A DNA stretch of 52,234 nt, taken from assembly GCA_002843035.1 (NCBI GenBank), contig PHEV01000004.1:1-52234 (forward strand). Reading direction: 5' to 3'. Below are positions 1 to 52,234 of the stretch, one piece after another. The notes beneath the pieces were generated by a model. The model did not search any database. It was not told where the DNA came from and saw only the letters and a program-made list of their open reading frames with translations. Every line of letters begins with the position of its first letter. Position 1 is the first letter of the stretch. The DNA comes from Actinobacteria bacterium HGW-Actinobacteria-5 (GTDB taxonomy: Bacteria; Actinomycetota; Actinomycetes; Propionibacteriales; Propionibacteriaceae). The position numbers and the translations under genes were made by a program.

Positions 1-623
1 GCGGCGAGGTCGGGCAGCTGCGCGCGTTCGCCGCATCCCAGCCCGCGGCCGAGCAGCCCGCTGCACCGAGCGGCAAGGTCGAGAACATTGTGGTCACCGC
101 CTCCGCCGAGGCGTCTCCTGCGGTCACCCGGTTGCTCCAGATGGCCACGGAGCAGTCCGAGCGCCTCGTCGGCGAGGCGCAGGTCGAGGCGCAGCGGATC
201 GTGTCCTCGGCCAGGGCAGAGGCAGAGAGCGTGATCGACAACGCCAACAAGAAGGCCCACGAGACCCTCACCGACGCGCGCACCCGCGCCGACCGGATCG
301 AGTCCGAGGCCCGGGTCAACGCGGAGAAGGTCACCACCGAGGCACAGCAGCGTGCAGACGCGGTCAACGGCGAGGCCGACGCGCGTCGGGCCGAGCTGTT
401 CACGAACCTCGAGCAGGAGCGCGACGTGCTGCGCACCAAGGTCGACCACCTGCGCAGCTTCGAGGCGACGTTCCGCTCGAACATGTCGAACCATCTGCAG
501 AGCCAGATCAAGGCGCTGTCGGAGGTCACCATCGAGCCGGGCGACACTCCGGCGATCCTCAGCGAGCCCGCGCCGCAGTCGGCCACGCCGCGGCTGGACG
601 CCCTGCTCAACGAAGGGAACTAG
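1..623 (+). CDS. DivIVA/Wag31-type polar growth protein, C-terminal part (5' truncated by window edge)
   Basis: The reading frame is open from base 3 to the TAG ending at 623, so the N-terminus lies outside the window. The visible 206 or so residues are a highly charged, Ala/Glu/Arg-rich coiled coil followed by a short tail ending LLNEGN. DivIVA/Wag31 proteins bind curved membrane at the cell pole and organise peptidoglycan synthesis in actinobacteria; the diagnostic N-terminal lipid-binding domain is not visible. The assignment therefore rests on the coiled coil plus position just upstream of a DksA-like gene, lspA and an rluD-like gene, the usual actinobacterial neighbourhood. Another coiled-coil protein, such as an ATP synthase b-like or SepIVA-like one, cannot be excluded. 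Confidence 0.7.
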   Translation, partial: GEVGQLRAFAASQPAAEQPAAPSGKVENIVVTASAEASPAVTRLLQMATEQSERLVGEAQVEAQRIVSSARAEAESVIDNANKKAHETLTDARTRADRIESEARVNAEKVTTEAQQRADAVNGEADARRAELFTNLEQERDVLRTKVDHLRSFEATFRSNMSNHLQSQIKALSEVTIEPGDTPAILSEPAPQSATPRLDALLNEGN

Positions 624-683
624 CCCTCGTTTCCCGGTCGCTGACGCGACCGTTGCGCTTGGTGTCAGACCGCAAGATCTCGA

Positions 684-717
684 CCGGACGCCGCCCTCGG
701 GCGGCGTCCGGCGTTTT
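684..717 (+). terminator. Rho-independent terminator after divIVA
   Basis: A perfect 13-bp stem (684-696 with 699-711, starting CCGGACGCC) closes on a two-base loop and is followed by CGTTTT. It lies 60 bases past the divIVA stop and ends 65 bases before the next start codon. Confidence 0.8.
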
Positions 718-781
718 GTCCGGTCAGCTGCCGGGCAGGTGGTACTCTCCCTGCTCAAGCATCACCTCAGAGGAGTCTTCG

Positions 782-1222
782 ATGGCGTCGACGCACACCC
801 AGCAGGCCGCGGCGGAACCCGCGGCGAGCGTGTCGTTCCCCGTTGCCGAGGGCGAGGATCCCTGGACCGAGGAGGAGGTCGAGGAGATCCGCCAGGAGCT
901 GCTCGCCGACATCGCGCGGATGGAGCGGGCCATCGAGGTCGCGGAGGCCGGACTGGCCGACCTCTTCGAGGAGGGTTCCGACGGCGCCGGCCGCGATCCC
1001 GCCGACGTGGGCTCCTCCAACTTCGAGCGCGACCAGGAGATGTCCCTGGCCCAGAACGCCCGCGACATGCTCGATCAGGCCCAGTTGGCCTACCGGATGT
1101 TCGAGGCCGGCAACTACGGCTCCTGCGAGTCCTGCGGCCAGCCGATCGGCAAGGACCGGCTCCAGGTGTTTCCGCGCGCGACCATGTGCGTCGCCTGCAA
1201 GCAGCGGGAGGAACGGCGATAA
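782..1222 (+). CDS. DksA/TraR-family zinc-finger protein
   Basis: A 146-residue protein with an acidic helical N-terminal half (residues 28-110) and a C4 zinc finger (C115, C118, C136, C139; motif CESCGQ...CVACK), the DksA/TraR arrangement. Family members reach into the RNA polymerase secondary channel, but the actinobacterial forms beside lspA are poorly characterised, and the two acidic coiled-coil-tip residues of E. coli DksA cannot be assigned with certainty. The ATG at 782 is preceded by AGAGGAG at 769-775, which fixes the start. An upstream terminator and only 8 bases to lspA suggest transcription together with lspA and the rluD-like gene. Confidence 0.85.
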   Translation: MASTHTQQAAAEPAASVSFPVAEGEDPWTEEEVEEIRQELLADIARMERAIEVAEAGLADLFEEGSDGAGRDPADVGSSNFERDQEMSLAQNARDMLDQAQLAYRMFEAGNYGSCESCGQPIGKDRLQVFPRATMCVACKQREERR

Positions 1223-1230
1223 CTGGCGAG

Positions 1231-1776
1231 GTGGCCGCGACGGAGTCCGATACCGGCACGAGAGTCTGGCGCCTGCGTGCGCTCTGCCTCGCCATCGCCG
1301 CGGCGGGTCTCGGACTCGACCTGTGGGCGAAGAGCGTCGCGCTGACCCACCTCGACCCGACCCGGCCGATCCCCCTGCTGGGCGGTCTGGTCACGCTGCA
1401 GCTGATCCGCAACCCCGGCGCGGCGTTCAGCATGGGGGAGAGCTTCACCGTGGTGATCTCGCTGGTGGGGATCGCTGCGCTGATCGGCGTGCTGGTCTGG
1501 TTCGTGCCGCGGATCCGGCACACGGGCTGGGCGGTCGCGATCGGCCTGCTGCTGGCCGGGATCATGGGCAACCTCTTCGACCGGCTGTTCCGCGAGCCCG
1601 GGCCGCTGCGCGGCCACGTGATCGACTACATCCAGCTGCCCTACTTCGCGATCTTCAACGTCGCGGACATCTGCATCACCGCCGCGGCCGTGATGATCGT
1701 CTGGCTGACCGTGATCACGAAGGTCTCACCGGCCGGCGTCCGGCTCGAGGACCGGGACGACGCAGGCGATGAGTAG
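1231..1776 (+). CDS. lspA: Lipoprotein signal peptidase (signal peptidase II)
   Basis: This 181-residue integral membrane aspartyl protease cleaves diacylglyceryl-prolipoproteins before the lipidated cysteine. Four hydrophobic segments are visible. The family blocks are present: RNPGAAFS (60-67), GNLFDR with catalytic D117, and FNVADI with catalytic D146. The start is taken as GTG 1231, giving a short 12-residue lead before the first membrane helix; its ribosome-binding site is weak, and translation may be coupled to the preceding gene, whose stop is 8 bases upstream. The 3' end overlaps the next gene by 8 bases. Confidence 0.93.
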
Positions 1777-2683
1777 CGTCTGGCTGGTGCCGGACGGACT
1801 GGACGGGGAGCGCGTCGACGCGGCTGCCGCCCGGATGACCGGGCTGTCGCGCAGCCGGATCGGTGACCTTGCCGAGGCGGGCGGCGTGCAGGTCAACTCC
1901 ACTCCCGTGACCAAGTCGCACCGCGTCCGCGCCGGCGATCTGCTGGAGGTGGAGGTGACCACTGCTCCGACCGTCGAGGTCGTGCCCAAGGAGGTGGCCG
2001 GGATCACCATCGTCCACGACGACGCCGACCTGGTCGTGGTGGACAAGCCGGCCGGGGTCGCCGCCCATCCCAGCCTCGGCTGGGACGGCCCGTCGGTCGT
2101 CGAACACCTCGCTGCGGCCGGCTTCCGGATCTCCACCTCGGGTGCCGCGGAACGGCAGGGGATCGTCCAGCGGCTGGACGTCGGCACCTCGGGCCTGATG
2201 GTGGTCGCCAAGAGCGAGTCGGCTTACACGGTCCTGAAGCGGGCGTTCCGCTCCCGCGAGGTGAGCAAGGTGTACCACACGCTCGTGCAGGGCCACCCGG
2301 ACCCCTTCGAGGGCACTATCGACGCGCCGATCGGGCGCCACCCCGGCGCCGACTACAAGATGGCGATCATCGCCGGCGGCCGGCACAGCGTCACCCACTA
2401 CCGGATGCTGGAGGCGTTTCCCGCGGTGACCCTGCTGGAGGTGCACCTGGAGACCGGGCGTACCCACCAGATCCGGGTGCACATGCAGGCGATCCGGCAC
2501 CCCTGCGTGGGCGATCCGACCTACGGCGGCGACCCGGTGCTGGCCGCGCGGCTCGGCCTGGAGCGACAGTGGCTGCATGCGGTCGAACTCGGCTTCGTCC
2601 ATCCCCGGACGGGGGAGCTGGTGAGGTTCCACTCACGGTACCCTGACGATCTCAGGGCAGCGCTGGAGCTCGTCCGCGGCTGA
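1769..2683 (+). CDS. RluA/RluD-family 23S rRNA pseudouridine synthase
   Basis: This 304-residue enzyme isomerises uridines in RNA, most likely in large-subunit rRNA. An S4 RNA-binding domain covers about residues 12-65 and the pseudouridine synthase fold about 80-295. The catalytic aspartate D137 sits in RLDVGTSG, and the downstream motif [10 protein letters not shown] is also present. The length matches RluD-type enzymes. The ATG lies inside the lspA end, indicating translational coupling. Which uridines are modified cannot be told from sequence, so no symbol is given. Confidence 0.9.
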
Positions 2684-2691
2684 CCCCTGCA

Positions 2692-2720
2692 CTGACGGGT
2701 TGGGGCGGTTCGGCTAGGGT
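2692..2720 (+). promoter_or_regulatory. Candidate leaderless promoter of pyk
   Basis: CTGACG (2692-2697), a 17-base spacer and TAGGGT (2715-2720) fit a sigma-70-type promoter. The -10 box ends only 7 bases before the pyk GTG at 2728, and no Shine-Dalgarno sequence is visible, which suggests a leaderless mRNA. Confidence 0.5.
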
Positions 2721-2727
2721 TCTGTCT

Positions 2728-4134
2728 GTGCGTAGAGCGAAAATAGTGTGCACGATCGGGCCCGCGACGGATTCTGCGGAAGCGATCGTCAACCTCGTCA
2801 ATGCCGGCATGAACGTCGCGCGGCTGAACATGAGCCACGGCGACCACCTGATTCACGCCAAGCGCGTGGAGTGGATTCGCGACGCGGCCCGCGTGGCGGG
2901 CCGGCCGGTGGGCATCCTTGCCGACCTGCAGGGTCCCAAGATTCGCCTGGGCGAGTTCGTCGACGGGGAGGCCTTCATCGAGGCCGGAGCCCGGTTCGTG
3001 ATCACCACCGATGACGTGCAGGGCGATGCGGAACGCGCGTCCACCACGCTGAAGACGCTGACCGCAGACGTGAAGCCCGGCGACCAGATCCTGATCAACG
3101 ACGGCGCCATCGAACTGCTGGCGGTCGAGGTCACCGACACCGACGTGGTCACCGAGGTGGTCGTGGGCGGCCGGGTCTCCGATCACAAGGGGATCAACCT
3201 GCCGGGGGTTCCGGTGAGTGTGCCCGCGCTGAGCGAGAAGGACGAGCGTGACCTGCGCTGGGCCCTGCGCCACGGCGTGGACATGGTCGCCCTTTCGTTC
3301 GTCCGGAACGCCTCGGACATCGAGCCGGTCCGAAAGGTGATGGACGAGGAGGACCGACACGTCCCGGTGATCGCGAAGCTGGAGAAGCCCCAGGCCATCG
3401 AGAACCTGTACGAGGTGATCGACTCCTTCGACGCCTTCATGGTCGCGCGTGGTGACCTCGGCGTCGAGCTGCCCCTGGAGGAGGTGCCCGGCGTCCAGAA
3501 GCGGATCATCGACGCGGCCCGCGCCTGGGCCAAGCCGGTGATCGTGGCGACGCAGATGCTGGAGTCGATGATCACCGCCCACCGGCCCACCCGCGCCGAG
3601 GCCTCCGATGTCGCCAACGCGATCCTCGATGGCGCGGACGCCGTGATGCTGTCCGGTGAGACGGCGGTCGGGGAGTACGCGATCGACGCGGTCACCGTGA
3701 TGGCCCGGATCATTACCCGGACCGAGGCGGAGGGCCTGGACAAGATCCGTCCACTGAACTGGAACCCGCACACCACCTCGGGCGTGATCTCGAAGGCTGC
3801 TGTGGAGGTGGCCGAACGGGTCGGCGCGAAGTACCTGGCGGCGTTCACGATCTCGGGGGACACGCCGCACCGGCTGGCCCGGCTGCGTTCCGAGGTGCCG
3901 ATCATGGCCTTCACCCCGCTGCCCAAGACCGCGCAGGCGCTCACCCTGTGCTGGGGCGTGCAGTCCTATGTCACGCCCGAGTACACCGATACCGACGCGA
4001 TGGTCGAGTCGGTGCAGACGGCGCTGACCGAGACCGGGTTCGTCCAGCACGGCGACCACGTTGTGATCGTGGCCGGCAACCCCGGCCGGCACTCGCGCCA
4101 GACCAACTCGCTACGCGTCTACGAGATGGACTGA
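2728..4134 (+). CDS. pyk: Pyruvate kinase
   Basis: This cytosolic glycolytic enzyme converts phosphoenolpyruvate and ADP to pyruvate and ATP. The 468-residue protein begins with the family signature RRAKIVCTIGPAT and contains LNMSHG, DLQGPKIRLG, the active-site block IAKLEKPQAIENL with its catalytic lysine, MVARGDLGVELP, and ATQMLESM. The length is standard for a bacterial enzyme without the extra C-terminal PEP-utiliser domain. The GTG start is supported by the N-terminal homology and the adjacent -10 box. It probably forms its own transcription unit, since a TTGACA promoter lies 13 bases beyond its stop. Confidence 0.97.
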   Translation: MRRAKIVCTIGPATDSAEAIVNLVNAGMNVARLNMSHGDHLIHAKRVEWIRDAARVAGRPVGILADLQGPKIRLGEFVDGEAFIEAGARFVITTDDVQGDAERASTTLKTLTADVKPGDQILINDGAIELLAVEVTDTDVVTEVVVGGRVSDHKGINLPGVPVSVPALSEKDERDLRWALRHGVDMVALSFVRNASDIEPVRKVMDEEDRHVPVIAKLEKPQAIENLYEVIDSFDAFMVARGDLGVELPLEEVPGVQKRIIDAARAWAKPVIVATQMLESMITAHRPTRAEASDVANAILDGADAVMLSGETAVGEYAIDAVTVMARIITRTEAEGLDKIRPLNWNPHTTSGVISKAAVEVAERVGAKYLAAFTISGDTPHRLARLRSEVPIMAFTPLPKTAQALTLCWGVQSYVTPEYTDTDAMVESVQTALTETGFVQHGDHVVIVAGNPGRHSRQTNSLRVYEMD

Positions 4135-4146
4135 CTCTTTGGTCTA

Positions 4147-4175
4147 TTGACAGGACAAAGCACTGTCGTTAGTTT
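4147..4175 (+). promoter_or_regulatory. Candidate sigma-70 promoter upstream of the alcohol dehydrogenase gene
   Basis: A perfect TTGACA (4147-4152), a 17-base spacer and TAGTTT (4170-4175) make the cleanest consensus-like promoter in the window. It lies about 50 bases before the predicted dehydrogenase start. Confidence 0.6.
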
Positions 4176-4177
4176 TG

Positions 4178-4203
4178 GGCCGTCGGCGGTGGAGCCGACG
4201 GCC
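4178..4203 (+). promoter_or_regulatory. Perfect 10-bp stem-loop in the leader of the alcohol dehydrogenase gene
   Basis: GGCCGTCGGC (4178-4187) pairs perfectly with GCCGACGGCC (4194-4203) around a six-base loop. It lies immediately downstream of the predicted -10 box, and no T-run follows. It could be a terminator of pyk without a U-tract, an mRNA-stabilising 5' hairpin, or an operator near the transcription start. Confidence 0.45.
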
Positions 4204-4226
4204 GGACCGAGCGACAGGCGACCCAG

Positions 4227-5375
4227 GTGGACCAGACTCCGACCGTTCCCGAGACCATGCGGGCGGCCGTGCTGGTTGCCCCGGGTGAGCCGCTGGCTGT
4301 GAAGCGGATCCGCACTCCGCGGCCACGCTCCGGTGAGGTGCTGGTCAAGGTGACCGCGTGCGGGCTGTGTCACTCCGACCTGCACGTGATGTCGGGGAAG
4401 ATCCTGTTCCCGACGCCGGCCGTGCTCGGTCACGAGGTCTCGGGCGTTCTGGTCGAACTCGGTGAGAACACCCTGCACAGCGGTCTCGCGGTCGGGGACG
4501 CGGTCTGCGGCGCCTTCCTGATGCCCTGCGGTCAGTGCCCGGACTGCGCCCGCGGCCGCGACGACCTCTGCGCCCCGTTCTTCCGGTTCAACCGCCTGCA
4601 GGGCCAGCTCTTCGACGGCAGCAGCCGGCTAGCCGACCTCGACGGCTCGGTGATCGCCCAGTACTCGATGGGTGGGCTCGCCGAGTACTGCGTGATCCCG
4701 GTCACCGCTGTCACCCCGATGCCCGGGGGGATGGACGCCGTGGCTGCGGCGATCCTCGGCTGCGCGGCGATGACCGCCTATGGCGCGGTGCGGCGCGGCG
4801 CGGACCTGCGCCACGGCGAGACGGTCGCCGTGATCGGCATCGGTGGCGTCGGCTCCCACATCGTGCAGGTCGCCCACGAGCTCGGTGCTCGCCGGGTGAT
4901 TGCCATCGACGTCGATGACGACAAGCTCGAGCATGCGATCCGCTACGGCGCCTCCGATGTGATCAACTCCCGGCACGTGAACGCCCGGGACCGCGTCCTC
5001 GCCCTCACCGGGGGGCGGGGCGTCGACGTGGCCATCGAGGCGCTGGGATTCCCTACGACCTTCGAGCAGGCGCTCACCCTGCTGGCGGACGGAGGCCGGA
5101 TGGTGCCGGTCGGCCTGGCCGCCGGGTCGCAGACCGCGGCGGTGGAGATCAACCGGCTGGTCCGCCGGGGCCAGCAGGTCCGTGGCTCCTACGGTGCCCG
5201 CACGCGGACCGACCTCCCGATCGTCGTAGACCTGGCTGCCCGGGGCGTGCTGGACTATCGCGGCGTGGTGTCCGAGCGGGTCTCGCTGTACCGCGCAGAG
5301 GAGACCTACCGGCGCCTCGAGCGCGGGGCGGTGTCGGGCCGCGCGGTCGTGGAGATGGCGCTCAACGACCGCTGA
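4227..5375 (+). CDS. Zinc-dependent alcohol dehydrogenase (MDR superfamily)
   Basis: This 382-residue NAD(P)-dependent oxidoreductase has a GroES-like catalytic domain and a Rossmann domain. Catalytic zinc ligands are C45, H69 with E70, and C179. The structural zinc site is C101, C104, C107 and C115 (CGQCPDCARGRDDLC). The nucleotide-binding turn GIGGVG is at 204-209, and the acidic residue ending the next strand (AIDVDD) favours NAD over NADP. The start is uncertain: GTG 4227 gives the full length, while ATG 4257 would begin at MRAAVLVAPGEP, where many relatives start; neither has a strong ribosome-binding site. It has its own promoter and is not clearly joined to the sulfur cluster downstream. 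The substrate cannot be deduced. Confidence 0.88.
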   Translation: MDQTPTVPETMRAAVLVAPGEPLAVKRIRTPRPRSGEVLVKVTACGLCHSDLHVMSGKILFPTPAVLGHEVSGVLVELGENTLHSGLAVGDAVCGAFLMPCGQCPDCARGRDDLCAPFFRFNRLQGQLFDGSSRLADLDGSVIAQYSMGGLAEYCVIPVTAVTPMPGGMDAVAAAILGCAAMTAYGAVRRGADLRHGETVAVIGIGGVGSHIVQVAHELGARRVIAIDVDDDKLEHAIRYGASDVINSRHVNARDRVLALTGGRGVDVAIEALGFPTTFEQALTLLADGGRMVPVGLAAGSQTAAVEINRLVRRGQQVRGSYGARTRTDLPIVVDLAARGVLDYRGVVSERVSLYRAEETYRRLERGAVSGRAVVEMALNDR

Positions 5376-5406
5376 GCGACTGCGCGGGCCGCAGGCGAAT
5401 CTGCAA

Positions 5407-5445
5407 GCAGGACGTTTCGTAAATCGTTTCCGAAATGGTTCCTGC
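5407..5445. other. AT-rich imperfect stem-loop between the dehydrogenase gene and the sulfur cluster
   Basis: GCAGGA (5407-5412) pairs with TCCTGC (5440-5445), and inside it TTTCG (5415-5419) pairs with CGAAA (5431-5435). The segment is far more AT-rich than its surroundings. It may be the dehydrogenase terminator, as it starts 31 bases past the stop, or a binding site; nothing else is visible between 5376 and 5500. Confidence 0.35.
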
Positions 5446-5503
5446 AGCCACCATCAAACCTGCCGACACGAATTCAGACCAGCTTGCCGCAAGGTACGTA
5501 CAA

Positions 5504-5521
5504 GTACCCCCGGGGGTGTAC
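5504..5521. promoter_or_regulatory. CsoR/CstR-type operator candidate upstream of tusA
   Basis: The site reads GTACCCCCGGGGGTGTAC and contains a perfect 12-bp palindrome ACCCCCGGGGGT (5506-5517) with TA steps on both sides. From memory, operators of the CsoR/CstR/RcnR family are G/C tracts flanked by TA or AT, of the form TACCCC...GGGGTA. CstR members sense persulfides and control sulfur-relay genes of the TusA/DsrE type. The site is 55 bases upstream of the tusA ATG, where it would overlap the promoter. No CsoR/CstR gene lies in this window, so the regulator would have to act in trans. Confidence 0.6.
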
Positions 5522-5576
5522 GCTTCTGGGTGTCCGGACGGAGTTGTCCGGTTCAGAAAGAGGAGTGCTGAGGACA

Positions 5577-5837
5577 ATGTCCGCAACCATAGAAGAGCTG
5601 AAGTCGATTGCCACCCCCGTCGTCGTCGACGCGCGGGGCGTCTCGTGCCCGGGTCCGATCCTGGCCGCCAAGAAGCAGATCGGCGGCGTGTCACTGGGGA
5701 ATGTCATGGAGGTCCTCGCGACCGACTCCGGCACGCTGAAGGACATCCCGGCGTGGTGCAAGAAGATGGGCCACGACTACCTGGGCTCGTTCGAAGAGGC
5801 CGGTGCGATCCACCTCTTCCTCCGCAAGGCCAAGTAG
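5577..5837 (+). CDS. tusA: TusA-family sulfur carrier protein
   Basis: An 86-residue protein with the TusA signature around C24 (RGVSCPGPILAAKK, the CPxP motif), where a persulfide is carried on the cysteine; a second cysteine, C61, lies in AWCKKMG. Length and fold pattern match the family. The ATG at 5577 is chosen because it leaves the usual short N-terminus and has AGAGGAG at 5560-5566 and GAGGA closer in. TusA proteins hand sulfane sulfur to DsrE-type partners and to Hdr-like complexes. Here it is the first gene of a seven-gene unit containing exactly such partners, behind a persulfide-regulator-like operator. Confidence 0.9.
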   Translation: MSATIEELKSIATPVVVDARGVSCPGPILAAKKQIGGVSLGNVMEVLATDSGTLKDIPAWCKKMGHDYLGSFEEAGAIHLFLRKAK

Positions 5838-5840
5838 GCC

Positions 5841-6269
5841 GTGTCCGGAGCTGCCGAACCCGCGGCGGACACTCCGCGGGTCCTCGTCTTCTCCACCATC
5901 AACATCTCCGATCCGGGCATCGACCTGGCCGGGAGCCGGCACCTCGAGTACCCCGCCACCGTGCAGACGATGGCCGTACCGTGCAGCAGCGGGCTCAAGC
6001 CGTCCTGGCTCGTTCACGCGCTGGAGAGCGGCTTCGAGGGCGTCTTCGTCGCCTCTGATGGTGAAGAGTGTGCCTACCTGCCCGATTGCGCCGAGCGAAC
6101 CGCGGCGATCATCGACAGGGCCCAGGCGATGATGAGCGAACGGGGCATCCCCGCCCAGCGCCTCAAGATGGCCGCCCTCTGCTCGGTGTGTGCCGAGCCG
6201 TTCGCCAACTACATGCGCGAGTTCTCCGCGACCCTCACCCGACTCCGGACCCCGGTCCCGGTCGGCTGA
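5841..6269 (+). CDS. MvhD/FlpD-like iron-sulfur electron-transfer protein with altered cysteine set
   Basis: This 142-residue protein resembles the MvhD family (methyl-viologen-reducing hydrogenase delta subunit), a small Fe-S protein that passes electrons to HdrA and also occurs as the C-terminal domain of QmoB. The blocks VQTMAVPCSSGLKPSWLVHA and SDGEECAYLPDCAERT fit the family core. However, the N-terminal cysteines usually seen before the DLAG block are absent: the region reads STINISDPGIDLAG. The cysteines present are C48, C77, C83, C114 and C117, the last two in an unusual LCSVC motif near the C-terminus. The GTG start lies 3 bases after the tusA stop, so the two genes are probably coupled. 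Cluster type and partner are inferred. Confidence 0.72.
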   Translation: MSGAAEPAADTPRVLVFSTINISDPGIDLAGSRHLEYPATVQTMAVPCSSGLKPSWLVHALESGFEGVFVASDGEECAYLPDCAERTAAIIDRAQAMMSERGIPAQRLKMAALCSVCAEPFANYMREFSATLTRLRTPVPVG

Positions 6270-6303
6270 GCGTCCCCCCACGACAAGGAAGTCAGGAAAG
6301 GCG

Positions 6304-6783
6304 ATGGCAAAGAAGACCATCATTGTGTTCAGTGGCGACTACGACCGGCTGATGGCCGCGTTCATCATCGCCAACGGAGCTGCGGCCATGGATGACGAGG
6401 TCACCATGTTCTTCACGTTCTGGGGCCTGTCGGCACTGCGGAAGGTGAACCCGACCGCGACACCCAGCAAGAAGAAGAGTGGCTTGCAGACGGCTTTCTC
6501 AACAATGCTGCCGAAACACGCCGAGAAACTCACACTTTCCAAGTTCAATTTCGGCGGCGCCGGCCGCTTCATGATGAAGAAGGTCATGAAGGCCGAGAAT
6601 GTCATGACCGTTGCGGAATTGCTGGACACGGCGCGGGAGCAGGACATCAAGCTGATCGCCTGCACGATGTCGATGGACGTCCTCGGCATCAGCAAGGAAG
6701 AGCTGATCGACGGCATCGAGTACGCCGGCGTCGCCACCTACCTGGGCGAGGCCGACGAGGCCAACGTCAACCTGTTCATCTGA
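6304..6783 (+). CDS. DsrE/DsrF-like family protein (DsrE2-like sulfurtransferase)
   Basis: A 159-residue protein of the DsrE fold. It begins with the typical KKTIIVFSGDYDRLMAAF, has a FFTFWG block at 36-41, and carries the likely sulfur-binding cysteine C120 in the characteristic motif LIACTMSMDVLGI. DsrE2-like proteins exchange sulfane sulfur with TusA. The middle (residues 50-105) is rich in Lys and Phe and encoded by noticeably AT-richer codons than the neighbours. The ATG has AGGAAAG just upstream. It lies 34 bases after the MvhD-like gene and 38 bases before the HdrA-like gene, in the same transcription direction. Confidence 0.85.
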   Translation: MAKKTIIVFSGDYDRLMAAFIIANGAAAMDDEVTMFFTFWGLSALRKVNPTATPSKKKSGLQTAFSTMLPKHAEKLTLSKFNFGGAGRFMMKKVMKAENVMTVAELLDTAREQDIKLIACTMSMDVLGISKEELIDGIEYAGVATYLGEADEANVNLFI

Positions 6784-6821
6784 TCACCGGCCGCATGCCG
6801 CGGCGACAAGGAGCGTGTGCG

Positions 6822-9545
6822 ATGGACTACGACGTCCTCGTAATTGGCAGTGGTATCGGCGGAATGGAGTCGTCGATCAAGTTGGCCGACATGGGCTACC
6901 ACGTCCTGCTGGTCGAGAAGGAGGCCAGTGTCGGCGGCCGGATGATCCTGCTCAGCAAGGTCTTTCCGACCCTGGACTGCGCGTCCTGTATCTCGGGACC
7001 GAAGATGTCCTCGACGATCAACCACCCGAACATCACCACGATGGCCTACAGCCAGGTGGAGGGCATAAGCAGAAATACCGATGGCGGGTTCCATGCCTCT
7101 ATTCGGCAGAAGTCGAAGTTCGTCGACTGGGCCGCGTGCACCGGCTGTGACGCATGCCAGAAGGCCTGCACGGTAGCCGTTCCGGACCAGTTCAACGCGG
7201 ATCTCGCCGCCCGCAGGGCTGCGTACATCGCGTTCCCGCAGGCAGTGCCGAAGAAGGCAGTGCTACAGCGCGAGGGCACCTCGCCGTGCGTGGGCGCCTG
7301 CCCGGCAGGGATCAAGGCCCACGGCTATGTGTCGCTGGTGCGCTCGGGCAAGTACGAGGAGGCCTTCCAGCTCGTCCTCGACGCCACCCCGCTGGTCGGC
7401 ACCCTCGGCCGCGCCTGCTACGCGCCGTGTGAGGCGGACTGCACGCGGGCCAAGCTCGAGGGCCCCGTGCCGATCCGGCTGATCAAGCGCTTCGCCGCCG
7501 ACAAGCACTACGAGGCGTCCGGGCAGTCCGACGGCCGAGCGGTCGAGGTCGAGGAGCCCAACGGCCACAAGATCGCCATCGTCGGCTCCGGCCCGGCGGG
7601 GCTGACTGCCGCGTGGCAGCTGGCCCGCAAGGGCTACCAGGTGAAGATCCTGGAGAAGCGGTCGAAGCCGGGCGGCTACCTGCGCCACGCGATCCCGACC
7701 TACCGGCTGCCGCACGAGGTCGTCGACGCCGACATCGCGAACCTGACCTCGCTCGGGGTGGAGATCGAGTGCGGCGTGTCGGTCGCCGATCCCCAGGCGC
7801 TCAAGGATGACGGCTACGACGCCGTGATCCTGGCCACGGGCACCCAGGTCGCCACCCGCATGGACGTGCCCGGCGAGGACGCGGAGGGCTCGGTCAACGG
7901 CCTGGACTTCCTGGCTGACGTCGCCAACGGCGCCGCTCCTGACCTCCGCGGCAAGCGGGTCGTCGTGGTGGGCGGGGGCAATGTCGCCATGGACGCCGCC
8001 CGGGTGTCGCTGCGCCTCGGCGCAACCGAGGCACGGGTGGCCTACCGGCGCACCCGCGCCGAGATGCCCGCCCACCATGTCGAGAGCAAGGACGCCGAGG
8101 CCGAGGGTGCGGTGTTCGAGCTGCTCGTCGCGCCGACCGAGGTGGTCACCGCCGGGGGGCGCGTGACCGGGCTGAAGCTGCAGAAGATGCGGCTGGGCGA
8201 GCCGGACGCGTCCGGCCGTCGCAGCCCCGAGCCGATCCCGGGCAGCGAGTACGTGCTGGACTGCGACCTGGTCATCTCCACCATCGGGATGAGCCCGGAC
8301 TCCGCTCCGTTCGCCCCGCTCGCCGACAAGCGCGGCCGGGTGGCGGTCGATCCGAAGACCCTGCAGACGTCGGTGCCGTTCCTGTTCGCGGCCGGCGACG
8401 TGACCGCGGGGGCCACCGACATCACCCGGGCGATCGGCTCCGGCCGCCGCGCGGCGCACATGGTGGACCGGTGGATCACCGGGCAGCCGCTGGACGGGTT
8501 CACCGCCCTGGACGACCGTCTGGAGACGATCTCCACCGACACCGTGCTGTCCCGGCAGACCGCTTTCGGCCACCGGCACCCGATCAGCGGCGACGTCTCG
8601 CTGGTGCACAACCCGCGCGACTTCTCCGAGATCGAGGCTCCGCTCACCGAGGACCAGGCCCGGTCGGGCGCCGGGTCGTGCCTCGACTGCGGCGTGTGCT
8701 CGGAATGCCAGGAATGCGTGAAGGCCTGCCCGGCCTTCGCGATCCGGATGGACGCCCGCGACGAGCTCCGCGACGTGACCGTCGGAGCCGTTGTGGTCGC
8801 CACCGGGCACAAGCTGTTCGCGGCCGACCTGAAGCCCGAGTACGGGTTCGGGAAGTTCCCGAACGTGATCACCGGCATGCAGATGGACCGCCTGCTGGCC
8901 CCGACCCGTCCGTTCAACACGGTGCTGCGTCCCGGTGACGGCAAGGTCCCGGACCGGATCGCGTACATCTCGTGCACGGGCTCCCGCGACAAGACCGTCG
9001 GCAACCCGCTGTGCTCGAAGTTCTGCTGCATGTACTCGATCAAGCAGAACCAGCTGATCATGGGCGCCCTGCCGCTGGCCGACGTGAGCATGCACTACAT
9101 GGACATGCGGGCATCGGGGAAGCGGTACGAGGAGTTCTACACCCAGGCCAAGGACATGGGCGCGCAGTACATCAAGGGTCGGGTCTCGAAGATCACCGAG
9201 CAGGAGAACGGTGACCTGCTGGTCCGCTACGAGGACATCGAGAACGGCGGAGGCGTCGTCGAGACGTCCTATGACCTGGTGGTGCTCGCGGTGGGCATCC
9301 AGCCCAACCGGGACGTGGAGCGCCTGTTCGACGAGGCGCCGCTCGGGCTCGACGAGTACTACTACGTCGCAGAGCCGAGCGCGGAGCTCAGCCCCGGCCA
9401 GACCACCATCCCCGGCGTCTTCGTTGCCGGCACGGCCTCGGGTGCCAAGGACATCGTGGACACGATCCTGCACTCCGGCGCGGCGGTCGCCCAGGTGGCC
9501 GCGCACCTCGAACACCAGCACTTCACCGAGGAGGTGACGGTATGA
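6822..9545 (+). CDS. HdrA/QmoA-like flavoprotein with inserted GltD-type NAD(P)H oxidoreductase module
   Basis: This 907-residue protein has nested architecture. Residues 1-116 begin an HdrA fold: FAD motif GSGIGG (9-14), the HdrA block LDCASCISGPKM (C53, C56), and a ferredoxin motif at C106, C109, C112 and C116. Residues of about 150-560 form a complete GltD-like unit: Fe-S cysteines C156, C160, C199, C203 and C207, FAD motif GSGPAG (255-260), NAD(P)H motif GGGNVAMDAAR (384-394) and AAGDVTAG (523-530). The HdrA fold then resumes with C620-C636 and the block CTGSRDKTVGNPLCSKFCC (718-736). GltD units oxidise NADPH, so electrons could enter the complex here. ATG 6822 with AAGGAG at 6808-6813 is the start. 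The 3' end overlaps the next gene by 4 bases (ATGA). Confidence 0.87.
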   Translation: MDYDVLVIGSGIGGMESSIKLADMGYHVLLVEKEASVGGRMILLSKVFPTLDCASCISGPKMSSTINHPNITTMAYSQVEGISRNTDGGFHASIRQKSKFVDWAACTGCDACQKACTVAVPDQFNADLAARRAAYIAFPQAVPKKAVLQREGTSPCVGACPAGIKAHGYVSLVRSGKYEEAFQLVLDATPLVGTLGRACYAPCEADCTRAKLEGPVPIRLIKRFAADKHYEASGQSDGRAVEVEEPNGHKIAIVGSGPAGLTAAWQLARKGYQVKILEKRSKPGGYLRHAIPTYRLPHEVVDADIANLTSLGVEIECGVSVADPQALKDDGYDAVILATGTQVATRMDVPGEDAEGSVNGLDFLADVANGAAPDLRGKRVVVVGGGNVAMDAARVSLRLGATEARVAYRRTRAEMPAHHVESKDAEAEGAVFELLVAPTEVVTAGGRVTGLKLQKMRLGEPDASGRRSPEPIPGSEYVLDCDLVISTIGMSPDSAPFAPLADKRGRVAVDPKTLQTSVPFLFAAGDVTAGATDITRAIGSGRRAAHMVDRWITGQPLDGFTALDDRLETISTDTVLSRQTAFGHRHPISGDVSLVHNPRDFSEIEAPLTEDQARSGAGSCLDCGVCSECQECVKACPAFAIRMDARDELRDVTVGAVVVATGHKLFAADLKPEYGFGKFPNVITGMQMDRLLAPTRPFNTVLRPGDGKVPDRIAYISCTGSRDKTVGNPLCSKFCCMYSIKQNQLIMGALPLADVSMHYMDMRASGKRYEEFYTQAKDMGAQYIKGRVSKITEQENGDLLVRYEDIENGGGVVETSYDLVVLAVGIQPNRDVERLFDEAPLGLDEYYYVAEPSAELSPGQTTIPGVFVAGTASGAKDIVDTILHSGAAVAQVAAHLEHQHFTEEVTV

Positions 9546-11326
9546 GCCAGGAGACCCCTGAGCCGAAGGCAGCGCCGCAGCAGCGTCGGATCGGCGTCTA
9601 CATCTGCCACTGCGGAGGCAACATCTCCGACTACGTGGACGTGGCGGCCGTGCGTGAGGCACTGAAGGACGAGCCCGGCGTCGTGGTGTCGGAGTCGCCG
9701 GTGTTCGCCTGCTCCGACGGCACCCAGCACGACATGATCGACGACATCCGCGCCCAGAACCTGGATGGACTGGTGGTCGCGTCCTGCTCGCCGAAGCTGC
9801 ACCAGGTGACGTTCCGTAACGTCGCCAAGCGCGCCGACCTCAACCAGTACGCCTACACCCAGGTGAACGTGCGCGAGCAGGACTCCTGGGCACACCCGCA
9901 CGACCGGGCCGGCGCGACCGAGAAGGCGATCGGCCTGGTCCGCGCCGGGGTGGCGAAGACGCGACTGTCCGATCCGCTCGAGCCGCTGCGGATCGAGACC
10001 GTGCCCAGGGCCCTGGTGGTCGGCGGCGGGATCGCGGGACTGCGTGCCGCGATCGGGCTGGCCGACGTGGGAATCCAGGCGGTCGTGGTGGAGCGGGAGT
10101 CCCGGCTTGGCGGCTGGGTGGGACGGTTCGGCCCCACCTTCCCCGACGAGGCGTCCGGTGCCGAGGAGGTGGCCGGGCTGGTCGAGCAGATCAAGGCCCG
10201 CCGCGACATCACGGTGTACACGAACGCCGAACTGACCGGGAAGTCGGGCACGTTCGGCAACTACGCCGCGCAGCTCACCCTGCACCGGGACGGCTCGGAC
10301 AAGCAGCTCACCGTCGACGTCGGCTCGATCATCGTCGCCACCGGCTTCGACTCCTATGCCCCCGACGAGGGCGAGTTCGGCTACGGCATCGACGGCGTGG
10401 TCACGCTGCCGGAGTTCAAGGAGCTCGTGGACGCGGCCCCGGCCGGCACGCTCAGCTACCGCGGACGCCCGGTGCGCTCGATCGCCTACGTCTACTGCGT
10501 GGGCTCGCGGCAGGAGGCCCCCGGCAACGAGTACTGCTCGAAGTACTGCTGCACGGCGACCATCCACGCGTCGATGCTGGTCTCGAAGCTGGATCCGGGG
10601 ATCCGCCAGTACCACCTGCACCGCGACATCCGTGCCTACGGGCGCAACGAGTTGCTCTACAACGAGTCGCGCGACCGCGGGTCGATCTACCTGAAGTTCC
10701 CCGACGACACCCCGCCGTCGGTACAGAAGGAGGCGTCCGGCGGTCTGAGCGTCACCGTGACCGACCTGCTCACCGAGAGCCGTGAGCTGACCCTCCCGGT
10801 CGACCTGGTGGTGCTGGTCACCGGCATGGTGCCCAGGGAGAACTCCGATCTCGTCCAGGTGCTCAAGCTCCCGGTCGGAAGCGACGGGTTCTTCAACGAG
10901 ATCCATCCCAAGCTGCGTCCGGTGGAGACGGTGGTCGACGGCGTGATGATCGCCGGCTGCTGCCAGAGCCCGCGCACGGTGGGGGAGAGCGTCGCTGCCG
11001 GGCTGGCCGCGGTTGCGCAGAGTGCCGCGCTGCTGAAGAAGGGCTTCGCCGAGCTCGAGCCGCTGGTCGCCCGGGTGGACCCGGAGAAGTGCGTCGGCAG
11101 CGGTGAGTGCCTCACGTCGTGCCCGTATGACGCGATCACCAGTATCGAGTGGGACGGCCGCCAGGTCGCCACGGTCGATCCGGCCACCTGCAAGGGCTGC
11201 GGTGGCTGTGTGCCGGTCTGCGGTTCGGACGCGATCGACCTGCTCGGCTACACCGATGCACAGATGAGGGCCGCGATCGAGGAGATGATCGCGACCGACG
11301 TACCAGTCAAGGAGCCGGTGGGATGA
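9542..11326 (+). CDS. HdrA/QmoB-like flavoprotein with C-terminal ferredoxin domains
   Basis: A 594-residue HdrA homologue, the flavin and Fe-S electron-distributing subunit of heterodisulfide reductase and Qmo complexes. Features in order: N-terminal HdrA domain with GVYICHCGGN (C22, C24), C57 and C82; FAD motif GGGIAGLRAA (161-170); the block CVGSRQEAPGNEYCSKYCC (319-337); then two ferredoxin motifs. The second is complete (C550, C553, C556, C560). The first reads CVGSGECLTSCP, so the expected second cysteine is serine 520, which may leave a 3Fe or altered cluster. It lacks the fused MvhD domain of QmoB, but a free MvhD-like protein is encoded upstream. Four-base ATGA overlaps at both ends indicate translational coupling. 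Confidence 0.88.
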   Translation: MSQETPEPKAAPQQRRIGVYICHCGGNISDYVDVAAVREALKDEPGVVVSESPVFACSDGTQHDMIDDIRAQNLDGLVVASCSPKLHQVTFRNVAKRADLNQYAYTQVNVREQDSWAHPHDRAGATEKAIGLVRAGVAKTRLSDPLEPLRIETVPRALVVGGGIAGLRAAIGLADVGIQAVVVERESRLGGWVGRFGPTFPDEASGAEEVAGLVEQIKARRDITVYTNAELTGKSGTFGNYAAQLTLHRDGSDKQLTVDVGSIIVATGFDSYAPDEGEFGYGIDGVVTLPEFKELVDAAPAGTLSYRGRPVRSIAYVYCVGSRQEAPGNEYCSKYCCTATIHASMLVSKLDPGIRQYHLHRDIRAYGRNELLYNESRDRGSIYLKFPDDTPPSVQKEASGGLSVTVTDLLTESRELTLPVDLVVLVTGMVPRENSDLVQVLKLPVGSDGFFNEIHPKLRPVETVVDGVMIAGCCQSPRTVGESVAAGLAAVAQSAALLKKGFAELEPLVARVDPEKCVGSGECLTSCPYDAITSIEWDGRQVATVDPATCKGCGGCVPVCGSDAIDLLGYTDAQMRAAIEEMIATDVPVKEPVG

Positions 11327-11601
11327 CCCAGACACTGCGGGACCCGCGCGAGGTGATCCGCGAGGAGCCCCTCATGCACAGGCCGATCTTCGAGGCGCTC
11401 GCTTCGGGCCCGGCCACCATCGTCGAGATCGCCGAGCGGATCGGGCACCCCGTGCACGAGACCGTGTACTGGGTGATGGGGATGCGCCGCTACGGGCACC
11501 TGATCGAGAGTGCCGAGGCCGACGACGACGGCTTCTTCAGCTACAAGATCGTCGGCCAGGGCGAGGCCGAGGCCCCCCTCGAGGAGTGTGAGTACGAATG
11601 A
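11323..11601 (+). CDS. Small winged-helix-like protein of the Hdr/Qmo-like cluster
   Basis: A 92-residue protein coupled on both sides by ATGA overlaps. Residues 18-62 (RPIFEALASGPATIVEIAERIG, then a second helix ending MRRYGHL) look like a helix-turn-helix, and the following FFSYKIV stretch could be the wing. The C-terminus is acidic and contains one cysteine. Being embedded between two structural subunits with translational coupling suggests equimolar production, so it may be a scaffold or assembly subunit rather than a regulator. No ligand or DNA site can be assigned; a regulator of this operon remains possible. Confidence 0.6.
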   Translation: MTQTLRDPREVIREEPLMHRPIFEALASGPATIVEIAERIGHPVHETVYWVMGMRRYGHLIESAEADDDGFFSYKIVGQGEAEAPLEECEYE

Positions 11602-12776
11602 CCACCGTGGTGAATCCGAACCTGATCACCGACCTGCAGAAGTTCGGGGCGACGGACATCAACGCCTGCTTCAGCTGTGGCAACTGCACAGCGATCTGCC
11701 CGCTGACCGACGACGACGCCCTGTTCCCGCGCAAGCTGATCCGCCTCGCGCAGGTGGGCCTCACCGATGACCTGGTCGGCAGCAAGGAGCTGTGGACCTG
11801 CTACGGGTGCGGCGTGTGCACCACCCGGTGCCCCCAGTCCGCCGATCCCGGCGAGTTCATGGGGACGGCACGTCGCTACGCGATCGCCCACTACGACAAG
11901 AGCGGCATCGCCCGGGCGATGTACACGCGTCCGGTGATCAGCAGCGCGATCGTGATCGGGGCTGCGGCGTTCTTCGCCCTGTTCTTCGCGGCGATCCGCG
12001 GTGAGCAGAGCCGGGATTCGCTGGCGCTGTTCGACTTCATTCCCTACTCCGTGATCCACACCACCGGCATCGTGCTGATGGTCGTCGTGGCGCTGTTCAG
12101 CCTGCTCGGCGTGGGCCTGCTGGCCCGCAACATCGCGCGCAGGGACGGAGTCACGCGGGAGGCGCTTTTCGGCAGCAAGCAGGCCTGGGCACGCACCGGG
12201 CGGGCGCTCTGGTACGCGCTGGGCATCGAGTCGCTGGGCCAGAAGCGGTACCGCGACGACTGCCACGACGACGAGCCGGTGGAGCCGCTGTACCGGCGGC
12301 GCTGGCTGATCCACGCGCTGACCATCTGGGGCTTCCTCGGGCTGCTGCTGGCCACCACGCTCGACTACGGGATGGATGTGCTGGGGATCAAGGCGACCGG
12401 CACGCCGGTGCCGATCTGGTACCCGGTGCGGCTGCTGGGCACGGTGGCCGGCCTGGCCCTGATGTACGGCGTGACCTGGTTCATGGTGCGGCGCTGGCAG
12501 GCCAACCGGGAGTGCAACGACGACAGCAAGCCCTCTGACTGGCTGTTCCTCGTGCTGCTGTGGGTGACCGGCCTGACCGGGTTCATGATCGAGGCCGCCC
12601 TGTACGCCGCGCCGGTGCCCGCGTGGGGATACTGGGTCTTCCTGGTGCACGTGGCGATCGCCATGGAGCTGGTGCTCTTCCTGCCGTTCACGAAGTTCGC
12701 CCACGCCATGTACCGGCCGGTCTCGCTGTTCTTCTACGGGCTGGCCCGGCAGAAGGACTCCCAGCCGGTCGGATAG
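11598..12776 (+). CDS. QmoC-like membrane subunit: HdrC ferredoxin domain fused to cytochrome b (HdrE-like)
   Basis: A 392-residue protein. The soluble N-terminus has two complete 4Fe-4S motifs (C24, C27, C30, C34 in CFSCGNCTAICP; C68, C71, C74, C78 in CYGCGVCTTRCP), the HdrC pattern. From about residue 110 onward come six hydrophobic segments with histidines suited to bind heme b, in VIHTTG, WLIHALTIWG, LVHVAIAMEL and FAHAMYRP. This HdrC-HdrE fusion defines QmoC, which exchanges electrons with menaquinone. There is no HdrB-type CCG cysteine motif. It is the last gene of the unit; a strong hairpin follows 30 bases after the stop. Confidence 0.88.
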   Translation: MTTVVNPNLITDLQKFGATDINACFSCGNCTAICPLTDDDALFPRKLIRLAQVGLTDDLVGSKELWTCYGCGVCTTRCPQSADPGEFMGTARRYAIAHYDKSGIARAMYTRPVISSAIVIGAAAFFALFFAAIRGEQSRDSLALFDFIPYSVIHTTGIVLMVVVALFSLLGVGLLARNIARRDGVTREALFGSKQAWARTGRALWYALGIESLGQKRYRDDCHDDEPVEPLYRRRWLIHALTIWGFLGLLLATTLDYGMDVLGIKATGTPVPIWYPVRLLGTVAGLALMYGVTWFMVRRWQANRECNDDSKPSDWLFLVLLWVTGLTGFMIEAALYAAPVPAWGYWVFLVHVAIAMELVLFLPFTKFAHAMYRPVSLFFYGLARQKDSQPVG

Positions 12777-12806
12777 CCGAACACCGGCCCGGGCGACGAT
12801 CACCGC

Positions 12807-12844
12807 AACGCCGAGGGCTCGCAACCGTGCGAGTCCTCGGCGTT
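12807..12844 (+). terminator. Long hairpin terminating the Hdr/Qmo-like operon
   Basis: A 17-bp stem (12807-12823 with 12828-12844, one G-T pair) with an ACCG loop starts 30 bases past the qmoC-like stop. No T-run follows, as is common in high-GC bacteria. The rest of 12777-12971 shows no gene. Confidence 0.65.
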
Positions 12845-12971
12845 CGCGCACCAGCGGCAGCCGCGCGCCGCGACGGCGGGTCGTGGACACCTTCCCCAGG
12901 GCGATTTCTTGAGGAGAACTTGAGGTGCCCGGGCCTTGGTATAGGGGCAGCCGGGTGGTTCGCTGGACGAC

Positions 12972-13739
12972 GTGCTGATCGATCGAATCCGAGACAGCCC
13001 GGTCCTGCTCAGGGTCACGGCTGTGGTCCTGCCCCTGGCGACGGCAGGCCTGCTCTACCTGCTGCGGTCCCTCATCGGCGGGTCCTCGGCCGCCTTGATC
13101 CTCGTCCTGGTCGTGGTGGCGATGGCCGCAACGGGAGACCGCGTGAGCGGCGCGCTGGCGGCGTTGTCCAGCGCCATCGGCTTCGACTTCTTCGTCGCGT
13201 CCCCGAGGCTCGACTTCGACATCGACGACGTGGCGGATGTCGAGATGGCGATCCTGCTTCTCCTCGTCGGGATCGCGGTCAGCGAGCTGGCGTTGCGGGG
13301 ACGCCGCCAGCAGGCCGCCGCGAGCGAACGCTCCGGTTACCTCAGTGGCGTGCTGGAATCGGCAGAGCTGGCCGCGCGCGGGATCCCGATCAGCGACGCC
13401 ATTCCGACCGTCGCCGGACACATCTGGCGGACCCTGGGCGCGGAGCGGGTCACCTACGAGCAGGGTGTGCCGCACCGGGACTGCGCGATCATCCAGCGGG
13501 ACGGCACGGTGACGCTCGAGGGCGACCCGCTCGATGTCACCCGCGACGGGCTGCCCGCCGATCGGCACACGGCCGTGCTGGTGGTCCAGCAGGAGCGGGT
13601 CGTCGGGCACTTCCTGGTGGCGCCGGCGAAGCGGGAGCGACCACGCCCCGAGCAGCTGCGGGTGGCGGTGCTGCTCGCCGACCAGATCGCGCGGCGCAGG
13701 GACGTTCCGGCCCCGGGAGCGGCCAGGTCGCGCGACTGA
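12972..13739 (+). CDS. DUF4118 (KdpD-like) membrane protein without a kinase domain
   Basis: A 255-residue protein. Four hydrophobic segments lie between residues 11 and 108, with the KdpD-type membrane-domain feature ALSSAIGFDFFVASPRLDFD (64-83). A soluble C-terminal region (about 110-240) resembles a degenerate GAF-type sensor. KdpD sensors carry a histidine kinase after this domain; here no H-box or ATP-binding motif is present, and the protein ends at RSRD. The start GTG 12972 lacks a good ribosome-binding site. It follows the redox operon and precedes a tRNA on the other strand. Whether it is a remnant or a working stand-alone sensor cannot be told. Confidence 0.7.
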   Translation: MLIDRIRDSPVLLRVTAVVLPLATAGLLYLLRSLIGGSSAALILVLVVVAMAATGDRVSGALAALSSAIGFDFFVASPRLDFDIDDVADVEMAILLLLVGIAVSELALRGRRQQAAASERSGYLSGVLESAELAARGIPISDAIPTVAGHIWRTLGAERVTYEQGVPHRDCAIIQRDGTVTLEGDPLDVTRDGLPADRHTAVLVVQQERVVGHFLVAPAKRERPRPEQLRVAVLLADQIARRRDVPAPGAARSRD

Positions 13740-13762
13740 TCGGTCGGCGCGCGAGGACAAAG

Positions 13763-13845
13763 TACCGGGAAGGGGATTCGAACCCCTACGCCCTTGCGGG
13801 CAGACGGGTTTGAGCCGTCCGCGTATACCATTCCGCCACCCCGGC
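13763..13845 (-). tRNA. tRNA-Leu (anticodon CAA)
   Basis: Read on the minus strand, the gene starts GCCGGGGTGG and ends in TCCCGGTA. The anticodon arm is GACGG-CTCAAAC-CCGTC with anticodon CAA, decoding UUG. A variable arm with GCCCGCAAGGGC identifies a class II tRNA, and the T-arm reads GGGGTTCGAATCCCC. The encoded 3' end lacks CCA. The terminal pair is G-U if the ends are as given. Confidence 0.93.
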
Positions 13846-13960
13846 AGGGCCGCCCAAGAAGTCTGCCACACTTGGCGGTCCCTCCGGGCCGCAGGGTAAC
13901 CTCGTCCCTGCACCGCACCCCGGGGCCCGATGACGATCCCAGCCAGGAAGCTGAACAGAG

Positions 13961-14578
13961 ATGACTGCCGACGACGACCGCAAAGACGACGAACAGCTCC
14001 GCGTGCTGGTGGCTGAGGACGAGGCGCTGATCCGTCTCGACCTGGTCGAACTGCTCACCGACGAGGGTTACCAGGTGGTCGCCGAGGCCGGTGACGGCGA
14101 GGAGGCCCTCGAACTGGCCCGCAAGCTCACCCCCGACCTGGTCGTGATGGATGTGAAGATGCCGAAGATGGACGGCATCTCGGCGGCGGCGATCATCGCC
14201 GAGGAGCGGATCGCCCCCGTGGTGATGCTGACCGCGTTCAGCCAGCGCGAGCTCGTCGAGCGGGCCCGCGACGCCGGCGCGATGGCCTACGTGGTGAAGC
14301 CGTTCGACTCCTCCGACGTGGTCCCCGCGATCGAGATCGCGGTGTCCCGGTTCGCCGAGATCCGGGCAGTGGAGGCCGAGGTCGCCGACCTGGAGGAGCG
14401 CTTCGCTTCCCGCAAGGCCGTCGACCAGGCCAAGGGGCTGCTGCAGGAGGGCCTTGGGCTGAGCGAGCCGGAGGCGTTCCGCTGGATCCAGAAGACCGCG
14501 ATGGACCTGCGCAAGTCGATGCGCGAGGTGGCCGAGGCAGTGATCGAGCAGTCGAAGGGCGAGAAGCGCAAGAAGTAG
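13961..14578 (+). CDS. pdtaR: ANTAR-domain response regulator (PdtaR type)
   Basis: A 205-residue RNA-binding antiterminator. The receiver domain (13-125) has the acidic pocket at D20, phosphoacceptor D64 (VVMDVKMP), T91 and K113. A helical linker leads to the ANTAR domain (about 130-195) with AKGLLQEGLGLSEPEAFRWI. When phosphorylated by a PdtaS-type kinase, such proteins bind paired hairpins in mRNAs; no PdtaS gene is in the window. ATG 13961 lies just after CAGGAAG. Its position near polA matches the mycobacterial order. Promoter elements between the divergent tRNA and this gene were not resolved. Confidence 0.92.
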   Translation: MTADDDRKDDEQLRVLVAEDEALIRLDLVELLTDEGYQVVAEAGDGEEALELARKLTPDLVVMDVKMPKMDGISAAAIIAEERIAPVVMLTAFSQRELVERARDAGAMAYVVKPFDSSDVVPAIEIAVSRFAEIRAVEAEVADLEERFASRKAVDQAKGLLQEGLGLSEPEAFRWIQKTAMDLRKSMREVAEAVIEQSKGEKRKK

Positions 14579-14581
14579 CGC

Positions 14582-14983
14582 TCAGCGGGTGGCCCGTTTC
14601 AGGAACACCGTGATCCGGGCCGCGCAGACCTGCCCACCGGCCTCGTCGGTGAGCGAGACGTCGTAGGTGGCCAGCGTGCCGCCGATCCGGATGGCTGTGG
14701 CCACGCCGTGCAGCCAGCCACTGGTGGCCGGGCGCAGGTGCGTGGCGTTGATGTCCACGCCGGTGACCGATCCGTCCGGCCCGACCTCTGCGGCAGCGGC
14801 GAGTGAGGCGAGGCTCTCGGCGATCACGCACGATGCGCCTCCGTGCCACAGCCCGAACGGCTGGGTGTTCCCCTCGACCGGGACACGACAGGACGCACGG
14901 GTCGGGGTGACCTCGAGCAGTTCGACGCCCAGCTTCTCGTCGAGGGCGCTGCGCAGGCCGCTGAACCAGTCGGGAATGTCCAT
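14582..14983 (-). CDS. PaaI-like hotdog-fold thioesterase
   Basis: A 133-residue protein with the hotdog motif FGLWHGGASCVIAES (43-57), where the HGG turn and E56 are typical of PaaI/YdiI-type acyl-CoA thioesterases, followed by DINATHLRPATSGWLHGVA. The physiological substrate cannot be named; 1,4-dihydroxy-2-naphthoyl-CoA in menaquinone synthesis and phenylacetyl-CoA are the common options in the family. It is convergent with pdtaR (3 bases between the stop codons) and divergent from polA. Confidence 0.85.
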   Translation of the reverse strand: MDIPDWFSGLRSALDEKLGVELLEVTPTRASCRVPVEGNTQPFGLWHGGASCVIAESLASLAAAAEVGPDGSVTGVDINATHLRPATSGWLHGVATAIRIGGTLATYDVSLTDEAGGQVCAARITVFLKRATR

Positions 14984-15046
14984 GGGGCATACCTTGGCAC
15001 ACCGGCCCCGGCGCACCGTCAGTGGCGGCCGGTAAGGTTCCGGAAT

Positions 15047-17746
15047 GTGACGACCCCGGTGAGCGCGAGTGGCGAGAAGGCCCCGACCCTGCTGCTGATC
15101 GACGGCCACTCGGTGGCCTACCGCGCGTTCTTCGCGCTGCCGGTGGAGAACTTCTCCACGACCACCGGCCAGCACACCAACGCGGTGTACGGGTTCACCT
15201 CGATGCTCATCAACGTGCTGCGGGACGAGCAGCCCACGCACCTTGCGGTGGCGTTCGACGTGTCCCGGCAGACCTTTCGCAGCGAGCAGTACGCCGAGTA
15301 CAAGGCCAACCGGTCGGCGTCGCCGCCCGAGTTCAGCGGGCAGGTCGCGCTGATCAAGGAGGTGCTCGACGCCCTGAACATCGTCCACATCGAGCGCGAC
15401 GGATTCGAGGCCGACGACATCATCGCCACGCTCGCCCGGCAGGGTGCCTCCGCGGGGCTCGACGTGCTGATCTGCACCGGCGACCGGGACACCCTGCAAT
15501 TGGTCAACGACAAGGTGACGGTGCTCTACCCGCGCAAGGGGGTTTCCGACCTGGCCCGGCTTGACCCGCCGACGGTGCTCGAGAAGTACCTGGTGGAACC
15601 GTCGCGTTACCCGGAGCTGGCCGCGCTGGTCGGTGAGAGCAGCGACAACCTGCCCGGCGTCCCCGGGGTGGGGCCGAAGACGGCGGCGAAGTGGCTGGAC
15701 GCCTTCGACGGCCTGGAGAACCTGGTCCGGCACGCGGACGAGGTCGGCGGCAAGGCAGGGGAGTCGTTCCGTGCCCACCTCGACGACGTGGTCCGCAACC
15801 GGCGGCTGAACGCGCTGGTCGGAGACCTCGAGCTGCCGGTGAGCGTCGAAGAGCTCACCCGTCGCGACTGGAATCGCGAGGCCGTCCACGACCTCTTCGA
15901 CGGTCTCGAGTTCCGGGTTCTGCGCGATCGCCTGCTGGAGACGCTGCCGGCGGAGGACCTCACCTCCGAGGGCGGGTTCGAGGTGGAGGGCGAGGTGCTG
16001 CCCACCGGCGGCGTCCGTGCCTGGCTCGATGCCCACGCCCGCGCCGGGGTCGTGGGGCTGGACTGCCAGGGCAGGTGGCGTGCCGGCGCCGGAGATCTCA
16101 CCGGTGTCGCCCTCGCCGCCGCTGACGGCGCGGCCGCCTGGCTCGACGTCACCACGCTGTCACCCGACGATGACGCGGCGTTCGCCGAGTGGCTGGCCGA
16201 CGAGTCCGCGGCCAAGGCGATGCACGACGCGAAGGGCCCGCTGCTGGCGATCTGGTCGCGTGGCTGGGAGCTCGGCGGGCTGGCCAGCGACACCCAGTTG
16301 GCCGCGTACCTGCTGCGTCCCGACCAGCGGGTGTACGACCTTGCCGACCTGACGGTCCGGCACCTGCGCCGCGACCTCTCCGTTGCTGCTGGCGGGGCGG
16401 ACGGCGGCGACCAGGCCGCGTTCAGCTTCGACGACACCGAGAGCAACGACGCGATGGTGCGGGCACGGGCCGTGATCGACCTGGCCACGGCGCTCGAGAC
16501 CGAGCTGGAGGAGCGCGGGGGAGCCCAGCTGCTGCGCGAGGTGGAGCTGCCGCTCACCCGCACCCTGGCCACCATGGAGCGAGCCGGGATCGCAGTCGAC
16601 CTCGACTACCTGCACCGGCTGCACACCGACTTCGACTCCGCAGTGGTGGCTGCGGAGGCCGATGCCTTCGCCGTGCTCGGCCGCCCGATCAACCTGGGCT
16701 CGCCGATGCAGCTGCAGGCCGTCCTGTTCGACGAGCTGGGCATGCCGAAGACGCGCCGCACCAAGACCGGCTGGACCACGGACGCCGAGTCGCTGGAGAC
16801 CCTGTTCGCGAAGACCGAGCACCCGTTCCTCGCACACCTGCTGCGGCACCGCGACCAGATCCGGCTGCGCCAGACCGTCGAAGGGCTGCTGAAGTCGGTC
16901 GCCGACGACGGGCGCATCCACACCACCTACGTGCAGACCATCGCGGCCACCGGGCGGCTCTCATCCACCGACCCCAATCTGCAGAACATCCCGATCCGCA
17001 CCGAGGAAGGTCGGCGGATCCGCGAGGCCTTCGTGGTCGGTGCGGCGTACGAGACGCTGCTCACGGCCGACTACAGCCAGATCGAGATGCGGATCATGGC
17101 CGACCGGTCCGAGGACGACGGCCTGATCGAGGCGTTCGCGTCCGGGCAGGACTTCCACTCGATCACGGCGTCCCGGGTATTCGGCGTCCCCGCTGATGCG
17201 GTGACCGGCGCGATGCGCGCGAAGATCAAGGCGATGAACTACGGGCTGGCCTACGGGCTGAGCGCCTTCGGGCTGAGCCAGCAGCTGAAGATCGAGCGGT
17301 CCGAGGCCGCCGGCCTGATGGAGGAGTACTTCGAGCGGTTCGGGCACGTGCGTGACTACCTGCACGAGATCGTCGCGACCGCCCGGCGCACCGGCTACAC
17401 CGAAACGATCCTGGGTCGTCGTCGCTATCTGCCCGACCTCACCTCGTCGAACCGGCAGCGCCGCGAGATGGCCGAGCGGGCCGCGCTGAACGCCCCCATC
17501 CAGGGTTCGGCGGCGGATGTGATCAAGGTGGCCATGCTCGACGTGGAAGCCGCGCTCGCCCGCAACGGCCTGCGCAGCCGGATGCTGCTGCAGGTGCACG
17601 ACGAACTCGTGTTCGAGGTGGCGGCGGGGGAGCGGGAGCAGCTCGAGGCGCTGGTGCGCGACAAGATGGGCCACGCCGTCGAGATGCGGGTGCCGTTGGA
17701 GGTATCCGTGGGTGCGGGCCGGTCCTGGCACGAGGCGGCCCACTGA
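15047..17746 (+). CDS. polA: DNA polymerase I
   Basis: An 899-residue repair and Okazaki-processing polymerase. The N-terminal 5'-3' exonuclease (about 12-305) has LLIDGHSVAYRAFFALP, DGFEADDIIAT and a helix-hairpin-helix at GVPGVGPKTAAKWL. The middle exonuclease-like domain (about 320-500) lacks the acidic motif I, reading GLDCQGR, so proofreading is predicted to be absent, as is common in actinobacteria. The polymerase domain shows motif A ADYSQIEMR (D675), motif B NYGLAYGLSAFGL and motif C VHDE (850-853). The start is GTG 15047, 8 bases after a TAAGGT -10-like box (15033-15038), which suggests a leaderless transcript. Confidence 0.96.
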   Translation: MTTPVSASGEKAPTLLLIDGHSVAYRAFFALPVENFSTTTGQHTNAVYGFTSMLINVLRDEQPTHLAVAFDVSRQTFRSEQYAEYKANRSASPPEFSGQVALIKEVLDALNIVHIERDGFEADDIIATLARQGASAGLDVLICTGDRDTLQLVNDKVTVLYPRKGVSDLARLDPPTVLEKYLVEPSRYPELAALVGESSDNLPGVPGVGPKTAAKWLDAFDGLENLVRHADEVGGKAGESFRAHLDDVVRNRRLNALVGDLELPVSVEELTRRDWNREAVHDLFDGLEFRVLRDRLLETLPAEDLTSEGGFEVEGEVLPTGGVRAWLDAHARAGVVGLDCQGRWRAGAGDLTGVALAAADGAAAWLDVTTLSPDDDAAFAEWLADESAAKAMHDAKGPLLAIWSRGWELGGLASDTQLAAYLLRPDQRVYDLADLTVRHLRRDLSVAAGGADGGDQAAFSFDDTESNDAMVRARAVIDLATALETELEERGGAQLLREVELPLTRTLATMERAGIAVDLDYLHRLHTDFDSAVVAAEADAFAVLGRPINLGSPMQLQAVLFDELGMPKTRRTKTGWTTDAESLETLFAKTEHPFLAHLLRHRDQIRLRQTVEGLLKSVADDGRIHTTYVQTIAATGRLSSTDPNLQNIPIRTEEGRRIREAFVVGAAYETLLTADYSQIEMRIMADRSEDDGLIEAFASGQDFHSITASRVFGVPADAVTGAMRAKIKAMNYGLAYGLSAFGLSQQLKIERSEAAGLMEEYFERFGHVRDYLHEIVATARRTGYTETILGRRRYLPDLTSSNRQRREMAERAALNAPIQGSAADVIKVAMLDVEAALARNGLRSRMLLQVHDELVFEVAAGEREQLEALVRDKMGHAVEMRVPLEVSVGAGRSWHEAAH

Positions 17747-17865
17747 ACCTCCGCGCGGTCCCGCACGGTGGACGCCGGTTGCGCAGAATCGCGACCTTCC
17801 CGCGGAGCGGGGATTCGGCGACGATGAGCACCCGACGCCGGGTGCACCGGCGGGAAGGAGTCGCG

Positions 17866-18147
17866 ATGTACTGCCACCTGTCGATCCACCACCCGGCGCC
17901 GGGCGCGAGGGATGCGCTGGTCGCCTCCATGCACCGCTACGGGGCAGCGATCGAGGACGCGCCCGGACTGGTCTCCGTGCACACGCTGGTGGACGCCGCG
18001 GACGGCGTGCTCGTCGGGCTCGCACTGTGGGAGTCCGAGGACGCCTTCCTGGCTTCGGTGCAGCGAGCCCGCCAGGCGGTGGCTGAGGACCCGTTCGACG
18101 AGTGGGAGGCCGAGCCTGTGCAGGGCTTCCGGCTGGTCGAGGTCTGA
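17866..18147 (+). CDS. Antibiotic biosynthesis monooxygenase (ABM)-like small protein
   Basis: A 93-residue protein shaped like a dimeric alpha-beta barrel ABM protein: opening strand MYCHLSIHHPAPG, helix ALVASMHRYGAAIEDAPGLVSVHTLVD, then VGLALWESEDAFLAS. The fold hosts heme-degrading, quinol-oxidising and non-catalytic members, so no reaction is assigned. The ATG at 17866 has a strong GGAAGGAG. It is monocistronic and convergent with the next gene, with 3 bases between the stop codons. Confidence 0.65.
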   Translation: MYCHLSIHHPAPGARDALVASMHRYGAAIEDAPGLVSVHTLVDAADGVLVGLALWESEDAFLASVQRARQAVAEDPFDEWEAEPVQGFRLVEV

Positions 18148-18150
18148 TCC

Positions 18151-18723
18151 TCAGCGCAGGACGGCGAGCACCTGCTCCTGCTGCTGCCCGTCGGCGTCGG
18201 TCCAGGTGCCGATCAGGGTGCCCAGAGGTACCCGGCTGCCGGGCACGTGATGCCCGTCCAGCACCCGCACCACCCGCATCATCTCGCCGGCGGCATTGGA
18301 GACCGGCACGATGCCCGAGCCCAGCACGGTCATCGACTTCTCGCCGCGGGACAGATCGGCCTCGTTGTCGCCCTCGTGGATCACCCGCATGAGCTCCACC
18401 AGGTAGACCGGGTCGCCCACGGCGTCGTAGACGTAACGGGTGCCCAGCACAGAGTGCTCCATGGTGCCGATGAAGGAATCCTTCGCCTCCTCCAGCGGCT
18501 CACCCCGGTAGGTGAGCGGAACCTGGTAGGTCACCCCGCGGGAGCTCACCAGGATCGTGTCGATGCCGACTTCGCCGTCCGGGTCGACGAACCGGTAGGA
18601 CGCCACCCTGGCCAGATCGTCAGGATCGCCGACGAACCACTCCTGCGACGGCAGCCAGCCGGCGAGCAACTCGAGCTTGGTGGGGTTCAGTGTCGCGTCG
18701 TGGATCTCAGCTGTGCCGCTCAC
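18151..18723 (-). CDS. Maltokinase N-terminal cap-like protein
   Basis: A 190-residue protein resembling the N-terminal cap of actinobacterial maltokinases (SSRGVTYQVPLTYRGEPLE and GTMEHSVLGTRYVYDAVGDPVYL) without the kinase part. The maltokinase cap is involved in sugar kinase function, but stand-alone copies have no established role. GTG 18723 has a perfect AGGAGG seven bases upstream. Two copies of ATTAGGCT at 18750-18767, read on the minus strand, could supply -10 boxes. Confidence 0.6.
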   Translation of the reverse strand: MSGTAEIHDATLNPTKLELLAGWLPSQEWFVGDPDDLARVASYRFVDPDGEVGIDTILVSSRGVTYQVPLTYRGEPLEEAKDSFIGTMEHSVLGTRYVYDAVGDPVYLVELMRVIHEGDNEADLSRGEKSMTVLGSGIVPVSNAAGEMMRVVRVLDGHHVPGSRVPLGTLIGTWTDADGQQQEQVLAVLR

Positions 18724-18784
18724 AGGTCCTCCTCTTGGGTCGGTTCACTAGCCTAATCAGCCTAATCCCAGGTTCGTGCCCGGA

Positions 18785-18813
18785 TTGCCCTCACTCACAG
18801 CAATCGATAGGCT
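18785..18813 (+). promoter_or_regulatory. rpsA promoter candidate with a long leader
   Basis: TTGCCC (18785-18790), a 17-base spacer and TAGGCT (18808-18813) predict an mRNA with a leader of about 145 bases before the rpsA ATG. S1 genes are often autoregulated through their leader; no specific structure was resolved here. Confidence 0.5.
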
Positions 18814-18963
18814 GTCGGTCGCACTTCGACCGGCATGACCTCAGACCTAGCGGGTCGGCTCGCTTTCAGCGCGGTTACCCAGACGTCAGCCTGGTCCTCG
18901 CAGTGGAGCACGTGGTCGGCGTGCACCCGTCAATTCCATACAAACCCATCGGAGCCCTACTAC

Positions 18964-20421
18964 ATGACCTCTACCAACGAGGCAGCTACCGTCGCGGTCG
19001 ACGACTTCGGATCTCCCGAGGCGTTCATGGCAGCGGTCGACGCGACCATCAAGTACTTCAATGACGGCGACATCGTGACCGGCACGGTCGTCAAGGTCGA
19101 TCGGGACGAGGTCCTGCTCGACATCGGTTACAAGACCGAAGGTGTCATCCCCTCCAAGGAACTCTCCATCAAGCACGACGTGGACCCGTTCGACGTGGTC
19201 TCCGTGGGTGATGTGATCGAGGCGCTGGTTCAGACCAAGGAGGACAAGGAAGGCCGCCTGATCCTGTCCAAGAAGCGGGCTCAGTACGAGCGCGCCTGGG
19301 GCACGATCGAGAAGGTCAAGGAAGAGGACGGCGTCGTCACCGGCCGCGTCATCGAGGTGGTCAAGGGCGGCCTGATCATCGACATCGGCCTGCGCGGCTT
19401 CCTGCCGGCGTCCCTGGTGGAGATGCGTCGGGTCCGCGACCTGCAGCCCTACGTCGGGATGGAACTCGAAGCCAAGATCATCGAGCTGGACAAGAACCGC
19501 AACAACGTGGTCCTTTCCCGCCGGGCATGGCTGGAGCAGACCCAGTCCGAGGTGCGGCACACCTTCCTCAACCAGCTCACCAAGGGCCAGATCCGCAAGG
19601 GTGTCGTTTCCTCGATCGTCAACTTCGGCGCCTTCGTCGATCTGGGCGGCGTGGACGGCCTGGTGCACGTCTCCGAGCTGTCCTGGAAGCACATCGACCA
19701 CCCCTCCGAGGTTGTCGAGGTCGGCGACGAGGTCACGGTCGAGGTGCTGGACGTCGACATGGACCGCGAGCGCGTCTCGCTGTCGCTGAAGGCGACCCAG
19801 GAGGATCCGTGGCAGACCTTCGCCCGGACCCACCAGATCGGTCAGATCGTGCCCGGCAAGGTCACCAAGCTGGTGCCGTTCGGCGGCTTCGTCCGCGTCG
19901 AGGAAGGCATCGAGGGTCTGGTGCACGTCTCCGAGCTGGCCGAGCGCCACGTGGAGATCCCCGAGCAGGTCGTCAGCGTCAACGACGAGGTCATGGTCAA
20001 GATCATCGACATCGACCTCGAGCGTCGCCGCATTTCGCTGAGCCTCAAGCAGGCCAACGAGGGTGTCGACGTCGCAGCGGACGATTTCGATCCGGCGCTG
20101 TACGGCATGACCGCGTCCTACGACGAGCAGGGCAACTACATCTACCCCGAGGGCTTCGATCCGGAGACCCAGGAGTGGAAGCCCGGCTACGAGGAGCAGC
20201 AGCGGGCGTGGGAGCAGCAGTACGCCGAGGCCCAGGCCCGGTGGCTGGCCCACAAGAAGCAGGTCGAGGAGGCCGAAGCTGCGGACGTGCAGGCGGCGGT
20301 GGCTTCGGCCAGTGCCGCGGCGTACTCCTCCGGCGCGAGCGACGAGACCGCTCCCGAGGGCTCGCTGGCTTCCGACGAGGCGCTGCAGGCGTTGCGCGAG
20401 AAGCTCACCGGCGGCCGCTGA
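18964..20421 (+). CDS. rpsA: 30S ribosomal protein S1
   Basis: A 485-residue protein with four S1 RNA-binding repeats at about residues 34-104, 122-187, 208-276 and 293-362 (for example VVSSIVNFGAFVDLGGVDGL and VHVSEL), followed by an acidic Gln/Glu/Ala-rich tail ending LREKLTGGR. Four repeats is the usual actinobacterial number, against six in E. coli. It binds mRNA on the 30S subunit. The ATG is placed 9 bases after GGAG (18951-18954), and the N-terminus MTSTNEAATVAVDDFGS fits homologues. The coaE-uvrB neighbourhood downstream is typical. Confidence 0.96.
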   Translation: MTSTNEAATVAVDDFGSPEAFMAAVDATIKYFNDGDIVTGTVVKVDRDEVLLDIGYKTEGVIPSKELSIKHDVDPFDVVSVGDVIEALVQTKEDKEGRLILSKKRAQYERAWGTIEKVKEEDGVVTGRVIEVVKGGLIIDIGLRGFLPASLVEMRRVRDLQPYVGMELEAKIIELDKNRNNVVLSRRAWLEQTQSEVRHTFLNQLTKGQIRKGVVSSIVNFGAFVDLGGVDGLVHVSELSWKHIDHPSEVVEVGDEVTVEVLDVDMDRERVSLSLKATQEDPWQTFARTHQIGQIVPGKVTKLVPFGGFVRVEEGIEGLVHVSELAERHVEIPEQVVSVNDEVMVKIIDIDLERRRISLSLKQANEGVDVAADDFDPALYGMTASYDEQGNYIYPEGFDPETQEWKPGYEEQQRAWEQQYAEAQARWLAHKKQVEEAEAADVQAAVASASAAAYSSGASDETAPEGSLASDEALQALREKLTGGR

Positions 20422-20435
20422 CCGAGTCTGTACGA

Positions 20436-20463
20436 CGTGCCCCCCACTCCGGTGGGGGGCACG
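20436..20463 (+). terminator. rpsA terminator
   Basis: A perfect 12-bp stem CGTGCCCCCCAC / GTGGGGGGCACG with a TCCG loop lies 14 bases past the rpsA stop and is followed by TTGCATTT. Confidence 0.85.
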
Positions 20464-20528
20464 TTGCATTTCCGGGGGCGCTGGCATCATGGAGCCGCAC
20501 GGATGGCCTTGCCGAGGGGAGGACGCTG

Positions 20529-21305
20529 TTGAGCGACCAGCAGCAGTTCGAGGTGTACCCGCCGGCAGCGGAGGCCGGGCCGGCACCGACGGAGACGGTG
20601 ACCCCCCACGCGGCCACGCCCACCTGGGAGCAGCCCGGTGCCGCGTCCACGACCCCGGCCGCCTACCCCGTGACCACGTACCGCGCGCCGCAGGTGCCGC
20701 CGCCCTCGGGCGGCCCTGATCCGAGCCGCCGTGGCGTGATCGGACTGATCGTGGGTGTCCCGCTGGCCGGATTCATCCTCGCCCAGTGGTCCCGGGCCGG
20801 CGAACGCGACGCGGGCGACCCGTGGGCGGACGGCACCGTCGCTGACGACCCGACCGACGACGGGGGCCAGACCGACACCGGATCCTCGATCGACATCGGC
20901 GCCTACACGCTGGAGGTCCCCGACGGCTGGTCCGCGCAGTGGCTGGATTCCGGGGAGGTCGCGCTGACGAACGGGTCGAACCGCTTGCAGGTCCTCAACT
21001 TCACCGCGAACGAGGGCGACGCGGCGACCGACCTGGTCGACCGGCTTGTGAAACGGCGGCTGAAGGCGTCGAAGTTCACCGGCACGCTGGGCAGCACGGT
21101 CGACCAGTCGGACGGCGTGGACCGTGCCCTGGTGAAGGCGGCGGGGAAGGTCGGCAAGAAGAAGGCGACGCTGATCGGGCAGCTCTGGATCGACGACCTC
21201 GGGGACGCGCTGCTTCTTCTCCGCGTGCTCACGGCGAAGGGCGGCAGTCCCGCCGCTGACGAAGCCCAGTCGATGGTTGACGATCTCGACGGGCAGTTCG
21301 CATGA
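20529..21305 (+). CDS. Bitopic membrane protein of unknown function (Pro-rich N-terminus, one TM helix, extracytoplasmic domain)
   Basis: A 258-residue protein that I do not recognise. The N-terminal 65 or so residues are rich in Pro, Thr and Ala. A single hydrophobic helix (GVIGLIVGVPLAGFILAQW) follows, then an Asp/Gly/Thr linker, and a domain starting IGAYTLEVPDGWSAQW that resembles the second bitopic protein at 23255-24232. TTG 20529 is taken as the start because GAGGGGAGGA (20514-20523) lies just before it. It overlaps coaE by 4 bases, so the two are likely co-expressed. No catalytic motif is visible. Confidence 0.65.
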   Translation: MSDQQQFEVYPPAAEAGPAPTETVTPHAATPTWEQPGAASTTPAAYPVTTYRAPQVPPPSGGPDPSRRGVIGLIVGVPLAGFILAQWSRAGERDAGDPWADGTVADDPTDDGGQTDTGSSIDIGAYTLEVPDGWSAQWLDSGEVALTNGSNRLQVLNFTANEGDAATDLVDRLVKRRLKASKFTGTLGSTVDQSDGVDRALVKAAGKVGKKKATLIGQLWIDDLGDALLLLRVLTAKGGSPAADEAQSMVDDLDGQFA

Positions 21306-21919
21306 GCGCGGCACCCGGGCGGCTCGTGATCGGTCTGACCGGGGGCATCGCGGCCGGAAAGTCGACTGTCGCGGACCTGCTCGCAGCCCGTGGCGCCATC
21401 GTGATCGACGCCGATCTGTTGGCCCGCGAGGTCGTCGCGCCGGGAACAGCGGGGCTGGCCGCCGTCGTGGAGCGGTTCGGCCCGGGCGTGCTCACCGCCG
21501 ACGGCGACCTGGATCGGCCGGCGCTGGGCCGGCTGGTGTTCGCCGACCCCGCCGCGCGGCGCGACCTGGAGGCGATCATCCACCCGGCGGTGCGGGCCAG
21601 GGCTGCGGCCCTCACCGCTGCGGCGCCCGACGGGGCGATCGTCGTGCAGGTGATCCCGCTGCTGGTCGAGACCGGGCAGCAGGAGGCCTTCGACCTGGTC
21701 GTCGTGGTGGACGTGCCGCCGGAGGTGCAACTCGCCCGCGTCCGCGCCCGCGACGGGCTCGGAGAGCCGGAGGCGCGTGCCCGGCTGGCGGCGCAGGCCG
21801 GTCGGGACGCACGCCTGGCGGTTGCGGACGTCGTGATCACCAACGACGGCTCCCCGGCTCACCTCGAGGAGCAGGTGGAGCGGCTCTGGCGCGAGCGGCT
21901 CGGCCCACGGGCGGGGTAG
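21302..21919 (+). CDS. coaE: Dephospho-CoA kinase
   Basis: This 205-residue enzyme phosphorylates dephospho-CoA in the last step of coenzyme A synthesis. The P-loop GGIAAGKST (14-22), the DADLLAREVVAPG block that contacts the substrate, and the VVVVDVPPEVQLARVRARDG lid region are all present. The single-domain length is that of most bacterial enzymes; the mycobacterial C-terminal UPF0157 extension is absent. It is translationally coupled to the upstream bitopic protein by an ATGA overlap. Position after rpsA is conserved. Confidence 0.95.
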   Translation: MSAAPGRLVIGLTGGIAAGKSTVADLLAARGAIVIDADLLAREVVAPGTAGLAAVVERFGPGVLTADGDLDRPALGRLVFADPAARRDLEAIIHPAVRARAAALTAAAPDGAIVVQVIPLLVETGQQEAFDLVVVVDVPPEVQLARVRARDGLGEPEARARLAAQAGRDARLAVADVVITNDGSPAHLEEQVERLWRERLGPRAG

Positions 21920-21995
21920 TTCCCTCCGGGGAGGGCTGTCGGGGCGGATGCGCGCCCCCTAAGCTGTCCCGCAACGCCGACCCTGGAGGCCCTTC

Positions 21996-24232
<2,237 letters not shown>

Positions 24233-24303
24233 TCTGAGCCGGGTTCCGGCCGCCAGGTGTGGGCCGGAACCCGCGACCCGGAGGATTGTCGGAGGGGACG
24301 CCT

Positions 24304-26397
24304 ATGCTCGTCCCCGTGCGACCAGTGACCGATGTCCAGCGCCGGGTGGCGCCCTTCCACGTGGTGGCCGACTTCGAGCCGGCGGGCGACCAGCCGGCCG
24401 CGATCGAGGAACTGCAGCGACGGCTCGAGGCCGGTGAGAACGACGTTGTGCTGCTCGGCGCCACCGGCACGGGCAAGACCGCCACGATCGCGTGGCTGGC
24501 CGAGCGGCTGCAGCGTCCCATGCTGGTGATGCAGCCGAACAAGACCCTCGCGGCCCAGTTCGCGAACGAGTTGCGCCAGTTCTTCCCTGACAACGCTGTC
24601 GAGTACTTCGTCTCCTACTACGACTACTACCAGCCCGAGGCCTACGTCCCGCAGACCGACACCTACATCGAGAAGGACTCCTCGCTGAACGAGGAGGTCG
24701 AGCGCCTGCGGCACTCGGCCACGAACTCGTTGCTGACCAGGCGTGACGTGATCGTGGTCGCCACGGTCTCGGCCATCTACGGCCTGGGCACGCCGCAGGA
24801 GTACGTCGACCGCATGGTCCGCCTGCGCGTCGGGGAGGAGATCGACCGGGACACGCTGCTGCGCCGGCTGGTCGACATCCAGTACGTCCGCAACGACCTT
24901 GCCGCCACCCGCGGCACCTTCCGGGTGCACGGGGACACCGTGGAGGTCTTCCCGATGTACGAGGAGCACGCCGTGCGGGTGGAGTTCTTCGGCGACGAGA
25001 TCGAGGCCCTCTCCACGCTGCACCCGCTGACCGGCGAGGTGCTCAGCACTGACCGGGAGATCTACGTCTTCCCTGCCTCGCACTACGTCGCGGGTGCGGA
25101 GCGGATGGAGCGGGCGATCGCCGGGATCGAGGCCGAACTCGAGGACCGGCTGGCCGGCCTCGAGGCCGAGGGCAAGCTGCTGGAGGCACAGCGGCTGCGC
25201 ATGCGCACCAGCTACGACATCGAGATGATGCGCCAGATCGGTACCTGTTCCGGCATCGAGAACTACTCCCGCCATATCGACGGACGAGAGGCCGGCAGCG
25301 CGCCCAACTGCCTGCTCGACTACTTCCCCGAGGACTTCCTGCTGGTGATCGATGAGTCGCACGTCAGCGTTCCGCAGATCGGTGGCATGTACGAGGGCGA
25401 CATGTCCCGCAAGCGCACGCTGGTCGAGCACGGCTTCCGGCTGCCCTCGGCGACGGACAACCGTCCGCTGCGGTGGGAGGAGTTCGTCGAACGGATCGGG
25501 CAGACCGTCTACCTCTCCGCCACGCCGGGCCCCTACGAACTGGCGAAGTCGGACGGCTTCGTCGAGCAGCTGATCCGGCCCACCGGGCTGGTCGACCCCG
25601 AGATCGTCGTGAAGCCGACGAAGGGCCAGATCGACGACCTGATGGCCGAGATCCGCACGCGCACCGAGCTGAACCAGCGGGTTCTGGTCACCACGCTCAC
25701 CAAGAAGATGGCCGAGGACCTCACCGACTACCTGATGGAGAACGGCGTCCGCACCCGGTACCTGCACTCCGAGGTCGACACGCTGCGCCGGATCGAACTG
25801 CTCCGCGAGTTGCGGCTGGGCACCTACGACGTGCTGGTCGGGATCAACCTGCTCCGGGAGGGGCTCGACCTTCCCGAGGTGAGCCTGGTCGCGATCCTGG
25901 ATGCCGACAAGGAGGGGTTCCTCCGTTCGGAGCGGTCGCTGATCCAGACGATCGGACGTGCCGCCCGGAACGTCGCTGGCCAGGTGCACATGTACGCGGA
26001 CAAGATCACGCCGTCGATGGCCGCCGCGATCGACGAGACCAACCGGCGCCGCGAGAAGCAGGTGGCCTACAACGCCGAACGGGGGATCGACCCGCAGCCG
26101 CTGCGCAAGAAGATCGCCGACCTGACCGACCTGCTCGCCCGGGAGGACGCGGACACCGAGAAGCTGGTCACCAGAGCAGGGGGACGACGTCCGACCAGCC
26201 CGGTGCCGCTGTCGGCGGAGAAGTCGCGCGACCTCGGCGCGATGCCGTCCAGCGAACTCGCGGGGCTGATCAGCGAGCTCACCGAGCAGATGCACGCGGC
26301 GGCGGCCGAACTCCAGTTCGAGCTTGCCGCCCGGTTGCGTGACGAGATCGCCGACCTGAAGAAGACGCTGCGGCAGATGCTGGAGGCCACTCGCTGA
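24304..26397 (+). CDS. uvrB: Excinuclease ABC subunit B
   Basis: This 697-residue helicase-like protein verifies damage after UvrA loads it and recruits UvrC. Walker A GATGTGKT (52-59), the beta-hairpin region [21 protein letters not shown], Walker B-like VIDESHVS, the helicase block [16 protein letters not shown] with QTIGRAARN, and a C-terminal UVR domain ([18 protein letters not shown]) are present in order. The start is ATG 24304; GTG 24316 is an alternative. No LexA box was recognised upstream. Confidence 0.97.
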
Positions 26398-26418
26398 GCG
26401 CGGGTGATCAGGTCCGCT

Positions 26419-26447
26419 TTGGACGGGAGCGGAGCGCCTGAGAGAAT
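26419..26447 (+). promoter_or_regulatory. Candidate terC promoter
   Basis: TTGGAC (26419-26424), a 17-base spacer and GAGAAT (26442-26447, with TGA upstream) lie about 63 bases before the terC ATG. A small hairpin GCTGGGAACAGC follows in the leader. I could not match the leader to the yybP-ykoY manganese riboswitch that precedes some terC genes. Confidence 0.45.
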
Positions 26448-26510
26448 CGACAGGTAGCGCTGGGAACAGCGAGGACCCCCTCCCTGACCGACGAGCAGAA
26501 AGCCGCTTGC

Positions 26511-27485
26511 ATGGACGTGACCGCCGAGGTCTGGCTGGGCACGATCGCGGTTCTGGTGGTCGTGTTCGTGGTCGATCTGGTCGTGATCGGACGCCGTCCG
26601 CACGAGCCGTCGATGCGGGAGGCGGGGATCGCGATCGGCGCCTACTCGGGCCTGGCCGTGCTCTTCGGGGTGTGGGTCTGGTACGCCCACGGGGCACGCT
26701 TCGCGGGCGAGTTCTTCGCGGGTTGGCTCACCGAGTACAGCCTGAGCGTGGACAACTTGTTCATCTTCGTGCTGATCATGGCGAACCTGCGGGTACCCCG
26801 GAAGCTGCAGCAGTTCGCGCTGATGTTCGGGATCGTGCTGGCGCTCATCTTCCGCGGCATCTTCATCGCGGCTGGCGCTGCCGTGATCGAGCGCTTCAGC
26901 TGGGTGTTCTTCGTGTTCGGCGCCTTCCTGATCTACACCGCGGCGAAGCTGTACATCGACTACCGCGCCGACGACGACTCCGACGAGGCGACCGAGAACG
27001 CCGTGATGCGGTGGGTGCGGACGCGTTTCCCGGCGACGCCCGACTTCCGTGGCACGAAGCTGGTCGTTTCCGAGGACGGGCGCCGGCTGGTCACGCCGAT
27101 GTTGCTGGTTGTGGTCGCACTGGGCACCACCGACCTGCTGTTCGCACTCGACTCGATCCCCGCGATCTACGGGCTCACCCAGGAGCCTTACCTGGTGTTC
27201 ACGGCGAACGTGTTCGCGCTGATGGGGCTGCGGCAGCTCTACTTCCTGATCGGCGGGCTGCTGCAGCGGCTGGTCTACCTCTCGGTCGGGCTGGCCGTGA
27301 TCCTTGCGTTCATCGGGGTGAAGCTCGTCCTGCACGCCCTGCACGAGTACGGCTGGGACGAGGCGCTCGGGATTGACGTCGAGGTGCCGATCTGGCTGTC
27401 CCTGCTGGTCATCATCGGGACGCTCGCGGTCACGACGGTGGCCAGCCTCGTGAAGTCGCGTCGTGACCAGCGATCAGGCCAGTAG
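26511..27485 (+). CDS. TerC-family membrane protein
   Basis: A 324-residue integral membrane protein with about eight helices. The family acidic motifs occur in TEYSLSVDNLFIFVLIM and LLFALDSIPAIYG, symmetry-related sites thought to handle divalent metal. TerC/Alx proteins are implicated in tellurite resistance and manganese export; no other ter gene is nearby, so a manganese or metal-homeostasis role is more likely. The 3' end overlaps the convergent gene by 12 bases. The start ATG 26511 has no strong Shine-Dalgarno sequence. Confidence 0.92.
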   Translation: MDVTAEVWLGTIAVLVVVFVVDLVVIGRRPHEPSMREAGIAIGAYSGLAVLFGVWVWYAHGARFAGEFFAGWLTEYSLSVDNLFIFVLIMANLRVPRKLQQFALMFGIVLALIFRGIFIAAGAAVIERFSWVFFVFGAFLIYTAAKLYIDYRADDDSDEATENAVMRWVRTRFPATPDFRGTKLVVSEDGRRLVTPMLLVVVALGTTDLLFALDSIPAIYGLTQEPYLVFTANVFALMGLRQLYFLIGGLLQRLVYLSVGLAVILAFIGVKLVLHALHEYGWDEALGIDVEVPIWLSLLVIIGTLAVTTVASLVKSRRDQRSGQ

Positions 27486-28181
27486 CGCCGGCTGCAGGCC
27501 GTCCGTGCCGGACACCGCGGCGGCCGGCAGGCGCCCGCTCAGCCAGGCCCACAGGCGCGCGTCGCTGCCTGTGACCCGACGCCGGTCCTCACCGCGGCCG
27601 AGTTCCGCCGTGAGCGATTCGCCCTCAACCCGCAGCGCGGGCAGGTCGGCGTCCTGGAGCCGGTCCACCACCCAGCGCAACAGCCATGCCGCGGCGTCGG
27701 TGTCGATGGCGTCCGGGCTGTAGTCGCGGTCGAGATCGAGGTGGTGCACGCACACCTCGTGCAACCGGGACAGCGGTACGGCCGCCAGGATCAGCTTCCG
27801 TCCATGCAGGACCACGGGCGAGGTCCAGTAGGTGACCCTCTCGATGGCCGACTGGAGTGCCCCCGCGCTGGTGTCCAGGTCGATCTGGAGTTCCAGTCCG
27901 GTTCGGTCGGCGCCCGCCTCGAGGGCTGCCCTGCGCTCGGCCCGCGTGGGCTGGCGGGGCTGTGGCTGGCCAGCGGCGACCGCGTTCACGACGTCGGTCA
28001 GGTAGTCAGCGCCCCGGGCGAGGTGGGTCGCGACGTGCGCGCGGGACCATCCCGGCAGTGGGGACGGCTCGTGCCACGCGTCATCAGAGATGCCGATCGT
28101 GTAGCCGAGCAGTCGTTGGGTGGCGTCCGCCTTCCAGCGATGTACGTCCTCCACCGGAATCGACCCGGTGTACTGGCTCAT
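27474..28181 (-). CDS. Maleylpyruvate isomerase family / DinB-like mycothiol-dependent protein
   Basis: A 235-residue protein of the mycothiol-dependent maleylpyruvate isomerase (MDMPI) group. A four-helix DinB-like bundle contains the metal-ligand region [17 protein letters not shown] and the second motif [16 protein letters not shown], with a C-terminal alpha/beta domain (about 165-230). Enzymes of this fold use mycothiol, which fits an actinobacterium. The reaction here is unknown, as most members are uncharacterised detoxification proteins. It is divergent from uvrA and convergent with terC. Confidence 0.8.
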
Positions 28182-28198
28182 GGGACAAACCTACGACC

Positions 28199-28234
28199 CG
28201 CGGGCGCCCGGGACCACCCCGGGAGGGGCCCGCG
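28199..28234. other. GC-rich stem-loop in the divergent uvrA upstream region
   Basis: CGCGGGC (28199-28205) pairs with GCCCGCG (28228-28234), and inside it CCCGGG (28207-28212) can pair with CCCGGG (28218-28223). It lies between the divergent isomerase-like gene and uvrA. It could be an operator or an mRNA hairpin; it is not a recognised SOS box. Confidence 0.35.
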
Positions 28235-28260
28235 ATGGAGTGTCGGAGGCACCATCTACC

Positions 28261-31158
<2,898 letters not shown>

Positions 31159-31165
31159 GCGACCC

Positions 31166-31564
31166 TCAGCTGATCGTGAGCGTGTCACCGTTCGCGGTGA
31201 CGGTTGCCTTGGTCAGGGGCTTCGTGGCCGGACCGGTGAGCACGGACCCGTCCGCCAGCGAGAAGCTGCTGCCGTGGCGGCCGCAGACGATCGCCGCGTC
31301 AGTGACCTGCTGCACGGGCAGGTTCTGGTGTGTGCACAGGTAACTGAACGCCTCGAACGTGCCCTTGGTCGGCTGGGTCACGACGAATCGGCCGACGATC
31401 CTGCCTCCGCCGATCGGGATCTCCGACGCCGGCACCGTCGCCGGACCGGCAGACCCGGCTGCGTCCGGGCCGGCAGACCCGCACCCGCCCAGGCACAGGG
31501 TGATCGCGGCGATGCCCGCCGAGCTCAGGACGGCGCGGCGGGTGGGATGCGGGTGGGCGGTCAT
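31166..31564 (-). CDS. Rieske [2Fe-2S] lipoprotein
   Basis: A 132-residue predicted lipoprotein: RR at 9-10, hydrophobic segment 12-25, lipobox LGGC with C28, a Gly/Ser/Ala linker, then a Rieske domain with cluster ligands C77-T-H79 and C94-G-R-H97. The twin arginine ahead of the hydrophobic stretch suggests export by Tat after cluster insertion, then lipid anchoring. It would be an extracytoplasmic electron carrier; its partner is unknown, and it is not the bc1-type Rieske protein, which is larger with several TM helices. The start ATG 31564 is preceded by GGAGG on its strand. Confidence 0.85.
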   Translation of the reverse strand: MTAHPHPTRRAVLSSAGIAAITLCLGGCGSAGPDAAGSAGPATVPASEIPIGGGRIVGRFVVTQPTKGTFEAFSYLCTHQNLPVQQVTDAAIVCGRHGSSFSLADGSVLTGPATKPLTKATVTANGDTLTIS

Positions 31565-31606
31565 CGAGCCTCCTCTGTAGCACCCCACACACTAGAACCG
31601 TCCGCC

Positions 31607-31635
31607 ACTTCAGAGCTGTGCGCAGCCTGTGAAGT
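31607..31635. other. Nested stem-loop between the divergent Rieske and uvrC genes
   Basis: ACTTCA (31607-31612) pairs with TGAAGT (31630-31635), with GCTG-TGCG-CAGC nested at 31615-31626. The divergent placement suits an operator or leader structure; no known motif was recognised. Confidence 0.35.
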
Positions 31636-31745
31636 CGGTGCTCGTCGATGCAGGCGGCCCGCTCGACCAGACGGCACCTTCTCCTTCGCTGCGCCACGGG
31701 AAGCGACCGCCGCCGCGCTCCTGCGGAGTAGTCGGTGCCGATGCC

Positions 31746-31751
31746 TATGCT
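31746..31751 (+). promoter_or_regulatory. -10 box of a likely leaderless uvrC promoter
   Basis: TATGCT ends 7 bases before ATG 31759. This places the transcription start at or next to the start codon and argues against the in-frame ATGs at 31735 and 31741. Confidence 0.5.
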
Positions 31752-31758
31752 GAACGGC

Positions 31759-33720
31759 ATGGCTGATCCGGCGAGCTACCGTCCGGCACCCGGCACCATC
31801 CCGACGGGTCCCGGCGTGTACCGCTTCAGCGACCCCGACGGCCGGGTGATCTACGTGGGGAAGGCGATCAACCTCCGCCAGCGGTTGAACTCCTACTTCG
31901 CCGATCCCGCGGCGCTGCACTTCCGCACCCAGACCATGGTGCGTACGGCTGCCCGGGTCGAATGGACGCTGGTCCGCAACGAGCTCGAGGCGCTGCAACT
32001 CGAGTACACCTGGATCAAGCAGTACGAGCCCCGGTTCAACATCAAGTACCGCGACGACAAGTCCTACCCGTGGGTGGCGGTGACCTGGTCGGAGGAGTTC
32101 CCGCGCGTCTTCGTCGGCCGCGGCAGCAAGCGCAAGGGCACGCGCTACTTCGGGCCCTACGCACAGGCGTGGGCGATCCGGGACACGATCGACTCGCTGC
32201 TGCGGGTGTTCCCGATGCGCTCCTGCACGAAGGGTGTGTTCAACAGCGCGCACGCCTCCGGGCGTCCGTGCCTGATGGGCTACATCGGCAAGTGCTCGGC
32301 GCCGTGCGTGGGTCGGATCGACGCCGAGGCCCACCGCGATCTCGTTGAAGACGTGTGCGACTTCCTCGCCGGTCGCACCGCGACACTGGTCCGGCGCATC
32401 GAGTCGGAGATGCTCGTCGCGTCCTCCAACCTCGAGTTCGAACGCGCTGCGGTGCTGCGCGACCGGCTGGGCGCACTCCGCCAGGCCACCGAGCGGAACG
32501 CGATCGTGCTCGGCGACGGCACCGACGCCGACGTGGTCGCGCTGGCCGAGGATCCGCTCGAGGTGTCCGTGCAGGTATTCCACGTCCGCGACGGTCGGGT
32601 GCGCGGGGAGCGCGGCTGGGTGGCCGAGCGCAGCGACGACGCCGACACCGGAGCGTTGCTGGAGCAGTTCCTGCTGCAGCTCTACGCCGACGTCGACGCC
32701 GACGCGATCCCTCCGCAGGTGCTGCTGCCCACCCTGCCGGAGTCTGCCGACGTGCTCGCCCAGCTGCTCGGCGAGCAGCGCGACGGCCGGGTGCGGCTGA
32801 AGGTACCCCAGCGGGGCGACAAGGCCGCGCTGCTGCAGACCGCCGCCCGTAACGCAGCGGACGCTCTTGCGCTGCACAAGATCCGCCGGGCCAGTGACCT
32901 CTCCACCCGCAACCGTGCGCTGGAGGAACTGCAGGAGGCGCTCGACCTCCCCCAGGTGCCGCTGCGGATCGAGTGCTACGACATCTCCCACACCATGGGC
33001 ACGGAGGTCGTCGCCTCGATGGTCGTCTTCGAGGACGGCCTCGCCCGCAAGAGCGAGTACCGCCGCTTCGTGATCCGCACCGTCGAGGGCAGCAACGACG
33101 TAGGCGCCATGCACGAGGTGATCACCCGACGGTTCACCCGGTTGATCGAGGAGCGGAAGCGGGCCGAGGCCGACGCCGATCCGGAGTCCGGCCCGCTGCT
33201 GGTTGACCCGACCACAGGCGCGCCGCGGAAGTTCGCCTACGCCCCCTCCCTGGTCGTGGTGGACGGGGGCGCGCCCCAGGTGGCTGCGGCCGGGCGGGCG
33301 TTGGCCGAGCTGGGCATCGTGGACGTGGCGCTGTGCGGGCTGGCGAAGCGGCTGGAGGAGGTGTGGCTGCCCGGCGAGGAGTACCCGTTGATCCTGCCCC
33401 GTGCCAGCGAGGGCCTGTACCTGCTGCAGCGCGTCCGCGACGAGGCGCACCGGTTCGCGATCACCCACCACCGAAGCCGGCGCAGCGCGTCCATGGTCGA
33501 GTCGCTGCTGGACGAGGTGCCCGGCCTCGGCGAGATCCGCCGCAAGGCCCTGATCTCCTCCTTCGGGTCGCTGCGCAAGCTGCGCGCGGCGACCGCCGAA
33601 CAGATCGCGGAGGTGCCGGGCATCGGTCCGCGGACCGCCGCGGCGATCAAGGAGGCTCTCGACGGGCAGGAGGCACCGGTGGCGATCAATGTCAGCACCG
33701 GCGAGGTCCTGCAGGAGTGA
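31759..33720 (+). CDS. uvrC: Excinuclease ABC subunit C
   Basis: This 653-residue endonuclease makes both incisions in nucleotide excision repair. The GIY-YIG domain ([18 protein letters not shown], about 18-35) makes the 3' cut. A cysteine cluster (RSCTKGVF ... [16 protein letters not shown]) and a UVR domain ([19 protein letters not shown]) follow. The RNase H-like domain with [11 protein letters not shown] and VVDGGAPQ makes the 5' cut, and tandem helix-hairpin-helix motifs end the protein ([19 protein letters not shown]). The start is chosen from the -10 box position and the family N-terminus. Confidence 0.96.
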
Positions 33721-33733
33721 GCGTCCCCCACGC

Positions 33734-33739
33734 GATAAT
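33734..33739 (+). promoter_or_regulatory. -10 box of a likely leaderless rapZ promoter
   Basis: GATAAT ends 6 bases before the rapZ ATG at 33746 and 13 bases after the uvrC stop, with no ribosome-binding site between, which suggests a separate leaderless transcript. Confidence 0.5.
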
Positions 33740-33745
33740 GACCTC

Positions 33746-34615
33746 ATGAACGACCTCGCACCCCCTGTCGAGCTGCTCGTCATCACGGGCATGTCCGGGG
33801 CAGGGCGACGCACCGCCGGGCACGCACTGGAGGACCTTGGCTGGTTCGTGGTCGACAACCTGCCGCCGAGCATGCTGCCCGAGCTGATCGACGTCAGCCG
33901 GGAACGCCAGTTCAGCCGGGTGGCGGTGCTGCTGGACGTGCGCAGCCGCTCCGACTTCCGGCGGATCCCCGCGGCGTTCACGACGCTGGGGGAGAGCGGC
34001 GTGGTGCCGCAGATCCTCTTCCTGGACGCCAGCGACGAGACGATCGTTCGCCGCCAGGAGTCCGTTCGCAGGCCCCTGCCACTGCAGGGGTCCGGGCGGT
34101 TGCTCGACGGCATCCAGAAGGAGCGCAAGATGCTCGCCGGCCTGCGGGCCAGCGCGGATCTGGTCATCGACACGACCTCGATCAACATCCATGAACTGAC
34201 CGCGCGGGTGGCCAAGGCGTTCGCGGACCCCGACGAGACCGAACTGCAGTTGACCCTGATGTCCTTCGGCTTCAAGAACGGCATCCCGATCGACGCCGAC
34301 CTCGTCCTCGACGCGCGGTTCCTGCCCAACCCGCACTGGGTGCCGGCGCTGCGGCCGCAGACCGGGCTCGCCCAGCCCGTCTCCGCCTACGTCCTCGGCC
34401 AGCCGGACGCCGGGCCCTTCCTCGAGCACGCGCTGGGCCTGATCGGACTGATCCGGCCGGGTTACGTTCGCGAGGGCAAGCGCCACGCCACCGTCGCCAT
34501 CGGCTGCACGGGCGGCAAGCACCGCTCGACCGCCCTGGTCGAGGAGCTCGCCCGGCGGCTGTCGGAGCAGGGCGTCCGCACCGAGGTCGTGCACCGGGAT
34601 CTGGGGCTGGAGTGA
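33746..34615 (+). CDS. rapZ: RapZ/YvcJ-family nucleotide-binding protein
   Basis: A 289-residue P-loop protein. The N-terminal nucleotide-binding domain has GMSGAGRRT (15-23), where the usual Walker lysine is arginine, and the C-terminal domain has the RapZ block FGFKNGIPIDADLVLDARFLPNPHWVP and GCTGGKHRSTALVEEL. In E. coli RapZ binds a small RNA that controls amino-sugar synthesis; in Gram-positives YvcJ binds nucleotides and its role is unclear. It forms the conserved trio rapZ-yvcK-whiA with the following genes. Confidence 0.93.
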   Translation: MNDLAPPVELLVITGMSGAGRRTAGHALEDLGWFVVDNLPPSMLPELIDVSRERQFSRVAVLLDVRSRSDFRRIPAAFTTLGESGVVPQILFLDASDETIVRRQESVRRPLPLQGSGRLLDGIQKERKMLAGLRASADLVIDTTSINIHELTARVAKAFADPDETELQLTLMSFGFKNGIPIDADLVLDARFLPNPHWVPALRPQTGLAQPVSAYVLGQPDAGPFLEHALGLIGLIRPGYVREGKRHATVAIGCTGGKHRSTALVEELARRLSEQGVRTEVVHRDLGLE

Positions 34616-34742
34616 GCGTCCCGCGAAGTGACTCCGGCCGGGTTGCATTGCCCCGAACGAGGTCGCGGGGGCCCCGCGGGAGCACCCCACAGGGTTCCTC
34701 TGCTGCGTCGCGTTCCCCCGAGCATCTCCGCGGGAACCCCGC

Positions 34743-35696
34743 ATGAGTGCCTTCCGCCAACCGCCCGCTGTGGTCGCCTTCGGCGGCGGCCACGGCCTCG
34801 CCGCGAGCCTGACCGCGCTGCGCCAGCTCACCCATCGGCTCACCGCGGTGGTCACCGTGGCCGACGACGGAGGGTCATCGGGCCGGCTGCGGGAGGAGTT
34901 CCCGATCCTGCCTCCCGGCGACCTGCGGATGGCCCTTGCCGCCCTGTGCGGTGACGACGAGGTGGGCCGGGCCTGGGCCGAGGTGCTGCAGTCGCGGTTC
35001 CCCGGGGACGGGCCGCTGGGCGGGCACAGCATCGGGAACCTGCTCATCGCCGGGTTGTGGCAGACCCTGGCCGATCCGGTCGCCGGGCTCGACATGGTCG
35101 CATCGATGTTGCACGTCGAGGGACGCGTGCTGCCGATGGCGGCGGTCCCGCTCGTGATCGAGGCGGACATGATCGGTGCCGACCCGGCCCGGCCCGACGA
35201 GGTCACGGTGGTGGTCGGGCAGGAGGCGGTCGCGCTCGCCACCGGCGAGATCGGCGACGTCCGGCTCACCCCGAGCGACCCGCCGGCCGTGCCCGAGGCG
35301 CTGCGGGCGATTCACGCTGCGGACTACCTCGTGCTCGGGCCCGGCTCCTGGTACTCCTCGGTGATCCCGCACGTGCTGGTGCCCGAGCTGCTCGAGGCCA
35401 TCGCGACCTCCCGGGCCCGGCGCATCCTCGCGCTGAACCTGGTGCCGACCGACGACGAGACGCCGGCGTACACCGCGGCGCGACACATCGAGGTGCTCGC
35501 AGAGCACGCTCCGCAGCTTCGGTTCGACGTGGTCGTCGCCGATCCGTCCTTCAGCAGGGGTGATCCGCACCTGTCGACCTTCGTCGAGTCGCTGGGTGCA
35601 CAGCTGGTGGTTGCGCCCGTCCGGATGCGGGACGGATCGCCCCGGCATGATCCCTACCTGCTCGCCGCGGTTTATGCCGGGATCATGGGTCTGTAG
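34743..35696 (+). CDS. yvcK: YvcK/CofD-like protein (putative gluconeogenesis/cell-wall factor)
   Basis: A 317-residue Rossmann-type protein of the CofD-like family. It starts VVAFGGGHGLAASLTALR and contains TVADDGGSSGRLREEF, GDLRMALAALC, LGGHSIGNLLIAGL and GPGSWYSSVIPHVLV. YvcK (CuvA) proteins bind UDP-sugars and are needed for growth on gluconeogenic carbon and normal cell-wall synthesis; they are distinct from the F420-biosynthetic CofD itself. A 127-base gap without a recognisable element separates it from rapZ. Confidence 0.92.
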   Translation: MSAFRQPPAVVAFGGGHGLAASLTALRQLTHRLTAVVTVADDGGSSGRLREEFPILPPGDLRMALAALCGDDEVGRAWAEVLQSRFPGDGPLGGHSIGNLLIAGLWQTLADPVAGLDMVASMLHVEGRVLPMAAVPLVIEADMIGADPARPDEVTVVVGQEAVALATGEIGDVRLTPSDPPAVPEALRAIHAADYLVLGPGSWYSSVIPHVLVPELLEAIATSRARRILALNLVPTDDETPAYTAARHIEVLAEHAPQLRFDVVVADPSFSRGDPHLSTFVESLGAQLVVAPVRMRDGSPRHDPYLLAAVYAGIMGL

Positions 35697-35744
35697 GCTA
35701 AGCGCACCCGTCATCCCCTCCAGCGAAAGGCAGCCCAGGACCAC

Positions 35745-36731
35745 ATGGCAATGACGCAGCAGGTGAAGTCGGAGCTCGCCACCCTGGAGGTGGCGAAGCC
35801 TGAGCTGCGCAAGGCCGAGGTGGCTGCCCTGCTGAGGTTCGCCAACGGCCTGCACATCGCAGGCGGGCGGATTGTGGTGGAGGCAGAGCTGGACACGGGC
35901 GCGGCGGCACGTCGGCTGCGCACGGCGATCGCCGAGTTGTTCGGGTTCACCTGCGAGTTCGTCGTGATCACCGGCAGCGGCCTGCGCCGCGGCACCCGCT
36001 ACGTCGTCCGGCTGATCCGGGACGGTGAGTCGCTGGCCCGCCAGACCGGTCTGATCGACCCGCGCGGGCGCCCCGTCCGCGGTCTGCCCGTGCAGGTCGT
36101 CAACGGTGGCCTGGACGTCTCGGTGGCGGCCTGGCGGGGTGCGTTTCTCGCCCACGGCTCGCTCACCGAGCCCGGCCGGTCGATGGCGCTGGAGGTCACC
36201 TGTCCCGGTTCGGAGGCCGCCCTGGCGCTCGTCGGCGCGGCCCGGCGGCTGGGGATCAGCGCGAAAGCGCGGGAGGTGCGTGGTATCGATCGGGTCGTGA
36301 TCCGCGACGGCGATGCGATCTCGGCGATGCTGACCCGGCTCGGAGCGCACGAGACCGTGCTCGCCTGGGAGGATCGGCGGATGCGCCGCGAGGTGCGGGC
36401 TTCGGCCAACCGGCTGGCGAATTTCGACGACGCCAACCTGCGTCGCTCGGCCCGCGCCGCCGTCGCCGCGGGCGCCCGGGTCAAGCGGGCGCTGGAGATC
36501 CTCGGCGACGATATTCCCGAGCACCTGCTCGTGGCCGGCCAGCTGCGTCTGGAACACAAGCAGGCCAGCCTGGAGGAGCTCGGCCAGCTGCACGTCCCCC
36601 CGCTGACCAAGGATGCGGTCGCCGGCCGGATCCGCCGGCTGCTGGCGACCGCGGACAAGCGCGCGGACGAGCTCGGTATCCCGAACACGGAGGCCGGGCT
36701 GACCCCGGACCTGCTAGACGACGACGCGTGA
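35745..36731 (+). CDS. whiA: WhiA transcriptional regulator
   Basis: A 328-residue DNA-binding protein with an N-terminal degenerate homing-endonuclease (LAGLIDADG-like) fold and a C-terminal helix-turn-helix (about 225-310; [24 protein letters not shown]). In Streptomyces WhiA works with WhiB to start sporulation division; in non-sporulating bacteria it affects division and chromosome segregation. The last codons (DDDA and stop) lie inside the first copy of a 78-bp direct repeat. ATG 35751 is an alternative start two codons in. Confidence 0.94.
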
Positions 36732-36871
36732 ACGGCGTCAGCCGGTCCAGCGGAGGAGTCTCGAAAGGCAGCGCGTGAGCGGTGTTCTTGAACAGACGAC
36801 GACGCGTGAAGGGCGTCAGCCGGTTCAGCGGAGGAGTGTTGAAAGGCGGCGCGTGAGCGGTGTTCTTGAAC
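36716..36871 (+). repeat. Two tandem copies of a 78-bp unit spanning the whiA 3' end
   Basis: Copy 1 is 36716-36793 and copy 2 is 36794-36871, differing at five positions (73/78 identical). Copy 1 includes the last whiA codons and stop; copy 2 therefore carries a non-functional echo of the whiA end. Each copy ends in TGTTCTTGAAC. Together with the following base or bases these form palindromes, the longest being GTGTTCTTGAACAC at 36860-36873. Confidence 0.9.
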
Positions 36872-36958
36872 ACAGGATCGAGGCGGGTCACGGAGCAAAA
36901 TTCCGGATCGGAGGCTGCGGCAACCGGGCGCATCGCAAACCGCTAGGGTGGAACCTGA

Positions 36959-38023
<1,065 letters not shown>

Positions 38024-38031
38024 TGAACCAT

Positions 38032-38064
38032 GACGGGTCGGTCCGCACTGCGGGCCGGCCCGTC
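38032..38064 (+). terminator. Hairpin between gap and pgk (terminator or attenuator)
   Basis: A 15-bp stem with two G-T pairs (38032-38046 with 38050-38064) and a 3-base loop starts 8 bases after the gap stop and is followed by TCTTCAT. It may uncouple gap from pgk-tpiA levels. Confidence 0.65.
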
Positions 38065-38096
38065 TCTTCATGTGACAACGGCAAGAAAGGCAAGAG

Positions 38097-39305
38097 GTGA
38101 AATCAGTCAAGGACCTCGGTGACCTGAAGGGCAAGCGCGTCCTGATCCGCTGCGACTTCAACGTCCCGCTGGACGGGGACACCATCACCGACGATGGTCG
38201 GATCCGGGCGGCGCTGCCGACCCTGACCCTGCTCAAGGACGCCGGCGCGAAGGTGGTCGTGATGGCCCACCTGGGCCGGCCCAAGGGTGAGGTCAACCCC
38301 AAGTACTCGCTCGCCCCGGTCGCGAAGCGGCTCGGCGAGCTGATCGGCGCCGACGTCACGCTGGCCGGCGACGTGGTTGGCGAGAGTGCCGCCGCGGCTG
38401 TCGCAGGGCTGGCCGAGGGCGGGATCGTCCTGCTGGAGAACGTGCGCTACGAGCCGGCCGAGGAATCCAAGGTTGACGCCGAGCGCGAGGCGCTCGCTGC
38501 CAAGTACGCCGCTCTGGGCGATGTGTTCGTCTCCGACGGCTTCGGCGTGGTGCACCGCAAGCAGGCCTCCGTCTACGACGTGGCCAGGATGCTGCCGAAT
38601 GCGGCCGGCTTCCTGGTGGCGAAGGAGGTCGAGGTGCTCAAGAAGCTCACCGAGCATCCCGCCAGCCCCTACGTCGTCGTGCTCGGTGGCGCCAAGGTTG
38701 CCGACAAGCTGGCCGTGATCGACAACCTGCTGAAGGTCGCCGACACCCTGATCATCGGCGGCGGCATGGCCTACACCTTCCTGAAGGCGAAGGGCTACGA
38801 GATTGGCAACTCGCTGCTGGACGCGGAAAAGGTCGATACCTGCGCCGGGTACCTCGAGCAGGCCGCAGCCACGGGCAAGCAGATCCTGCTTCCGGTCGAC
38901 GTCCGGGTGGCCACCGGGATGGACTTCGCTGCCCGCACCGTGAACGGCCCGGTCACAGAGGTGGCCGCGGACGCTATCCCGTCCGACCAGATGGGGCTGG
39001 ATATCGGTCCGCAGACAGAGGTGCTGTTCGCCGAGGCGGTCCTTGGCGCCAGGACGGTGTTCTGGAACGGCCCGGTGGGCGTCTCCGAGATCTCGGAGCT
39101 GGCTCAGGGCACGGCGACGATCGCGAAGGCGCTGGCAGACACGGCGGCCTTCACCGTGGTCGGCGGTGGCGATTCCGCCGCAGCCGTCCGCAACCTCGGC
39201 TTCAGCGACGACGCCTTCGGTCACATCTCGACCGGCGGCGGCGCGTCCCTGGAGTACCTGGAGGGCAAGGTGCTACCCGGGCTCGCAGTACTGGAAGGGG
39301 AGTGA
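38097..39305 (+). CDS. pgk: Phosphoglycerate kinase
   Basis: This 402-residue enzyme transfers phosphate from 1,3-bisphosphoglycerate to ADP. It shows [13 protein letters not shown] near the N-terminus, HLGRPKGE, the hinge and nucleotide-binding part [11 protein letters not shown], and the C-terminal GGGDSAAAV with [16 protein letters not shown]. The GTG start follows AAGAGG closely. Its stop is 1 base from the tpiA start, so the two are co-translated. Confidence 0.97.
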
Positions 39306-39306
39306 C

Positions 39307-40092
39307 ATGGCGCGTACGCCATTGATGGCTGGCAACTGGAAGATGAACCTCAACCACGTCGAGGCCACCGGTCTGGTGCAGAAGCTGGCCTGGACGCTGA
39401 CCGATGCGAAGTACGTCGCCGAAAAGTCGGAGGCGGCGGTGATCGTGCCGTTCACGGACATCCGGACGGTGCAGACCCTGGTCGAGGGTGACAAGCTGCC
39501 GCTGAAGTTCGGGGCGCAGGATGTCTCCGAGCACGCCTCCGGCGCGTACACCGGCGAGATCTCCGCGGACATGCTGGCGAAGCTGAACTGCAGCTACGTG
39601 GTGGTCGGGCACTCCGAGCGCCGCCAGTACCACGGCGAGACCGACGCCCTGATCGGCGCCAAGGCCAAGGCGGTCTTCGAGGCCGGAATGACCCCGATCA
39701 TCTGCTGCGGCGAGCTGCTGGAGATCCGCAAGCAGGGGACCCACGTCGAGCACGTGCTCAGCCAGCTCGAGGACTGCCTCGCGCCGCTGACCGCGGAGCA
39801 GGTCGGTGCGTCCGTGATCGCCTACGAGCCGGTCTGGGCGATCGGCACCGGCGAAGTAGCCACTCCCGAGGACGCCCAGGAGGTGTGCGGAGCGATCCGG
39901 GGATACGTCACCGAGACCTTCGGTGCGGCGGAGGGCGAGTCCGTGCGGATCCAGTACGGCGGCTCGGTCAAGGCGAACAACGTCGCCGAGATCATGGCGC
40001 AGCCCGACGTGGACGGCGCTCTGGTCGGCGGGGCGAGCCTGAATCCCGAAGAGTTCGCCAAGATCGTCATGTTCTACTCCGTGGCGGTCTGA
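39307..40092 (+). CDS. tpiA: Triosephosphate isomerase
   Basis: This 261-residue TIM-barrel enzyme interconverts dihydroxyacetone phosphate and glyceraldehyde 3-phosphate. It has the substrate-binding AGNWKMN with its lysine, the electrophilic histidine in [10 protein letters not shown], the catalytic glutamate in [11 protein letters not shown], and the phosphate loops [11 protein letters not shown] and LVGGASL. The start ATG lies two bases after the pgk stop and is served by GGGGAG in the pgk end. Confidence 0.97.
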
Positions 40093-40108
40093 CAACGGAC
40101 GAGTTCGT

Positions 40109-40176
40109 CGAGGGCCAGCCTTCGCGCCGAACGCCCCACCCTGCGGTGGAGCTGTTTGCGCCAAGGCTGGCCCTCG
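40109..40176. terminator. Long inverted repeat after tpiA
   Basis: A perfect 14-bp pair (40109-40122 with 40163-40176, CGAGGGCCAGCCTT and its complement) encloses 40 bases that include a smaller CCACC/GGTGG hairpin. It ends transcription of the glycolytic genes or acts as a processing site; the unusually large loop is notable. Confidence 0.5.
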
Positions 40177-40253
40177 GTGTGCCCGGACGGTCCGGCAGCC
40201 TCCACGCGGGTCTGGGATCCCCCGCCGTTTCGGTGCTGCGGCACCGCGTGAGT

Positions 40254-40259
40254 TAGGAT
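40254..40259 (+). promoter_or_regulatory. -10 box of a likely leaderless secG promoter
   Basis: TAGGAT ends 6 bases before the secG GTG, and no ribosome-binding site is present between them. Confidence 0.5.
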
Positions 40260-40265
40260 TCTCCG

Positions 40266-40547
40266 GTGACTCTGCTCCCCCTGATGACCTGGCCGATCGT
40301 GACGCTGTCCATCGTCCTGATCCTGACCAGCGCCGTCCTGGCCCTGTTCATCCTGCTGCACAAGAGCCGCGGTGGCGGCATGTCCGACCTGTTCGGCGGC
40401 GGCATGACCACGGGCATGGGTGGCACGTCGGTGGCAGAGCGTAACCTCGATCGGCTGACCATCACTGTCGGCCTGGTCTGGCTGGCCAGCGTCGTCGGCC
40501 TGCTCGTCCTTTACCGGTACTTCCCCGAAGTCGGGGCCCTGGGCTGA
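40266..40547 (+). CDS. secG: Preprotein translocase subunit SecG
   Basis: A 93-residue protein with two TM helices (about 8-30 and 65-86) joined by the Gly-rich cytoplasmic loop KSRGGGMSDLFGGG typical of SecG. It assists SecYEG/SecA protein export. The position after tpiA is conserved in actinobacteria. The GTG start lacks a Shine-Dalgarno sequence, in keeping with the leaderless promoter. Confidence 0.93.
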   Translation: MTLLPLMTWPIVTLSIVLILTSAVLALFILLHKSRGGGMSDLFGGGMTTGMGGTSVAERNLDRLTITVGLVWLASVVGLLVLYRYFPEVGALG

Positions 40548-40586
40548 GGCCCGTCTGATCGCTCTCGCAGCAAGGAGTAAAGGCAC

Positions 40587-40943
40587 GTGGTTGGTGGAAG
40601 TGCGATTCGAGGCAGCCGCGTCGGCGCCGGTCCGATGGGAGAGGCCGAGCGCGGCGACGCCGCGCCGAGGCTGTACGTCTCCTATTTCTGCGCGAACGGG
40701 CACGAGACCCGTCCGGCCTTCGCCGCGGACGCGGCGGTCCCCGAGACCTGGGACTGCCCGCGCTGCGGCCTCCCTGCGAACCTCGACTCCGAGAACCCGC
40801 CGCCCCCGCCGAAGACCCAGCCGTACAAGACTCACCTGGCCTACGTGAAGGAGCGGCGCTCGGACGCGGAGGCCGTTGCGATCCTCGCCGAGGCGCTGGA
40901 CGCGCTGCGCGCCCGCCGGGCGGCCGGCGAGGTCATCTACTGA
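40587..40943 (+). CDS. rbpA: RNA polymerase-binding protein RbpA
   Basis: This 118-residue actinobacterial transcription factor stabilises the RNA polymerase-sigma complex at promoters. It has the N-terminal tail with GSAIRGSRVGAGPMGE, a zinc-binding core (C35, H39, C57, C60), and the basic/sigma-interacting C-terminal helices (KTHLAYVKERRS to the end). The GTG start has AAGGAG at 40572-40577. Its 3' end overlaps the convergent pgl gene by 7 bases. Confidence 0.95.
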   Translation: MVGGSAIRGSRVGAGPMGEAERGDAAPRLYVSYFCANGHETRPAFAADAAVPETWDCPRCGLPANLDSENPPPPPKTQPYKTHLAYVKERRSDAEAVAILAEALDALRARRAAGEVIY

Positions 40944-41674
40944 ACGCAGTCGAAGTAGGGCAGTTCTGACGCGGCGGCCTGGTCCACCAGCCACAAGGTG
41001 CGGTCGCGTCCGGCAACCCGCCCGGCCGGCAGGCTGGTGTCGCCGGCGAGCGAGCGGGACAGTGCGTTCGACTTCTCCGTGCCGCTGACCAGGAACCACA
41101 CCTGGCTCGACTCGTTCAGGGTCGGGATGGTCAGGCTGATCCGTTCCGGAGGGGGCTTGGGAGCATCGCTCACTCCGATCACCGGCTGGGTCGTGGGCTC
41201 GCTGGAGGGATGGTTCGGGAAGATCGAGGCGACGTGGCCGTCCGGTCCCAGGCCCAGCAGGCACAGGTCGAACCGCGTGTCGCCCAACTCCTTGGCGTAG
41301 GTGGCTGCGGACGCCGCCGCGTCGATCACGCCGTCCGCGCTCGGCATCGGGTGGGTTCGGGACGGGTCGAGCGGGAAGTGCCCGGCCAGCAGGGCCAGTG
41401 TCGGGCCGGCATTGCGCTCCGGGTCGCCGGTGGGCACGAAGCGTTCGTCGCCCCACCACAACTCCAGCCGGGTCGGGTCGAGGGCCGAGTCGCTCACCTG
41501 TTCTCCCAGCAGGGCATAGACCGCGTGTGCGATCCGTCCGCCGGTGAGGCAGACCTGGACGACGTGCCCGTCAGCCTGCAGTTCGATCAGCGTGGCGAGC
41601 AGCCTCGCCGCGGCATGGTCGGCGAGCTCGGCCGCATCGGCGTACCGGACGACCTGGGGCTGCGCTGCGCTCAT
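40937..41674 (-). CDS. pgl: 6-phosphogluconolactonase
   Basis: A 245-residue enzyme of the DevB/NagB fold that hydrolyses 6-phosphogluconolactone in the oxidative pentose phosphate pathway. The blocks CLTGGRIAHAVY, LELWWGDERFVP and FDLCLLGLGPDGHVASIFPNH match the family, the last with the catalytic histidine. It is the third gene of zwf-opcA-pgl and overlaps opcA by 4 bases. Confidence 0.94.
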   Translation of the reverse strand: MSAAQPQVVRYADAAELADHAAARLLATLIELQADGHVVQVCLTGGRIAHAVYALLGEQVSDSALDPTRLELWWGDERFVPTGDPERNAGPTLALLAGHFPLDPSRTHPMPSADGVIDAAASAATYAKELGDTRFDLCLLGLGPDGHVASIFPNHPSSEPTTQPVIGVSDAPKPPPERISLTIPTLNESSQVWFLVSGTEKSNALSRSLAGDTSLPAGRVAGRDRTLWLVDQAAASELPYFDCVQ

Positions 41675-42606
41675 GCCGGGCGCCCCCTCCCGCGGTCTGC
41701 GGCCTTGTCGAGTCGCCGGACGAGAGCTGCCATGGCTTCAGCGTAGATCGGATCATCGTCGAGACGGCGCAGTTCCTCGGCGAGCAGCGTGTTCAGGTCG
41801 CGGCGGGGGAGCGCGACGAGCCGCTGGGGGAGGCCCGGCGCGGAGAACGTGGCCAGGTTGCCGTCGGTCCTGGTGACCCGGATCTCGTCGTCGACCGAAC
41901 CGAGCACCACGCCGGTGATGCCCACTCCGGGCTTGTCGCGATCCACGGTCACCGGGACGTCGAGGCGATCCGCGAGCCACGCGGCCAGCAGTGTGCCGGC
42001 CGCGTTCTCGGGGGCGGCGGACACACCGACCCGACTCACTTCCATCGGGTAGGCGTCCAGTGCCGCGGCGAGCAGCCCGCGCCAGCGGGTGATCCGCGTC
42101 CAGGTCAGGTCGGTGTCACCGGGGCAGTAGTTCCGGGCTCGCACTTCGAGAGCACCGATCGGGTTCGGGTCGCCCATCGCATCGGTGATCCGACGCGTGC
42201 CCATCCGTCCGATCGGGTCGAGGCCGGGGGCCTTGGGCGAGCGTCCGGGCCACCACACGATCACCGGCAGGTCCGGCAGCAGCAGCGGCAGCACAACCGA
42301 CTCGCGGTGCTTCTGCAGCACGCCGTGGAACTTCAGCGCGATGATCTCGCCCGGTGCGCCCTCGCCGGCCTGCACCTCGGCGTCCATGCGGTCGGCACGG
42401 GCGCGGCCGTTGGTCAGCAGCAGGATCCGGGACGGGTGCTCGCGGCCGGCCTCCATGCAGGCCTCCATGGCGCGGTCGTATTCGGCCAGTTCGGCCACGA
42501 CCACCAGGGTGAAGACCAGGCCGGAGGAGGCCCCGACGTGGTGTCGCGCGTTGGCGATGGCCTGCTGCACCTCGGCGGCGTTGGTCGTGCTGAGTTTGAC
42601 GATCAT
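41671..42606 (-). CDS. opcA: Glucose-6-phosphate dehydrogenase assembly protein OpcA
   Basis: A 311-residue OpcA-family protein, known in cyanobacteria and actinobacteria as an activator or assembly factor for glucose-6-phosphate dehydrogenase. Recognised by length, context between zwf and pgl, and blocks such as LPLLLPDLPVIVWWPGRSP and ITRWRGLLAAALDAYP. It starts 12 bases after zwf with AGGAG upstream and is coupled to pgl at its end. Confidence 0.93.
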   Translation of the reverse strand: MIVKLSTTNAAEVQQAIANARHHVGASSGLVFTLVVVAELAEYDRAMEACMEAGREHPSRILLLTNGRARADRMDAEVQAGEGAPGEIIALKFHGVLQKHRESVVLPLLLPDLPVIVWWPGRSPKAPGLDPIGRMGTRRITDAMGDPNPIGALEVRARNYCPGDTDLTWTRITRWRGLLAAALDAYPMEVSRVGVSAAPENAAGTLLAAWLADRLDVPVTVDRDKPGVGITGVVLGSVDDEIRVTRTDGNLATFSAPGLPQRLVALPRRDLNTLLAEELRRLDDDPIYAEAMAALVRRLDKAADRGRGRPA

Positions 42607-42618
42607 CGACTGCTCCTC

Positions 42619-44136
42619 TCAGGGACGACGCCAGCTGAAGCCGTCGCGCGCAAGCATGTCGGACGCGGACTGCGGCCCCCAGCTACCGGACGGGTAGGAC
42701 TCGGGTGGGGCCCCCTTCTCGGCCCAGCGGTCCAGCACCGGATCGAGGATCTGCCAGGAGAGTTCCACCTCGGCCGCCTGCGGGAACAATGGCTCGGAGC
42801 CCAGCAGGACGTCGAGCAGCAGCCGCTCGTACGCCTCCGGGCTGGTCTCCGCGAACGAGGTGCCGTAGCCGAAGTCCATGTTCACATCGCGCAACTCCAT
42901 CGGCGTGGCCGGCACCTTGGCCCCGAAACGCAGGGTGATGCCCTCGTCCGGCTGGATCCGCAGCACGAGCGCGTTCGTGCCGAGCGAGCGGACCGCGGTG
43001 CCGTCGAAGGGCAGGTGCGGGGCCGGGCGCAGGTTCAGCGCCACCTCGGTGACCCGGCGGGGCAGACGCTTGCCGGTGCGCAGGTAGAACGGCACTCCGG
43101 CCCAGCGGCGGTTGTCGATGTCCACCCGGATCGCTGCGTAGGTGTCGGTGCGCGAGTCGCCGGGGATGCCCTGTTCCTCCAGGTAGCCCGGCACCTCGAC
43201 GCCGCCGGCCCAGCCGCCGGAGTACTGGCCGCGGGCGCTGTGGGCGTCCAGGTCGGCGGGCGCGCGCGCTGCGGCGAGCACCTTGCGCTTCTCCATGCTG
43301 AGCTGGTTCGCGTCGAAGGAGGCCGGCTCCTCCATCGCGGTCAGGGCGAGCAGCTGCAGCAGGTGGTTCTGGATCACGTCCCTGGCGGCGCCGATGCCGT
43401 CGTAGTAGCCGGCGCGACCCGCGATGCCGATGTCCTCGGCCATCGTGATCTGGACGTGGTCGATGTAGTTGCGATTCCAGATCGGCTCGAACATGGTGTT
43501 CGCGAACCGGAATGCCAGGAGGTTCTGTACCGTCTCCTTGCCGAGATAGTGGTCGATCCGGAAGATGCTGGACGGCTCGAACGCCCGGGAGAGCTTCTTC
43601 TCCAACTGGCGTGCGCTGGCCAGGTCGTGTCCGAACGGTTTCTCGATCACGACCCGTCGCCAGGAACCCTTCGGCCGGTCGGCCAGCCCGTGCCGGCGCA
43701 GCTGGGCCACGGCGACGTCGAAGGCCTTCGGCGGAACCGAGAGGTAGAACGCATGGTTGCCGCCGGTGCCCTGCCGTTCGTCCAGGTCGGTGAGGGTCGC
43801 CTTGAGCTGGGCGAACGCGTCGTTGTCGCCGAGGTCACCGGGAACGAACCGGATGCCCTCCTGCAGCTGCTTCCAGACGTCCTCGCGGAACTCGGTGCGG
43901 GCGTGCTCGTGGACGGCGTCCGAGACGAGCTGGGTGAAGTGCTCGGCCGCCCAGTCGCGGCGGGCGAAGCCGACGATGCCGAAGCCAGGCGGGAGCAGGC
44001 CGCGGTTGGCGAGGTCGTAGATCGCGGGCAGCAGCTTCTTGCGCGCGAGGTCTCCGGTGACGCCGAACAGCACCAGGGCCGACGGGCCGGCCATCCGGGG
44101 CAGGCGTGGGTCACGCGGATCACGAAGCGGGTTCAC
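42619..44136 (-). CDS. zwf: Glucose-6-phosphate 1-dehydrogenase
   Basis: This 505-residue enzyme oxidises glucose 6-phosphate to 6-phosphogluconolactone, producing NADPH. The nucleotide motif GVTGDLARKK (25-34) and the active-site signature RIDHYLGKE are present, and the length is normal. GTG 44136 is chosen because a TACGCT -10 box ends 7 bases upstream (leaderless); ATG at residue 15 is an alternative. tal and tkt, which in mycobacteria sit between ctaB and zwf, are not here. Confidence 0.96.
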   Translation of the reverse strand: MNPLRDPRDPRLPRMAGPSALVLFGVTGDLARKKLLPAIYDLANRGLLPPGFGIVGFARRDWAAEHFTQLVSDAVHEHARTEFREDVWKQLQEGIRFVPGDLGDNDAFAQLKATLTDLDERQGTGGNHAFYLSVPPKAFDVAVAQLRRHGLADRPKGSWRRVVIEKPFGHDLASARQLEKKLSRAFEPSSIFRIDHYLGKETVQNLLAFRFANTMFEPIWNRNYIDHVQITMAEDIGIAGRAGYYDGIGAARDVIQNHLLQLLALTAMEEPASFDANQLSMEKRKVLAAARAPADLDAHSARGQYSGGWAGGVEVPGYLEEQGIPGDSRTDTYAAIRVDIDNRRWAGVPFYLRTGKRLPRRVTEVALNLRPAPHLPFDGTAVRSLGTNALVLRIQPDEGITLRFGAKVPATPMELRDVNMDFGYGTSFAETSPEAYERLLLDVLLGSEPLFPQAAEVELSWQILDPVLDRWAEKGAPPESYPSGSWGPQSASDMLARDGFSWRRP

Positions 44137-44143
44137 GACTGCG

Positions 44144-44149
44144 AGCGTA
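44144..44149 (-). promoter_or_regulatory. -10 box of a likely leaderless zwf promoter
   Basis: On the minus strand TACGCT ends 7 bases before the zwf GTG at 44136. On the opposite strand TAAACT at 44204-44209 could serve ctaB. Confidence 0.45.
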
Positions 44150-44243
44150 CAAGCAGCCGGGCACGGCCCGAACCGGGCATCGCCGTCGGGACGGGATCGT
44201 GGCTAAACTGCGCACGACCTTGCCAGAAGCGATCGGGGAGCGA

Positions 44244-45176
44244 ATGAAAGCAGCCGAGGAGGGCGCGCCACTGGCAGCCCTCGCGCCCGGTGACTGGCGG
44301 TCCGTGGTGCAGGCGTACGTGGCGCTGGCGAAGCCCCGGATCATCGAGCTCCTCCTGGTCACGACCATTCCGGCGATGTTCCTCGCCGCCGGAGGGTTCC
44401 CGGACTGGCAGCTGGTGGTCTGGACGATGCTCGGCGGCACTGCCGCTGCGGGTAGCGCGAACGTGTTCAACTCGGTGCTGGACGCGGACATCGACGCCAG
44501 GATGCGCCGGACGCGGCGGCGTCCGATGGCCCGCGACCTGGTGCAGCCCGGTCGCGCCCTCGCGTTCGGCGTCGTGCTGGGCATCGCTGCCACGCTGGTC
44601 CTGGGACTAGGGGCGAACTGGCTCTCGGCCACGCTCGCGCTGGTCGCGAACCTCTACTACGTGTTCGTCTACACGATGGCGCTGAAGCGTCGCACCGCCC
44701 AGAACATCGTGTGGGGCGGCATCGCCGGGTGCTTCCCCCCGCTGATCGGCTGGACGGCGGTGACCGGCTCGGTGGCGTGGACGCCGCTGGTGCTGTTCGC
44801 GATCGTCTTCGCCTGGACCCCGCCGCATACCTGGGCTCTCGCGCTGCGCTACCGCGAGGACTACCTGCACGCGCACGTGCCGATGCTTCCGGTGGTGGCG
44901 CCACCGGTCCGGGTGGCTTCGCGGATCCTTGCCTACAGCGCGCTCACCGTGGCGGTCAGCCTGCTGCTGTGGCCGGTCGCCGGCACGGGGTGGCTCTACC
45001 CGGCCGTCGCGGGGCTCGCCGGCGCGGCGATGCTGGTCGAGGCGGTGGCACTTCTGCTGAGGGCCCGCCGGGGTCTCGTGGACGCCGCGCTCAAGCCCAT
45101 GCGCCTGTTCCACCTCTCGAACAGCTACCTGGCGATCGTGTTCATCGCGGCCGCCGTCGACCCCCTGATCTTCTGA
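44244..45176 (+). CDS. ctaB: Protoheme IX farnesyltransferase (heme O synthase)
   Basis: A 310-residue UbiA-type membrane prenyltransferase that adds farnesyl to heme B to give heme O for cytochrome oxidase. The polyprenyl-diphosphate motif NVFNSVLDADIDARM with nearby RRTRRRPM and a second DxxxD-like region (YREDYLHAHVPMLP) are present, with about nine TM helices. The start is ATG 44244, since GGGGAG lies 4 bases upstream and a TAAACT box precedes it; GTG 44199 would extend it by 15 residues. It is convergent with ctaA. Confidence 0.93.
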   Translation: MKAAEEGAPLAALAPGDWRSVVQAYVALAKPRIIELLLVTTIPAMFLAAGGFPDWQLVVWTMLGGTAAAGSANVFNSVLDADIDARMRRTRRRPMARDLVQPGRALAFGVVLGIAATLVLGLGANWLSATLALVANLYYVFVYTMALKRRTAQNIVWGGIAGCFPPLIGWTAVTGSVAWTPLVLFAIVFAWTPPHTWALALRYREDYLHAHVPMLPVVAPPVRVASRILAYSALTVAVSLLLWPVAGTGWLYPAVAGLAGAAMLVEAVALLLRARRGLVDAALKPMRLFHLSNSYLAIVFIAAAVDPLIF

Positions 45177-45203
45177 CCCTCGCCCGGGCGCGCGCCGCGC
45201 TGG

Positions 45204-46121
45204 TCAGGACTCCTCGGCTGCCCGTTCGCCGGAGCGAGCGTGGCGATCGCCGTCTCCTGATGCCGCCCGGGTGAGCCACCACAGGTTCGTCAGGGCCGCG
45301 GCGAACAGCGTGGTGCCCAGCATGTGCAGGGCGACCAGTGCCGCCGGCAGGGCGAGGAAGTACTGGGCGTAGCCGATCAGCCCCTGGACGAGCTCGACGC
45401 CGAACAGAACCAGGACGGCCCGACGGCCCGCGCCGGTGGTGGTCACGAGCAGCGCGATGGTCAGGGCAACGATCAGCCACACGCTGAGGGAGTGGACGCG
45501 GGCGATGCTGGTCAGATCGAGGCCGTTGCGGGCCGCACCGCCGTCGCCGGAGTTGGGTCCGGCACCGGTGACGATGACGCCGAGGAGCATCACGAGCAGG
45601 CCGACCGCGGACGCTGCCAGGACGAGCCGCCGGGCGAGCGGACGTACCGCCACCGGCGGCACCGGCCAGGTCTCGTGGACGAGCACGACGCAGAGCACGA
45701 TCAGGGCCACCGAGGGCACCAGGTGCAGCCCGACGACCCACGGGTTGAGGCCGGTGAGCACAGAGACGCCACCGATCACGGCCTGGGCGGGGATGCCGAG
45801 GGCTGCGGCGAGGGCGAGGCCACGGACCAGGCGGCGAGGCCGTCCCGCTTCGTCCCGGGCCCGCCAGGCGGCGAGGAAGGTGCCGATGGCGATCACGACG
45901 AGCACGAAGGTGAGCATCCGGTTGCCGAACTCGATGAATGCGTGGACGTCGGCGGCGGCGTGGGGGACATAGGAGCCGGGGGTGCACTGTGGCCAGGTCG
46001 GGCAGCCGAGACCGGAGCCGGTCACGCGGACCAGTCCGCCGGTGACCACGATGCCCATGTTGCCGAGCAGGGACGCGACCGCCCAGCGTCGGAGCGCTGC
46101 GGGACTGCCTACGAGATCCAT
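45204..46121 (-). CDS. ctaA: Heme A synthase (CtaA/Cox15 family)
   Basis: A 305-residue membrane enzyme converting heme O to heme A. It has eight TM segments, the extracytoplasmic cysteine pair in GCPTWPQC, the FIEFGNRMLT block, and heme-ligand histidines in VGLHLVPS, RVHSLSVW and ALHMLGTT. The start overlaps the end of the upstream ABC permease gene by 13 bases, so it is translated as part of the ABC-ctaA operon. Confidence 0.92.
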   Translation of the reverse strand: MDLVGSPAALRRWAVASLLGNMGIVVTGGLVRVTGSGLGCPTWPQCTPGSYVPHAAADVHAFIEFGNRMLTFVLVVIAIGTFLAAWRARDEAGRPRRLVRGLALAAALGIPAQAVIGGVSVLTGLNPWVVGLHLVPSVALIVLCVVLVHETWPVPPVAVRPLARRLVLAASAVGLLVMLLGVIVTGAGPNSGDGGAARNGLDLTSIARVHSLSVWLIVALTIALLVTTTGAGRRAVLVLFGVELVQGLIGYAQYFLALPAALVALHMLGTTLFAAALTNLWWLTRAASGDGDRHARSGERAAEES

Positions 46122-46870
46122 CGGAACACCTTTCTGGCCAGGGCAACCGCTGCGACGGCCCAGACCAGCACGACCAGCAGCGGCAGGGGATCGAACGCGC
46201 CGGTGGCGAGGTTGCGCAGGGTCTCGCCCAGCGCCGTGGTCGGCAGCAGGCCGACCAGCGGCCGCGCCCACGCAGGGAAGGTGGCCACGGGCACCAGCAG
46301 GCCGCCGGCGGCGCCCAGCAGGTAGACCAGGTTCGCCAGGCCGAGGGTGAGTTCGGCGGACGCGCGTCCGGCGAGGGAGAGCGCGAGCCCGGCGAAGGCG
46401 ACCAGCGCGAGCGGCACGACCGCGACCGTCACCAGCACCTGCGCGAGCAGGGGAGCCGGTGCCCAGCCGAGCAGCAGGCCGGCCAGCACCAGCACCACGG
46501 CCTGCCCGAGCGCCAACGCGGCGATCATCGTCGCCTTTCCGGCGAGCAGGTCGGCGCGCCGCAACGGGGTGGCCACCAGCCGCTCCAGGACGCCGTAGCG
46601 GCGTTCGAACGCGGTCGTGATGGCTGGAGAGGTGAATCCGCTCGACCACAGGCCCAGCGCGATCACCGAGGCCACGAACGGTTCCCGCGCGACGCCGAAG
46701 CGGTCGCCGACCAGCACGCCGGCCGCGATCAGGCCGAGCGGGATGACCAGGGCCAACAGGAGCTGCTCGGAGTTCCGCAGGATCAGCCGGGTCTCCATCA
46801 GGGCGTGGCGGAGGATCCGGCGCTGCAACGGCGCCGGGGCTGCGGCAGGAGTGAGGTCGAGCGCGCTCAT
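46109..46870 (-). CDS. ABC-2 type transporter permease
   Basis: A 253-residue membrane protein with six hydrophobic segments and the ABC-2 feature of a long first cytoplasmic loop (ERRYGVLERLVATPLRRADLL). It pairs with the ATPase encoded just upstream (4-base overlap). In mycobacteria a similar ABC system also sits between ctaA and sufR; its substrate is unknown, and the ctaA linkage suggests, without proof, a role in heme or oxidase assembly. Confidence 0.85.
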   Translation of the reverse strand: MSALDLTPAAAPAPLQRRILRHALMETRLILRNSEQLLLALVIPLGLIAAGVLVGDRFGVAREPFVASVIALGLWSSGFTSPAITTAFERRYGVLERLVATPLRRADLLAGKATMIAALALGQAVVLVLAGLLLGWAPAPLLAQVLVTVAVVPLALVAFAGLALSLAGRASAELTLGLANLVYLLGAAGGLLVPVATFPAWARPLVGLLPTTALGETLRNLATGAFDPLPLLVVLVWAVAAVALARKVFRWIS

Positions 46871-47574
46871 CGGGTATCTCCCGGCGTGGTCAACTCGAGG
46901 AACAGCTCCTCCAGGCCCTTCTCCGCGGTGAGTTCTGCGACCGTGCCCGCGGCCACCCTGCGTCCGGCGTTGAGCAGCGCGACGCGATCGGCGAGTTGTT
47001 CGGCCTCGTCCATGGCGTGGGTGGTCAGCAGGACCGCGACGCCGGCGGCTCGGAGCTCACCGACCAGCGTCCACACCTGCCGGCGGGCGTGCGGATCGAG
47101 GCCGGCCGTCGGCTCGTCGAGGAAGACCAGTTGGGGGCGTCCGATGATCGCGCCGGCGAGGTTCACCAGCTGCTGCTGGCCACCGGAGAGCCGACGGTAC
47201 GGGGTGTTGGCGAAGCTGCCGATGCCGAGCGCTGCGATCAGGTCAGCCGGACGCAGCGGGGAGGCGTACAGCGAAGCGAGGTAGCCGAGCAGCTCCGCGG
47301 GTTTCACCCCCGACCAGGCGCCCGCCGCCTGCGGCATCAGCCCGATCCGTGCGTTCGCGGACGGGCTGCCGGCCGCCTCGCCGAGAACCTCGATGTGCCC
47401 GTGGTCGGGCGTGAACAGGCCGGTGCAGCACCGGATCATGGTCGTCTTGCCCGCGCCATTGGGGCCGAGCACCGCGGTCACCTCGCCCGGCGCGGCGGTC
47501 AGGCTCAGCCCGTCCAGCACGACCCTCCCACCGAGGCTCAAACGCACGTCGGCGACGGTGAGGGCTGCGGGCAC
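46867..47574 (-). CDS. ABC transporter ATP-binding protein
   Basis: A 235-residue ATPase with Walker A GPNGAGKTT (37-45), signature LSGGQ (129-133), Walker B LVFLDEP (149-155) and switch histidine in LLTTHAMDEAEQLADR. It resembles DrrA-type exporters. It energises the permease encoded next in the operon, together with ctaA. No clear promoter was identified between it and the hppA terminator. Confidence 0.9.
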   Translation of the reverse strand: MPAALTVADVRLSLGGRVVLDGLSLTAAPGEVTAVLGPNGAGKTTMIRCCTGLFTPDHGHIEVLGEAAGSPSANARIGLMPQAAGAWSGVKPAELLGYLASLYASPLRPADLIAALGIGSFANTPYRRLSGGQQQLVNLAGAIIGRPQLVFLDEPTAGLDPHARRQVWTLVGELRAAGVAVLLTTHAMDEAEQLADRVALLNAGRRVAAGTVAELTAEKGLEELFLELTTPGDTR

Positions 47575-47609
47575 GTGCTCAGTGTAGGGCGGCCCCTCCC
47601 GCCGGAAAG

Positions 47610-47645
47610 CCGCTGCCCGGCTCCCTTGTGGGAACCGGGCAGCGG
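47610..47645 (-). terminator. hppA terminator
   Basis: An 11-bp stem (47610-47620 with 47635-47645) topped by TCCC-ttgt-GGGA starts 17 bases past the hppA stop. On the minus strand it is followed by CTTTCC. Confidence 0.7.
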
Positions 47646-47661
47646 TGCGGAGCGGTGTTGC

Positions 47662-50268
<2,607 letters not shown>

Positions 50269-50310
50269 GATTCTTCCTTCTACAAGGGTGTCTGTTGTTG
50301 TTGATGCTCT

Positions 50311-50336
50311 GTCACCTTTGACAAGACAAAGTCACC
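50311..50336. promoter_or_regulatory. Operator-like element between divergent hppA and sufR
   Basis: GTCACC occurs twice, at 50311-50316 and 50331-50336, exactly 20 bases apart, and encloses the inverted repeat TTTG-N6-CAAA (50317-50330). The element sits 43 bases from the hppA start codon and about 95 bases upstream of the sufR promoter. It may bind a regulator of hppA or SufR itself; the binding protein is inferred only. Confidence 0.4.
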
Positions 50337-50430
50337 GCCAGCACTCTACGACGCCTCGTCGTAGTCCAGGCAACCACGCCACCTGCTGGAAGGTCGCGTC
50401 TCGGAATCCGGAGTGTGCATGCCTCGCGAG

Positions 50431-50459
50431 TTGAGTGCGGGCGCGAATAAGGTAAGAAT
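50431..50459 (+). promoter_or_regulatory. Likely leaderless sufR promoter
   Basis: TTGAGT (50431-50436), a 17-base spacer and AAGAAT (50454-50459) end 6 bases before the sufR GTG at 50466. Confidence 0.5.
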
Positions 50460-50465
50460 GGCGTT

Positions 50466-51188
50466 GTGAAAAGCGAACCGGAGTTGGACGCGGAGGCGCT
50501 GGCGGCCGACGCCGAGCAGCAGGCCGCGGATGCTTCGACGCGAAGCCGGGTGGCCCGCTCGATCCTGCAGCACGGCCCGTCCACCGCCAACGACCTGGCC
50601 GGACGGCTGGGCCTGACCCCCGCCGCCGTCCGCCGCCACCTCACCGTGCTCGCGACCACCGGGCACGTGACCAGCCATGAGCAGCGGGTCTACGGGCACC
50701 GCGGACGCGGTCGCCCCGCGAAGGTGTTCGCCCTGACCGATTCCGGCCGGTGCGAGTTCTTCCAGGCCTACGACCGGCTGGCGATCGATGCCCTCGGTTA
50801 CCTCAGGGAGGTGGCCGGCTCCGGCGCGGTAGAGACCTTCGCCGCCCAGGTGGCCGAAGCCGTCACTGAGCGGTTCCGCGGGCTCGCCCCGGAATACGAC
50901 AACCCCACCGAGGCGTTGGTCGAGGCATTGACCGCCGAGGGCTTCGTCGCGTCCTTGCAGCCCGTCGCCTCCGGCGTCCAGTTGTGCCAGTACCACTGCC
51001 CGGTCGCCCACGTGGCGGCAGAGTTCCCCGAGCTGTGCGAGGCGGAGACCCGCGTGTTCGCCACACTGCTCGACTCGCATGTGCAACGGCTGGCGACCAT
51101 CGCCCACGGCGACGGGGTGTGCACCACCCACGTGCCGCGTCCGGTGGCCCCGGCCATGCATCCATCCCCGACAGGAAGGACCTCCTGA
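50466..51188 (+). CDS. sufR: SufR-type Fe-S-sensing transcriptional regulator
   Basis: A 240-residue regulator with an N-terminal winged helix (about 27-95; [19 protein letters not shown], then [10 protein letters not shown]) and a C-terminal domain with conserved cysteines C174, C178 and C191 (CQYHCPV and ELCEAE) plus C219 near the end, suited to hold a 4Fe-4S cluster. SufR represses the suf operon while its cluster is intact. It directly precedes sufB with a one-base stop/start overlap (TGATG), so it heads and autoregulates that operon. Confidence 0.93.
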
Positions 51189-52234
51189 TGACTTCCACCG
51201 CACCTGCCGCGCCCGGTCTGGGCGCCACCCAGCAAGAGCATCTGCAGGCGCTCGGGAACTACAAGTACGGCTGGCATGACACCGACGCCGCCGGCGAGTC
51301 CGCCCAACGCGGCCTGACCGAGGACGTCGTGCGCAATATCTCCGCGCTGAAGGAAGAGCCGGAGTGGATGCTGAACACCCGGCTGAAGGCCCTCAAGCTG
51401 TACAACCGCAAGCCGATGCCCGCCTGGGGTGCCGACCTGTCCGGGATCGACTTCGACAACATCAAGTACTTCGTGCGCTCCACGGAGAAGCAGGCCCAGT
51501 CCTGGGAGGACCTGCCCGACGACATCAAGCGCACCTACGACCGGCTGGGCATCCCCGAGGCCGAGAAGATGCGACTGGTCGCCGGCGTCGCCGCGCAGTA
51601 CGAGTCCGAGGTCGTCTACCACAAGATCAACGAGGAGCTCGAGCGTCAGGGCGTGATCTTCCTCGACACCGACACCGGCCTGAAGGAACACCCGGAGATC
51701 TTCGAGGAGTACTTCGGCTCGGTGATCCCCACCGGCGACAACAAGTTCGCCTCCCTGAACACCGCGGTGTGGTCGGGCGGCTCGTTCATCTACGTGCCGA
51801 AGGGTGTGCACGTCTCCATCCCGTTGCAGGCCTACTTCCGGATCAACACCGAGAACATGGGCCAGTTCGAGCGGACGCTGATCATTGCCGACGAGGGCTC
51901 CTACGTGCACTACGTGGAGGGCTGCACGGCGCCGATCTACTCCTCGGACTCGCTGCACTCCGCCGTCGTGGAGATCATCGTGAAGAAGAACGCCCGGGTG
52001 CGCTACACGACCATCCAGAACTGGTCGACGAACGTGTACAACCTGGTCACCAAGCGGGCAACGTGCGACGAGGGCGCGACGATGGAGTGGATCGACGGCA
52101 ACATCGGCTCCAAGGTGACCATGAAGTACCCGGCCGTCTACCTGCTCGGTGAGCACTCCCGCGGCGAGACCCTCTCGATCGCGTTCGCCGGCGAGGGCCA
52201 GCACCAGGACGCCGGCTCCAAGATGGTGCACGCC
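51188..52234 (+). CDS. sufB: Fe-S cluster assembly scaffold SufB (3' truncated by window edge)
   Basis: The first 349 codons are visible and the frame is open to the last base. SufB with SufC and SufD forms the scaffold on which Fe-S clusters are built. The family features present are [47 protein letters not shown] with its conserved cysteine, and the start of the beta-helix core ([20 protein letters not shown]). No intein is seen in the visible part. An AGGAAGGA precedes the ATG. Confidence 0.96.

Follow-up and report, generated by a model that had tools for sequence, protein, structure and literature searches.

The window, a 52,234-nucleotide stretch of actinobacterial contig PHEV01000004.1, carries an operon of seven genes on one strand (+). 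The genes tusA (5577-5837), mvhD/flpD (5841-6269, GTG start) and dsrE2-like (6304-6783) are followed by an hdrA/gltD fusion of the HdrL type (6822-9545), a second hdrA (9542-11326), a gene for a small winged-helix (wHTH) protein (11323-11601) and a qmoC-like gene (11598-12776). Gaps of 3, 34 and 38 bases give way to three 4-base ATGA overlaps, with the wHTH gene overlapping both of its neighbours. The palindromic operator GTACCCCCGGGGGTGTAC (5504-5521), a putative CsoR/CstR-type site, lies upstream, and a hairpin (12807-12844, + strand) with 17-base arms, 94% complementarity, a loop of 4 and no T tract lies 3' of the operon. A promoter/terminator scan found nothing, with 0 canonical terminators vs 2.1 in shuffled sequences, and the palindrome at 5504-5521 was absent from the list produced by a repeat finder over the window. 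The gene order, gaps, overlaps, palindrome and hairpin given by an earlier, sequence-only reading of this DNA were exact to the base. By eye, the operon is flanked directly by a dehydrogenase-like gene on its upstream side and, downstream, by a short gene that resembles a membrane sensor.

Family-level names were backed by Pfam and NCBIfam for all operon proteins except the wHTH protein. TusA is a sulfur carrier with a CPGP motif (PF01206, 70 bits) whose Cys24 was kept in 75/75 aligned sequences; it scored 52 bits with the TusA equivalog model of NCBIfam, under the 78-bit cut-off. The DsrE2-like sulfur carrier (PF13686, 199 bits) scored 90 bits with the NCBIfam SulfCarrDsrE2 model, under the 210-bit cut-off, and its Cys120 was kept in 47/47 full-length rows of an alignment of proteins of 140-190 aa. 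MvhD is a [2Fe-2S]-type HdrA partner (PF02662, 86 bits) with five cysteines kept in 75/75 aligned sequences; that it is split off as a separate gene was read correctly. The HdrA/GltD fusion has a GltD module (FAD/NADPH, Fe-S) inserted in HdrA, and the second HdrA has an N-terminal cysteine domain, an FAD domain and a C-terminal 2x[4Fe-4S] domain (Pfam/NCBIfam). An HdrA interrupted by a GltD-like NAD(P)H module and accompanied by MvhD in the same operon is the HdrL arrangement. The wHTH protein had no Pfam or NCBIfam match. Its AlphaFold2 model (mean pLDDT 85.3) is ordered helix-helix-helix-helix-strand-strand, and Foldseek returned many winged-helix neighbours, all of them weak (best E 1.6e-3, none <0.001). 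W50, M52, M54 and Y57 were invariant in 12/12 aligned sequences, and the protein is probably a structural subunit. Pfam identified neither a lipoyl protein among the seven operon proteins nor an HdrB-type (CCG) subunit. HdrB had been reported missing here, and it is missing from the operon; a search elsewhere in the host genome found four CCG-protein genes on other contigs.

The last gene product combines an HdrC 2x[4Fe-4S] domain with a membrane haem-b-type domain (PF02665, NCBIfam qmoC). Its architecture matches QmoC, as had been proposed, but it scored 196 bits vs the 300-bit cut-off of the NCBIfam qmoC equivalog NF038018; the QmoC-like proteins of two relatives scored 202 and 222 bits against the same cut-off. 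Among 41 aligned sequences, four cysteines were kept in 41 and four in 40. The QmoC-type haem-ligand histidines were kept in this alignment, with His239, His351 and His369 in 41/41 and His154 in 85%.

The best 80 of at least 553 confirmed HdrL relatives were used as the locus set. All other six genes were found on the same strand in 66/80 of these loci, and 10 of the 14 incomplete loci are cut off by the end of a contig. Carriers include Propionicimonas (the host genus), Cellulomonadaceae, Chloroflexota, Desulfotomaculum-type Bacillota and Acidobacteriota, and the position of dsrE is reshuffled among conserved loci. The gene set is not a chance association, because it recurs, partly reshuffled, in 66 of the best 80 loci and in several phyla; it is a conserved cross-phylum module. 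As a specificity control, the stretch around each of 11 more distant HdrL loci (L040-L050, 36-45% identity) was searched, and no match to tusA, dsrE or the wHTH gene was found. The operon had been presented as a Qmo-like unit in an actinobacterium. The closest genus-named relative among the matches listed was Propionicimonas sp. D180 (90% over the HdrA/GltD fusion), and the actinobacterial origin of the operon is confirmed, but the module is not peculiar to an actinobacterium.

The terminus of the module varies. Among the same best 80 of at least 553 relatives it was QmoC-like in 40 loci and HdrC plus a CCG protein in 30; the label of single-CCG protein for the QmoC place was taken from the one such protein that was profile-scanned. 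Phyla are mixed on the tree, on which 9 rows whose end could not be assigned were placed in no terminus group and L074, with an incomplete fusion, was omitted. The link to NADPH varies as well. In the host fusion the NADPH motif GGGNVAMDAAR and YRR are both intact, and among the best relatives listed NADPH-like motifs occurred in 59/82 aligned fusion rows and NADH-like motifs in 19. Judged from these motifs, NADPH coupling is plausible in the host species, in line with the sequence-only reading. It is not obligatory, however, because both motifs were lost in 6/12 operon-bearing genomes of the host genus; the three motif-less loci checked (L051, L052, L068) kept a quinone-type subunit. With a variable terminus and an NADPH site missing from half of the congeners that carry the operon, what stays constant in the module is its sulfur side.

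The palindrome contains an exact 12-base palindromic core, ACCCCCGGGGGT, within 5504-5521 and 55 bases before tusA. It has the form of CsoR/CstR operators and is a putative binding site. The pattern TACCCCNNGGGGTR started from the site in the window and was broadened once the first sites had been inspected; it matched 8 sites in the host genome, the window site being one of them, and 0 in a reversed control. Of the remaining seven sites, five stand before operons that encode a rhodanese domain; two of these operons encode a persulfide-dioxygenase-like protein and a CoA-disulfide reductase-like protein (CoA-disulfide reductase-rhodanese), respectively. A gene for a SLAC1/TDT-type anion channel also lies behind a TACCCCNNGGGGTR site, and the site on contig C127 has no evident sulfur gene. 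A site is found no more than 2 kb away from five of the eight rhodanese loci (binomial P ~2e-9, with a pattern widened post hoc). The persulfide-dioxygenase label comes from architecture, the best NCBIfam match being GloB (59 bits, cut-off 201), with 27 bits vs a cut-off of 625 for the sulfur dioxygenase model. As in a CstR-type persulfide regulon, the operon and persulfide-handling genes have a site in common. The host genome is a MAG (98.9% complete, 3.6% contamination), so the contigs with other operator sites could in part be foreign.

A candidate regulator is encoded on host contig C25. This CsoR-family homologue has two cysteines 29 apart and a glycine replacing the His copper ligand; its best NCBIfam match was the copper repressor RicR (48 bits vs a cut-off of 175). 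Its gene adjoins those for a thioredoxin and for a flavoprotein that matched a single NCBIfam model, one for SQR. Among the best 80 loci, the operator pattern was found upstream of tusA in 10/76 (shuffle mean 0.19, maximum 2), a descriptive count obtained with a pattern written after the loci had been viewed. L092 is one of the ten, and the remaining nine are made up of the window and actinobacterial loci; the other 66 lack the pattern. A similar site precedes tusA in close relatives. A CsoR-family gene lies within 400 bases in 8/79 loci. Four of nine CsoR-like flank proteins (L056 twice, L059, L102) have a Cys pair 29 apart and the His replaced by Ser, Gly or Tyr, and the other five, all from Bacillota, keep the His and miss the second Cys. 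In 20/79 loci an ArsR gene occurs no more than 3 kb away; ArsR-type regulators are also those of sHdr systems. The ArsR and CsoR families both include metal sensors. In Propionicimonas sp. D180, a type III SQR gene (595 bits against a cut-off of 525), a DsrC-like gene and a DsrE2-like gene are oriented divergently to the operon, and two operator copies lie in between. Neighbours pointing to a non-sulfur substrate would have told against the sulfur assignment; both the neighbours in relatives and the genes that share the operator indicate sulfane sulfur.

The 98.9% complete host genome gave no match to aprA and a single 25-bit match to dsrA (cut-off 393), which is not credible. The latter is probably an assimilatory-type reductase, because it adjoins a gene reading by eye as CysH, and a reverse Dsr system in the host was rejected on the same match. 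The sequence-only reading of a Qmo/Hdr-like, sulfur-carrier-linked system lacking AprAB and DsrAB in the window is supported by the genome, where neither an aprA match nor a credible dsrA was found. AprA was over cut-off in 11 and not in 39 of the 50 carrier genomes covered (out of 80 carriers, the best 80 of at least 553). Desulfotomaculum copahuensis (L109), which bears the genus name of sulfate reducers, is also among those without AprA over cut-off, and draft gaps may therefore hide some AprA.

The operon was compared with known systems as they are described in the accessible portions of the cited papers. The HdrA/GltD fusion itself was described as HdrL already in 2009 (PMC2702500). The HdrL/MvhD loci of Desulfobacterium autotrophicum (PMC2702500) and the large-HdrA loci of Desulfotomaculum reducens (PMC4759654) likewise have HdrA fused to a glutamate-synthase-like/NADH-binding module with MvhD adjacent, and some have a second HdrA and HdrBC; unlike the host operon, TusA, DsrE, winged-helix and QmoC-like proteins are not given for them in those portions. 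QmoABC of types I and II (PMC10504309) has two HdrA-type flavoproteins and an HdrC-HdrE fusion, as here, and type II is HdrA-like, occurs with or without Apr and Dsr and is flagged there as open in function. Unlike QmoABC, in which QmoB has a fused MvhD, the host operon has a separate MvhD, an inserted GltD, and sulfur carriers and a winged-helix gene of its own. The sHdr-LbpA systems of Thermomicrobium (PMC6776052) and Hyphomicrobium (PMC6067878), for which oxidation of sulfur compounds was proposed, also join an Hdr-like complex to TusA and DsrE carriers, but their hdrB genes and lipoate-binding proteins are absent from the host operon.

The YTD cluster (yedE-tusA-dsrEFH type II; PMC12998232, PMC13293266) similarly places TusA beside DsrE-family genes, but as described it lacks Hdr genes and the host operon lacks YedE, so that only two kinds of part overlap. 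It was rejected as an identification since YedE was found neither in the seven genes (Pfam) nor in their direct neighbours (by eye). CsoR-family/CstR regulons (PMC10318464) have a similar operator with a G/C tract and TAC/GTA ends, and CstR targets are often rhodaneses, sulfite exporters and SQRs. The cysteines of TTHA1953 (C39/C68) are likewise 29 apart, but the motif of TTHA1953 itself has no G/C tract, and NaHS elicited no response from this regulator (PMC10318464). An Hdr/Qmo-type target is not named for CstR/CsoR regulons in the accessible portion of that paper. The seven-gene assembly had been thought undescribed; no description was found in the accessible open PubMed Central literature, supplements excluded, although its HdrA/GltD fusion is the known HdrL.

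We propose that the operon encodes a membrane-attached sulfur:electron-carrier oxidoreductase, induced by persulfide, that oxidizes sulfane sulfur with menaquinone as acceptor, and place the probability of this reading slightly above one half (about 0.52). TusA and the DsrE2-like protein, to judge from their families and kept cysteines, would carry sulfane sulfur as cysteine persulfides and deliver it to a core complex of HdrL, the second HdrA, MvhD and the winged-helix subunit. Electrons would travel via flavins and Fe-S clusters, first to the HdrC domain, then to haem b of the QmoC-like subunit and on to menaquinone, and in the host species also to or from NADP(H) via the GltD module. A build-up of persulfide would make a CsoR/CstR-type repressor release the operon, together with the rhodaneses, the persulfide-dioxygenase-like enzyme, the CoA-disulfide reductase-rhodanese and the SLAC1/TDT-type anion channel. 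Oxidation is the likelier direction: sulfane sulfur derived from sulfide would be disposed of without O2, the probable product being sulfite, and its electrons would enter the quinone pool. The operon probably feeds electrons from reactive sulfur into respiration. Against this proposal, the operon offers no HdrB-type (CCG) site for sulfur chemistry, and the CoA-disulfide reductase-type gene that shares the operator is just as compatible with disposal by reduction.

The strongest competitor runs in reverse: NADPH and/or menaquinol would reduce TusA/DsrE persulfide to sulfide, in detoxification or sulfur respiration by a fermenting actinobacterium. The NADPH-like and NADH-like motifs of the aligned fusions, the reductive family of the CoA-disulfide reductase-rhodanese and the sulfate reducers among the carriers speak for it, but the divergent SQR gene of D180 and the SLAC1/TDT and persulfide-dioxygenase-like genes behind the shared operator fit oxidation, and half of the genomes of the genus that carry the operon have lost the NADPH site, the three of them checked (L051, L052, L068) retaining a quinone-type subunit. 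We consider reduction unlikely, though a serious contender. Flavin-based bifurcation, in which electrons from NADPH or persulfide would go partly to menaquinone and partly to a low-potential carrier (ferredoxin, for example), is improbable. HdrA and GltD/Nfn-type modules, which have relatives by sequence in the PDB, bifurcate in other complexes, yet bifurcation at one site requires three partners, and one clade does without the NADPH site. Enterobacterial tRNA thiolation uses TusA, DsrE-type and DsrC-type proteins, so a biosynthetic sulfur relay for tRNA or cofactor thiolation, with the redox part only recycling carrier disulfides, was weighed; given the patchy presence of the operon (12/25 congeneric genomes), the mixing of phyla on the tree, a stress-type regulon and the lack of any thiolation gene noticed beside the operon in 12 loci viewed, it appears marginally less probable still. 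A Qmo complex serving APS reductase, in classical sulfate reduction or its reverse, has the QmoC-like and two HdrA-like subunits and the minority of AprA-bearing carriers in its favour, but was rejected as highly improbable by the aprA searches in the host and 50 carriers, the unfused MvhD and the qmoC score under cut-off.

The oxidative reading would extend beyond the host. Tentatively, and with the odds somewhat against it, a TusA/DsrE-fed HdrL-HdrA-MvhD module may constitute a third cytoplasmic route for the oxidation of protein-bound sulfane sulfur, in addition to reverse Dsr and sHdr, and its exits would be interchangeable (QmoC-like to menaquinone, HdrC-CCG, NADPH, NADH). Such a route would be independent of O2, DsrAB, AprAB and LbpA, would occur in many phyla and would serve ordinary heterotrophs as a respiratory module inducible by persulfide. 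Proteins that may be closely related to type II Qmo gain a gene set, a substrate class (sulfane sulfur) and a candidate regulator, with Actinotalea lenta, Cellulomonas and Desulfofundulus as named carriers to study. If the proposal is true, some heterotrophs and sulfate reducers would draw respiratory electrons from persulfides without oxygen, and marker-gene surveys that look for dsr, sox or sHdr would overlook such persulfide users.

The seven genes lie on one strand where the sequence-only reading had placed them, with gaps of 3, 34 and 38 bases followed by three ATGA overlaps. The operon is flanked upstream by a GC-tract palindrome (5504-5521) and at the other end by a hairpin with 17-base arms (12807-12844). 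In gene order, the products were assigned to TusA, FlpD/MvhD, DsrE_2, HdrA with an inserted GltD, HdrA, no family, and a QmoC/HdrC type. The protein with no family is predicted to be a winged helix (model pLDDT 85.3), with weak structural matches (best E 1.6e-3). Because its gene has 4-base overlaps with two structural genes, and Trp and Met residues are kept in the presumed recognition helix, we infer that it is a subunit of the complex and not a DNA binder. Cys222 of the QmoC-like protein (11598-12776 of the window) is not part of the Fe-S motifs and is shared by 41/41 aligned QmoC-like proteins.

The host genome (G000; 3.84 Mb in 295 contigs) is 98.9% complete and 3.6% contaminated. The hdrA/gltD fusion gene (HdrL type) was found in 12/25 congeneric genomes, counting that of the window, and in 1/393 other genomes drawn from the class (E 1e-120 or better). 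A phylum draw gave 20/396, the window's own again counted, more than half of these being a more distant HdrL kind. An alignment built from 11 fusion proteins was then used to scan named genomes; this gave at least 553 confirmed relatives, and the best 80 were kept. In the co-occurrence search that the sequence-only reading had proposed, iterated HMMs placed all six other genes nearby on the same strand in 66 of these best 80 loci. Ten of the 14 incomplete loci end at a contig end (L074, L085, L089, L097, L107, L117, L121, L127, L128 and L131). A same-strand dsrE was not found nearby in L060, L073, L082 and L095, and L060 and L073 also start near a contig start. A full-length dsrE (140 aa or more) was called in 50 loci; 23 have only a shorter DsrE-family gene, which makes dsrE the least constant part. 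Its position varies as well: before the fusion gene, after the winged-helix gene, or at the end. In 11 more distant HdrL loci (L040-L050, 36-45% fusion identity), tusA, dsrE and the winged-helix gene had no matches in the fetched stretches, several of which were short. The constant parts are TusA, HdrL, HdrA, MvhD, the winged-helix protein and an HdrC domain, in most cases together with a DsrE. In seven actinobacterial and Dormibacterota loci (L088, L106, L110, L112, L121, L130 and L132), additional dsrE-family genes and a second tusA lie upstream of the module. In Desulfofundulus thermosubterraneus the second hdrA is split across two frames in the assembly (L098:11706-13426).

The presumed sulfur carriers keep their cysteines, TusA Cys24 in 75/75 and DsrE Cys120 in 47/47 aligned rows. 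In Propionicimonas sp. D180, which falls in the host's genus group, genes for a type III sulfide:quinone reductase (SQR; 595 bits, cut-off 525, NCBIfam selenoprotein-subtype model), a DsrC/TusE-family protein and a second DsrE2-like protein are divergent from the operon (L055:4982-7444). The operon at L056, another relative's locus, is flanked by a CoA-disulfide reductase-rhodanese gene and two CsoR-family genes. Among 79 loci, a CsoR-family gene lies within 400 bases in 8 and an ArsR gene within 3 kb in 20. An easy sulfur reading is tempered by the scarcity of sulfur genes within 3 kb: SQR-like in 6/79 loci, rhodanese-like in 6 and DsrC in 1, from searches that partly match the same proteins.

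The candidate operator is shared with other sulfur genes of the host. The pattern TACCCCNNGGGGTR is a broadened form of the window's site, set once an initial search had shown rhodanese neighbours at contigs C24, C188 and C248. It occurs 8 times in the genome and never when read backwards; base composition alone predicts ∼1.4 sites per strand. Widening added three sites, two of which (C10, C5) are again upstream of operons with a rhodanese domain. Besides the site before the seven-gene operon, sites lie before a metallo-beta-lactamase/rhodanese gene with the architecture of a persulfide dioxygenase (C24:2930), before a short ORF and then a rhodanese (C188:10237), before a SLAC1/TDT-family gene (C188:1479), before a rhodanese (C248:2927), where a CoA-disulfide reductase-type gene begins whose product has a C-terminal rhodanese domain (C10:10314), and before DsbD-like, TlpA-like and rhodanese-bearing genes (C5:28655). 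At C127:6205-6218 there is no evident sulfur gene, and a 143-aa protein that matches no Pfam family begins ∼180 bases off. Five of the eight host rhodanese loci have a site no more than 2 kb away (binomial P ∼2e-9, ignoring the widening step). A comparable palindrome lies 58-202 bases upstream of tusA in the window and nine relatives. On C24, an OsmC gene lies upstream on the same strand, as does a second, degenerate palindrome. Two GC-tract palindromes are present in the promoter region of the persulfide-dioxygenase-like gene (L146:1400-1620).

At the copper-ligand positions, which in copper CsoR are Cys, His and Cys, a host CsoR-family homologue (contig C25) carries Cys, Gly and Cys. Its top NCBIfam match is the copper repressor RicR, under the cut-off. 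The gene has a thioredoxin gene on one side and, on the other, a flavoprotein gene whose sole NCBIfam match is an SQR model (55 bits, far under the cut-off).

Apr and Dsr partners were sought in the whole host genome, as the sequence-only reading had advised. aprA had no match, and dsrA gave a single 25-bit match against a cut-off of 393, adjoining by eye a CysH-like gene. AprA exceeded its cut-off in 11/50 carrier genomes, of which six belong to Desulfotomaculum-type Bacillota. Systems already known are HdrL (2009), Qmo types I and II, sHdr and the YTD cluster. A full-text literature search found no description of the seven-gene combination, in keeping with the sequence-only reading.

Among the best 80 of the at least 553 relatives, 40 loci have a QmoC-like last gene; 30 have an HdrC-type gene (∼100-190 aa) followed by a ∼300-350-aa relative of a single-CCG-domain protein, and 10 were assigned to neither type. 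On a quick maximum-likelihood tree the exit types require 5 changes, at least 4 of these forced by starred branches (shuffled mean 23); they are clustered by descent, yet were exchanged several times. The host's four CCG genes are all on other contigs, one (C160) in a neighbourhood that by eye is Lut-like. The pyridine-nucleotide motif of GltD, in 82 aligned rows, is YRR (NADPH-like) in 59, a Leu-Glu type that we would read as NADH-like in 19, and lost in 4.

In the simplest model, TusA and DsrE would pass persulfide to an HdrL-HdrA-MvhD core, and electrons would exit via HdrC and haem b to menaquinone and also via GltD to NADP. The module could instead run reductively, as the presence of an NADPH module and a reductive-type gene behind the same candidate operator would allow. 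We favour oxidation by about two to one on three grounds: a congener has an SQR gene next to the operon, the candidate operator also precedes persulfide-dioxygenase-like and SLAC1/TDT genes, and one clade lost the NADPH port and kept the quinone port. Of the 12 operon-bearing genomes of the genus, six (L001-L006) have an intact NAD(P) motif and six (L007-L012) have lost both the NAD(P)-binding glycine motif of GltD and YRR; those aligned still have the FAD-type GxGxxG motifs and Fe-S cysteines. The QmoC-like gene is kept in all three motif losers checked (L051, L052 and L068). NADPH is thus not obligatory for the module. The six host-genus genomes that lost the motif are a natural test of NADPH dependence.
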